This document shows positions 1 to 45,950 of a stretch of DNA of 45,950 bases, in pieces. Source of the stretch: Saprospiraceae bacterium (lineage in GTDB: Bacteria; Bacteroidota; Bacteroidia; Chitinophagales; Saprospiraceae). Location: NCBI GenBank assembly GCA_020627965.1, contig JAHDFX010000015.1, positions 1 to 45,950 on the forward strand. Reading direction: 5' to 3'. A program made the translations under genes and the position numbers. The stretch's first letter is position 1. Every line of letters starts with the position of its first letter. The notes below the pieces were generated by a model. That model did no database searches. It saw only the letters and a program-made list of their open reading frames with translations, and was not told where the DNA came from.

Positions 1-167
1 GGTTTTTCTGTTTTATCGCTCGGTTTTCTTGTTTTTATTGGTGGAAGTGAACAACGTTTCGTGTACTCGATGTCCGAGCGTTTAACAGCATGTGCGTGTA
101 CACCATGTTCCATGCTGTTTCTACTCATTAATTTCAGGATTTACCATAACAATAATAAGATGACCAG
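1..167. other. Intergenic stretch, no gene seen
   Basis: No coding region is apparent. A perfect 9-bp inverted repeat AACAGCATG (84-92) / CATGCTGTT (111-119) encloses an 18-nt loop. It lies just downstream of the stop codon of the minus-strand gene fragment at 168-330, but no T-run follows it in that direction, so I do not call it a terminator. Confidence 0.4.
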
Positions 168-330
168 CTATTTTCCGTACCGTTTCAGATAATATTTCTC
201 ATTTCGGAATACGACATTTCTCTCTTGGATTATTCTCTTCCCTTTTTTGTATATCGTATGCCATTCTGGGACCAACTGGAAAATTTTCAGGGCTTCTTTT
301 TCCCAAACAGACAAGTTCGCTCCCCGCTCT
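168..330 (-). pseudogene. 3' fragment of a TonB-C-like protein gene split by an IS
   Basis: This is the last 54 codons of the gene whose 5' part lies at 2273-2876. Taking out the insertion sequence and one TTAA copy joins the two parts in frame, so that ...IINVSL runs into KERGANLSVWEKEAL. The joined tail has the pattern of TonB C-terminal domains: a conserved EAL helix, then a P-x-W turn (VPEW) and a basic GK(R/P) stretch before a last beta strand. It has no start of its own; an ATG at 366-368 gives a longer reading frame only because it borrows the inverted repeat of the element. The fragment is unlikely to be translated as a useful protein. Confidence 0.75.
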
Positions 331-2272
331 TTAACCCAAGTTGAATATGTAGCCCCCAACAATTTCATGTAGGAGCCTTTTGAATTTTGAAAAAGAAACC
401 GCTGTGCGGCTTATATTTGAGTTTTAGAGCTTTGTAAATTCGTCTTGCTTTAGGTTCTGGTTCGCTCCAATTAGCGAGTAAGAACCATTGTCTTTCTTTG
501 TTTGCAAATTCGGAAGTAATGCTTTTCTGTGTGTCCATAATTCTGACGATTTCCTTCCATGATGCTGTAATGCCGTTTTGCCTAAGCTGATACCGAATAA
601 ACTGAACGATGTTACAGGCAAGAGCAGTAAGAAATAAATGCGCCTGAATGCTTTCGTCCTTTTGATGATAAACCGGTCGCAGATTCAAATCGGTTTTACA
701 GCATCGGTTCACTGCCTCAATTTCACTCAGCGCACAATAATCTTTCCACGCCTGATGTAGGTTTGTTATCGGTTCGGATCGGCGAATAATGTAAGTGCCG
801 TTCCGTTTTTCATTGCTGGCATCATAATCCCATTTCAGGGCAGTAATGTTTTTACCATCATCCGAACACTGAACTTTAAAAGCTTTGCTTACCCGACCGT
901 ATTTGTTGCGCAGCCGACCGATGCGCTGATGCACCTGTCCAATACTTTTGTGTCCTCTGGGCTTGTCCAGACTATTTTGTATGGCACTCAGACCTGCTTC
1001 AAAACGTGCTTTCTGCTTGTTTACAATACCATCTTCTTTACGCTGTTTTGCCTCGCTTTTTACAAAAATAAGCCAGTCTGTATAAGTATCTTCTCCTATT
1101 TTAAAAGTATGTTTTCGACTTTGAAGCCACAGCCCGTATTCCTGTCCGTTTGATGTCTGATGCAGGAAGTATTCTCCCTGCTCAAAGTCAATTTCAAACT
1201 CCTCAAAACCACTTCTGACTACGCTAATGTAAGGAATCGCAAGACGAGCCAATTCCTCTATATTTGCCTGCGTACCTATTCCTGCGTCTGTTACTACTCC
1301 AGGACTGTCTTTGAGGAACTTATGCACATCTTCCAGCGTACCCGGTTCGCTTATATTACCCGCATAAAAATGGCTGCGACGGATAAAACCTGCTTCATTG
1401 GTCAGCAAACCCATACTCACCAGCGGTGCATCTGCACGCTTTTCTTTGCTCCGACCACGCTGTGCCAGATCACTACCCTGCATCCGACCCTCAAAATAAG
1501 TGTTCGTTAAATCATACAGATAACGTGTCTTCCCAAAACCCAGCAAAGCATCCATCCGTGAATATAAATAATCCTCCACCTCATCATGAACAGACCACCA
1601 GTCCAGGGCAGATCGACGCAAACCCTGACCGTGTACCTCCCTGACCTCACTCATCAGCGCCTTTGATGAACTGGCTTCTTCTAACCATAAGGCAGTACCC
1701 CGTTCTGATACAGGATGAAGCAAACGACCATGTAAATTTAACAGCATCCATTCCACCTGCTCTGGAGTCCACGACTCAAGAGCCGATAAAAAATCCTTTA
1801 TCCCAAGATTTTCAAGAACCTGATGAATAAGCCAGGAACCACCGCCCTGACGACCTTCCAGCGTCCGAAATGTACTCAGATCAATCGAGGCATGTTCTTC
1901 TGATTCCAACAAACCACCACTCACATCTAGACCATCCCCCACCTCACTGTGACCAGCCTGACGGCTTTTTAATTTACCCACATACTGAATGGCAAGGGAT
2001 TCAACCTCTGAATCCAGACATAAACTCAGATATTGACCACACAGCAACTGCTCCATCCGAGCAACAAGTGCTGAACGTTGATCCACATCCAAACCCGAAA
2101 GACTGCCTATATACATCAGACGATTATGCTTTATCTTTTTACCTTCACGTTTGTTCTCAACCAAATCATAGTAGATTCGACCACGTACTTTTTTTTCTTC
2201 AAAAACATAATGCAAGATAAATTAGATAAAGCAAATTTTAAAATTGGGGGCTACATATTCAACTTGGGTTAA
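331..2272 (-). mobile_element. IS1634-type insertion sequence
   Basis: The element has perfect terminal inverted repeats: 331-359 matches the reverse complement of 2244-2272 over 29 bp. The outermost four bases on both sides are TTAA, which is itself a palindrome and most simply the duplicated target site. That leaves 25-bp inverted repeats beginning CCCAAGTTGAATATG and an element of 335-2268, about 1.93 kb. One transposase gene fills it on the minus strand. Length, a terminal C and a single DDE transposase fit the IS1634 family. The TTAA assignment is supported independently, because removing the element plus one TTAA rejoins the host gene in frame. IS1634 elements are usually listed with slightly longer duplications, so the 4-bp value deserves a check. 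Confidence 0.92.
365..2215 (-). CDS. IS1634-type transposase
   Basis: A 616-residue DDE transposase that cuts and joins the element's ends. The N-terminal part (YVFEEKKVRGRIYYDLVEN) resembles the start of IS1634 transposases, where a beta-rich domain precedes the catalytic fold. Candidate catalytic motifs are YDLTNTYFEG (first Asp, about residue 236), VVTDAGI (second Asp, about 310) and a late E-x(6)-K segment followed by LRPVYH (about 520-540). That C-terminal RPVYH block followed by an EAHL-like helix (IQAHL here) is typical of IS1634/IS4-type enzymes. The frame is complete and uninterrupted, so the element may still be active. The start at 2215 lies 57 bases inside the right inverted repeat's outer edge. 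Confidence 0.92.
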   Translation of the reverse strand: MHYVFEEKKVRGRIYYDLVENKREGKKIKHNRLMYIGSLSGLDVDQRSALVARMEQLLCGQYLSLCLDSEVESLAIQYVGKLKSRQAGHSEVGDGLDVSGGLLESEEHASIDLSTFRTLEGRQGGGSWLIHQVLENLGIKDFLSALESWTPEQVEWMLLNLHGRLLHPVSERGTALWLEEASSSKALMSEVREVHGQGLRRSALDWWSVHDEVEDYLYSRMDALLGFGKTRYLYDLTNTYFEGRMQGSDLAQRGRSKEKRADAPLVSMGLLTNEAGFIRRSHFYAGNISEPGTLEDVHKFLKDSPGVVTDAGIGTQANIEELARLAIPYISVVRSGFEEFEIDFEQGEYFLHQTSNGQEYGLWLQSRKHTFKIGEDTYTDWLIFVKSEAKQRKEDGIVNKQKARFEAGLSAIQNSLDKPRGHKSIGQVHQRIGRLRNKYGRVSKAFKVQCSDDGKNITALKWDYDASNEKRNGTYIIRRSEPITNLHQAWKDYCALSEIEAVNRCCKTDLNLRPVYHQKDESIQAHLFLTALACNIVQFIRYQLRQNGITASWKEIVRIMDTQKSITSEFANKERQWFLLANWSEPEPKARRIYKALKLKYKPHSGFFFKIQKAPT

Positions 2273-2876
2273 GGGAAACATTAATAATTTCATTTGTATC
2301 ATTTGTTTCGATGAGAACCGGAACAGATATTATTTCGTTTGGTTCTATTTTAGGCAGTTGTTCCCATTTTGCATTTTCGTAAATAAATGCTTCAAATTTC
2401 CACGGGAATCTTGAATATTTTGTCTTTGAGTTGTCGTAGTTAAGCTTTTCGTAAAATTCCCCTAATTTAAATCGGAATGCTTCAATATGATGATAATGAG
2501 TTCCGCACTCCAACTCTCCTGTATACCAATCAACTTTCACCCTCTTATTTGTGAAATCCTTACCAAAAATTTTTTTTAAATTCAGACTTCTGTCTTCATG
2601 GCATATTTTTATACTTTTTAAATACAATATGTTGTCAATAATCTCGTATGTAGCGTAATGTAATCTCCAGCAGCTTGTTAAAACAGGAATAGGCTTCTTG
2701 TACATTTCTTTTAATATTTCAGCCTGCCTGGGGCAACTCGCTAGCGGAAGATCGTTGCCAGGTACACGGATTTTATATTCCTTTCCTTCAAATATTAATA
2801 TATCCGGTTGTTGGTCTGTAGCATAAAGCGAATTGGACAGAATAAAAAGCAGTAAAATGGTTGCCAACTTATTCAT
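2273..2876 (-). pseudogene. 5' part of a secreted TonB-C-like protein gene, cut by an IS
   Basis: The first 201 codons and part of the next survive. The frame continues three more codons into the inverted repeat and stops at 2259. A signal peptide is clear: MNKLATILLLFILSNSLYA, with cleavage probably after YA. The following segment (DILIFEGKEYKIR, then a YEIIDNILYLKSI strand) looks like a small beta-rich periplasmic or surface domain found in Bacteroidota hypothetical proteins. With the 3' fragment at 168-330 the intact product would be about 256 residues with a TonB-C-like tail (VPVLIETNDTNEIINVSLK onward). Such proteins are often periplasmic, but the substrate and partner are unknown. The gene is probably inactivated in this strain, although a truncated 205-residue product could still be made. 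Confidence 0.8.
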
Positions 2877-2951
2877 GATTCGTTTAATTTGATTAATTAA
2901 TTAGGAGATATGGACATTAGAGCGTGTTTAAAGTCTTTTCCCGAAACCTAA

Positions 2952-3197
2952 AATTTTCCTGATTACTCTATTTTAAATCCACTATTTTTATCAATATTCC
3001 TTGATAGTTTCTTAACAACAAAAAGGCATCCCTACGCCATCCTGCACAAAGCCCAGCAAGCCATTAGCGATCTTAAAGATGACCTTAAGATTAGGGTCGA
3101 AGTTAAAAACAGTATGGATACTATATATTTCATCTTTTTGCTTGTGGGAAACACTGAATATACGCCACAATATGGCGTATATATTCCTTATGACTAA
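2952..3197 (+). pseudogene. Possible gene remnant, no recognised family
   Basis: The plus-strand frame is open from just after a TAA at 2949 to a TAA at 3195-3197, about 81 codons, with no start codon until ATG at 3114. The part after about 3020 reads like real protein (HPYAILHKAQQAISDLKDDL, then IRVEVKNSMDTIYFIFLL), with amphipathic helices and C-rich third codon positions unlike the AT-rich flanks. It could be the 3' end of a lost or horizontally acquired gene. I recognise no family, and chance openness cannot be excluded. Confidence 0.3.
3158..3182. repeat. Perfect 10-bp inverted repeat
   Basis: ATATACGCCA (3158-3167) and TGGCGTATAT (3173-3182) flank a 5-nt spacer. No T-run follows on either strand. 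It overlaps the end of the possible gene remnant, so it could be an operator-like palindrome or chance. Confidence 0.45.
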
Positions 3198-3316
3198 CTT
3201 CAAAATCCTTTTAAAACATGCTAAGGTCTGCCTTTGAAGTTATTATCCAATCAAAAATACAGAATCTATATCAATCTATGGTTAAATATGTATTTTTTGT
3301 CGTGGTTCGCTCTCTT

Positions 3317-3335
3317 GAAGGTTCCCCGAACCTTC
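3317..3335. repeat. GC-rich hairpin, GAAGGTTC / GAACCTTC
   Basis: An 8-bp perfect stem closes a CCC loop. An alternative pairing GGTTCG (3304-3309) with CGAACC (3327-3332) overlaps it, so the segment could switch between two folds. It lies about 100 bp downstream of the arylsulfotransferase-like gene, whose mRNA would carry the complementary hairpin. There is no adjacent U-run, so classical terminator activity is doubtful. Confidence 0.5.
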
Positions 3336-3428
3336 ACCCGTCGGGATGTTCGCAGCAGCCTCAGTGTCGAAAGCATGGTCTCTCAGTGAGCCTTGCGAAC
3401 GATCTCGCCTCTCGCAGCGCAGCGGTAT

Positions 3429-4967
3429 CTACGGATAAATGCTTAGGCGTTCTGCCCGATGAAACTGAAAATCATCGACACCACTCAGACGAGCTTCGAA
3501 AATGACTTCTTTGGTCTGATAATCCAATTCAATTATTTTGCCGCCAAGTAAGCCATCACCATTATCGACTCCCCAGCCCGGACTGAAGAGAATATGACCT
3601 GTTTCTGGTAGATAGTCTACATCTGAAACTAATGAAGAATAGGTATCCTCTCCTCTTTCTTTACCATATTGCCAGATTTGCTGAATGGTTTTAGCATCAT
3701 CATCTATGGCATACTCTACCGCACGACTATACTTTGGGAAAGCGGCATAATTGCGGAAGCCACCATTGTCAAATAACATAATATTGCCGTTCGGCATAAT
3801 CATAGGGGCATGTTGAAACCAATTCCATTCAAAATCCATGTGATTATCAAAACCATCCAGTATATCCTGATCTGTAATAGAATTACCGGAAGCATCAAGT
3901 GGCGTCAGCAGATAATTATTCAGGTCTGCTCCTTGTCGGTTCGTTCCCCAGCCCAGATGTGTACCCAATATCCAAACCACCTGATTATCCTGAGTTAATT
4001 TGAATACACCCTGTCGCTGACAACTGACGATAATGGTATTATCACTTTCATCATAAATCACCGCATTGCCATGTACCCAGTCCATTGGCGAATTATTCAG
4101 CACATACACCCAGGCAGTACGATATTCATCCAGAGATTCTTTCAGATCCCATACATTAATAATAGAGCCACTTTGCCGGTCTATTTCAATAACCAGGTCT
4201 TTATGGGTCAAATTTCCATTGAGGTGCGTACTATTCGGGTCAGTAGCAGTCAGTAAAAAATTACCATTAGGTTTTTCCTGCACATTATGATGAAAATCGT
4301 AAGGTTCGGTCGACCAGGTATTAATCAGTTCTCCATATACCCCAACTTCATGTATGCTACGGGTGGCTGAATTACCAAAGTAAAAATTCCCGTTTTGCAA
4401 TCTTTCCAGTCCTACATCATAGAATAATTGTTGTAGAGGCGGGTAATTACTATAATCCAATATCCAGCGAATTTTGCCGTAGGCATCCATCATAAAAGGC
4501 ATATTAGGATTATAAACACCCCGATAACTGACCAGCGTAAGTCCGGGCTCCATTTTATCTATCTGCCGAATATCTACGATAATATCAGAGAAAACATCAG
4601 GGATTTCCTGCGTGACAATAGAGATTTCTTTTTCTTCCAATACGCTATCATCAGCCGACAGATAGTTGACCAATATTGTATTTTGATATTGTGGATACAA
4701 ACCCAAAACAGGTACACTATGGCTTGTGGCTATCTCATCAAAAGTATGTGCAATATTAGAAGCTTCTCCGTCTCTGCCTATCACTTCTACCCGAATTTTC
4801 CCCGGCACATCTGCTTCAATATCCAGTTGGGCGCATAATGGATTTACACCATATGGATTATAGGTGGTGGCAATGCGCATATTTGGAGTCCCGGAAGATG
4901 TGTCGTCTTTTTTGCAGGCTGCGAATAGAATTAATATGCATATTGTGGTAAGCGCTGTCTTTTTCAT
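3429..4967 (-). CDS. Arylsulfotransferase (ASST) family lipoprotein
   Basis: The preferred start is 4967, which gives a 512-residue protein beginning MKKTALTTICILILFAACKK, a lipoprotein signal with the lipid-bearing Cys at about residue 18. A longer frame reaches 5081 but runs into the upstream gene. The mature part has a short Ig-like N-terminal domain and then a beta-propeller of the Arylsulfotrans type. Supporting motifs are DFHHNVQEKPNGN, DWVHGNAVIYD and QHAPMIMPNGNIMLFDNGG. In the known enzyme a conserved His carries the sulfate between phenolic donor and acceptor; the His in the QHAP block is my candidate, by position only. The gene starts 25 bp after the GH92 mannosidase stop, so the two are probably co-transcribed. 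Many Bacteroidota ASST-like proteins have no tested substrate. Confidence 0.85.
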   Translation of the reverse strand: MKKTALTTICILILFAACKKDDTSSGTPNMRIATTYNPYGVNPLCAQLDIEADVPGKIRVEVIGRDGEASNIAHTFDEIATSHSVPVLGLYPQYQNTILVNYLSADDSVLEEKEISIVTQEIPDVFSDIIVDIRQIDKMEPGLTLVSYRGVYNPNMPFMMDAYGKIRWILDYSNYPPLQQLFYDVGLERLQNGNFYFGNSATRSIHEVGVYGELINTWSTEPYDFHHNVQEKPNGNFLLTATDPNSTHLNGNLTHKDLVIEIDRQSGSIINVWDLKESLDEYRTAWVYVLNNSPMDWVHGNAVIYDESDNTIIVSCQRQGVFKLTQDNQVVWILGTHLGWGTNRQGADLNNYLLTPLDASGNSITDQDILDGFDNHMDFEWNWFQHAPMIMPNGNIMLFDNGGFRNYAAFPKYSRAVEYAIDDDAKTIQQIWQYGKERGEDTYSSLVSDVDYLPETGHILFSPGWGVDNGDGLLGGKIIELDYQTKEVIFEARLSGVDDFQFHRAERLSIYP

Positions 4968-4992
4968 GTTATTTCTAATTTTTGTAGAAAAA

Positions 4993-7926
4993 TCATCTAA
5001 TAAAAATCTCATCTGCGAATATCCAGCATTTGCCCCCTGCACCTTTATGATAAGGTGGGCATAGGCCTCTATTCTTCGCAATGACTTTTATATAACGGGC
5101 TTTAGTACTCAGTTTTATACCATAATCTTTAATAATAGCCCCTTTCTCTTTTGGAGAAATTTCATTGATAACTTTCCCGGCTGGCTTGAATTTTTTTCCA
5201 TTTTTAGACACATAAAATTCCAGTTCAGTCGGCATAAATATCCAGGAATTTTCATCTTGCAGAAAGCCTGCTGTAATTTCAGAAATTTCCTGTTTTCGCC
5301 CCAGGTCTATAATGGCTTCCAAATTGATACCTTCGTAGCCTTGCCAGGAACCAGTACGAAAATCTTTGCCGCCTCTGATATAATCGACCAAAGCCATATC
5401 ACCTCCTGCCGAATAATGATCCGCATACTTCGTACCTAATTGAATATTTCTGTAATCCGCCATTCTTAAAAATTCACTGATTGCTTTTTTGCTGTCAATA
5501 CAATTGGGCTTAGTTGCCCAGGTTGTCAGGCTGGTGTTTTGAGTAATTTCAAATGGATTGGAATAAATATTCTGTGTATGCCCATTATCCATGCTGTAGT
5601 AGATAGTAGCATCAGGTGTAGCACAATCAAGGGCTATTATTGTAGACATTGGGAAAGCCTTGTCGCCTCTTGTAACAGCCGGTACAGCTACAATTTCCTG
5701 TCCGGCGATCTTACTTACAGGGCAGTGTTTTGCTGGCTTGCCATAAGTCGGACTGGCTTTTTCACCCATTTTGAAGCTTAATTGTCCGCCCTTGATAATT
5801 TGTTCATGACTTATATAGGTTTGTTCCAATGGCTGCTCGTTGAGTTGAGCAGATTGTATATAAATGGCATCATCTGACTTGCTGTCGGATTCGATACTAA
5901 ATGTTTTACCATTTTCAAGATGAATATGCACTTTGTCGAACCAGGGTGAACCTATAGCATACTGGTCGCTTCCTGGTGTAACAGAATAGAAGCCCATCGC
6001 ACTCAATACCAGCCAGGCTGACATCTGCCCACAGTCTTCATTGCCGGATAAGCCGTCGGGAGCATTGGCATACAATTCGTTCATAATACGTTGAACATAT
6101 TTCTGTGTTTTACTAGGTTTTCCGACGTAATTGTACAAATAAGCAATATGATGACTAGGCTCATTTCCATGTGCATATTGCCCAATAAGCCCGGTAATAT
6201 CTGCCTGATCTCTACCAGTACTTTTGCTATTCGCTAGAAAAAGAGCATCCAGATGTTTTTCCAGTTTATCTTTGCCTCCCATCATTTCTATCCAGCCTGA
6301 TACATCGTGTGGCACATAGTAACTATATTGCCAGGCATTGGCTTCAGTATAGTTAAAATTCACTTCAGCGGGATTGAAAGGGTAGAACCAGCGATTGTTC
6401 AGTCTTGCCCGCATGAATCCTGTTGAAGGGTCAAAAACATTTTTATAATACTGTGCGCTTTCATAAAACTCATCAGCAATATTTTTTTTGCCCATTTTTT
6501 CAGCCATAACGGCTATTGTCCAGTCGTCATAGGCATATTCCAGCGTTTTGGAAACACATTCGGCGACAGCCTCACCTGGCAGAAAACCATATTTGCGATA
6601 AGCATTTCTGCCTAGTTTTTTGTCTTTTGCACTGCTGACCATCGCTTCTAAGGCTTTTTCTGTATCATAATCCCGAATACCTTTTATATAAGCATCTGAG
6701 ATGACCGGAACCGCATGGTAACCAATCATACATTGGGTATAATTAGCGGCTAATTCCCACATAGGTAAAGTTCCGCCCTGCTCGTATTGTTTGATGAAGG
6801 TTTTGATGAAATCATTGGTACGCTCTGGTTCTATGATGGTGTATAAAGGATGTGTAGCCCGATAAGTATCCCAAAGTGAAAAAATTGTGTAATGGGTATG
6901 ATCTTTACTTTGATGGGTTTTCAGGTCGGTTCCCAGGTAGCGCCCGTCTACATCCATGAAGAGGTTGGGGGCGATCATATTATGATAAAGCGCTGTATAG
7001 AAAATAGTTTTCTTGTCTTTATCATCATCTTCAACCGTGATTTTGGAAAGCTGTTTGCTCCATTTATCCTGGCCAGCTTTTTTAACTGCTTCAAAATCCC
7101 AGGTTTTTAATTCTGCTTCCAGGTTTTTTCTGGCGCCTTCAATATCTACCGAAGAAATAGCTACCTGTGCCATCAGAGGTTTATCAGAAATACCAAAATT
7201 GAAAGCGGCTTTGATGGCAGTATTTCTGGTTTCCTTAGTGGTTTTATTCGTTTTACCAGCCACTTGAAAGGTACTATTTTGTATAGGTTGATTGAATTTA
7301 ATGACAAAATAAAGTAATTGATTGCTTGCCCATGCATTCGAGTGCCGGAAGCCTTCTAGCGAATATTCATCGACCTGCCTTAGGTAAGCATCAGTTACTT
7401 TATCTCTGTGTTCGAGGTCTATTAGTATCTGTTTTTCTTTCTTATTGTCAAATGTGTATTTATGGAAGCCCGTCCGTTCTGTAGCCGTCAATTCTACTTT
7501 AATATCATAATCATCCAGTTTTGTGGTGTAGTAATTAGGGGCTGCTTTTTCATTTTTCTTATCAAAAGCCGAGCGATAACCTGGCTTGCCATCTGCCCCA
7601 TTATTAAAGTGAGTTTTTCCGACATAAGGCATTAGCAATATATCTCCATAATCAGAAACTCCAGTTCCACTAAGGTGAGTATGGCTAAATCCGTATACAA
7701 TATTGTCGGTATAGTGGTAGCCACTACATCCATCCCAGCCTTCCAGTCGGGTATCAGGGCTTAGTTGAACCATTCCAAAAGGAACAGTAGCACCAGGAAA
7801 AGTATGCCCATGTCCTCCTGTTCCAATAAAAGGATTGACATAATTGAGTATTATTTCATCCTGTGCATTGATGAAAAATGAATTAATGAGTAATAAAAAG
7901 AAAAATAATTGATGCAAGTTTTTCAT
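4993..7926 (-). CDS. GH92 alpha-mannosidase with C-terminal F5/8-type domain
   Basis: A 977-residue secreted enzyme that would release mannose from alpha-linked mannans or N-glycan-like chains, calcium-dependent in the characterised family. A signal peptide ends near residue 21 (FFINA-QDE). GH92 hallmarks include GGHGHTFPGATVPFGMVQ (about 37-54), GFSHTHLSGTG, and GNEDCGQMSAWLVLSAMGFY (about 627-646), whose Glu is in the segment carrying the catalytic acid in Bacteroides GH92 enzymes; YAIGSPWF follows. After the catalytic module come a chitobiase-type beta domain (about 745-815, DATIYYSMDNG) and an F5/8 type C-like carbohydrate-binding domain (about 825-977). No susC/susD pair is adjacent, so this is not an obvious utilisation locus. 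It is first in an operon with the ASST-like lipoprotein. Confidence 0.95.
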   Translation of the reverse strand: MKNLHQLFFFLLLINSFFINAQDEIILNYVNPFIGTGGHGHTFPGATVPFGMVQLSPDTRLEGWDGCSGYHYTDNIVYGFSHTHLSGTGVSDYGDILLMPYVGKTHFNNGADGKPGYRSAFDKKNEKAAPNYYTTKLDDYDIKVELTATERTGFHKYTFDNKKEKQILIDLEHRDKVTDAYLRQVDEYSLEGFRHSNAWASNQLLYFVIKFNQPIQNSTFQVAGKTNKTTKETRNTAIKAAFNFGISDKPLMAQVAISSVDIEGARKNLEAELKTWDFEAVKKAGQDKWSKQLSKITVEDDDKDKKTIFYTALYHNMIAPNLFMDVDGRYLGTDLKTHQSKDHTHYTIFSLWDTYRATHPLYTIIEPERTNDFIKTFIKQYEQGGTLPMWELAANYTQCMIGYHAVPVISDAYIKGIRDYDTEKALEAMVSSAKDKKLGRNAYRKYGFLPGEAVAECVSKTLEYAYDDWTIAVMAEKMGKKNIADEFYESAQYYKNVFDPSTGFMRARLNNRWFYPFNPAEVNFNYTEANAWQYSYYVPHDVSGWIEMMGGKDKLEKHLDALFLANSKSTGRDQADITGLIGQYAHGNEPSHHIAYLYNYVGKPSKTQKYVQRIMNELYANAPDGLSGNEDCGQMSAWLVLSAMGFYSVTPGSDQYAIGSPWFDKVHIHLENGKTFSIESDSKSDDAIYIQSAQLNEQPLEQTYISHEQIIKGGQLSFKMGEKASPTYGKPAKHCPVSKIAGQEIVAVPAVTRGDKAFPMSTIIALDCATPDATIYYSMDNGHTQNIYSNPFEITQNTSLTTWATKPNCIDSKKAISEFLRMADYRNIQLGTKYADHYSAGGDMALVDYIRGGKDFRTGSWQGYEGINLEAIIDLGRKQEISEITAGFLQDENSWIFMPTELEFYVSKNGKKFKPAGKVINEISPKEKGAIIKDYGIKLSTKARYIKVIAKNRGLCPPYHKGAGGKCWIFADEIFIR

Positions 7927-8438
7927 GGTCTGAATAATATTAAAAGTATCTGATTATTAACGCATATGAATACTAAGTATAGATATTTTTTCGGATATTT
8001 TTTTCTCTATAAATTAAAAAAAAATTAAAAAAGACGAAACAACTTTTGAAAATGGGCGTAAAAAACAATTGTAAACTGAAACACACACTATATTTAACTT
8101 TTAACACACACACAAATTATTGATATGAATAACGATACTATTTTTCCATCTGCTTGTTAGTACTATTTTAAAGTACTACAAACATCCTCCCTCCTACCTG
8201 AAATTATTGCCCCATTAAGATAAAAACATAAAACATTAAAAACTATATACCTAGTGCCTTACCTGATATAATATATGGTAGGCGGCTGGATATAGATCAG
8301 TTATCAGCTTCTTCGGCTGGGTGGCCTTGTAATGTAAAAGGCTAAATTTATTGGACAAGAGCAACCTGGTAAAAGGCTAAAAAACGAAGAATCTGATGAG
8401 GAACATTTTTTAACATCATTCCCTAAATTCAGCTAATT
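7927..8438. promoter_or_regulatory. Divergent intergenic region and long leader
   Basis: These 512 bp separate the minus-strand GH92 gene from the plus-strand gene at 8439, so they must hold both promoters. I found no exact TAnnTTTG box on either strand. The first half is AT-rich with CACACA tracts (8081-8114); the second half (about 8260-8400) is more mixed and could be a long untranslated leader of the 8439 gene. A 13-bp direct repeat lies in it (separate entry). Confidence 0.4.
8334..8381. repeat. 13-bp direct repeat GTAAAAGGCTAAA
   Basis: Two identical copies at 8334-8346 and 8369-8381, 35 bp start to start, lie 58-105 bp upstream of the small secreted protein gene. The spacing is about three and a half helical turns, so the two copies would face opposite sides of the helix. 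The repeat could be a protein-binding site, an RNA element in the leader, or chance. Confidence 0.45.
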
Positions 8439-8810
8439 ATGAAATTCATTGCTACTTTAAAAACGATTTTCTGCTGTTTATTTATTCTTTCAGCTACATC
8501 TTTCTCTTTTGCTCACCATCAGGCAGTACACAAAGTACAACAAGTCGAACTTAGTAAGTTTGGAGGCGGGACAGCCATTACTGTAATGGGTAGAAGTATT
8601 GAGGTCACCCAAGTAAACCAAGGGGGTAACCTGAATGCCAATGGTCCTTCCATGATGGTTGTTGTTGAGCGTGGTACACAAATAGTTCTCGAAGAGTTTA
8701 TTCTTGGCGCTGATGCTACATTCGATGCTACTGCATGGTCGGCTGGTCGTTACAGAATCACTGTTACTACTGCTACTGGTACTGATATTCACGAAGTAAG
8801 ACTAAGATAA
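8439..8810 (+). CDS. Small secreted beta-rich protein
   Basis: A 123-residue protein. The first 25 residues form a signal peptide (LFILSATSFSFA, cleavage before HHQ). The mature part of about 98 residues has alternating hydrophobic strands and a Gly/Thr-rich C-terminus: FDATAWSAGRYRITVTT, then EVRLR. The G-x-Y-x-I strand plus final strand resembles small DUF3244-like or type IX sorting-domain-like beta sandwiches of Bacteroidota, but the protein is too short to be a passenger plus a sorting domain, so I assign no function. It has its own long upstream region and a strong terminator, which suggests a single-gene, well-expressed transcript. Confidence 0.8.
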   Translation: MKFIATLKTIFCCLFILSATSFSFAHHQAVHKVQQVELSKFGGGTAITVMGRSIEVTQVNQGGNLNANGPSMMVVVERGTQIVLEEFILGADATFDATAWSAGRYRITVTTATGTDIHEVRLR

Positions 8811-8883
8811 GGAATACCTTTTGTACACAAAGGTAGCTTGTTTTCATAGTATTTTGTTTTAAAAACAATTTGAGCATAATTGT

Positions 8884-8914
8884 CGTCCCGGTAATCTATC
8901 CGGGACGCTTTTTC
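8884..8914 (+). terminator. Rho-independent terminator
   Basis: CGTCCCGG (8884-8891) pairs perfectly with CCGGGACG (8900-8907) around an 8-nt loop, followed by CTTTTTC. It lies 74 bp after the stop codon of the small secreted protein gene, on the same strand. It also sits 4 bp from the end of the convergent gene at 8918. Confidence 0.85.
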
Positions 8915-8917
8915 TCC

Positions 8918-10333
8918 TCAGTTTTTCAAGTCATTAATTTTACTGTGTAACCAATATCGGGCAAAAATTCTCTTTGTGTTGCTTAATTTCTCTTGAAGTT
9001 TATCTCTGGTTACATCCTTTTTATATGGAGCTTCTACAAGTATTCTGACAAATCGGATAAAATTTTTGGGATAGTCTTTAGTAGTGTCAGCAATTTTGTC
9101 ATTCCTGTTTAAGTATTTATTGAAATTATTACATTCTAATATAACAACATCGGTATCTGTTTCAAATTCATAATGACATTGAATAGCCAAAGTACGCGTA
9201 TAAAGCGCATAGGCACCGCCCATTTGTCGGAGAATAAGCAGACTGTCTTTATAGGCACCTTCGGCAAAGCAGAGATAAGCTCTGGCAAGTTGAGACGCAT
9301 TTTCTTTCTCAACATCTGTCAAATACTGTTCATAATTAGATATAAAAATTTTCAACCATTCTGCTCTTTCGAGGGTAGTTGCCAAATAAGATATATTAAT
9401 AAAGTGGGTAGCCGGCACATAGCCGTCTTCCAATAAGAGATCATTATTAATTTTATAAACATATAAGTCAAATATTTTTTGAGTATATTTTAGATCACCT
9501 TCGCCCAGTCGACTATTGGCATGAGCGAGCAAAAAATTAAGCAGGGTTAGTTTTTCATCAATATTACCTAAGTGGAGTTGGTCGTAGATCAGCGTTTCCA
9601 GCTCTTCATAAGTTTCATCTCGTTTTTCATAAAAGAGTTCGAGTGTCAGGTTATAGATTTTGAACAGCTTACTATGCTCATCATAACTAGGTTTTTCGAT
9701 TTCTTTACGTACTTCATCAAGAAGTGCGATAGAATGTTTTCCTGCCAGCATTTGTTGCTGTGTCATCATTTCACCACTGTAACGCAATTTTACGGCGCAG
9801 AAAAACATATCCATGTATTCCATAGTTCTTTGGATGTCAACCTGGTCTTTGTATTTCTTCGATGTACTGGAGTAGAAAAAGGCCTCGTGCATAAGTTGCC
9901 ATTGGTAGAAGAAGTAAAACATATCTCGCTCAATTGAGTTTTCTAGTTTAGCGCCTATGTTTTTGATGCTACGATAGAAAAGCTCATCCATTTTTCTTTC
10001 TTTCATAGCATCTAAAAGTAAAAAATCTCTTGCGTAGGATTTTTTACGTGTTTCTGTCAGTATAAGATAGTCTTCAAGCTTACTGCTCAGGTCGCTCATC
10101 CAGTCATTTATTTTCCTGTTTTTGCTACTTTCTCCTCCCATGTGTTTCTTTGCAAACACCTCTTTATCAATCTTTTCTGAGTCATATTTAGGGTGAAATT
10201 TCTTCACGTAATTGTATAGAGTCAATAGGTTTTTGTCTCTATTAAAAAAGGGTGTTTTCAAGTACCTCCCGAACTCTAAAAGCTCTGTTCTCGACAATCC
10301 GCTGAAAAGTTTTATCAATTTACTCTTGTGCAT
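8918..10333 (-). CDS. Hypothetical helical-repeat protein
   Basis: A 471-residue cytoplasmic protein with no signal peptide or membrane segment. It is almost entirely helical by composition, with regularly spaced aromatic and Leu residues suggesting TPR-like or similar alpha-solenoid repeats. The N-terminus (LIKLFSGLSRTELLEFGRYL, then SPYFN-like TPFFNRDKNLL) matches my memory of a recurrent family of uncharacterised proteins in Saprospiria, where the phrase 'L..FL.SP.FN' recurs. No catalytic motif is visible. The gene stands alone: the neighbour at 8439 is convergent and the one at 10767 is divergent. Its function is unknown; a scaffold or adaptor role would be a guess. Confidence 0.8.
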   Translation of the reverse strand: MHKSKLIKLFSGLSRTELLEFGRYLKTPFFNRDKNLLTLYNYVKKFHPKYDSEKIDKEVFAKKHMGGESSKNRKINDWMSDLSSKLEDYLILTETRKKSYARDFLLLDAMKERKMDELFYRSIKNIGAKLENSIERDMFYFFYQWQLMHEAFFYSSTSKKYKDQVDIQRTMEYMDMFFCAVKLRYSGEMMTQQQMLAGKHSIALLDEVRKEIEKPSYDEHSKLFKIYNLTLELFYEKRDETYEELETLIYDQLHLGNIDEKLTLLNFLLAHANSRLGEGDLKYTQKIFDLYVYKINNDLLLEDGYVPATHFINISYLATTLERAEWLKIFISNYEQYLTDVEKENASQLARAYLCFAEGAYKDSLLILRQMGGAYALYTRTLAIQCHYEFETDTDVVILECNNFNKYLNRNDKIADTTKDYPKNFIRFVRILVEAPYKKDVTRDKLQEKLSNTKRIFARYWLHSKINDLKN

Positions 10334-10766
10334 GTTGCTTGTTTTTTGTTCAAAAAAAATCGGGAGAAAAAAAGGATCATTTTTTATATTTTCTCCTTTA
10401 TTTAGAATTGATAACCAATTATTTGTGAAAAAAAATCTTGAAAAATCATTTTCATAAATTTACAAAAAAAAGTGAGAGAAAGAGAAGATAATGGGCTTTT
10501 TTTACAATCAAAATACCCCGATAATTGTATTGTAAACGGAAACGAAGGGACACTTTTAAAGAAGTTTACACAAGTTAATTGAAAAGACCGGCACTGAATT
10601 CTGGAGGAAATATCAAGCTTTTTATACATAAAAAATGCTAAAAAAATGCAGATGATATTTATCAAAAATATAAAGGCTAAAATATTCTTTGATACATATT
10701 GTTTGAGAATGAAAAACATACATTAAATAACATCTCTTATGCTCAAAGAGAAAAAACAATTGTACT
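10334..10766. promoter_or_regulatory. Divergent AT-rich intergenic region
   Basis: These 433 bp lie between two divergent genes and should hold both promoters. Near-matches to the Bacteroidota -7 box with one extra spacer base are present (TATTCTTTG and TATTGTTTG, within 10680-10710) upstream of the 10767 gene, but no exact TAnnTTTG was found. A 105-residue minus-strand frame here looks non-coding. Confidence 0.35.
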
Positions 10767-11045
10767 ATGAAAAGCAAACATTCAATTTTCTATCTGCTTT
10801 GGCAGCAGAATACGATTAGTAACTGGCCTATATATCATAATCTATATGACAAATGCCATGCTGATCTAACGAAACACTGTTTACCAATGCTGGGCGATAA
10901 AAGCGCAGCCCGAATAATCGCTTATGAAGCAATTCTAGAGCTGTTCGTTCAACTGGATTACAGGAAGGTTAAAAACCCTGATATATGGATTATTAACCTG
11001 GTCGCTGAAAAATGTCAACATTACAGGACAAATGCAGTGACCTAA
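10767..11045 (+). CDS. Short protein resembling sigma-70 region 2
   Basis: A 92-residue protein. The core (LYDKCHADLTKHCLPMLGDK, then an EAILELFVQL helix, a short linker, and PDIWIINLVAEKCQHYR) follows the helix order and spacing of ECF sigma-factor region 2: an LY-x-x-C/Y first helix, an acidic or amide 'EA' helix, and a W-I-x-x-hydrophobic-A-x-x-x-C/R last helix. A full ECF factor would continue for 80-100 residues with region 4, which is absent; the frame ends at TAA 11043-11045 and no continuation was seen in the other plus frames. It could be a truncated relic, a decoy or a genuine single-domain protein. Residues for promoter melting are not well conserved. The structured element region follows directly. 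Confidence 0.5.
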   Translation: MKSKHSIFYLLWQQNTISNWPIYHNLYDKCHADLTKHCLPMLGDKSAARIIAYEAILELFVQLDYRKVKNPDIWIINLVAEKCQHYRTNAVT

Positions 11046-11091
11046 TACAACATGAAATTTATTTGATTTTACCTTTTTATTTCTCAGCCGA

Positions 11092-11178
11092 ACAAAGTGA
11101 AAGACCACAACTCGCGAATGATACGAGGACTCTAAAACAGGAAAATAAGGTTGGGTTTTTCACGCTTGTTCACTTTGT
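11092..11178. repeat. 10-bp inverted repeat enclosing 67 nt
   Basis: ACAAAGTGAA (11092-11101) is the exact reverse complement of TTCACTTTGT (11169-11178). The enclosed part contains a small CTCG/CGAG stem and GGTTGGGTTTTT, a string also present in the loops of both copies of the 65-bp element downstream. Confidence 0.5.
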
Positions 11179-11229
11179 AAGGTAAGATTCACGATATAAG
11201 TTATTGATTTAGTTAAGTTAAATGCAAAA

Positions 11230-11255
11230 TCCGACCGGACATGTGTCTGGTCGGA
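11230..11255 (+). ncRNA. Hairpin upstream of element copy 1
   Basis: TCCGACCGGAC (11230-11240) pairs with GTCTGGTCGGA (11245-11255) around an ATGT loop: 11 bp with one G-U pair. It ends 9 nt before the conserved 65-bp element and occupies the same relative place as a hairpin of different sequence upstream of copy 2. The strand shown assumes the reading direction suggested by the T-run after copy 2. Confidence 0.6.
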
Positions 11256-11264
11256 CAAGAATTA

Positions 11265-11329
11265 TCATTTGCCGTTCCCACTATGGAAGTCCGCCCTGGT
11301 ATTCGTTGGGTTTTGTCAGGGTGGATTCC
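11265..11329 (+). ncRNA. Structured 65-bp element, copy 1
   Basis: The element starts with TCATTTGCCGTTCCCACTAT and continues as a hairpin. The 5' arm 11285-11301 (GGAAGTCCGCCCTGGTA) pairs with 11314-11329 (TGTCAGGGTGGATTCC) over 16 bp with one bulged G (11289); the 12-nt loop contains GTTGGG. Copy 2 differs at four positions: one in the loop and three in the 3' arm. All three arm changes keep pairing: T300-A318 becomes T-G at the equivalent pair, G-T becomes G-C and T-G becomes T-A. No T-run follows copy 1. The type (small RNA, regulatory element or dispersed palindrome) is open. Confidence 0.6.
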
Positions 11330-11403
11330 ATATACTAAAAGACAATCGTTAGTGGATAATTAAGATTATCTACCTGATTATAAGATGCATTATTTGTTAA
11401 GTT

Positions 11404-11423
11404 ACCTAAAGCACATTTTAGGT
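11404..11423. repeat. Small AT-rich stem, ACCTAAA / TTTAGGT
   Basis: A 7-bp perfect stem closes a 6-nt loop (GCACAT). It is flanked on both sides by the octamer GTTAAGTT (11396-11403 and 11422-11429), which also occurs at 11212 upstream of element copy 1. Confidence 0.4.
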
Positions 11424-11484
11424 TAAGTTGATTTTGTTTTCTATTTGTTTTTAATCCCTCTCAACGGTGAGGTATTAAAAAAAA

Positions 11485-11541
11485 GAGTTTGCAGACACTG
11501 AATAGCGTTCCCTTTATTTGCAATTCAGTATGCACAAACTC
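11485..11541 (+). ncRNA. Hairpin upstream of element copy 2
   Basis: GAGTTTG (11485-11491) pairs with CAAACTC (11535-11541), and ACTGAAT (11497-11503) with ATTCAGT (11523-11529), separated by a symmetrical 5x5 internal loop. It ends 11 nt before the conserved element. Its sequence is unrelated to the hairpin upstream of copy 1, so this part of the module varies while the downstream 65 bp stay constant. Confidence 0.55.
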
Positions 11542-11552
11542 ATGTGGGTCAT

Positions 11553-11625
11553 TCATTTGCCGTTCCCACTATGGAAGTCCGCCCTGGTATTTGTTGGGTT
11601 TTACCGGGGTGGATTCCTTTTTTTT
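11553..11625 (+). ncRNA. Structured element copy 2 with T8 tail
   Basis: The 65-bp element (11553-11617) has 61 of 65 positions in common with copy 1. The hairpin pairs 11573-11589 with 11602-11617 over 16 bp, with the same bulged G (11577) and a 12-nt loop. Eight Ts (11618-11625) follow immediately, so this copy could end a plus-strand transcript like an intrinsic terminator. It lies 178 bp past the stop of the convergent SNF2 gene. A small RNA made of the variable hairpin, the constant 20-nt linker and the terminator-like hairpin is one reading; a dispersed palindrome is another. Confidence 0.6.
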
Positions 11626-11803
11626 GGGCAGAATGACTCTATTTTTATCTTTCCTTTTTCAATATGTTAGTTTTCAACCAACACTTATTTCTTAAGATTC
11701 TACGAAAATATTGCTTTTCTGTTGCATTTTTATGTTATAAATCATTCTTTAAAATTTACCACCACACCTTATTTACTGCAAATCAATACTTTACAAACCA
11801 AAG

Positions 11804-14743
11804 TTATTCTAGCAAAAATTCAATATCCTCTTTTTCAAAACGAATTTTATCATTATTTTCAATAATATCTTCGGCTAATTTTGTTTTTCTTTCCTGCAAT
11901 TTCAGAATTTTTTCCTCAATCGTGTCTTTTGTGATGAATTTCATAGCAATTACATTACGGGTTTGTCCTATTCGGTGTGCTCTTGCGATAGCCTGACGTT
12001 CAGCAGATGGATTCCACCAGGGGTCGGCAATGAACACATAATCAGCAGAAGTTAGATTAAGTCCTGTACCTCCTGCTTTCAGAGAGATAAGAAAAAATTG
12101 ATTATCTGGCAATTCTTTGAAACGCTTGATCTCCGCTTCTCTTTTCTTTGAAGACATATCGCCTGTCAATAATGAATATTGCCAACCTTGTTTTTCAAAA
12201 CGTTCTTTGAAGAATTTTAGATAACTGACAAACTGAGAAAATATCAATGTCTTATGCCCGCCTTTTCTCAACACCTCCAAATGATGTACAATGTCATCAA
12301 ATTTGCCCGATCCATGTGCATATTCTTCAAGATAAAGGCGAGGATGATTGGCAATTTGCCGCAATCTGAGCAGGGTTTTTAATACTACCATATTGAATTT
12401 GGGGTTTCCTTTAGCGATATTTTCAAGAATAAAATTTCGGGCAGATGATTTTTCTTTTTCATACACTTTCTTCTGCTCTTTAGTCATCTCGCTATAGAAT
12501 ATTTTCTGGGTAAGGTCGGGCAAGTCTTTTGCCACAGACTCTTTAGTTCGTCTCAATAAATAAGGTGCAATGAGCCGGCGAAGTTGTTCTTGTTTTTCTT
12601 CATTGTGCATTTTTTCAATGGGCTGCAAAAATTCTTTTTTGAAAAATGGAAAGGTACCCAGCAATTTCGGATTGATAAACTGCATTTGAGACCACAGATC
12701 AGATAAAGAGTTTTCTATGGGGGTACCGCTTAGAGAAATTTTATGTTTTGCAATTAATGAATTTACTGCACCAAATATCTTGGATTCTCTGTTCTTAATT
12801 TGCTGGCTTTCATCCAGTACGATATATTCAAACTCCAGTTGTTGCAAAATATTAACATCTTTCAAAGCCGTATGGTAAGTAGTTAATATTATATCAAATC
12901 CCCGCAGGCGAGCAGCAGAACGATAGCGTCGTACACCTATATGACTATAAACGCTCATTATTGGGGCAAATTTATTAACCTCATTTTTCCAGTTGAACAC
13001 CAGAGAAGCCGGCAAAATAATCAATGCATTGAGCGGTACACCTCCATTTTCTTCTACATCATCAAACAGACGTGTTTGAATTGCCTGAACGATCTTTTTC
13101 CTGGATTGTTTTTGTTTGTCTTTCTGTTCTTTAGCATACAATAAAGCAGCAATAGTCTGCAAAGTTTTTCCCAAACCCATATCATCAGCCAGACAAGCTC
13201 CGAGATCGTTTTTATACAAATGGATTAACCACTTTATACCCTCCAACTGATAAGGTCGAAGTTTTGCTTTTAAGGTTTCTGGACTTTTATAACGGATACG
13301 TTTATAATTACCTGACAGGGTTTTTTGTGATTTTTTATCTTGTTGTTCCAGACTCAGCTCCTGAAGTACTGAAAATCTACTTTTTAAGATTCTCACCTTT
13401 TTGTCTCCCAATTCTCCCATACGAAAAACTTCTTCGTATTTTGCCATCCACTCTTCCGGTATGAGAAAAAACCGTCCATCAGGCAAGGGGTAGAAACGAT
13501 CTCCCGTACCAATATATTTTGCCAGTTTGATAAAAGGAAAAGTAAAAGCCCCCACAACCACATCACCATACAGATCAAACCAATCTTTATCTTTAGATAA
13601 ATTCAATTGAATTTCAGGTGTATTGAGCAGTATTCTTTTATTTTCAAATAATGGTTCAGCTACTTCAAAACCAACTGACTCCAGTTCGGTTTTGTGTTCG
13701 ACCAGCCATTGCATAATGGTATCGGAATTAAGTTTTTCATTAAGCTCTGTCGGAATGAAAAGCCCATATTCCGGTTGGACAGACCGCTCTTCAAGCTTAG
13801 CCATGAAAGCTTGCTCCTCAGCTACATCACGCTTGTGCTGATAAATGATAATGTCGTCGTTTTTATCAAATTCGAGACGGGTTTTTTGCTGTATTGTCTC
13901 ATTAAAATCAAAACGCAATACATTGTACCTAAACCGCAATGAAAGCCCATAGCGCTTGTTTAGAAAATTGTGACCAACACTTAATTCGGCAGCCGATAAC
14001 TGATTATTAACACTTACCTGGAAGCCTTCTGCTTTAATATCGGCTTTGGAAGCTACACGAAGAATGAACTTTTGAAAATACTCTTTTGCGTAATGTCCGG
14101 GAATACGAATTTCGTCTTTGTTGAGAAATGGTTTAACCATATTTCCGTTGATACCGGGTAGCTCCCATAAAACACGATCAACTACTATCCATCCAGGTTC
14201 ATTAGTCAACACAACAATATCTCTTTGCATGATTTTCCAATGCGTTTTATTATTCATAAAACTCAGGCGATAGAGAATATCTTTTTCCGTTTTTTTAAAA
14301 AAAAGCCGTGGTGTAAGCGGATGTTGCAGGGCTTTGATTTGCTTGGAAGGAATATAGTCTTTCCTAATCGTATTTAAAGAAATAATCAGTTCATGTTCCT
14401 TTATAATACTCAGAAAAGCATGCAAATTGCGATGCACATAAAGAATGATTTGTTTTTTGACATCTTTATTTTCAATGAGCTTATAAATATTTTTTTTCCG
14501 TTTTCCTGTGTTGTTAAATTTATCTTCCAATGCTTTGATCTGGAGTTTATCAATCAGATCAAACAACTGGGTGCGCTCTGGTGTTAGCTCAAGTCCGTAA
14601 TCTTTGATGGTTTGGGCATGTACCTTGTGGGCTGCATAGGTCATCATGCCCTTATCATTGGTATGCACCACAAAGGCAGCTGGCAAGTATCCCAGCTCCT
14701 CATATTCGGTCAGGTCGTAAACAATTTTGTAAATAAGGCTCAA
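11804..14743 (-). CDS. SNF2-family helicase-like ATPase
   Basis: A 979-residue protein of the Swi2/Snf2 type, which uses ATP to move along double-stranded DNA and displace bound proteins such as stalled polymerase. The C-terminal half holds the helicase core: DMGLGKTLQT (Walker A, about 520), LDESQQIK (motif II as DESQ, about 641), LSGTPIENSLSDLWS (motif III, about 672), then helicase-C motifs SLKAGGTGLNLT, DPWWNP and QAIARAHRIGQ (motif VI, about 922). The first 450 residues are the poorly conserved N-terminal domain of bacterial Snf2 proteins. The start is TTG at 14741-14743; a TAG lies three codons upstream in frame and the first ATG is about 30 codons in, after conserved-looking sequence, so I keep TTG. 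It stands alone between convergent and divergent neighbours. Confidence 0.93.
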   Translation of the reverse strand: MSLIYKIVYDLTEYEELGYLPAAFVVHTNDKGMMTYAAHKVHAQTIKDYGLELTPERTQLFDLIDKLQIKALEDKFNNTGKRKKNIYKLIENKDVKKQIILYVHRNLHAFLSIIKEHELIISLNTIRKDYIPSKQIKALQHPLTPRLFFKKTEKDILYRLSFMNNKTHWKIMQRDIVVLTNEPGWIVVDRVLWELPGINGNMVKPFLNKDEIRIPGHYAKEYFQKFILRVASKADIKAEGFQVSVNNQLSAAELSVGHNFLNKRYGLSLRFRYNVLRFDFNETIQQKTRLEFDKNDDIIIYQHKRDVAEEQAFMAKLEERSVQPEYGLFIPTELNEKLNSDTIMQWLVEHKTELESVGFEVAEPLFENKRILLNTPEIQLNLSKDKDWFDLYGDVVVGAFTFPFIKLAKYIGTGDRFYPLPDGRFFLIPEEWMAKYEEVFRMGELGDKKVRILKSRFSVLQELSLEQQDKKSQKTLSGNYKRIRYKSPETLKAKLRPYQLEGIKWLIHLYKNDLGACLADDMGLGKTLQTIAALLYAKEQKDKQKQSRKKIVQAIQTRLFDDVEENGGVPLNALIILPASLVFNWKNEVNKFAPIMSVYSHIGVRRYRSAARLRGFDIILTTYHTALKDVNILQQLEFEYIVLDESQQIKNRESKIFGAVNSLIAKHKISLSGTPIENSLSDLWSQMQFINPKLLGTFPFFKKEFLQPIEKMHNEEKQEQLRRLIAPYLLRRTKESVAKDLPDLTQKIFYSEMTKEQKKVYEKEKSSARNFILENIAKGNPKFNMVVLKTLLRLRQIANHPRLYLEEYAHGSGKFDDIVHHLEVLRKGGHKTLIFSQFVSYLKFFKERFEKQGWQYSLLTGDMSSKKREAEIKRFKELPDNQFFLISLKAGGTGLNLTSADYVFIADPWWNPSAERQAIARAHRIGQTRNVIAMKFITKDTIEEKILKLQERKTKLAEDIIENNDKIRFEKEDIEFLLE

Positions 14744-14937
14744 TGTGTTCTATAGTTTTATCGGTTTCAATACGGAGTATTGCCAATAAGTCAAACAGCA
14801 AATATAACAAGGCCTTTAAAACTTTTCACACTCAAAAATCCCATTTCCCAATATTTTCATTATAATTGTATCAACAAAATAGCTGTTTAGGCAGTTAGAG
14901 TCTTTGTGTCCCAACTATTTTTAATAAAAAAAAGAAT
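14744..14937. promoter_or_regulatory. Divergent promoter region, SNF2 / frr
   Basis: These 194 AT-rich bases separate the divergent SNF2 and frr genes. AGTCTTTG about 40 bp upstream of frr is a partial match to the Bacteroidota -7 element but lacks the leading TA. Neither start has a clear Shine-Dalgarno, as is usual in this phylum. Confidence 0.35.
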
Positions 14938-15501
14938 ATGCAAGAAGAGATAGACCTCTATTATGAAGATGCTAATGAATCTATGGAAAAAGCGATGGCA
15001 CACATGCAACGTGAGCTATCAAAGGTAAGAACAGGAAAAGCATCACCAGCTATGTTTGATAGCCTGCTGGTCGATTATTATGGTTCTCCCACACCACTGA
15101 AACAAGTTGCGAGTATTGGCGCACAAGATGCCCGTACGCTTACTATTCAGCCTTGGGAAAAAGGTATGCTGGCTCCTATTGAGCAATCTATTTTTGCTGC
15201 TAATCTCGGAGTGACACCACAAAATGACGGACAAATTATCCGGGTTGTCATGCCAATGCTAACGGAAGAGCGTCGTCGGGATTTGGTAAAACAAGTCAAA
15301 AAATTAGGGGAAGAAGCTAAAGTCAATATCCGTAATTCTCGTCGTGATCTTATGGAAATATTGAAAAAAGCTGTAAAAGATGGTTATCCAGAAGATTTGG
15401 GTAAACGAGAAGAGGATAAAGCACAGAAGCTGACAGATAATTTTACCCAAAAGGTAGATGAAATGCTAGAGGCTAAAGAGAAAGACATCATGAAAGTGTA
15501 A
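14938..15501 (+). CDS. frr: Ribosome recycling factor
   Basis: A 187-residue protein of the usual length for RRF, which with EF-G splits the post-termination ribosome in the cytoplasm. Clear family segments are RTGKASPAMFDSLLVDYYGS (about 33-52), a PLKQVASIGAQDARTL stretch, and the C-terminal long helix with TEERRRDLVKQVKKLGEEAK and VNIRNSRRD. The helical hairpin and the beta-rich middle domain are both complete. In many bacteria frr follows pyrH; here it has its own upstream region and is followed 16 bp later by a BatE-like gene, so the two may share a transcript. Confidence 0.97.
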   Translation: MQEEIDLYYEDANESMEKAMAHMQRELSKVRTGKASPAMFDSLLVDYYGSPTPLKQVASIGAQDARTLTIQPWEKGMLAPIEQSIFAANLGVTPQNDGQIIRVVMPMLTEERRRDLVKQVKKLGEEAKVNIRNSRRDLMEILKKAVKDGYPEDLGKREEDKAQKLTDNFTQKVDEMLEAKEKDIMKV

Positions 15502-15517
15502 ATATTTACAAAGCCAA

Positions 15518-16354
15518 ATGAAAAACAGAGTAGCTTTGAAATTAAAATATAGCGATCGCTTATTCTCTCTGCCTGGCAGGATCAGTCATGCTTGTTCTGT
15601 TCTGCCGAAATTCGGAGTGATTTTTCTTTTTTTTTGTACCCTTTCGGGCAATTTGTTGGCATCAGACCATCAGTTTGAGCAAGCAAATCAGGCTTATAGC
15701 AAAGCCAATTACAATTTTGCCATAGAGCAATATGAAGCTATATTGGCCGATGGCAACTATTCTCCTGATTTGTATTATAATCTGGGGAATGCTTATTTCA
15801 AAACGGGTAAACTAGGGAAAGCGATTCTTAATTATGAACGGACTTTAGTACTTCAGCCAAGTAATAAGGATGCTCAAACCAATTTGTCTATAGCCAAAGT
15901 ACGCACAGAGGATCTTATACAACCTTTACCGCCTTTTTTTCTTGCTCGCTGGTGGCGAACCTTGCGTGACGGACTTTCTTCTACTACCTGGTCGGGTTTG
16001 TCTATTCTCTTGTTGTGGTTGAGTTTAGGAGGTTTTTCGGTTTGGTTGCTGGGAAAATTGAGAGGCAGGAAAAAACAAGGTTTTGTAGTTGGTATAATGG
16101 GGTTGTTGTTGTTTTTGCTCGTCTTTATGTTAGCGTCGCAGCGAGCCAAGACAGAAGCTTATAGTGGCTATGCGATCATTATTGAAAAAGCAACTTCTCT
16201 GAAAGATGCTGCAACTGCTGATAGCCCTGAGATTTTTCAACTGCACGAAGGCACCAAGGTTCAGTTATTAGACCAAATAGATAATTGGTATAAGGTCAAG
16301 TTAGCCAATGGCGAGCAGGGTTGGCTGTTAGACGGAGTTTTTGAGCTTATTTGA
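15518..16354 (+). CDS. batE: BatE-like TPR and SH3 domain membrane protein
   Basis: A 278-residue membrane protein. A hydrophobic segment near residues 31-48 is followed by TPR repeats ([20 protein letters not shown], then [20 protein letters not shown] and [14 protein letters not shown]). Two more membrane segments lie at about 155-205, and a C-terminal bacterial SH3 domain (about 215-278) ends in [15 protein letters not shown]. This order is that of BatE, the last gene of the Bat aerotolerance operons of Bacteroidota. Here no batA, batB, batC or batD is beside it, which is unusual, and the role is inferred only from architecture. The N-terminal 30 residues before the signal are long; an internal start would need GTG or TTG. 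The stop overlaps the convergent kbl gene by 8 bp. Confidence 0.75.
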
Positions 16355-17537
16355 GTACGCCCATTTCTTTACCTATTTTGATAAATGAAGCTATAGCTTT
16401 ATCCAAATGATGTTGCTCATGTGCGGCAGAGAGTTGTACACGTATGCGGGCCTGCCCTCTGGGTACTACAGGAAAAAAGAAACCAATTACATATACACCT
16501 TCGTCGAGTAATTTGGCAGCCATTTCCTGAGCTATTTTAGCATCGTACAACATGATTGGCACAATAGGGTGTTCTCCTTCTTTGATATCAAAACCGGCTG
16601 CGGTCATTTTATTGCGAAAATAATGCGTATTATATTCCAGTTTATCTCTTAATTCTGTACTTGCAGATAATAATTCCAGTGCTTTAATGGATGCTCCGAC
16701 AATGCTTGGCGCTACTGTATTGGAAAATAGGTAAGGACGAGAACGCTGACGTAGTATATCAACGATTTCCTTTCTTCCTGAGGTGAAACCTCCACTAGCT
16801 CCGCCCAATGCTTTTCCCAAGGTACCAGTGATAATATCTATACGCCCCATAACGTCTTTGTGCTCATGGGTACCTCTTCCTGTTTTGCCCATAAAACCAC
16901 TAGCATGACATTCGTCGATCATTACAATAGCATCATATTTATCAGCCAGATCACATATTTTATCTAATTGGGCAATTGTACCATCCATTGAAAAAACGCC
17001 ATCGGTAACTATGATACGAGAACGATACTGCTGAGCTTCTTTTAGTTTTTCTTCCAGATCGATCATGTCATTATGTACGTATCGCATCCGTGCTGCTTTG
17101 CACAAACGTACACCATCAATGATGGACGCATGATTCAGGGTATCGGAGATGATAACATCCTCTTTATTAAATAAAGGCTCGAATACACCACCATTGGCAT
17201 CAAAAGCAGCTGCGTATAAAATGGTGTCTTCTGTACCTAGAAATTCTGAAATTTTTTGTTCAAGTTCTTTGTGAATATCTTGTGTACCACAGATAAAACG
17301 AACGGAAGACAGACCATAGCCACGTGAGTCGATAGTATCTTTAGCTGCCTGTAATAAATCAGGATGAGCAGATAATCCGAGGTAATTATTGGCACAAAAA
17401 TTAATGACTTCTTTGCCCGAGTCAAGCCCTATATCCGCTGCCTGATGTGTTGTAATAACACGCTCTTCTTTGTACAAACCAGCTTCTTTTATAGCCGCTA
17501 GCTCTTGTTGAAGGCGTAATTGTAAATTCGTGTTCAT
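16347..17537 (-). CDS. kbl: 2-amino-3-ketobutyrate CoA ligase
   Basis: A 396-residue PLP enzyme that converts 2-amino-3-ketobutyrate and CoA to glycine and acetyl-CoA, the second step of threonine breakdown. Length and sequence fit: [31 protein letters not shown], the DECHASGF block (Asp about 208), and the cofactor lysine in [13 protein letters not shown] (Lys about 242). As a member of the alpha-oxoamine synthase family it could in principle use another acyl-CoA, but the RFICGTQ and SRPYLFSN segments favour Kbl. Its start overlaps the upstream epimerase stop by 4 bp (ATGA), so it is translated with the tail of the polysaccharide gene run. The threonine dehydrogenase usually paired with Kbl is not in the window. 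Confidence 0.9.
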
Positions 17538-18496
17538 AATAATTTTTTCTTAAGAAGCGAATTTCGGAAAAGCTGAAGTCCTTTCTTAAATGAGAGAGAA
17601 GGCTGATAGCCCAACAAACGTTGAGCTTTTTCAATATCGGCACAAGTCATCAAGAGATCACCTGCCTGCGCAGGTAAGTGATTGATAATGGCTTTAGTTT
17701 CAAATACTTCTTCTAGCGTTTGGATCAGCTCTTTCATACTGATCGTTTTGTTATTCCCCAGATTGATGACTTCAAACAAGCTTTTATCATAAGAAATAGC
17801 CTGCCGCAATCCCTGAATAATATCCTTCACAAAGGTATAATCACGCCCTGAGTCAAGAGAGCCAAAAACAGGTATAGGTTCTCCGTTTATCATCTTTCTG
17901 GCAAATTTATGAATGGCGAGGTCGGGGCGTTGGCGTGGACCGTAAACGGTGAAGAAACGAAGTGCTAAAAAACGAATGCCGTATAATTGGCTATATGAAT
18001 GTCCTAATAGTTCTGAAGCTAACTTAGAGCAGGCATAAGGACTCACCGGACGAAGATTTTGGTCGTTCTCCGACCAGGGAAAATTGGTATTTAAACCATA
18101 TACGCTACTCGAAGAGGTGAAGATAAATTGTGGAATATTGAGTTCTCTTGCCAGCTCCAGCATATTCTGGGTTCCTTGTGTATTGACAAAAGAATACACT
18201 CTGGGATTTGTTACAGAAGGACGGACTCCGGTTTTTGCAGCAAGGTGAACAATGGCATCATACGGGGCTTTAAGTTGATCACTCAATGCTACATAATCTG
18301 TAACATCTAATTGTAGAAATTTAAAATTGTCGCCATATTGCTGGCATCGATGGAGGTTTTGCTCTTTAATACTTACATCATAAAACGGATCAAGGTTATC
18401 CACTACCGTCACCTGCCAGCCTTCACTTAGCATTTGTTCGGTCAGATGACTTCCAATGAAACCTGCCCCTCCGGTGATGAGTATTTTATGATTCAT
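17534..18496 (-). CDS. UDP-glucuronate 4-epimerase-like sugar epimerase
   Basis: A 320-residue extended short-chain dehydrogenase acting on a nucleotide sugar. The NAD-binding loop is GGAGFIG (residues 9-15). The catalytic set is visible as SSSSVYG and SPYACSKLA (Tyr-x-x-x-Lys, Tyr about 152). The segment [18 protein letters not shown] after the second strand and [10 protein letters not shown] near the C-terminus are like UDP-glucuronate 4-epimerases, which make UDP-galacturonate. UDP-glucose 4-epimerase or another NDP-sugar activity cannot be excluded. It has its own candidate promoter and a 140-bp upstream gap, so it may be partly independent of the genes before it. Confidence 0.8.
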
Positions 18497-18515
18497 ATAC
18501 CTTGAAAATGGTGGG

Positions 18516-18523
18516 CAAAGTTA
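18516..18523 (-). promoter_or_regulatory. Candidate Bacteroidota -7 box upstream of the epimerase
   Basis: On the minus strand the sequence is TAACTTTG, an exact match to the TAnnTTTG -7 consensus of the Bacteroidota primary sigma factor. A -33 TTTG is not present at the usual distance (TTCT is the best). The box lies about 20 bp upstream of the epimerase ATG and would give a very short leader. The 140-bp gap here is one of only two sizeable gaps in the whole polysaccharide gene run. Confidence 0.45.
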
Positions 18524-18636
18524 CGGTATAATTTAGGTATTTTAGAATAATATTGCAGACAGTTCGTATTGATATAATTTGAAGCCCGGGAGTAATTTCT
18601 AAAAGGGCTTAAACTTTTATTGTGCAGCATCAAGAG

Positions 18637-19935
18637 TTATCCTTTTTTTTCTACGACATCTCTATATTCTGGTTGTCTGCCCTTATTTATTTCTATAACT
18701 GCAAAAACAACAGCTGTAGCGCATAATACTTCACTATTATTGAGTCCATTATGGGCTGCACCATACATCTGTATGGTCACAACTACTAATAAACTTAGGG
18801 ATAAAAAGCGGTATGGCGGATCAACTATCCAAAAATAACTTCTATAATAAGAAGAAAAAATAAAGATTAATAAAGCTGCAAAGGGGATAATGCCTCCTTC
18901 TCCCCAAACCATCAAATAGGTATTGTGTGCGCCTAATTTATGAACGGGTAGATTATTGAAAGAAGATGTTCCATACCCCAGAATAGGATTGGCTTTAATC
19001 ATTCCTATTGCTTCGTTCCATATTAGAGAGCGGTCTGTCGTTGTATCCTCATCAAGTTGGCCTTGGGCAAGTTGTGCAATCTGAAGCAATCGCTCTGCCT
19101 GTTGAAAGGAAAGGGTACTTGCTGCGGCTTTTATTTGTGGTAGAGAATAAATTATACCTGCGGCAACAATAATAATAAAGGTTACAAAATTCCTTCTCGA
19201 CGTTCTATTATTTTTCATAAAAAAGAAAATATTATAAAAAAGGAATAGCAGCAATAATAGGACTTGAGTAATGATGGCAGCCTTGGAAAAAGTAAGTACC
19301 CCTGCATATAATGTTAGTGGCAACATTCCGACAAAAAACAAATAGGGTATAATTCGCTTACTTTTCAGGATAAAAAACAGCACAAAAGCCATTGTAAAAC
19401 TCACATGTACTCCTGCCAGATTGGGGTTTGCAAAAAGACCATTCGCTCTACCACCACCAGAAGCAAGTGGAGACAGTACTCCTGTAAATATATTAGTGAG
19501 TACGCTTAAGGGAGTTATTAGCGTCACCAAAACCAAGACAAGAGCAATAATAGCCAGGGAAGTCAGTAATTTATTTTTATCCGCAGCATACACTAAATAT
19601 TTATAAATTGCATACAGCAAAATAATTCCGGGTGCATGTTTCCTGAATACCCGGTAATAATCTGTGTATTCACTATGCACATGTTCAAAAATAAACCATG
19701 TACAGCTCCCTATTACCAGCATTGATATAATACAAAAATTCAAGGCTTGGTGTGGAAAAGTAAGTTTTTTATAGCGAAATAGATAATAACAAATAACCAG
19801 GCAGAAAAAGAGAATAAAAGAAGAAAAAGCCGCAGCGATGTCAGTAAACAGGAAAAATATCCCATTGAAATTTCCGAATACAATCAGAATTATTCCAAAA
19901 AAACATAAATCTAATAATCTAGAGACTCTAATCAC
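18637..19935 (-). CDS. O-antigen polymerase / ligase (Wzy_C-like) membrane protein
   Basis: A 432-residue inner-membrane protein with about 10-12 hydrophobic segments. The Wzy/WaaL signature is present: NGLFANPNLAGVHVSFTMAF (about 165-184), then a long extracytoplasmic loop with DRSLIWNEAIGMIKANPILG (about 304-323), GYGTSSF and a conserved H-N (LGAHNTYLMVWGE). Such proteins join lipid-linked repeat units into a polymer or ligate the polymer to an acceptor. With a Wzx-like flippase in the same gene run the polymerase role is more likely. The start is GTG at 19933-19935; an in-frame stop lies a few codons upstream and no ATG precedes. It follows the beta-helix lipoprotein gene by 17 bp. Confidence 0.85.
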   Translation of the reverse strand: MIRVSRLLDLCFFGIILIVFGNFNGIFFLFTDIAAAFSSFILFFCLVICYYLFRYKKLTFPHQALNFCIISMLVIGSCTWFIFEHVHSEYTDYYRVFRKHAPGIILLYAIYKYLVYAADKNKLLTSLAIIALVLVLVTLITPLSVLTNIFTGVLSPLASGGGRANGLFANPNLAGVHVSFTMAFVLFFILKSKRIIPYLFFVGMLPLTLYAGVLTFSKAAIITQVLLLLLFLFYNIFFFMKNNRTSRRNFVTFIIIVAAGIIYSLPQIKAAASTLSFQQAERLLQIAQLAQGQLDEDTTTDRSLIWNEAIGMIKANPILGYGTSSFNNLPVHKLGAHNTYLMVWGEGGIIPFAALLIFIFSSYYRSYFWIVDPPYRFLSLSLLVVVTIQMYGAAHNGLNNSEVLCATAVVFAVIEINKGRQPEYRDVVEKKG

Positions 19936-19952
19936 CAGCTTGAATTTTTATA

Positions 19953-21551
19953 TTAAAGGATGTCAGGAATTATTATCCTTTCAGGCTTTGTCCATCGTTT
20001 TCTATAAAAAACATAATCCCCTTGAACAGAGTAACGACTCGTAAGAACTACGCGGTTTTGTTGTTCTGCTTTGGAATCCTCTATATGTTTAGTGTACCTG
20101 TCTACCACCCAATAATTCCCTTTAAATGTTCTGGCATTTCGATGCACTTTAAACGGAGGTTGTGGGCAATCCAATATAAGATTATTTGCAAATAAACCTG
20201 ATATTGTATTTCCTGTTCCCAGATAAAACTTAGCTTTTTTGATGGTATTATGTTCAAAGCGTGCATCCATATAGCTAACTAAAGCATACCCTGAATTGTC
20301 ACTTTTATCGTTAATATTGTAAAAAATATTATTTATTACAGTGATGTCGGTGACTTTTTCATTAGGAAATTGTTTGCTTGTACCCGGTCCGATGGAAATA
20401 CCTCGTGAAACATCAAACATCACATTATTTTCAATTAGGATATTGGAAGCATTTCTATGTATTACAATACCTGAGCCATGGCTGCTTCCAGAACAACTGG
20501 TATCCGTTGTTCTAAATCCCCAAATCCGGTTGTTCGTGACCCTTACTTTATCACTTGCTAAGGAAGATTTAGTTCCTACTTTTATATCTACACCATCCTC
20601 TGCACATGCTTTTTCTTCTCCGTCTTTATATGTATATAACCTCTTAGTTATATACAGGTCATTATTATCAATAATGGTTCCTGGCACTTCGCCTGTAGTT
20701 GGTGCATTTCTGCCCTTCTTTTCCATATAGAGTAGTTGTACCCCATCTGTTACATCGTATATCTCATTATCAACAACTTTGTTTCCTCTTGATACTCTGC
20801 CTTGCGTTGCAGATATAGTAATTCCTATATTGTCTGATGTGAAACCTTCTATTTTATCTCGAATTACACAGTTTTGGATCGTATTGTTATGACTGTTGGA
20901 TATTCTTATACCATTACCTGTAACCACTTGTTCTATCAGGCAATAATTCAACACATTATTATTTGCTTCTTCTTCAAAAGAGTTATATAAACCTCCCCAT
21001 TTTCCTCGCCTTTCAGTCTGATTTCCTCGAAAAGTAATTCCGTGCATCACCCAATTACTGATTTCATGGAATCGAAAACGCTCTATAACAACTTCTTTTT
21101 TTAATGTTTTTAGTTGGACAGGATGTGGAGGGCTATAGGGGCTTGCTGTTTCAGGATTGTAATACATCAAGACTTTCATCTGTTGAAGCGTTCCTGAGCT
21201 GGGTGGTCGAAAATCCCCCCATTTACGATAATCGCCCGGCGTTACCAGGAAATAATTAATTTTCGGATTTTGGGCGATGCACTGTCGCCAGCTTTTATAA
21301 GGTGAAGAGAGCTTGATTATGAGCGCATCTTTACGTTTATGTAATGGCATGTTGGTTGGTGCATCCAGCATATTTAAGTCTACAGCATATTTACTTTTAG
21401 TAAATTGAGCTGCTGTTCTCTGAGATTGGACAGGTTTTCTGAACCCAACTTTATCAGCGTTCATCTTATCTGATGTCTTATTAGATGATGTCGTTTTGCA
21501 GGCAGTGACGACAATAAGGGCAACAGCAATGATTAAGCAGAAATATTTCAT
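19953..21551 (-). CDS. Lipoprotein with right-handed beta-helix
   Basis: A 532-residue exported protein. The signal ends in ALIVVTAC with the lipid-bearing Cys at residue 18. From about residue 130 to 480 there are repeated short strands of the parallel beta-helix type (GNGIRISNSHNNTIQNCVIR, NKVVDNEIYDVTDGVQ, GSGIVIHRNASNILIENNVM), as in polysaccharide lyases, C5-epimerases and carbohydrate-binding NosD-like proteins. I see no diagnostic catalytic triad. Between the polymerase and the bi-domain dehydrogenase gene, it is more likely to edit, bind or trim the exported polymer than to act in nutrition. Gaps to neighbours are 16-17 bp. Confidence 0.8.
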   Translation of the reverse strand: MKYFCLIIAVALIVVTACKTTSSNKTSDKMNADKVGFRKPVQSQRTAAQFTKSKYAVDLNMLDAPTNMPLHKRKDALIIKLSSPYKSWRQCIAQNPKINYFLVTPGDYRKWGDFRPPSSGTLQQMKVLMYYNPETASPYSPPHPVQLKTLKKEVVIERFRFHEISNWVMHGITFRGNQTERRGKWGGLYNSFEEEANNNVLNYCLIEQVVTGNGIRISNSHNNTIQNCVIRDKIEGFTSDNIGITISATQGRVSRGNKVVDNEIYDVTDGVQLLYMEKKGRNAPTTGEVPGTIIDNNDLYITKRLYTYKDGEEKACAEDGVDIKVGTKSSLASDKVRVTNNRIWGFRTTDTSCSGSSHGSGIVIHRNASNILIENNVMFDVSRGISIGPGTSKQFPNEKVTDITVINNIFYNINDKSDNSGYALVSYMDARFEHNTIKKAKFYLGTGNTISGLFANNLILDCPQPPFKVHRNARTFKGNYWVVDRYTKHIEDSKAEQQNRVVLTSRYSVQGDYVFYRKRWTKPERIIIPDIL

Positions 21552-21567
21552 ACCCAGTTAAATTTTA

Positions 21568-23685
21568 TCAGATTTTGACCCATCCTCCGGTGGTTAAAGA
21601 CTCCACAGCGGCTATGCTTGCTTCTGTAGTATTTATGACCTCTTCGAAGGGTATCGTAGCACCACCTCCACTTTTTACGCTTTCTACAAACCGCCTGAAT
21701 TGTTCATAATGTCCTTTGTCCTGCGATTTTTTCATGCCACTCCCTTTAAAACCGTAGTATTTCGACTGTCTGAAATTGTCAATTATCATTGTCCGGTTTT
21801 GAGAATATACCTCAACCCTTTCTTTTGAATAGGCTTTATTTCCATTAGGGAAATAATTGATAACGCCTTGCGAACCATTTCGGTAACGCAAAAGTATGGA
21901 AACATTATCAGTATTTTCTTCAAAATTCGTTCCGAAGGCATTAGCGACTACACTATCTACCAAACTTCCTGTCAGGAAAGTCATCAGGTCGATCAGGTGG
22001 CAGGCTTCTCCAATGATTCTTCCTCCACCTGTTTCCATATCCTGTACCCAATGATCGGCAGGGATAAAACCAGCATTCATAGTGGCAATAACATTGATGG
22101 GCGTATTATCATTGCCTAATTGTTTTTTGGCGTCTTGTATAAAGGGAGAAAACCGGCGATTAAAACCTACTGTAAGCATGCTGTTTTGCTGCTGCCAGGC
22201 TGCCACGATCTCAGCCAATTCTGTTCTGTTTATTGCTAGTGGTTTCTCTACGAACACATGTTTTCCTGCCTGTAGTGCCTCTACAACCTGAGTGGCATGT
22301 TGGTTATGACGGGTGGTTATAAGTACTGCATCTACCTCATTGTCCGAAAGGATATCAGAGTAATTAGTTGTAGAATTGGCGATACCGTATTTTTTTGCTG
22401 TTGTTGTTCCGGAAAGACCTCTTGCACTGGCAATATACTTAATGTCAGCATTGAGTTTTTTAAGTGTGGGCAGAATCATTGCTTTTGTAAAATTTCCTGC
22501 GCCAATGACACCCAATACACCTTTTTTCCCTTCAAACTGTTTATCTGTTACGAGTACATTGGTGTTTTCCTGTCTTGCTGTAGCCGGATATTTTAATACA
22601 TAAGCAATACCTTTTGCCTTGTCAATATTATTGTAAATATTCCCATAATCATCCAGTTCTATTTCTTCACTGATAAGTCCTTTAACATCTAGTCTTCCTT
22701 TTGCGACAGCATTTAAAACGGCTTCAAAATTCCGCTTTTCTGTCCAGCGTACATAAGGCATTGGATAATCATTGCCTTTGGTTTCATATTCTTCATCGTA
22801 ACGCCCTGGTCCATAGGAACAAGAGACCTGAAAAGACAATTCTTTTTCATAAAAATCAGATCGCTGGATATTCAATCCAATTACGCCCACCAATACAATA
22901 CGTCCACGTTTGCGGCTCATTTGGGCTGCCTGGGAGATTACTTCGTCACTTTTTGTAGAAGCCGTAATCAATACACCATCGGCGCCTGCTCCGCCAGTCA
23001 GGTTTTCGACAAGTGCTACCGGATTAGTCGTATCTGTAACCGCAATAGCATTGACACCCCAGCTTTTTGCCAGTGCTACTTTTTGAGGGTCAAAATCTAG
23101 TCCGATCACTTCACAACCATTTGCCATTAATAACTGTGCCGCCATCAAACCGATAAGTCCAAGTCCGGTCACTACGATTGTTTCTCCAAAAGTAGGATCA
23201 AGCAAACGTACACCCTGTAAAGCAATGGCTCCAATGACCGTAAAACTGGCTTCTTCATAACTGACTTCATCTGGTATTTTTGCTGCTAAGTTCTTAGGCA
23301 CACAGACGACCTCTGCATGATGCCCGTTGGAAATAACCCGATCTCCCACTTTAAAGTCTGATACGCCTTTTCCAACAGCGACAACCTCTCCTGCATTACA
23401 ATAACCCAATGGTAATGGGTCGTTGAGCTTACGCATCACTGCTTCGACTGTTGGTTTTAAGCCGTCTGATTTTACTTTTTGAAGTACCTGTTTGACTTTC
23501 TCAGGCTGTTGACGGGCTTTACTGATATAGCCAGCTTTCCCAAAATTAACTAACATGCGTTCTGTGCCCAATGACACCAAACTGCGATGTGTTCGTATCA
23601 GTATGTGCCCAGACCGAACCTGTGGCACAGGTACTTCTTCCAGTATAGTTTCCCCTGATTTTAAATCTTGTATAATTTGTTTCAT
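21568..23685 (-). CDS. Bi-domain dehydrogenase (MDR plus Gfo/Idh/MocA)
   Basis: A 705-residue fusion. Residues about 1-360 are a zinc-type alcohol-dehydrogenase-like MDR domain with a Rossmann segment VVTGLGLIGLMAAQLL; the catalytic zinc Cys pattern is not the classical one (NAGEVVAVG lacks GHE). Residues about 385-705 are a Gfo/Idh/MocA domain with GVIGAGNF (about 390) and HVFVEKPLAIN (about 474-484), the sugar-oxidoreductase EKP motif. This fusion recurs in bacterial exopolysaccharide clusters, commonly near heparinase-like or alginate-type genes and AsnB, as here. The substrate is probably a nucleotide sugar or sugar acid, but I cannot name it. The start overlaps the preceding gene by 4 bp. 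Confidence 0.9.
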   Translation of the reverse strand: MKQIIQDLKSGETILEEVPVPQVRSGHILIRTHRSLVSLGTERMLVNFGKAGYISKARQQPEKVKQVLQKVKSDGLKPTVEAVMRKLNDPLPLGYCNAGEVVAVGKGVSDFKVGDRVISNGHHAEVVCVPKNLAAKIPDEVSYEEASFTVIGAIALQGVRLLDPTFGETIVVTGLGLIGLMAAQLLMANGCEVIGLDFDPQKVALAKSWGVNAIAVTDTTNPVALVENLTGGAGADGVLITASTKSDEVISQAAQMSRKRGRIVLVGVIGLNIQRSDFYEKELSFQVSCSYGPGRYDEEYETKGNDYPMPYVRWTEKRNFEAVLNAVAKGRLDVKGLISEEIELDDYGNIYNNIDKAKGIAYVLKYPATARQENTNVLVTDKQFEGKKGVLGVIGAGNFTKAMILPTLKKLNADIKYIASARGLSGTTTAKKYGIANSTTNYSDILSDNEVDAVLITTRHNQHATQVVEALQAGKHVFVEKPLAINRTELAEIVAAWQQQNSMLTVGFNRRFSPFIQDAKKQLGNDNTPINVIATMNAGFIPADHWVQDMETGGGRIIGEACHLIDLMTFLTGSLVDSVVANAFGTNFEENTDNVSILLRYRNGSQGVINYFPNGNKAYSKERVEVYSQNRTMIIDNFRQSKYYGFKGSGMKKSQDKGHYEQFRRFVESVKSGGGATIPFEEVINTTEASIAAVESLTTGGWVKI

Positions 23686-24626
23686 TGAATATCGTTCATT
23701 GTGCTCACTTCCATTACTTCTTCATTCATTGCCTGTAAGCCGAAAATGTATTTAATGACTTCTTCCCTGACTTCAACCCCAAAATGAAATGGATCGTTAT
23801 ATAATTCTTTATCCCTTGTTAACATACTTTTTTTATGAAAATTATATGTTTTGCCTAGCGAGTATATATCCTCGATAAAATGGTTTAATTCTTTTTCCTT
23901 ACCTGACAAAACAAGTTGATCCTGAAGGTCTCTATGAGTGGGTAAAATTACAAAAGAAAGTTCAATTCCTTTTTTATTACAATGTTCAGTTATCTTCTCC
24001 AACTCTTTGTAAAACTCCACAGGATAAGTATAATCTTTATAGAGTACATTAGCTGCTGTCTCTAACTGTTTTTTCCAAAATTTTTCTTTGTCCTTCGGTT
24101 TCCCTACCACTTCGTTTTTTCCGGTAAACGTATTTTTTAATATTAAAAAGCTGCTATTGATGACCGATTGGTTAATAAAATACAAGCCTTTATTATTCAA
24201 AATATTTCCTGCTTCTTTACAGCGATTTTTTCTTTTCAGTCCGTTATATGACTCCAAATTTATACCTATGTATACTTTTTTTAAATTTGTTTTCTTATCA
24301 GCGTACCAAAATGTCTGGATAGTTTCGGGTAATGTTCCACCGCCATAAGCAAAGTTGTAAGCAGAAACTCCAGTCAGCCTATCTATTAATTCATTTGATA
24401 ATAATGCCATTCTGGAATCGCCTAATAAAATGATAGGATTGGGGTTTTTATCAAATTCCAAATATTTCCAGAGCGCATAATTAAGTCGGTAAGCTGTATT
24501 TTTCTTTTGTTCTTGAGAAAATACTTTGCTTTCAAACATATTGTAAGGGTCAATAAGAGCAATTGCCAGACAAAATAATATGACTGGCACTATAAACAAT
24601 AAAATTTTTCTGATGAATATTTTCAT
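23682..24626 (-). CDS. SGNH-type membrane-anchored acyl-handling protein
   Basis: A 314-residue protein with one N-terminal membrane anchor (ILLFIVPVILFCLAIALI) and the rest probably periplasmic. GDSR at residues 69-72 fits SGNH block I (GDS) and DPFHFG (about 278) gives the D-x-x-H of block V. The layout is that of the AlgJ/AlgX or DltD-like partners that take acyl groups handed over by an MBOAT protein and place them on a polymer. It lies 2 bp after the MBOAT stop codon, which supports that pairing. Overall similarity to known families looks low, so the exact family is open. Confidence 0.75.
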   Translation of the reverse strand: MKIFIRKILLFIVPVILFCLAIALIDPYNMFESKVFSQEQKKNTAYRLNYALWKYLEFDKNPNPIILLGDSRMALLSNELIDRLTGVSAYNFAYGGGTLPETIQTFWYADKKTNLKKVYIGINLESYNGLKRKNRCKEAGNILNNKGLYFINQSVINSSFLILKNTFTGKNEVVGKPKDKEKFWKKQLETAANVLYKDYTYPVEFYKELEKITEHCNKKGIELSFVILPTHRDLQDQLVLSGKEKELNHFIEDIYSLGKTYNFHKKSMLTRDKELYNDPFHFGVEVREEVIKYIFGLQAMNEEVMEVSTMNDIQ

Positions 24627-24628
24627 TG

Positions 24629-26080
24629 TTAAAATTGAAAATAGATAAATTGTGCTCCTTTGTTAAAAGCTCCGAAGTACATGATCCAAAACAGAATAAG
24701 ATAATACATACCCCACCGTAAGGGACGTTTCCATTTTGCGACGAGTTCATGAAAAGATTGATTGTACAATAGAATTTCAATGATCCCAAATAGGACAAGC
24801 GAAATACCCAGATTTATAAACTCTTTGGAAGAGGGGATAAAAGATCGCAATGCCAGCTCCAATGCCAGAGGATCTTTAAGTTGGGGCAAAAGCCCATTTG
24901 AGGTATTTTTAAAAATCAAAAACACATCACTTACATTATCGGCTCTGAAAAATACCCATGCCAGGCAAACTACAGCGAAAATAAATATTCCCTTGATAAA
25001 ATTGGGCACAAAACTAAAGGGCTTACTCTTTCTGAAAACAGTTTCTAAGGATAGAATTAGGCCGTGAATCCCTCCCCAAATCACAAATGTCCAGTTGGCC
25101 CCATGCCATAGTCCAGAAACCAAAAAAGTGACCATCAGATTAAAGATTTTTCTTGCTTCACCAACTCGATTTCCTCCTAATGGAATATATACATAATCTC
25201 GGAACCAAGTGGAGAGCGAAATGTGCCAACGTTGCCAGAACTCTCTCAAAGAAGTTGCAAAATAGGGGGTACGGAAATTGGTCATGAGGTCGAAGCCCAT
25301 CAACCTTGCCGTACCGATTGCAATATCTGAATAGCCTGAAAAGTCGCAATAGATCTGAAGGGCGAAGAAAAATGTTGCTATAATTAGTGAAATTCCCTGA
25401 AACTCTCCCGGAGAAGAATAAACAATATCTACATATTCTGCCAGACGGTCAGCAATGACAACCTTCTTGAAAAAGCCCCAAAGCATAATACGCAAGCCGC
25501 TAACTGCATATTCTTCATTAAATGTCCGTTTTTTTAGAAACTGAGGCAGCAGGTTAGAGGCACGTTCTATAGGCCCGGCGACCAATTGAGGAAAGAAAGC
25601 TACAAATGTAGAAAAGGCTATTAGGTCGCGAGTTGGTTCGAGCCTTTTTCTATAAATATCTATAGTATAACTTAGGGTTTGGAAAGTATAAAAACTTATG
25701 CCAACGGGTAAAATAATATTTAAGGTACTTTTATGTGCCTGAAAGCCAATTGTATTAAGCAATTCAACAAAAGAATCAACGAAAAAGCCATAATACTTAA
25801 AAAACCCAAGTAGCCCCAGATTTACGAATAAACTTATAAACAGGTATAACTTTCTTCTTCGTTTATTTTCAGTGTCAAAAATTGCCTGCCCTAATAAAAA
25901 ATCAATAACGGAGCTCAGGATAATTAAGGCTAAAAAACGTGGATCCCAAGCACCATAAAACACATAACTGGCAATAAGCACCAGTACGTTCTGTCCTTTC
26001 AGATTGTCTTTAAGTGCAAACCAATAGAGCAGAAATACTGCTGGAAGAAAGCATAAAAATTCTACGGAATTAAATAACAT
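24629..26080 (-). CDS. MBOAT O-acyltransferase (AlgI-like)
   Basis: A 483-residue polytopic inner-membrane protein that would move an acyl group, commonly acetyl from acetyl-CoA, across the membrane for polymer modification. Family landmarks are AGPIERASNLLPQF, CDFSGYSDIAIG, REFWQRWHISLSTWFRDYVY followed by IPLGGNR, and LWHGANWTFVIWGG, with the conserved catalytic His at about residue 325 (AlgI has His322). About 10-11 hydrophobic segments are present. With the SGNH protein directly downstream it forms an acylation pair, comparable to AlgI with AlgJ/X. It follows the first AsnB-like gene by 4 bp. Confidence 0.95.
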   Translation of the reverse strand: MLFNSVEFLCFLPAVFLLYWFALKDNLKGQNVLVLIASYVFYGAWDPRFLALIILSSVIDFLLGQAIFDTENKRRRKLYLFISLFVNLGLLGFFKYYGFFVDSFVELLNTIGFQAHKSTLNIILPVGISFYTFQTLSYTIDIYRKRLEPTRDLIAFSTFVAFFPQLVAGPIERASNLLPQFLKKRTFNEEYAVSGLRIMLWGFFKKVVIADRLAEYVDIVYSSPGEFQGISLIIATFFFALQIYCDFSGYSDIAIGTARLMGFDLMTNFRTPYFATSLREFWQRWHISLSTWFRDYVYIPLGGNRVGEARKIFNLMVTFLVSGLWHGANWTFVIWGGIHGLILSLETVFRKSKPFSFVPNFIKGIFIFAVVCLAWVFFRADNVSDVFLIFKNTSNGLLPQLKDPLALELALRSFIPSSKEFINLGISLVLFGIIEILLYNQSFHELVAKWKRPLRWGMYYLILFWIMYFGAFNKGAQFIYFQF

Positions 26081-26084
26081 AAAT

Positions 26085-27974
26085 CTAATTTACAAATTGC
26101 CTGAACCAGCTTTCGATGCTTAATAATGTAAAGATACTATATGCCCCATCAATCATTCCTGTTTTATTATCATTAATTAAACGGTGAATGTTTTTTTCAT
26201 TAAAAATTCCTCGCTTCTTAATGCTTTCTTTTGAAAGATAGTCATCAATCATCTCGTCGAGGTCATTGAGTATCCATTTACGTACAGGTGCTCCAAAGCC
26301 CGTTTTACGACGGAATAATATCTCTTTGGGCAAATATTTTTTCATAAGTTTTCTGAGGATATATTTGGTTTGAGTACCTTTCATTTTAAATTGAACAGGT
26401 ATTGTCGCACTCCAGTCTACGAGTTCTGTGTCTAGAAAAGGAACTCTGACTTCTACACCGTTTGCCATACTCAGTTTGTCTGTATAATTCAGACATTCTT
26501 CTGGCATGAAATACTTCATTTCCCAATATAACAAGTGATTTAAAGCAGCCTTTTCATTAGGAATACTTTGAAGCGAATTTTTGAGATACTTTGATGGATC
26601 ATGCCTTCTAATTTCTTCCTGAATGTCCTCGTTAAACAAGCTGATATTTTTTTGAAGTGACAACCATTGAAAATATCCTGCCAGACGATCAACAGGTTTT
26701 TTATCCAGATGTCGGGTTATTTTTTGCAGGCGTCTTCCTGTCGAACCATGGGCATCAAAATACTGACTTGCTGTTTTTATCCAGTTTCTGGCAGAAGCCG
26801 GAAACGGTCGGAAATATTTTTCAAATTTCAGTACCTGATGTCTTCGGTAGCCTGAGAAGACATCGTCGCCACCTGTTCCGCCGAGGAGCACAACATGTCC
26901 CTGATCTCTGGCTTTTTTGGTGATATTGTATACATTGAGTGGGGCAGGATTTCCTTGTGGTTCATCCAAATGCCAAACCATTTTATCAAAGTCTTTCAGT
27001 ATACTGGCATCAGCTTTGACTATTTCCAAATCAACATTTAAATGCCTGGCTACTTTTTTGGCATAAGGCAGGTCGTTCTCAGTTGTATTTCCACGAATAT
27101 CCTGAAGACCGGTATCAATGGTATAACATTGAATTTTTCTTGTCGGATTTAGCTTCCTATATAATGCGACCAGTGCGCTGGAATCGAGTCCGCCTGATAA
27201 AAAAAAACCAACTGGTACATCAGACAGTAACTGTCTTTCTACTGCCCTTGTAAGTCGTGTTTCCAGTTCATCAATATATGCCTGTTCGCTTTTATCAGTT
27301 GTTTTCCCGACAAAGGGAATATCGTAATATTGTTCTAATTTGAATTGTTGTGGATGCGCTGTGTTCAAGGTTAGTGAATGTCCAGCAGGTAATTTTTCAA
27401 TGTATTTAAAGGGTGGCTTGGGCGACCATAGAAAGTGCAGATAATTGACCAGCGCTTTATGGTCAATTGTTTTGTCAAAGCCTGGAATGTCCAAAAAGGA
27501 TTTTATTTCCGATCCAAAGAAAAATTGTTCGTCTTTTAGGTAAAAATAAAGTGGCTTTACGCCAAAATGGTCACGAGCAATGAATAGTTTTCTGGTTGAT
27601 TTCTGATAAATGGCAAAGGCAAAAATCCCATTTAGTTGTTTGAGTATTTCTTTTCCGTATTCAATATAGCCATATAATAAGGTTTCTGTATCGGAAGTAG
27701 AACGAAAGCGGTATTTATGGACAATTTTTTTTCTTATATCCTGATGATTATAAATTTCGCCATTAAAAATAATCACATAATCTCCGTCAGCCGATTCCAT
27801 AGGCTGGTGTCCGTTTTGGGATAAATCCTGAATGGAAAGTCGCTGATGCCCCAGTGCAATTCTTTCATCGCTGAATATTCCGGTCGCATCTGGCCCCCGG
27901 TGCGCTATTTTTTGCTTAGCCTTTGTAATTAATTCACTTGCATTTGGGCAGCAAATACCTATAATACCACACAT
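26085..27974 (-). CDS. asnB: AsnB-type glutamine amidotransferase, copy 1
   Basis: A 629-residue enzyme with an N-terminal class II glutaminase domain (nucleophile Cys2 in MCGIIG) and a synthetase domain with the ATP PP-loop SGGLDSSAL (about 258-266). The family makes asparagine from aspartate using glutamine. Homologues inside polysaccharide clusters often amidate carboxyl groups of uronic acids instead, as known for O-antigen amidotransferases such as WbpS. A second paralogue lies at 30322-32205, only two glycosyltransferase genes away, which makes a role in sugar amidation more likely than two amino-acid synthetases. Sequence alone does not tell the acceptor. Confidence 0.9.
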   Translation of the reverse strand: MCGIIGICCPNASELITKAKQKIAHRGPDATGIFSDERIALGHQRLSIQDLSQNGHQPMESADGDYVIIFNGEIYNHQDIRKKIVHKYRFRSTSDTETLLYGYIEYGKEILKQLNGIFAFAIYQKSTRKLFIARDHFGVKPLYFYLKDEQFFFGSEIKSFLDIPGFDKTIDHKALVNYLHFLWSPKPPFKYIEKLPAGHSLTLNTAHPQQFKLEQYYDIPFVGKTTDKSEQAYIDELETRLTRAVERQLLSDVPVGFFLSGGLDSSALVALYRKLNPTRKIQCYTIDTGLQDIRGNTTENDLPYAKKVARHLNVDLEIVKADASILKDFDKMVWHLDEPQGNPAPLNVYNITKKARDQGHVVLLGGTGGDDVFSGYRRHQVLKFEKYFRPFPASARNWIKTASQYFDAHGSTGRRLQKITRHLDKKPVDRLAGYFQWLSLQKNISLFNEDIQEEIRRHDPSKYLKNSLQSIPNEKAALNHLLYWEMKYFMPEECLNYTDKLSMANGVEVRVPFLDTELVDWSATIPVQFKMKGTQTKYILRKLMKKYLPKEILFRRKTGFGAPVRKWILNDLDEMIDDYLSKESIKKRGIFNEKNIHRLINDNKTGMIDGAYSIFTLLSIESWFRQFVN

Positions 27975-27977
27975 GGA

Positions 27978-29096
27978 TTAGGCTGTTAGGTCTTTAAATA
28001 CCTGCTCAAAAGTGGTGACTGCCCGTTCTACGGAATTATTTTTCAGGACTGTTGCTTTAGCCTTTGCTCCGACTTCGATTCTTTTTTGTTTGTCCTGAAT
28101 TAAAATATGCAGTTTGTTTTTGAGCATCGCTGCATCTCCTGGTGATATTAGATAACCATTTTCTCCTTCCTGGATTACATCAGGAATGGCGCCTACATTG
28201 GTGGCTATTGGTGGCAGATTGCAAGACATTGCTTCCAGAAGTGAGTTGGGGTAACCTTCTCTGTAAGATGGCAAAACATATATATCACCACTATGAAGCA
28301 AATCTATTTTAGCTGCTCCCATCACCCAGTTTTTGAGGTCAACGATCTCTGAAAGTCCGTTGTTTTCAACGATAGCGGCAACTTCATCAAAGGCATCTCC
28401 GTTTCCGGCAACATCCACAACAAAACCATTTATTCTTTCATTTTTTAACTGTTTAATGGCCTCCAAAAGATCAAAAATGCCTTTATTTTTATTAATCCAC
28501 CCGAGGTAGATTATCCTAACGGGAGCGTTTTCTTTTCTTTTTGCAGATGTATCTTTTAAGTAGGGGCTGATGTCGAGCCAGTTGTGAACGACGACAAATT
28601 TATCCATATTTTCTTCGCCTGCCAGCTTAGAATAATAGGTTTTCCAGGAAGGTCCCTGGCAAATTACCCGATCTGTTTTTTTAATTACTTTGGAGACAAA
28701 GTTCCTCATTTTTACTGAGGCATCCACATCATTTTTTATCAAACCTGAGCGAGGAGCAAGGATTGTTTTTTTACCAAAAAATTTAGCCATCAATAACATG
28801 GTACCTTTTTCGCGAAAGGAAAACCCATGGGAGGTAAACAGGAGTACGATGTCAATTTTCTTCGTTAGTAAAGCCCATTGAAACTTTGCTAATCGCAACA
28901 AAGATTTACGCAATCTATGTGTAAAGCTTCGTTTTTTATTTGTTGATGCTGTAGTGTCTATCAGATACCAATCTACAGCATCTGAAATTCGGCTATTGAG
29001 CAAGGTCTTACAGGCAAACATCTGTCCGCCAACATGCCCGCTTTTACTTTTATTGATAAATGAGCCTACAAATAATACTTTTGCTTTTCTTTTCAT
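27978..29096 (-). CDS. GT4-like glycosyltransferase
   Basis: A 372-residue GT-B enzyme for adding a sugar to the lipid-linked repeat unit at the cytoplasmic face. The C-terminal nucleotide-sugar domain shows RIIYLGWINKNKGIFDLLEA and PSYREGYPNSLLEAMSCNLP, followed by PPIATNVGAIPDVI; the E-x7-E motif of retaining GT4 enzymes is in the second segment. The N-terminal half (VGSFINKSKSGHVGGQMFA) fits the acceptor domain. The start overlaps the upstream glycosyltransferase stop by 4 bp. Donor and acceptor sugars are unknown. Confidence 0.9.
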   Translation of the reverse strand: MKRKAKVLFVGSFINKSKSGHVGGQMFACKTLLNSRISDAVDWYLIDTTASTNKKRSFTHRLRKSLLRLAKFQWALLTKKIDIVLLFTSHGFSFREKGTMLLMAKFFGKKTILAPRSGLIKNDVDASVKMRNFVSKVIKKTDRVICQGPSWKTYYSKLAGEENMDKFVVVHNWLDISPYLKDTSAKRKENAPVRIIYLGWINKNKGIFDLLEAIKQLKNERINGFVVDVAGNGDAFDEVAAIVENNGLSEIVDLKNWVMGAAKIDLLHSGDIYVLPSYREGYPNSLLEAMSCNLPPIATNVGAIPDVIQEGENGYLISPGDAAMLKNKLHILIQDKQKRIEVGAKAKATVLKNNSVERAVTTFEQVFKDLTA

Positions 29097-30343
29097 GCGC
29101 TCAAAATCTCCATCCAGGTATAAAATACTGTTTTTTTATCGTATTCTTTCATTCTTTTTTGTGCTTTTACTCCCATTTTCTGCATGCTTGCTTTGTTTTT
29201 TGAATATTGTATCAAAGCATCCACCCAGAGTTGTTCCTCTTCTAACATAGGGGCATCAGCTGGTATTTTTTCTCCTTTAAAAGCTGGAAATAATGCCCCG
29301 TATTCGGTATATACAGGATAAGTATCAATGTCGGTCATATCAGGATCGATCAATTCTTTTGGTCCTATTGGACAATCTGTGCTCATAACTATACTGCCAC
29401 AAATCATTGCCTCTGCCAAAGCATTTGGAAAACCCTCATAAATGCTGGTGAAAAGAAATAAGTCAGCAGCTTTGAGGTATTTAAATGGATTAGAGCTGAA
29501 TCCGTGTAAAACGACCTGATACTTTTCAAAATCGGGTGTTTTCTCTTCACTTTCACAAAGGTCTTGTACTGATATATCCAGCGTTGTGGCATATTTTATC
29601 AAATATTCTTTTAATTCTCCTGCCCCAATAATAATTAATCTGGCTTGAGGTATTTTTGCTAATGTATGTTTGAATATTCGTAGTAAATGCCATTGCCCCT
29701 TAGGGTCACTTAACCTCCCCAATTGAATCAGTTTTAAATATTGCTGAGTATTCTCCCATTCTGATATTGAGTGTTCTGCCTGTTGCTGGATTTGTTCCAG
29801 GTCGTAAAAATTGGGGATGACATGAATTTTTTCTTTCTGCACACCGAAATTTTCTGACAAATCCTCTAAGCCTCTTTTATTCTGTACAATCACCTGATCG
29901 GCTTTTGGGTAAAGCTTTTTCATTTTCTTTTTCTGAGCACTGGCACGTTTACTGGTCGATAAATGTGTTCTGATGGATATAATGACTTTGTCGTTCCGTT
30001 TGCTCAGGATATTAGCCATATCGGCATTAAAGAGATAACTTACAGTGGCATCAATACGATATTTTTTTTTGAATTTTCGAAGAAAGATGATTCGTTGTAT
30101 CGTATTGATAACTTTACGAATCCGGGAATTGGTCTGTTTTTGATTGAGGCTATGCAGTTCACCTTTATGCGGATAAGGTTTGTTAAATAATTTTGCATCA
30201 AAAAAAGTAACAATGTAGAGATTGAACTCTTCATGCAACAAAGCTGATAATTTAGCCGCTGACCGTTCTGCCCCGCCTCTGCTCAAGTGTGGGATAATGA
30301 TAAGCAGGTTTTTCTTTTGCTTTACATCCACTGTTCTCTCCAC
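29093..30343 (-). CDS. GT4-like glycosyltransferase
   Basis: A 416-residue GT-B enzyme. The N-terminus (LLIIIPHLSRGGAERSAAKL) has the typical glycine-rich loop, and the C-terminal domain has KLIQLGRLSDPKGQWHLLRI and LFTSIYEGFPNALAEAMICG, then DCPIGPKELI. The start is GTG: the reading begins at 30343 and overlaps the AsnB stop by 22 bp, while a second GTG four codons later (30331) would give MDVKQKK and a 10-bp overlap; the choice is open. The protein lies between the two AsnB genes, so the sugars it adds may be the ones that are amidated. Confidence 0.9.
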   Translation of the reverse strand: MERTVDVKQKKNLLIIIPHLSRGGAERSAAKLSALLHEEFNLYIVTFFDAKLFNKPYPHKGELHSLNQKQTNSRIRKVINTIQRIIFLRKFKKKYRIDATVSYLFNADMANILSKRNDKVIISIRTHLSTSKRASAQKKKMKKLYPKADQVIVQNKRGLEDLSENFGVQKEKIHVIPNFYDLEQIQQQAEHSISEWENTQQYLKLIQLGRLSDPKGQWHLLRIFKHTLAKIPQARLIIIGAGELKEYLIKYATTLDISVQDLCESEEKTPDFEKYQVVLHGFSSNPFKYLKAADLFLFTSIYEGFPNALAEAMICGSIVMSTDCPIGPKELIDPDMTDIDTYPVYTEYGALFPAFKGEKIPADAPMLEEEQLWVDALIQYSKNKASMQKMGVKAQKRMKEYDKKTVFYTWMEILSA

Positions 30344-32205
30344 ATTTCAAACATTAATAAAAACCAAAGCCACTCAAAGGAAGCTGTATTGTCAGTCTCT
30401 AGAAAAAGGGCTTTTTGCCGGGCAACGATTTTGGGATTAAAAATACCAGCCTGCCTTATTCTGTCATCATTCAAATAAGTCTCTAATATGTCCCTTAAAT
30501 CCGTTTTTAGCCATTGTACTACGGGTACGCCAAAGCCCATTTTTGGACGTTCCATGATTTCTCTGGGGATATAACGATGTGTTATTTCTTTTAAAATATA
30601 TTTTAAGTTTCCAGCTTGATATTTCTGGTTAAAAGGAATACGTGCTACCCATTCTGCAATGCGCTGATCGAGAAATGGCTCTCTTCCTTCCAAAGCGACA
30701 GACATAGTGGCTCTGTCTACTTTTACGAGGATGTCGTCCATCATGTAATTTCTGTATTCCCAGGCCAATAAGGTATTCATCGGATCAGTGGCGGCTAAAT
30801 ATCCATTCTGATTGATGGCTTTTCCTTTTCCATAAAGCAGTTTTTTCAGATCATGAGAAGTAAGACGTTGTACCTGATTCTGAATAATAGAAACAGGAGA
30901 ATTATCTGTTAAGATATTGGCCCCTTTGGTTAGTTTATGCCCAAAGGTATGGTTGTATCCTGTCCAGCCGACCCGACGGGCAGTTTTTATTCCTTTGCCT
31001 GCCAAGTTGAGCAATGTCTGGGGTTTGCCATTTAATTTTTGGTATAAATTCGCAACGGCGTGGTAACGTCGGTAACCAGCAAATAACTCATCTCCACCAT
31101 CGGCAGATAGGGCTACAGTAACATTTTTTCGGGCTATTTGGCTGACTAATGTAGTTGGGATAGCCGAACTATCTCCAAAAGGTTCGTCAAAAATTTGTGG
31201 TAAAGTAGGGATTATATCTTTGGCTTCCTGCTCCGTACAAATATACTCTGTATGCTCTGTTTCGAGATGTGCTGCAACAGCTTTGGCATGTGTAGCTTCA
31301 TTATATTTCGGGTTATCAAAGCCAATAGTGAATGTTTTGATTTTCTGGGTAGAATTGGCTTGTAGTATTGCCGTGACCAGGCTTGAATCGTATCCGCCGC
31401 TTAAGAAAACCCCTACAGGAACATCTGCTACCATTCTGTATTGGAAAGCAGAGATGAGTAATTTTTCGGTTTCATTGAGCAACTCTTGTTCATCCATTTG
31501 GAGCATGGGTTGCTGATAGACTTCGTATACATTCCAGTATTTTTCCTTGCGGGTAGTCTGATTGTTTAAGTCAATTTCTAAATAACTACCGGGTTCTAGT
31601 TTTTGGCAATTTTTAAAGATAGTATAAGGCGTAGGGATATAACCATACTGTAGGTAATAGCCTAAAGCATCAGGGTTTAATTCTTTTTCAAATTGTCTTT
31701 GCGTATGAAAGGCTTTTAGCTCGGAGGCAAAAAGCAGTAATCCGTTTTTTTGGTATATATAAAGTGGCTTAACTCCGGCACGATCCCTAACCAGATAAGC
31801 TTTTTGGGTATTTTCGTTTACCAGTACAAAAGCAAACATACCTATAAACTCTTTTACACAATTAATTCCCCATTGGTCAAAAGCTTTTAGAATGACTTCT
31901 GTATCTGAATTGCTGTGGAAGCTATGCCCTGCTGCCTTTAATTTATCTCTTATTTCTGTGTAATTATAAATTTCTCCATTGAATGTGATGTGTAATTTTC
32001 CTTCCGTTTTGGGCTGCGCACCACCTTCAGAGAGGTCGATAATAGATAAGCGGCGATGCCCTAAACCTACTGCGGCATTATTAAATTCGTGCCACCAATA
32101 TCCACTACCATCTGGGCCACGATGCTCAAGTCGATCAGTCATTGTGCGCAGGTCTCTATCACGCAACTGTTTTTTAAAGTCAATATAACCGGCTATTCCA
32201 CACAT
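30322..32205 (-). CDS. asnB: AsnB-type glutamine amidotransferase, copy 2
   Basis: A 627-residue paralogue of the enzyme at 26085. The glutaminase Cys is residue 2 (MCGIAGYID), the acceptor loop HRGPDGSG follows near 30, and the PP-loop is SGGYDSSLV (about 268-276). The C-terminal GFGVPVVQWLK segment is conserved as well. It has diverged clearly from copy 1, so this is not a recent duplication; the two may amidate different residues. It follows a GT-B gene by 17 bp in the same run. True asparagine synthesis remains possible for one of the two. Confidence 0.9.
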   Translation of the reverse strand: MCGIAGYIDFKKQLRDRDLRTMTDRLEHRGPDGSGYWWHEFNNAAVGLGHRRLSIIDLSEGGAQPKTEGKLHITFNGEIYNYTEIRDKLKAAGHSFHSNSDTEVILKAFDQWGINCVKEFIGMFAFVLVNENTQKAYLVRDRAGVKPLYIYQKNGLLLFASELKAFHTQRQFEKELNPDALGYYLQYGYIPTPYTIFKNCQKLEPGSYLEIDLNNQTTRKEKYWNVYEVYQQPMLQMDEQELLNETEKLLISAFQYRMVADVPVGVFLSGGYDSSLVTAILQANSTQKIKTFTIGFDNPKYNEATHAKAVAAHLETEHTEYICTEQEAKDIIPTLPQIFDEPFGDSSAIPTTLVSQIARKNVTVALSADGGDELFAGYRRYHAVANLYQKLNGKPQTLLNLAGKGIKTARRVGWTGYNHTFGHKLTKGANILTDNSPVSIIQNQVQRLTSHDLKKLLYGKGKAINQNGYLAATDPMNTLLAWEYRNYMMDDILVKVDRATMSVALEGREPFLDQRIAEWVARIPFNQKYQAGNLKYILKEITHRYIPREIMERPKMGFGVPVVQWLKTDLRDILETYLNDDRIRQAGIFNPKIVARQKALFLETDNTASFEWLWFLLMFEMWREQWM

Positions 32206-32222
32206 GTGTTTTTTTAAAAAAA

Positions 32223-33371
32223 TTAAACATTCCTAAATACGGTTTCTCTTAATTGTTTGCTGACTTCATCAATATCAAACATTTTAGATACCTTAATGGC
32301 ATTTTTAATCAGTCGAGCTCTTAGTTTTTCATCTGTTAATAAACGGCTAATTGCTGCATGTATTTCATCTTCATCTTTATCATTTACAATTTCGGCACAG
32401 TCATTTTTTCTGAGAAAATCTGTTAGAAAAACGTTCTTTGGGCTATGTGCCAATATAGGACGATTGGAATATAATAAAGGTATCGTTCGGGTGGGGAATA
32501 TAGTTTTGTATTCTACCTCTGTTCGTTCTCCGTCAAATCCATGTGGTAATAACATAATATCATATTTTGGGAAGCGCCCCAAAAACATTTCAAAATCTAC
32601 AAAGCCTTCATAATGAACATTTGCTCCTTTTATACCATAATGTTCAAAGACAGATCTTGGTGTACCCGTAGACAAATGTACGTGATAATCAGGTTTTTTT
32701 ATGATCGTTTTTAAAAGCCGAACAGTAGCCTCTCTGCAAGACTCGTTCAGTCCGCCTGAAAAAAGAAAATGCTTACTTACTGAGTTGGAGTTAAACGGTT
32801 CATACACAACATTAGGGATTTTGAATCCGTGAACAAGTGTTTTGAATGAAATATCAGGATATTTTTCTGTATAAAATTTTAACATCCCATCACTCATAAC
32901 AAAGTTGGTTTTGGCATGATGAAAGAAACCAGGCTGTAGTCGTTTTGCTAGCCATTTCAGCGGGCCTTTCCTATTGTCCAAATAGGTGTTGTGAAACCAT
33001 GTATAGAATGGGATATTTAGTCTTTTACTGACACTATATGCAGCATACATGTAGAATTCGTCTGGAAAAATAGCCAGTATTTTAGTGCATTTCTCTTTTT
33101 CAACGATCTCCGTTATTCGCTGGGTTAATTTTCTAAATTTAATCCAGCGGAGATATTTTTGACCTCTGCCTTTTAGGCTAACATTAGGGTTTATATAATA
33201 AATTTGAACACCATTTCTTTGGCTGGTGTCTTTTTTGTGGTCTTTAGCTTCGCCGAGCATCACCATTTCTGACTTACTAAAGCTATCAGCTATGTTATCT
33301 ACTATTACGGATGAGCCTGTAGTAGCAGGGTAGACTGTCCAACTCACCACCAATATTTTTCCTCTTTCCAA
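32223..33371 (-). CDS. GT-B glycosyltransferase, divergent
   Basis: A 382-residue protein with a GT-B outline. The N-terminus (KILVVSWTVYPATTGSSVIV) resembles the acceptor domain of GT4 enzymes, and the C-terminal half holds FLFSGGLNESCREATVRLLK, HYEGFVDFEMFLGRFPKYDI and then MLLPHGFDGERTEVEYKTIF; the usual E-x7-E motif becomes E-x-E-Y-K here. The final helix is typical (LRARLIKNAIKVSKMFD). The start is TTG at 33369-33371, 1 bp after the flippase stop, which suggests coupled translation. Its donor is unknown. Confidence 0.8.
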   Translation of the reverse strand: MERGKILVVSWTVYPATTGSSVIVDNIADSFSKSEMVMLGEAKDHKKDTSQRNGVQIYYINPNVSLKGRGQKYLRWIKFRKLTQRITEIVEKEKCTKILAIFPDEFYMYAAYSVSKRLNIPFYTWFHNTYLDNRKGPLKWLAKRLQPGFFHHAKTNFVMSDGMLKFYTEKYPDISFKTLVHGFKIPNVVYEPFNSNSVSKHFLFSGGLNESCREATVRLLKTIIKKPDYHVHLSTGTPRSVFEHYGIKGANVHYEGFVDFEMFLGRFPKYDIMLLPHGFDGERTEVEYKTIFPTRTIPLLYSNRPILAHSPKNVFLTDFLRKNDCAEIVNDKDEDEIHAAISRLLTDEKLRARLIKNAIKVSKMFDIDEVSKQLRETVFRNV

Positions 33372-33372
33372 A

Positions 33373-34827
33373 TTAGCTTCGCTTAAATTTTAACCAGAAA
33401 ATATCTATCAGCAATTTGAAGGCATCTTTAAGGAAAAAGAAGCTATAGGCTATAATGATAATGTTGCTTATTATAACAGTAGCTATACATTGTAAAGGAT
33501 TTTCAAGCAAAAAAATAAATATGCCAAAATAGACCAGCAACAATAGGATCATAATGCTAAAGCGCAATATAAAAACACCGTAAGCTGATTTATCTTTTGT
33601 ATGAAAATACCAGCCCCACAAAAAAACTGTACCAGCCGCTGCACCTACTATTTGGTTGACAGCCAGCATATAACTCGTTTCCTGTTGCACATACAATAGT
33701 GTAAAAAATACAGACACACAGGCAATAAGATGAATAGCGTGAGCCAGTATATTTACCTTAAATTCTTTAGCGAGCTTAAAAACAAGTCCAGGATAATACC
33801 TGCCTCTCTGAATAGCAACTCCCATAAGCAAAAAAGGGAGTATCCAGACGACTTCTTTGTAGGCAGGAAATAAATATGGAAACAGCAAGCCACCGAGTAG
33901 AAAAACCGAAGATGTCATAGAAAACAAGATAACATCAAGTAAAGCAAAATTATAGATTATCTTGTATTTATCGTTTTGCTCGCTGGTGGTAAGTTCCATG
34001 GTTACTTTTCGCTGATACACCTTAGAAATAGAAGTAATAAAATTATCTTGTATAGCGGTGAGTGTTATCGCAACTGCATATTGCCCGGCAAAGGTTTTGT
34101 TGACCATTGTGAGAAATGCAAAAAAAGTAATTTCATGAGCTTTGACAAAGGAAGATAAAAAACCGCCGACCGTAAGATACCATCCTTCCTGAAGGCTTTG
34201 TTTTAAGAATCCGAAGGATATAGGAGTTTTTTCGGGGAAGTAGGTATCTCGTCCTATAATTAACACAATTACCATAGGAAGAACACAACCAATGAGATAA
34301 CCATTGAATCCAAACAATAACAGACCTCCTAAAGCCACAAAAAAGCCAACGACAAGATTAAGTATGTCTACAATAGCTATTTTGTTGAAATTCCCTACAG
34401 CCTGATAATAATTGATCATGTATGACATAGATACTGTTCCTATTCCCCAAAGAATGAGTGTAGGGACATGCCAGGGATTCAAATAAAATATCGCAATGAC
34501 TGCTCCTATCGCTCCCCCTATACATGTGGCAAATAAATTGAATAACCAGGCTTGGTACTTATATTTCTTGCCTAATGATGTATCTTTCTTTGCCTGAGCA
34601 GCAGGAAAATAAAACCCCAAGAGATTAAATGTGCCAAGATTACCCCTGACAGCATAACCTAGCCACGTAGAGATCAATTTGAGTATAAAAATATAATCGG
34701 GCGATAATAATGGAAGAACAACTATACTTCTTAAAAAACGTATTGGTACACTCAGCATTTGCCTGACCAGCATTAGCCGGGCATCTCTGTTATCCTTTTT
34801 AGTTATGATTGATGTGTTTGCTGGCAT
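33373..34827 (-). CDS. Wzx-like polysaccharide flippase
   Basis: A 484-residue membrane protein with about 12-14 hydrophobic segments of the MOP (oligosaccharide flippase) type, which moves lipid-linked repeat units across the inner membrane. N-terminal RFLRSIVVLPLLSPDYIFIL, GYAVRGNLGTFNLLGFYFP and the later TFAGQYAVAITLTAIQDNF segment are of the expected kind. No soluble domain is attached. With the Wzy-like protein at 18637 it would form a Wzx/Wzy export route. Gaps are 1 bp downstream and 19 bp upstream, so it is in the middle of the transcript. Confidence 0.85.
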   Translation of the reverse strand: MPANTSIITKKDNRDARLMLVRQMLSVPIRFLRSIVVLPLLSPDYIFILKLISTWLGYAVRGNLGTFNLLGFYFPAAQAKKDTSLGKKYKYQAWLFNLFATCIGGAIGAVIAIFYLNPWHVPTLILWGIGTVSMSYMINYYQAVGNFNKIAIVDILNLVVGFFVALGGLLLFGFNGYLIGCVLPMVIVLIIGRDTYFPEKTPISFGFLKQSLQEGWYLTVGGFLSSFVKAHEITFFAFLTMVNKTFAGQYAVAITLTAIQDNFITSISKVYQRKVTMELTTSEQNDKYKIIYNFALLDVILFSMTSSVFLLGGLLFPYLFPAYKEVVWILPFLLMGVAIQRGRYYPGLVFKLAKEFKVNILAHAIHLIACVSVFFTLLYVQQETSYMLAVNQIVGAAAGTVFLWGWYFHTKDKSAYGVFILRFSIMILLLLVYFGIFIFLLENPLQCIATVIISNIIIIAYSFFFLKDAFKLLIDIFWLKFKRS

Positions 34828-34846
34828 GTGTATGCTTCCTCCTCTG

Positions 34847-35626
34847 TCAGACCAATTCTAATTTGGTCATGGCCGTTTCATTGTGTTTCAGGAAGTGTTT
34901 CATATCTTCTTCTGTAAAATAATCAACCCATTGCTGAGTCGTTCCTTTTCTGAAAAAGGTTTTGGTTTTTCCACCAACATCTCCTCCATATTTTTTTTCA
35001 TTAGTTTTCAAATTATTGAAATCGCATCGCTCGTTTACTACATCCAATAATTCTTCTGTATAAGGAATCTCACAGAAAATCGCTATGTCTTTGATTGTTT
35101 TGATGGGTGCTTCCAGCAAATTTTCATAACGAATAAACAAGACGTTATCAGATTTATTTTCGCCATAAGCCAGTGCGTTCATTATATGATCGTTCCAACT
35201 TCCAAAAACTAGGTGTTCCTCACTTCTGAGATATTCTTGAAATGTTCCTTTAAAATGACGTTGAGCATGATAATGGTAGTAAGAAACCATAACATCTCTT
35301 CCATCTCTCATAACATATATCATCCGGGGATAATTTTGATATGACTGATAATGTGATTTAATAAATCTTTTCTGGTTTTTTATGCTATTAATATAATCTG
35401 CAGACTTGTGAATATTAGGAACATGTTTTTCTATATTCCTGAATGAGATCGTTGTTTGGGTCTGAACCAATAAATTAGCCAGGATAAATCTTACCCATGT
35501 ATTGCCTGACTTGGGGTAAGATACAATAAACGTATCGTTTTCTTTGATTGGACTTATGTAGTGCCTGACATTCTCCTTATCAAGAATTCCTGCTTTTAAT
35601 AATCTCTTTTTTACCTTTTTTAACAT
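34847..35626 (-). CDS. PAPS-dependent sulfotransferase, first of three
   Basis: A 259-residue cytoplasmic-type sulfotransferase that would transfer sulfate from PAPS to a hydroxyl or amine of the glycan. The 5'-phosphosulfate loop is SYPKSGNTWVRFILANLL (Lys about 39, GNTW about 41-44), and the 3'-phosphate motif is MRDGRDVMVSYYHY (about 105-118). A C-terminal FFRKGTTQQWVDYFTEED segment with a basic R-K-G-x(3)-W matches the last cofactor motif (RKG). All landmarks of the Sulfotransfer_1 type are intact, so the enzyme should be active. It is 3 bp from the glycosyltransferase gene upstream. Genes for PAPS synthesis (cysDNC type) are not in the window. Confidence 0.93.
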   Translation of the reverse strand: MLKKVKKRLLKAGILDKENVRHYISPIKENDTFIVSYPKSGNTWVRFILANLLVQTQTTISFRNIEKHVPNIHKSADYINSIKNQKRFIKSHYQSYQNYPRMIYVMRDGRDVMVSYYHYHAQRHFKGTFQEYLRSEEHLVFGSWNDHIMNALAYGENKSDNVLFIRYENLLEAPIKTIKDIAIFCEIPYTEELLDVVNERCDFNNLKTNEKKYGGDVGGKTKTFFRKGTTQQWVDYFTEEDMKHFLKHNETAMTKLELV

Positions 35627-35629
35627 ACT

Positions 35630-36922
35630 TTATAGTATTTCGACAGACCTTTTATTATCAGGAATGGCTTGATGTGTTTTTAAAATATTGTCTATCTTTT
35701 CCACAGCAACAGGCATACTAATTTCATTGTCGAAGGTAATTTTAGCCTGCTCACCAAGCTTTTGTCTGAGTGCAGGTTCATTAATTAAGCGGATAAGCTT
35801 GTCGGCTAATTTATCAGGATCACTATCTGACATGGCATTTATTTCATCTCTGATTTCAGGCATTCCTTCAGCATTTGCAGCATGAGCAGCCACACACAAC
35901 CCGTAGCTAAATGCTTCCGCTATTCTTGTGCGAAATCCTAAAGTAACAGGTATATTTACTAAGACAATATCTGCTTTTGCATATTCATCTTCTATATTTT
36001 CGGCAAAACCGACAAAATTAACCATTGATTCAGCGACTAGTCTTTCTTTAAATGCAGGCTGCATCTGTCCATGACCAACAACTCGAAAGACAATTTTTGA
36101 AAGAATTTGCTGCTGTTTTAGTTTTAGACGAGGTAATAATTCGTCTAGAAAAAACAAAAAGCCATGCCTGCTCGCCGTTCCTTTTAAAGAACCAGAAATA
36201 AGTATGGTTACTTCATTGTTATCTTCCTTACTGATCGGGGATCTACGCATTAAAGGATGTGGGATGTAATGTACATTCTTGAACCCTCTACCAGTAAATT
36301 CTACTGAATGATGGTAAGCATGTTGGATAATTACATTCATTTGAGATAATGCAGCATAAGCATAGTGTGCTTTTTTTCTTCCTCGCCATAGATCCATTTT
36401 ATGTCTTATCAAACGATAAATTCCTTCAGGCTTTAAATCTCGTCTCAAATTCTGATATTTTTCGAGCGGATCTATAGTTGACGATATTTTAAAAAAACCA
36501 TCAATATTAGCTATGACAGCAGTAGCTTCCCAACTGTAAGCATATAAGATTGTATTTTTTCGATCTTGTTTTTGTAAAAAGATCAGTAATTCCTGCTTTG
36601 CCGAAATACTATGATGAAAATAGTCATCAGCTTGTGGACTAATTACCTGACGCAAAGTATTCACTCTGGATTTGGAGTTAATGACGCTTCCAATAGCGTC
36701 AAAATATCTGACTGTTATTCCTTTTTGCCGTAAATAATTTATGTGTAATTCCTGTTCTTCAGGATCAGTATAACGTAACGAAACGGGAATGACAATGACA
36801 GCAAACCCTAATTCAATAAAGCAGGATAACATTGCTTCGGTAAGGACGGAACTACCGCTTCCTGATTTGTAAGGCAATTTTCCAGTAGAAAAAAAGATCA
36901 ACTGTTTCTGTAGATTTCCCAC
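35630..36922 (-). CDS. GT-B glycosyltransferase, divergent
   Basis: A 430-residue protein that reads as a GT-B enzyme: an N-terminal FFSTGKLPYKSGSGSSVLTE loop, a central TILISGSLKGTASRHGFLFF segment and a C-terminal YAKADIVLVNIPVTLGFRTR stretch followed by IAEAFSYGLCVAAH, the place of the donor-binding motif. The start is GTG at 36920-36922; no ATG offers a better start before residue 30. It lies between two sulfotransferase genes (3 and 7 bp gaps), so its sugar may be a substrate of one of them. The exact family is not clear to me. Confidence 0.75.
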   Translation of the reverse strand: MGNLQKQLIFFSTGKLPYKSGSGSSVLTEAMLSCFIELGFAVIVIPVSLRYTDPEEQELHINYLRQKGITVRYFDAIGSVINSKSRVNTLRQVISPQADDYFHHSISAKQELLIFLQKQDRKNTILYAYSWEATAVIANIDGFFKISSTIDPLEKYQNLRRDLKPEGIYRLIRHKMDLWRGRKKAHYAYAALSQMNVIIQHAYHHSVEFTGRGFKNVHYIPHPLMRRSPISKEDNNEVTILISGSLKGTASRHGFLFFLDELLPRLKLKQQQILSKIVFRVVGHGQMQPAFKERLVAESMVNFVGFAENIEDEYAKADIVLVNIPVTLGFRTRIAEAFSYGLCVAAHAANAEGMPEIRDEINAMSDSDPDKLADKLIRLINEPALRQKLGEQAKITFDNEISMPVAVEKIDNILKTHQAIPDNKRSVEIL

Positions 36923-36929
36923 ACTAATT

Positions 36930-37979
36930 CTATTTATTAAAAATTGATCGATTTTTTTTGAAGCCCAGTTTAAGGCTGCGACTAATCAACAAGTCCATGA
37001 TACGGCTAGTTCCTTTGCTAATACGGGTTTTGAAAGGAATCTTCCACTCTACAAGCTCCTGAGAATCCATAACGATTGATTTTCGGCGCATCATGTATTT
37101 CATTATAACTTTTAGTTCGAGCCATGTTTCTACAAACGGGGAAAGCACTTTGTAAGAATCAAAACTATTATCCAGTTCATAATCCATTCCTTCAAGAACA
37201 TCTCCTGCTATCCGCTCCAGTTTGTAGATTTGTTTTTTTGAGAGGCTATTCTTCCATTTTTCTATATTCTTGGTATCAATATGTTTTTTTACGTAGGAGT
37301 TTTGATTGTTTGTTGCCTGAATATCCGCAATTTCTAGCATAGATGGTTCAAAAGGAATACTTAAGAAGTCACATATATTTTCAAAGCTGTCCTTTGGGTT
37401 TCTCAGAATATCTTCGTAGCGAATTTCCATAAACTTATCCTTATCCAGCATTTCAGCTAAGATCTTTGTTCTTACGATCTCACGCTTCCACTCATTGATT
37501 CCCAAGTAAATGTCTGAATATGCACGATCTCTGATGCTTTTTGCAACGGCTCTACCGTCTCTGACCAAATGTATAAAACGGGCATTAGGGAATATCATTG
37601 CAAGTTGAGGAAGATCATCCGCAATACTTAGGCATTTGTCGCCATATATTTTTTTATTCTGTTCTTCTGTAACAGACCGGCAAAAGTGATGAATATTTTC
37701 TTTAATGTTGCCTGTTTGCAACAACAAATGCTCATAACGTTTTAGTATTCTATGTTTCTTTATGTGTTGTCTGAATCGTTCTTGCGGAGCTTCTATGATC
37801 GCATTCTCCCGAACAGTATAATCTAATTTTAAATCATTGTACAAACTTCCCACCAAAGGTACCAAAGGCTTTTTATTGACATAAATTTGAGAGTGGTTGT
37901 TAAGTACTACCGATAGGAGAGTACTACCAGATCGTTGTACTCCTACAATAAAAAAAGCGGGTATGGATTGTTGACTCAT
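36930..37979 (-). CDS. PAPS-dependent sulfotransferase, second of three
   Basis: A 349-residue protein of the Sulfotransfer_3 kind. The 5'-phosphosulfate loop is IVGVQRSGSTLLSVVLNN (about 11-28) and the 3'-phosphate segment is FIHLVRDGRAVAKSIRDR (about 134-151), with RYEDILRNPKDSFENICDFL following, as in related enzymes. The C-terminal 100 residues are basic (MRRKSIVMDSQ, KTRISKGTSRIM) and unusual. It is clearly a different subfamily from the 34847 gene, so different positions or sugars are probably sulfated. The neighbours are a glycosyltransferase and a methyltransferase. Confidence 0.92.
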   Translation of the reverse strand: MSQQSIPAFFIVGVQRSGSTLLSVVLNNHSQIYVNKKPLVPLVGSLYNDLKLDYTVRENAIIEAPQERFRQHIKKHRILKRYEHLLLQTGNIKENIHHFCRSVTEEQNKKIYGDKCLSIADDLPQLAMIFPNARFIHLVRDGRAVAKSIRDRAYSDIYLGINEWKREIVRTKILAEMLDKDKFMEIRYEDILRNPKDSFENICDFLSIPFEPSMLEIADIQATNNQNSYVKKHIDTKNIEKWKNSLSKKQIYKLERIAGDVLEGMDYELDNSFDSYKVLSPFVETWLELKVIMKYMMRRKSIVMDSQELVEWKIPFKTRISKGTSRIMDLLISRSLKLGFKKNRSIFNK

Positions 37980-37996
37980 TACGAACAGTTATGATT

Positions 37997-38884
37997 CTAT
38001 TTTACTCCATATAATAAAAGGCATAATTCAGTACCTTTTTTCGTTTGTAAAAGCGGATAATTTTCTTTCTGTTTGGTTTTTTCGTGGTGTGCGATATATG
38101 CATTAAGTGATTTTTGATACATAGGGGAAGTCTCAGAAGTCACCGACCAATAAGGGTTATAAGGAATACATTTTAGTTTATCAAAGCCTATTTCTTTACA
38201 AATTTTCAGATAAAAATGCTCATCATTTTGTGTTCTGATCATTGTATTGTTTTCGTTCCTTTTCTTATTAATCCCCAGTAGTGTTTTAATATAATACTTA
38301 GGAATCGAAACAGGGTTGTATTTTAGTCTAGCCCTAATAGAATGTAAGAACGGCTGTGCGGGTACTATGGGCATAAAAACCATTCCGCCAGGCTTTAGCA
38401 ATCTAAAGGTCTCTTGAAGTGTTGGTTTAGGGTTTTCAAAATGCTCAAGGAGTCCAATATTGTAAATGCAATCATATGCTTCGTCAGCTAATCCCGTTTT
38501 TTCACAGTTTGCAATAAGCATTTTGGGAGGAGTTACTCCTTCACGTTTACAATTTTCAGTAGCAAGCTTAAATCCGGAATCAGATAAATCAACCATTGTA
38601 ATGTCTTCAATTCCTTCGTCAGAAAGGTACATAGATGTTGTCCCTTTGCCTGCTCCCAGCTCAAGAAATTTGGTATAATTTTTCCCTTTTATTAATTCAA
38701 GCAAATCTTCAAAATAACATCTCTGCCAAAATTCATAAATGGTCTTAGGTGTGTGTCTCGTAAACTGACAGAAAATTTGACGTTTTTGCCCTCCTTCTAT
38801 ATTTTTATCCCATATATTATCCCATTCCTGATAACTACCTTCTATTTTTTCCATAACCAACGATTCTTTACCGACTATTTTCAT
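37997..38884 (-). CDS. SAM-dependent methyltransferase
   Basis: A 295-residue class I methyltransferase. Motif I is FLELGAGKGTTSMYLSDEG (about 71-89), followed by ITMVDLSDSGFKLA (acidic end of strand 2), then YDCIYNIGLLEHFENPKPTL (motif post-II/III) and LLKPGGMVFMPIVP. The role is probably O- or N-methylation of a sugar in the repeat unit; the acceptor cannot be seen. Another in-frame ATG at codon 11 (MEKIEGSYQEWDNIWDKN) is an alternative start and leaves a normal methyltransferase. It begins 1 bp after the dioxygenase stop, so the two may act on the same substrate. Confidence 0.88.
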   Translation of the reverse strand: MKIVGKESLVMEKIEGSYQEWDNIWDKNIEGGQKRQIFCQFTRHTPKTIYEFWQRCYFEDLLELIKGKNYTKFLELGAGKGTTSMYLSDEGIEDITMVDLSDSGFKLATENCKREGVTPPKMLIANCEKTGLADEAYDCIYNIGLLEHFENPKPTLQETFRLLKPGGMVFMPIVPAQPFLHSIRARLKYNPVSIPKYYIKTLLGINKKRNENNTMIRTQNDEHFYLKICKEIGFDKLKCIPYNPYWSVTSETSPMYQKSLNAYIAHHEKTKQKENYPLLQTKKGTELCLLLYGVK

Positions 38885-38885
38885 T

Positions 38886-39767
38886 TCAAAAAAAAGGATT
38901 AAATCTTGCGCTTACTGCGAGTGTTAGGCGTTCATTGCCCCCTTCTCCTTCTTCGCGACAATGGTATCCCATCGTGTTGGCAATAACCAATGTGTTTTTT
39001 TTACACATATATACACTCCGTTCCATGTCATCTTTTTTTAATTCTTCTTCACTTATTCTTCTGGAGCCTCCCCGATCACTTTTTGCTCTTTCTATTTTCC
39101 CGTTTGTATAGTCATAGGCTATTTGGTAATGGTTAGTCTTTTCGACTTTATGAGAGCCTTTAACGAATACAAAAGGTGCATTTTTCATCTCTACATCATT
39201 CATGTAAAGCCAGGCCTTATGTGTATTAAAAAATGTATCGGAATGTAATTCAGTTTCAGGATCAAGTAGTGTTTTGTCGTACCCTTGCTGAAGATGTTGT
39301 ATCAACACCGTAATATTGCCTTTTGAAAAGCTAATTTTTCTTTTTTCTGCGGCTTCAAATAAGTTCTTTAATTTTTTATTACTTAAAAAACTAAATACGC
39401 CAGGATATGTTTTTGAATCAAGCTTGAACAAGGATTTCATAGAGATGGTATTCGATCCGTCTTGACGAACATCATCCATTTTTTCATTTTTCATGATTCT
39501 CTGGCACTCTTCCTCCAATGCAGAAAATTCGTTTTCAGGTAGGAAATTCTCGATTACAAGGATACCATCATTCTGTAAGGTGTTTATTTCTTCGCTGTAG
39601 GCATCTGCATGCGGTGTAGATTTCATACCATATCTTTTTTGGGCAAGATATATTCTGAATGGCTGCACGCCCATTTTATTAAGTACTTTACTTTTTACCA
39701 GTTTATCTTTAGATAAAATACGAAATAAAGGAAGGTGAATAACTTTTTTAGCTATCGCTTTCATCAT
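38886..39767 (-). CDS. PhyH-like Fe(II)/2-oxoglutarate dioxygenase
   Basis: A 293-residue protein of the phytanoyl-CoA dioxygenase type. The sequence ILVIENFLPENEFSALEEEC is the usual N-terminal phrase; the metal triad is H-x-D in ELHSDTFF (about 171-175) and a distal His in MGYHCREEGEGG (about 272), with NERLTLAVSARF giving the Arg that would hold 2-oxoglutarate. PVVFVKGSH-like FVFVKGSHK is present between. In polysaccharide clusters such enzymes hydroxylate or oxidatively alter sugars or their substituents, but the role here is inferred. It is the first gene after a 154-bp gap, so a promoter probably lies upstream of it. Confidence 0.82.
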   Translation of the reverse strand: MMKAIAKKVIHLPLFRILSKDKLVKSKVLNKMGVQPFRIYLAQKRYGMKSTPHADAYSEEINTLQNDGILVIENFLPENEFSALEEECQRIMKNEKMDDVRQDGSNTISMKSLFKLDSKTYPGVFSFLSNKKLKNLFEAAEKRKISFSKGNITVLIQHLQQGYDKTLLDPETELHSDTFFNTHKAWLYMNDVEMKNAPFVFVKGSHKVEKTNHYQIAYDYTNGKIERAKSDRGGSRRISEEELKKDDMERSVYMCKKNTLVIANTMGYHCREEGEGGNERLTLAVSARFNPFF

Positions 39768-39921
39768 GAGAATAAAGTCAATGTATTTGTTATGTGCTGT
39801 ATTGTCTCTTAGACGAGTAGTAGGAGTATTTGTAACGACTCATAAAGATAGTTGAGATTTTTTTAAATCGTAGAATTTCTATCATTTAATTAATAGACTC
39901 CACCCTAAAACATTTAATTTA
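39768..39921. promoter_or_regulatory. Intergenic gap within the polysaccharide gene run
   Basis: This 154-bp AT-rich gap is the longest in the locus. It is the natural place for a promoter of the downstream genes (PhyH and on) and for the end of the ABC permease transcript. I found no exact TAnnTTTG on the minus strand and no strong terminator hairpin. Confidence 0.35.
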
Positions 39922-40737
39922 TCACAATATATCCGCCATCACCCTTTCTACCTTATTAAAATAAAATATACCAGAGACTAGTAAAAGTGTGATCAATATA
40001 AAAGAAATATAAGCATACTGACTTGGTGGATCGCCACCAACCAGGCTCCAGCGCATACCTTCTACTACTCCTGCCATTGGGTTCAGATGGAAAAGCAATT
40101 GATATTTTTCAGGAACAGCACTTGCTGGATAAGCAATAGGCGTGATAAACATCCCCAACCTGAGTAACATTGGTGTAATATGTTTAAAGTCTCTGTATCT
40201 AATCGTCAGAGCACTCATCCATATTCCGCCTGCCAAGCCTGAAATCAAAGCCATCACAACAAAAAATGGACTATAAATGATATTTGCACTAGGCGGGAAA
40301 CGCAAAATTACCATAATAACACCAAGACAAAGCAGTACAACCAAAAAGTTAATCAGTGCAGTAATTGCTTTTGAAATAGGAATGACCAGCCGGGGGAAAT
40401 AGATTTTTTTAATCATACCCTGAGAACTAATAAGCGAAGTACCAGCAGTACCCAGTACCGTCTGAAAATAAGTCCAGCCACACATACCTGCAATCGTGTA
40501 AATAACATGAGGGATAGGCCCGGTATCTACTTTAGCGACTTGCCCGAACACAAAATTCAGGATAATCAGTGTAAAAATAGGATTGATAAATACCCATAAA
40601 AACCCAATAATTGTTTGAGCATATTTAACCCTTAAATCTCTATAGGTGAGCGTCCAGAGTAATTCTCTATATTGGAAAAGTTCCTTAAAATCGATATTAA
40701 AAGGCGACTTCTGCTTTTCTATGATCGTTTTCTTCAT
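39922..40737 (-). CDS. ABC-2 polysaccharide export permease (Wzm/KpsM-like)
   Basis: A 271-residue membrane protein with six hydrophobic segments. It has the ABC-2 polysaccharide permease features: an N-terminal LLWTLTYRDLRVKYAQTIIG segment (amphipathic helix, then membrane), FGQVAKVDTGPIPHVIYTIA, and a C-terminal block FHLNPMAGVVEGMRWSLVGG. Such permeases export finished polymers or lipid-linked glycans with an ATPase partner (Wzt/KpsT). No ATPase gene follows; the next gene is the dioxygenase after 154 bp, and none is seen on the upstream side within the window. The start overlaps the GT2 stop by one base (TAATG), indicating coupling. Confidence 0.92.
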   Translation of the reverse strand: MKKTIIEKQKSPFNIDFKELFQYRELLWTLTYRDLRVKYAQTIIGFLWVFINPIFTLIILNFVFGQVAKVDTGPIPHVIYTIAGMCGWTYFQTVLGTAGTSLISSQGMIKKIYFPRLVIPISKAITALINFLVVLLCLGVIMVILRFPPSANIIYSPFFVVMALISGLAGGIWMSALTIRYRDFKHITPMLLRLGMFITPIAYPASAVPEKYQLLFHLNPMAGVVEGMRWSLVGGDPPSQYAYISFILITLLLVSGIFYFNKVERVMADIL

Positions 40738-41726
40738 TACAAAGTATTCAAATAATCTATGTACTGCGACTCAAAATCTTTACGGCGGATAAACGCTCGC
40801 TTGTGCCTGCCAGCTATAACTTTCTTGTATCCTGGTCGGCATAAATAATTAATACCAATTTTTGCACGAAGCTTTAATGAAGCTTTTTCTCTAAATACTT
40901 TTTGAATAGCTTTATTTTTAGTGCTAGTTTCTCCAGCCAACCATTCAAAATCTGCTACACGTTTCCAAAAATTGACCTTGTTTCCTTGTATAACTTTTCT
41001 TTCTTCCCATTCAGGCCAGTGAGACAATTGGTCGGGAGCGTATTTTTCACGAATCATCCTGTTCTGTGTATAAGCATGCTTGCTAGTTGACATAGAAGCA
41101 GGGTTGAGTCGGTAAGCTAGTAAAGGTTCGTCTATTTCATAACATTCTCCAACGTCTAGCAAACGGAACCAAAGGGTATTATCTCCAAGACTAAAATCCT
41201 TATCGTATCCGCCAGCTTCTAAGGCCGCTTCACGATTGAACATAACCGTCGGATCAGCAAAAAATTTCCTGACAGGGCGGTCTAGGGTGTTGTATTGTTC
41301 TTTTCCCAACTTTCGTGTCCCTGAGTTGGGTTTCCTTTCTATTAAATGCCCAAAAGGAGTCATGAAAACATAATGCGTTCCCAACATAACTGCCCCTTCA
41401 GTATTTTCCAGAAACTCAACTTGTCTTTCCAGGCGATTGCGAAAGCAAAGATCATCAGCATCCATACGGGCAAGGTACTTGGAGCTTGTATTAGCTAAGC
41501 CATATTCTAATGCTCCCTGAAAGCCTACTTTTCCCAGGCTAAATACTTTTAATCGAGCATCATGTTCAAATTGAGCAGCTATTTCCAGCGTATTATCTGT
41601 ACTCCCATTTTCCAGTAGCCAGACTTCAAAATTATCATACGTCTGATCGAGGCAGGAACGCAGGGTGTCTGCCAGTGTAGCGGCTGCATTATAAGCGGGT
41701 AATATTATAGTGACAGATGGATTCAT
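40737..41726 (-). CDS. GT2 family glycosyltransferase
   Basis: A GT-A inverting glycosyltransferase of 329 residues when started at 41726 (MNPSVTIILPAYN), which is the usual GT2 opening and sits 5 bp after the upstream stop. A longer start at 41744 adds six residues (MDTLRN) but overlaps the preceding gene by 13 bp. Landmarks are NGSTDNTLEI, the DXD-like ARMDADDLC (about 88-96) and the acceptor-region DKDFSLGDNTLWFRLLD. It has no membrane anchor. It should add one sugar of the repeat unit in the cytoplasm. It ends in a one-base overlap with the ABC permease gene. Confidence 0.92.
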   Translation of the reverse strand: MNPSVTIILPAYNAAATLADTLRSCLDQTYDNFEVWLLENGSTDNTLEIAAQFEHDARLKVFSLGKVGFQGALEYGLANTSSKYLARMDADDLCFRNRLERQVEFLENTEGAVMLGTHYVFMTPFGHLIERKPNSGTRKLGKEQYNTLDRPVRKFFADPTVMFNREAALEAGGYDKDFSLGDNTLWFRLLDVGECYEIDEPLLAYRLNPASMSTSKHAYTQNRMIREKYAPDQLSHWPEWEERKVIQGNKVNFWKRVADFEWLAGETSTKNKAIQKVFREKASLKLRAKIGINYLCRPGYKKVIAGRHKRAFIRRKDFESQYIDYLNTL

Positions 41727-41731
41727 ATTTC

Positions 41732-42517
41732 TTAGCGTATCCATTTTTGGCGTAAAGCGCCTACATCTTTTAGATAAAAATGCTGTGCAAATTTATTGTT
41801 TAGCATTTTTTCTATATAATTTTCCGGGAAATTGAGCTGCTGCATTTTTGTGTAGTCTTCGGCGTATTTTTTCTTTGCTGTTACATTTCTGTTGCCTAGT
41901 ATTTTGAAGGACGAATTACCGATAAAATTACCGATAATTTTATTTTTTATGGGTGTTTTTAGGTCATGCCGCATGACTAATAAATCTATGCCATCTTTCT
42001 TGAAATAGGTATAGCCTTCATCCGGAAATGGGCTTTGATAAACATCAATTCCAAAGTGTTTGTAAATATGATTATCAAAAAATGTAATAGGGAAATTATT
42101 GCCAGGGTGTTGAAGAAATAACTCCATTAATTCCTCTTCCGAATGTTGGCTCTCTTCGTATTTAGTACCAACAATTCGTTCAAAATTTTCAAAAAAGGCA
42201 GATAAGTTTCGCCCTATAGGTTCTCTAATAGGGCTAAGGATTTTCATCGGCATCTTGTGTTTCTGAAATTCTTCATTGAGGATATCTGTACGCCAGTCAA
42301 AGCCATTTTCAATATTATGAGTCGCCATCACTACTCCATCATATTGTTTGCTAATGGAGCCATTGAGTGTAGATGAACCCACTTTACCAAATTGGTAAAT
42401 GAGCACAGGAGGGGTTTTGTGCAGATCGCTTCTGAGCGTTTTTATCTGACGTCCTTTCTCCCATTTTTTTACTTGTGTACCTAGTCCGGGTACTTTTTTC
42501 AAGACTTTTTTCAGCAT
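41732..42517 (-). CDS. Capsular-type sulfotransferase-like protein, third of three
   Basis: A 261-residue protein resembling the 'putative capsular polysaccharide synthesis' (NKWYS) family, which has the sulfotransferase fold. The loop VLIYQFGKVGSSTLNGSI (about 38-55) has the place of the PAPS 5'-phosphosulfate loop, and SPIREPIGRNLSAFFENF (about 95-112) that of the 3'-phosphate motif. The first 30 residues are basic and may bind the membrane. Its role as a sulfotransferase is inferred from these motifs and from two clearer sulfotransferases in the same locus. The glycan acceptor is unknown. It lies 9 bp after the formyltransferase gene. Confidence 0.75.
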   Translation of the reverse strand: MLKKVLKKVPGLGTQVKKWEKGRQIKTLRSDLHKTPPVLIYQFGKVGSSTLNGSISKQYDGVVMATHNIENGFDWRTDILNEEFQKHKMPMKILSPIREPIGRNLSAFFENFERIVGTKYEESQHSEEELMELFLQHPGNNFPITFFDNHIYKHFGIDVYQSPFPDEGYTYFKKDGIDLLVMRHDLKTPIKNKIIGNFIGNSSFKILGNRNVTAKKKYAEDYTKMQQLNFPENYIEKMLNNKFAQHFYLKDVGALRQKWIR

Positions 42518-42526
42518 GATATGTAA

Positions 42527-43306
42527 TTATACAATCGTTTCAATTAAGCGAATTTCAGGGCGAGACAGGCTGGCGAATTTTTCTACCATACCTGCTTTCA
42601 TGTTTTCATGATATTTTAAATAAATATCTTCTGTAAAATCTTTTTTACGATAATATTTAGGGTTTTCACATTTCCATTGCTTTACCCGATTAAGTGTTTT
42701 GCCTGCTTTTACCGCAGCTACGATTTCTTTTAGTTTTTCGGTGCCTGAACGAATCACTTTACAACCTACTGTATGTACACTATCACCAGCTTTTATATCC
42801 GGGATAACATGGGCTAGAATATCACCAGTATCTACACCAGCATCAATGTGTAAAAGTGTAGCGCCAACGTATTCTAGTTCATCATTAACAAAAGGCCAGA
42901 AGTTGGTTCCGCTTCCTCTGTAATACGGAGAAATGCCCAGATGCATATTGACAAAACGACCTTTTGGTGGCAATGAAAGCAAAGGTTCCCGAATAATGGA
43001 AGAACCATATACTAGCACCAGATCAGGATTGTATTTTTTTAAATTCTGATAAATATTTTCTGAATTGGCTTCTCTGTGCACTACTGGCAGCGTAGGATAC
43101 AAAAAACTATCATTGCCTTCAAAAAAACTGGCTTCTGTAGCCCGACGTTCGAGGAAATGTTTAGCCTGAAAATCGTCGGGAGATTCGGGTTTATAAGCGA
43201 TAGACTTACATTCACTGACAATGAGCATTTCGTCAGCTACTTTACCCAACTCATTGGCTACATAACGATGGCGTATGTCATTTCCGGTAAGGAGGAGCAG
43301 TTTCAT
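42527..43306 (-). CDS. Formyltransferase-like enzyme (sugar N-formyltransferase?)
   Basis: A 259-residue protein with the methionyl-tRNA formyltransferase fold. The catalytic triad is visible: Asn and His in VNMHLGISPYYRGSGTNFWP (about 119 and 121) and Asp in IDAGVDTGDILAH (about 160). It lacks the C-terminal tRNA-binding domain of Fmt and is not in a def/fmt pair. In polysaccharide loci this type transfers formyl from N10-formyl-tetrahydrofolate to an amino sugar. The neighbour upstream is a NodB-type deacetylase (36 bp), which could expose the amine, though deacetylases of this kind usually work outside the cytoplasm. The sugar substrate is not visible from the sequence. Confidence 0.82.
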   Translation of the reverse strand: MKLLLLTGNDIRHRYVANELGKVADEMLIVSECKSIAYKPESPDDFQAKHFLERRATEASFFEGNDSFLYPTLPVVHREANSENIYQNLKKYNPDLVLVYGSSIIREPLLSLPPKGRFVNMHLGISPYYRGSGTNFWPFVNDELEYVGATLLHIDAGVDTGDILAHVIPDIKAGDSVHTVGCKVIRSGTEKLKEIVAAVKAGKTLNRVKQWKCENPKYYRKKDFTEDIYLKYHENMKAGMVEKFASLSRPEIRLIETIV

Positions 43307-43341
43307 AAACTGATTAGTTTTATTAGCACCGACATTAGACT

Positions 43342-44367
43342 TTATTCTGAATCTTTTTTATTCAGAACTAGTTTTTGATCATAACCTGCGATAGTATTCT
43401 GTTTGATCTGTTTGAACATACTGAGAATATCATCTGCACTATCCCGACTAGTAGGCATATAGCGTCCGAGTTCGAGGGCAGGTGTATCTTTTTTATTCAT
43501 AATTTTTTCGATGGTATAAGCCAGTTTAAACTTGTCTGTTCTCGCCATCATTTCGGCTGGGGTAAATGAATCTGTTTTTCGGCCAAAGGGATAACTGATA
43601 GAATAAATCTCCCGCCCTGTTATTTCAGATAATATCTGCTGTGGACGGATAACTTCTTTCTGAAAACCAGCTTTATCGTAACTATGCAATGCTACAGAAG
43701 CATGTGTATGTGAATGTCCGCCAAATTCATGCCCCATTGCTGCCATTTCTCTGATCTGTTGTTCATTAAGGTGCATAACTTCTAATGGATTCTCGTAGAC
43801 TTTTTTCAAGCCATGGTCATACATCCACAATAAAACCTTTCGGGCTATGTCGGCTTTGAAAACTGTTTTAAATTTATTTTTCAATACCTTAATGATATAC
43901 CAATGATCGTCCGTTGAAGCATTATAGCTTACCCCATGTTCTTCTCTACTAACTCCACATGCTTCCAGAGCTTTCATGTATAGGTCGACAAAACCACTTA
44001 CCCGAAATTTATATAAAACATAATGAATAATAATAGGATTGGCAGGTTCGCCGTCTACAAAACAGGTTGGGCAGAAGAAGAAAGCTTTTACGCCCATATC
44101 AGATAATATTTCAGCTGCTCGGTAATGATCGTTTAATCCATCATCAAAAGTAATCAGCACCCCCTCTTTATGCCCAGGAATTTCGTAGTTTTTATCTTCG
44201 CTATATTGCAGTGTTTCTTCTGGCGTGAGTACGTGATAATGCTTCTGATAAGCTTTTACATGCTCGATAAAATCAGATTCATGGTTCCCAAATAGCCTGG
44301 GAAATTGTTTTTTTTCAGCATCGGGTCGGATATAGTGATAGCTGAGTCCGTAGTATCCTTTTTTCAT
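43342..44367 (-). CDS. NodB-type polysaccharide deacetylase
   Basis: A 341-residue protein. Motif 1 is GVLITFDDGLNDHY (about 70-83, catalytic base and metal Asp), motif 2 is GGHSHTHASV (about 216-225, H-x-x-x-H type metal ligands) and motif 3 follows in REIYSISYPFGRKTDSFTPA. The order and spacing fit carbohydrate esterase family 4. No signal peptide or membrane segment is visible, so it would act in the cytoplasm on a sugar nucleotide or lipid-linked glycan, which is unusual for the family. It overlaps the upstream gene by 4 bp and precedes a formyltransferase gene, consistent with a deacetylate-then-formylate path. Confidence 0.88.
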   Translation of the reverse strand: MKKGYYGLSYHYIRPDAEKKQFPRLFGNHESDFIEHVKAYQKHYHVLTPEETLQYSEDKNYEIPGHKEGVLITFDDGLNDHYRAAEILSDMGVKAFFFCPTCFVDGEPANPIIIHYVLYKFRVSGFVDLYMKALEACGVSREEHGVSYNASTDDHWYIIKVLKNKFKTVFKADIARKVLLWMYDHGLKKVYENPLEVMHLNEQQIREMAAMGHEFGGHSHTHASVALHSYDKAGFQKEVIRPQQILSEITGREIYSISYPFGRKTDSFTPAEMMARTDKFKLAYTIEKIMNKKDTPALELGRYMPTSRDSADDILSMFKQIKQNTIAGYDQKLVLNKKDSE

Positions 44368-45785
44368 GCTATAACTTTTTCGCCTGATAAAATTTCTTCT
44401 AATGCTTTACAAACACGTTCAGTAGCGTGTCCGTCATTTTCTCCACATTGCATATAGCGTGTTTTCTGTCTCAGTTCCCAGTTGGCTTTGGGATTATTGA
44501 TATACATTTTGAGTAATTCTTCCAAGTGTTCAAAACTTTTTGCAATAGGAGCACCACCGAAGGAAGTAAACTTTTTCAAGTGGGGAAAATCCATCATCCG
44601 AGTAGCCGAATACCAATAATATAGAGGCTCGACCGGATCGAAATTGGTCAATACTACCGGACGATCTACCATCATTGCATCAATGGAAACGGTAGAACCT
44701 GAATTTAAACAAACTGAGCAGCCCGCCAACATATTGGATAGACGAATCATATCTGTTTGTTTCATGCTCCATTGTAATTTACTATCTACCAATTCGGGAT
44801 AATCTACTTTTACCCGTTCTGTGATCATGTTATCCAATCGTCCGAGCCACTTTTCATCCCTCATGTTCCCTGTTACATTTTGTGGGTGAGGGCGTACGAT
44901 AAGCTGCATTTTTTCACCAAAAGTATTTGCTTCTATTTCCTTGCCTAACCATTCTACTATGTCTATTTCCTGTGGGCAAAATCTAGGCGCACTCATGGCA
45001 AAAAATAAATAAGGATGCTCCGAATCAAGTCCTAGTTTTTGTAAGAAAGGTTTAATATTAGGTTCTTTTTTTACATCTATGTGCGCATCAAAGTGAGGAA
45101 CACCACATTGATAAATCTCATCTTGAGATATATCGTAGTAAGATTGAAACTCTTCAGCCATAATAGGTCCCCAGGCAATATATTTATCAGCTAAAGCCGG
45201 AAAATGTCCTTTACAACTAATGTTATCCCAACTGAGCAGGTGAATACATGTTTGTATATTCAGTCGTTTTGCCGCACTTAAGAGCGTTCCTTCAGTCAGA
45301 TTAACCGGATATGTAGCCACTAGTAGTCCAGGAGCGATCTTGTTCAGAAATTTATCTGCTTCAGGAGATTCCAGATATTTAGTTTCATATTTTTTGAACC
45401 TTGTTCTTATAAAAGGAAAAACTTTATTCAGTTTGTAAACAAAATAAGATAGCATTGTGAGTGCCTGTCGCTTAATATTTCCTTTATTATCCAGCCTGCT
45501 GCGTTTATGTTTTTCCAATAATGCTACATTATTTTCAATATCCTCCAGGAAGTACTTTCGCATTTGTAAATACTGATTACTCCAACGCTTAGTCTCATTT
45601 TTGAACTCATATAACTGTATACCAGAAGCTTCGCAAACTGCCTTAATATTAGGATCATTGGCATCTGGTGTAATCAAGCCTACACGTTTTCCTTGCTTTA
45701 CCAGTCGTTCTAATAAACCAGTTTGTAAAACCATGCGCGCTGCAAAACCATGGGATACTATATAACAAATGTCTATTTGACTCAT
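44364..45785 (-). CDS. GT-B fold protein, surface-glycan biosynthesis
   Basis: A 473-residue protein with a two-domain GT-B outline. The N-terminal half begins IDICYIVSHGFAARMVLQTG and holds LISWDN-like LLSWDNISCKGHFPALAD; the C-terminal half has MQLIVRPHPQN, then CLNSGSTVSIDAMMVDRPVV, the sort of sugar-nucleotide or lipid-phosphate site seen in UDP-GlcNAc 2-epimerases, CDP-glycerol transferases and capsule GT-B enzymes. I cannot assign a family. It is the most upstream complete gene of the run in the window and overlaps the deacetylase start by 4 bp. A 62-bp gap with short direct repeats separates it from the partial gene upstream. Confidence 0.75.
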   Translation of the reverse strand: MSQIDICYIVSHGFAARMVLQTGLLERLVKQGKRVGLITPDANDPNIKAVCEASGIQLYEFKNETKRWSNQYLQMRKYFLEDIENNVALLEKHKRSRLDNKGNIKRQALTMLSYFVYKLNKVFPFIRTRFKKYETKYLESPEADKFLNKIAPGLLVATYPVNLTEGTLLSAAKRLNIQTCIHLLSWDNISCKGHFPALADKYIAWGPIMAEEFQSYYDISQDEIYQCGVPHFDAHIDVKKEPNIKPFLQKLGLDSEHPYLFFAMSAPRFCPQEIDIVEWLGKEIEANTFGEKMQLIVRPHPQNVTGNMRDEKWLGRLDNMITERVKVDYPELVDSKLQWSMKQTDMIRLSNMLAGCSVCLNSGSTVSIDAMMVDRPVVLTNFDPVEPLYYWYSATRMMDFPHLKKFTSFGGAPIAKSFEHLEELLKMYINNPKANWELRQKTRYMQCGENDGHATERVCKALEEILSGEKVIA

Positions 45786-45847
45786 TATTTAATTACGAAT
45801 TACGAATCGGTTAATTGCGAATATTTTACCGCTAATCCTATCGTAGA

Positions 45848-45950
45848 TTAAGAAGTAGAGAACATTAACATGATCTCTCTGTTGCTGTCTTCAATAGCTT
45901 TTAGCTGTTCATCTATTTTGGTGGACATCTCTTCTTTAACGGTCTTCATT
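45848..45950 (-). CDS. C-terminal end of a gene entering the window
   Basis: The minus-strand frame is open from the window edge to TAA at 45848-45850. The last 33 codons include KTVKEEMSTKIDEQLKAIED and read as a charged helix, possibly coiled coil. An ATG sits at 45947-45949, but this is probably internal and the gene most likely continues beyond the window. It is on the same strand as the polysaccharide genes, so it may be part of the same run. Confidence 0.5.
   Translation of the reverse strand, partial: MKTVKEEMSTKIDEQLKAIEDSNREIMLMFSTS

Follow-up and report, generated by a model that had tools for sequence, protein, structure and literature searches.

To our knowledge, few regulatory RNAs have been described in Bacteroidota outside Bacteroides, and our search found no literature on noncoding RNA structure in Saprospiraceae. 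Many tandem sibling sRNAs of other hosts depend on Hfq. RbpB, which binds sRNAs in Bacteroides, is an RRM_1-class protein. In Bacteroides, it was found that RbpB binds FopS, an RNA roughly 65-70 nt long whose seed is 5'-terminal and which is present in 14 copies (PMC11697453). For the NmsRA and NmsRB pair of Neisseria, Shine-Dalgarno targets and stringent control were shown (PMC5362039).

In this paper we looked at a window of 45,950 nt, positions 1 to 45,950 of contig JAHDFX010000015.1 of a Saprospiraceae bacterium (G000), whose genome of 6.4 Mb lies in 409 contigs and whose nearest named relatives are Saprospiraceae metagenome assemblies. A 65-nt element occurs twice on the same strand (11265-11329 and 11553-11617), and the copies are 94% identical and 288 nt apart. 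The pair makes up a new RNA family, of a kind already known; within the genomes searched it is confined to one genus, and Rfam lacks it. The locus probably encodes two tandem sibling sRNAs on the plus strand (Table 1).

Table 1. Features of the two-copy locus and its surroundings, in window coordinates.
Feature	Position	Strand	Evidence
471-aa all-helical protein, divergent neighbour kept in synteny	8918-10333	-	Sequence comparison, paralogue search
92-aa protein with the predicted fold of region 2 of ECF sigma factors; precedes the pair in every case	10767-11045	+	Sequence comparison, structure model
Long covarying stem (arms 11090-11111 and 11150-11171) that lies before copy 1, new beyond the first-pass annotation	11090-11171	+	Covariation, folds
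Copy 1 variable 5' hairpin	11230-11255	+	Folded in copy 1 of 4/4 genomes; 39% sequence identity
Copy 1 lead TCATTTGCCGTTCCCACTAT, a constant 20-mer that is single-stranded and the putative seed	11265-11284	+	19/19 columns invariant, 4 genomes
Copy 1 hairpin of 16 bp, one G bulged, with the conserved loop GTTGGGTTTT and, in this genome, no T-run	11285-11329	+	Covariation over 8 copies, fold
18-nt box GTTAAGTTGATTTTGTTT ahead of copy 2, candidate promoter or binding site of a regulator	11422-11439	+	Identical in four genomes
Copy 2 variable 5' hairpin (limits approximate)	11485-11541	+	Folded in copy 2 of 4/4 genomes; 27% sequence identity
GTGGG before copy 2 lead	11544-11548	+	Four-locus alignment; 6/7 columns invariant
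Copy 2 lead, same as copy 1 lead	11553-11572	+	Repeat comparison
Copy 2 hairpin then T8, terminator-like	11573-11625	+	Fold, covariation, T-run

The two copies in this genome share an identical 20-nt lead, followed in both by a stem, about 16 bp long, in which one G is bulged. They differ at four places, one in the loop and three in the 3' arm, and all three arm changes preserve pairing. A hairpin precedes each copy, and a run of eight T directly follows copy 2. The element had been described in these terms in a first-pass annotation of the window, and that description is correct in every detail. As plus-strand RNA the two copies fold at -22 and -26 kcal/mol, versus -17 and -18 kcal/mol for the minus strand. 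The whole plus-strand units, compared with shuffled sequences, give z = -4.1 and -3.5, and none of 200 shuffles was as stable.

The host genome contains exactly two copies of the element. Of 60 relatives searched, the only ones found to have it belong to three other species of its genus, each likewise with two copies, at a spacing of about 295-481 nt. The pair is kept in all four near-complete genomes of the genus with order and orientation unchanged and in the same place relative to two neighbouring genes; the remaining two genus genomes, which are without it, are 69% complete, and absence there says little. A covariance model built from the eight copies was searched in 398 genomes of the family and 395 of the class, and its matches are confined to this genus bar two, both of which were rejected: that in G310 sits within an apparent methyltransferase gene and that in G517 within a 626-aa reading frame resembling cytochrome oxidase subunit I. 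The remark that the element matches no named RNA family was borne out, as Rfam gave no credible family for it at strict or relaxed thresholds. The duplication itself seems to be older than the split of the four species, since copy 1 of G002 and G005 shares an insertion and a deletion that are missing from their copy 2. Copy 1 of G000 appears to be partly overwritten by copy 2. When compared with copy 1 of G003, its 5' arm is copy-2-like and its loop and 3' arm carry copy-1 letters, as after partial gene conversion.

A duplicated imperfect palindrome with a constant 5' part could also be a feature of single-stranded DNA or of a mobile element, such as an IS end, a REP sequence or an attC-like site. 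The element does not behave as an IS end or REP sequence: there are only two copies per genome in fixed synteny and none elsewhere in the 398 family and 395 class genomes, no recombinase gene adjoins them, the plasmids and phages searched gave no match, and the G-U pairs formed on the plus strand favour RNA. Together these make a feature of this sort very improbable. In viral contigs two 16-mer matches, both without the stem, were seen at roughly the number expected by chance and were set aside.

Over the eight copies, 95.5% of the stem cells are paired and both sides have changed in 7 of 16 pairs, although these copies are few, being seven distinct sequences from four genomes. The covariation score of 0.40 was reached by none of 500 shuffles, which ignore relatedness, and control structures slid by one to three columns, which keep it, score 0.06-0.14. 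The fold reading had been staked on finding further copies with compensatory changes; six were found in the three other species, and the compensatory stem changes across eight copies and four species establish selection for the fold. The GCCGTTCCCACTATGG stretch of the lead is identical in all eight copies, every one of the 19 lead columns is fixed in copy 1, and 9 of 10 loop columns are fixed, so that the constant part takes in the loop as well as the lead. Lead and loop are fixed whilst their flanks have drifted to 27-40% identity: among the four genomes, identity is 27-39% in the upstream hairpins and 32% from copy 1 to the box, with 68% in the 92-aa gene. The upstream hairpin is folded in all eight copies (z -1.4 to -3.8) and its sequence is not conserved, and the picture of a variable upstream hairpin on a constant scaffold thus holds in every copy and across species.

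The same conservation could in principle protect a small protein, as an invariant ATG at the end of the lead (about 11283 and 11571) opens a frame reading M[ED][VI]R..I.WVL..WIP, and this frame is open in all copy-2 loci for 21-50 codons. Yet third positions are not where the changes fall; of 67 changed codons 54 are nonsynonymous, the frame differs between the copies, the tail is not conserved, copy 1 has a shifted frame in two genomes and, in a third, meets a stop after 13 codons, and the changes track pairing. We regard such an ORF as scarcely credible. What is found in each of the four genomes is two highly similar, putatively noncoding copies in which structure rather than coding sequence is conserved.

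Several pairs of the stem are of the G-U type when read on the plus strand, including one that is G-U in every copy; on the minus strand they would be A-C mismatches. At least six T occur within 8 nt after six of the eight copies; the run after copy 1 is absent in G000 and weak in G003. A strict terminator scan reported none, as the loop is longer than such a scan allows. An RNA or a single-stranded DNA fold had been proposed at first; the selection for a fold stands, and plus-strand RNA is favoured over single-stranded DNA by the G-U pairs, the T-runs and the strand asymmetry of stability. The gene downstream differs between genomes, being an SNF2 helicase in G000 and G003, a gene like that of glycogen-branching enzyme (glgB) in G002 and an NqrA-like gene in G005 (for the latter two, the name comes from the translation), and the elements are therefore not leaders of a fixed gene; the lack of a conserved downstream gene disfavours a cis-leader. 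In this genome the helicase is a 979-aa SNF2-family protein (11804-14743), which adjoins the pair in G003 too and whose closest NCBIfam models (DpdE, ZorD and pilus-regulating Snf2 proteins) all score well below their cut-offs. Further along, the minus strand carries a long polysaccharide-type cluster (16347-36922) with an O-antigen ligase, glycosyltransferases, asparagine synthase-like proteins and an MBOAT acyltransferase.

The conserved unit is larger than first described: another covarying stem, the third, lies upstream, and the stretch that separates the copies holds an invariant 18-nt box. In the stem, 58 of 62 cells are paired and double changes occur at 7 of 16 positions in the four genomes, in an alignment made by hand that leans towards structure. 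Each genome matches the box perfectly just once, at this locus. Before the copy 2 lead, GTGGG is present in all four genomes and it is missing before copy 1. Its complementarity suggests that it can pair with CCCAC of the lead (11565-11569), a pairing that gets no help from covariation as both sides are invariant.

One rival explanation is that the elements belong to one long RNA, the 3' UTR of the gene for the 92-aa sigma-like protein, in which they act as cis terminators or stabilisers and are perhaps processed. Copy 1 starts 220 nt downstream of the stop codon of this gene on the same strand with the covarying stem between them, copy 1 has no T-run in G000, and the protein and the RNA pair always occur together. 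Against this, a terminator needs neither an invariant 19-nt lead and loop nor two copies, and the invariant box between the copies is placed as an independent promoter would be. We consider the 3' UTR explanation unlikely. A promoter of the Bacteroidota type (TTG-N-TAnnTTTG) was sought at the loci and no fit was found, which speaks against separate sRNAs.

The more probable arrangement is the pair of sibling sRNAs. From 5' to 3', each RNA, with putative ends, would carry a hairpin that is free in sequence, then a C-rich single strand of about 20 nt that is constant (UCAUUUGCCGUUCCCACUAU), and lastly a stem-loop. This stem-loop would be an intrinsic terminator, or be derived from one, with a constant G/U-rich loop. 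By analogy with other sibling sRNAs, the constant stretch and perhaps the loop may form base pairs with mRNA targets, or an RNA-binding protein may hold them. Two copies may serve dosage or separate control. In copy 2 the seed could be hidden by the upstream GUGGG, which is missing from copy 1, and the two copies may thus be controlled differently. Genomic near-matches to the complement of the lead were not clearly above a reversed control, in a search that short seeds escape, and pairing of the lead or loop with the leaders of the neighbouring genes was no better than shuffled.

All six genomes of the genus encode RRM_1 proteins, which favours the sRNA reading, and a search for Hfq found none, which counts against it. 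Another hypothesis, which we hold to be distinctly unlikely, is that the RNAs are decoys whose lead and loop form a binding site that sequesters an RRM_1-type protein or the 92-aa sigma-like protein. It would fit with the most constrained parts being unpaired, with the sigma-like gene that always adjoins, with the presence of RRM_1 proteins and with two copies, which suit titration. Known decoys of the CsrB type carry many binding sites; here there would be a single site per RNA, and the binding is itself putative.

The 92-aa protein is 63-76% identical among the four genomes, and among the family genomes searched its gene occurs only in the same four as the RNA pair. Its model has a pLDDT of 90 and its best PDB matches in Foldseek are ECF sigma factors at region 2, with weak E-values and with nearly all of the best matches being sigma factors. 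Full-length ECF-like factors are its distant paralogues. Based on the model, it would have only the region 2 fold of an ECF sigma factor, the promoter-melting region, and its link to the RNA pair is a lead rather than a result. As a more speculative and improbable option, the RNA pair and the protein may be one module, in which the structured RNAs bind or steer the truncated sigma factor, an RNA-controlled mini-sigma. RNA-guided transcription, which was prompted by one structure among the sigma-fold matches, was rejected: no CRISPR-type protein was recognised beside the pair and no usable literature was found.

On the other side of the 92-aa gene, the 471-aa protein is part of a large, unnamed family of paralogues: it has 34 matches in this genome (itself included), mostly at 20-31% identity, and is TPR-like at best; Pfam, NCBIfam and PADLOC gave no family for it. 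The idea of one RNA pair for each 471-aa paralogue was rejected, as no such local repeats were found near 20 stretches checked. Direct repeats of 80 and 73 nt, 267 nt apart, lie near a paralogue in L084 (6745-7201) and are probably internal to a protein gene. Between the divergent 471-aa and 92-aa genes (10334-10766) there are conserved motifs, AAAAAAATCGGGAGAAA and ATACCCCGA, and an inverted repeat, TTGTATTGTAAAC...GTTTACACAAGTTAATTGA; the motifs of this stretch are partly duplicated in G002 and G005.

The pair gives a well-supported RNA family in Saprospiraceae, whose clear constant seed and loop can be tested, and the genus-specific sigma-region-2 protein that adjoins it may be a partner or regulator. 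Among known systems, REP/BIME elements and IS ends share the imperfect palindrome with a constant lead, but many dispersed copies or a transposase would be expected of them and neither was found here. OmrA/OmrB, PrrF1/PrrF2 and AbcR1/AbcR2 (reviewed in PMC4211561) share tandem duplication and the division into constant and freely varying parts; they belong to other hosts, and the element matches none of them in Rfam. The FopS model, whose structure was deposited in Rfam and which we assume to be in release 15, gave no match here at the gathering or a relaxed threshold. The FopS/GibS family of Bacteroides (PMC11697453) resembles the present pair in that both are paralogous sRNAs of Bacteroidota, putative here, with a constant single strand followed by a terminator hairpin, here a terminator-like one, and the protein class of RbpB, which binds the family, is present in this genus; the present locus differs in that its two copies lie in tandem, each with a variable hairpin before the seed and with a loop that is constant. 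NmsRA and NmsRB (PMC5362039) come from another phylum and have three stem-loops, and are likened to the pair by layout and not by sequence, and in that layout two tandem siblings each carry, as here, a first stem-loop, a constant pyrimidine-rich single strand and a second stem-loop with a constant loop.
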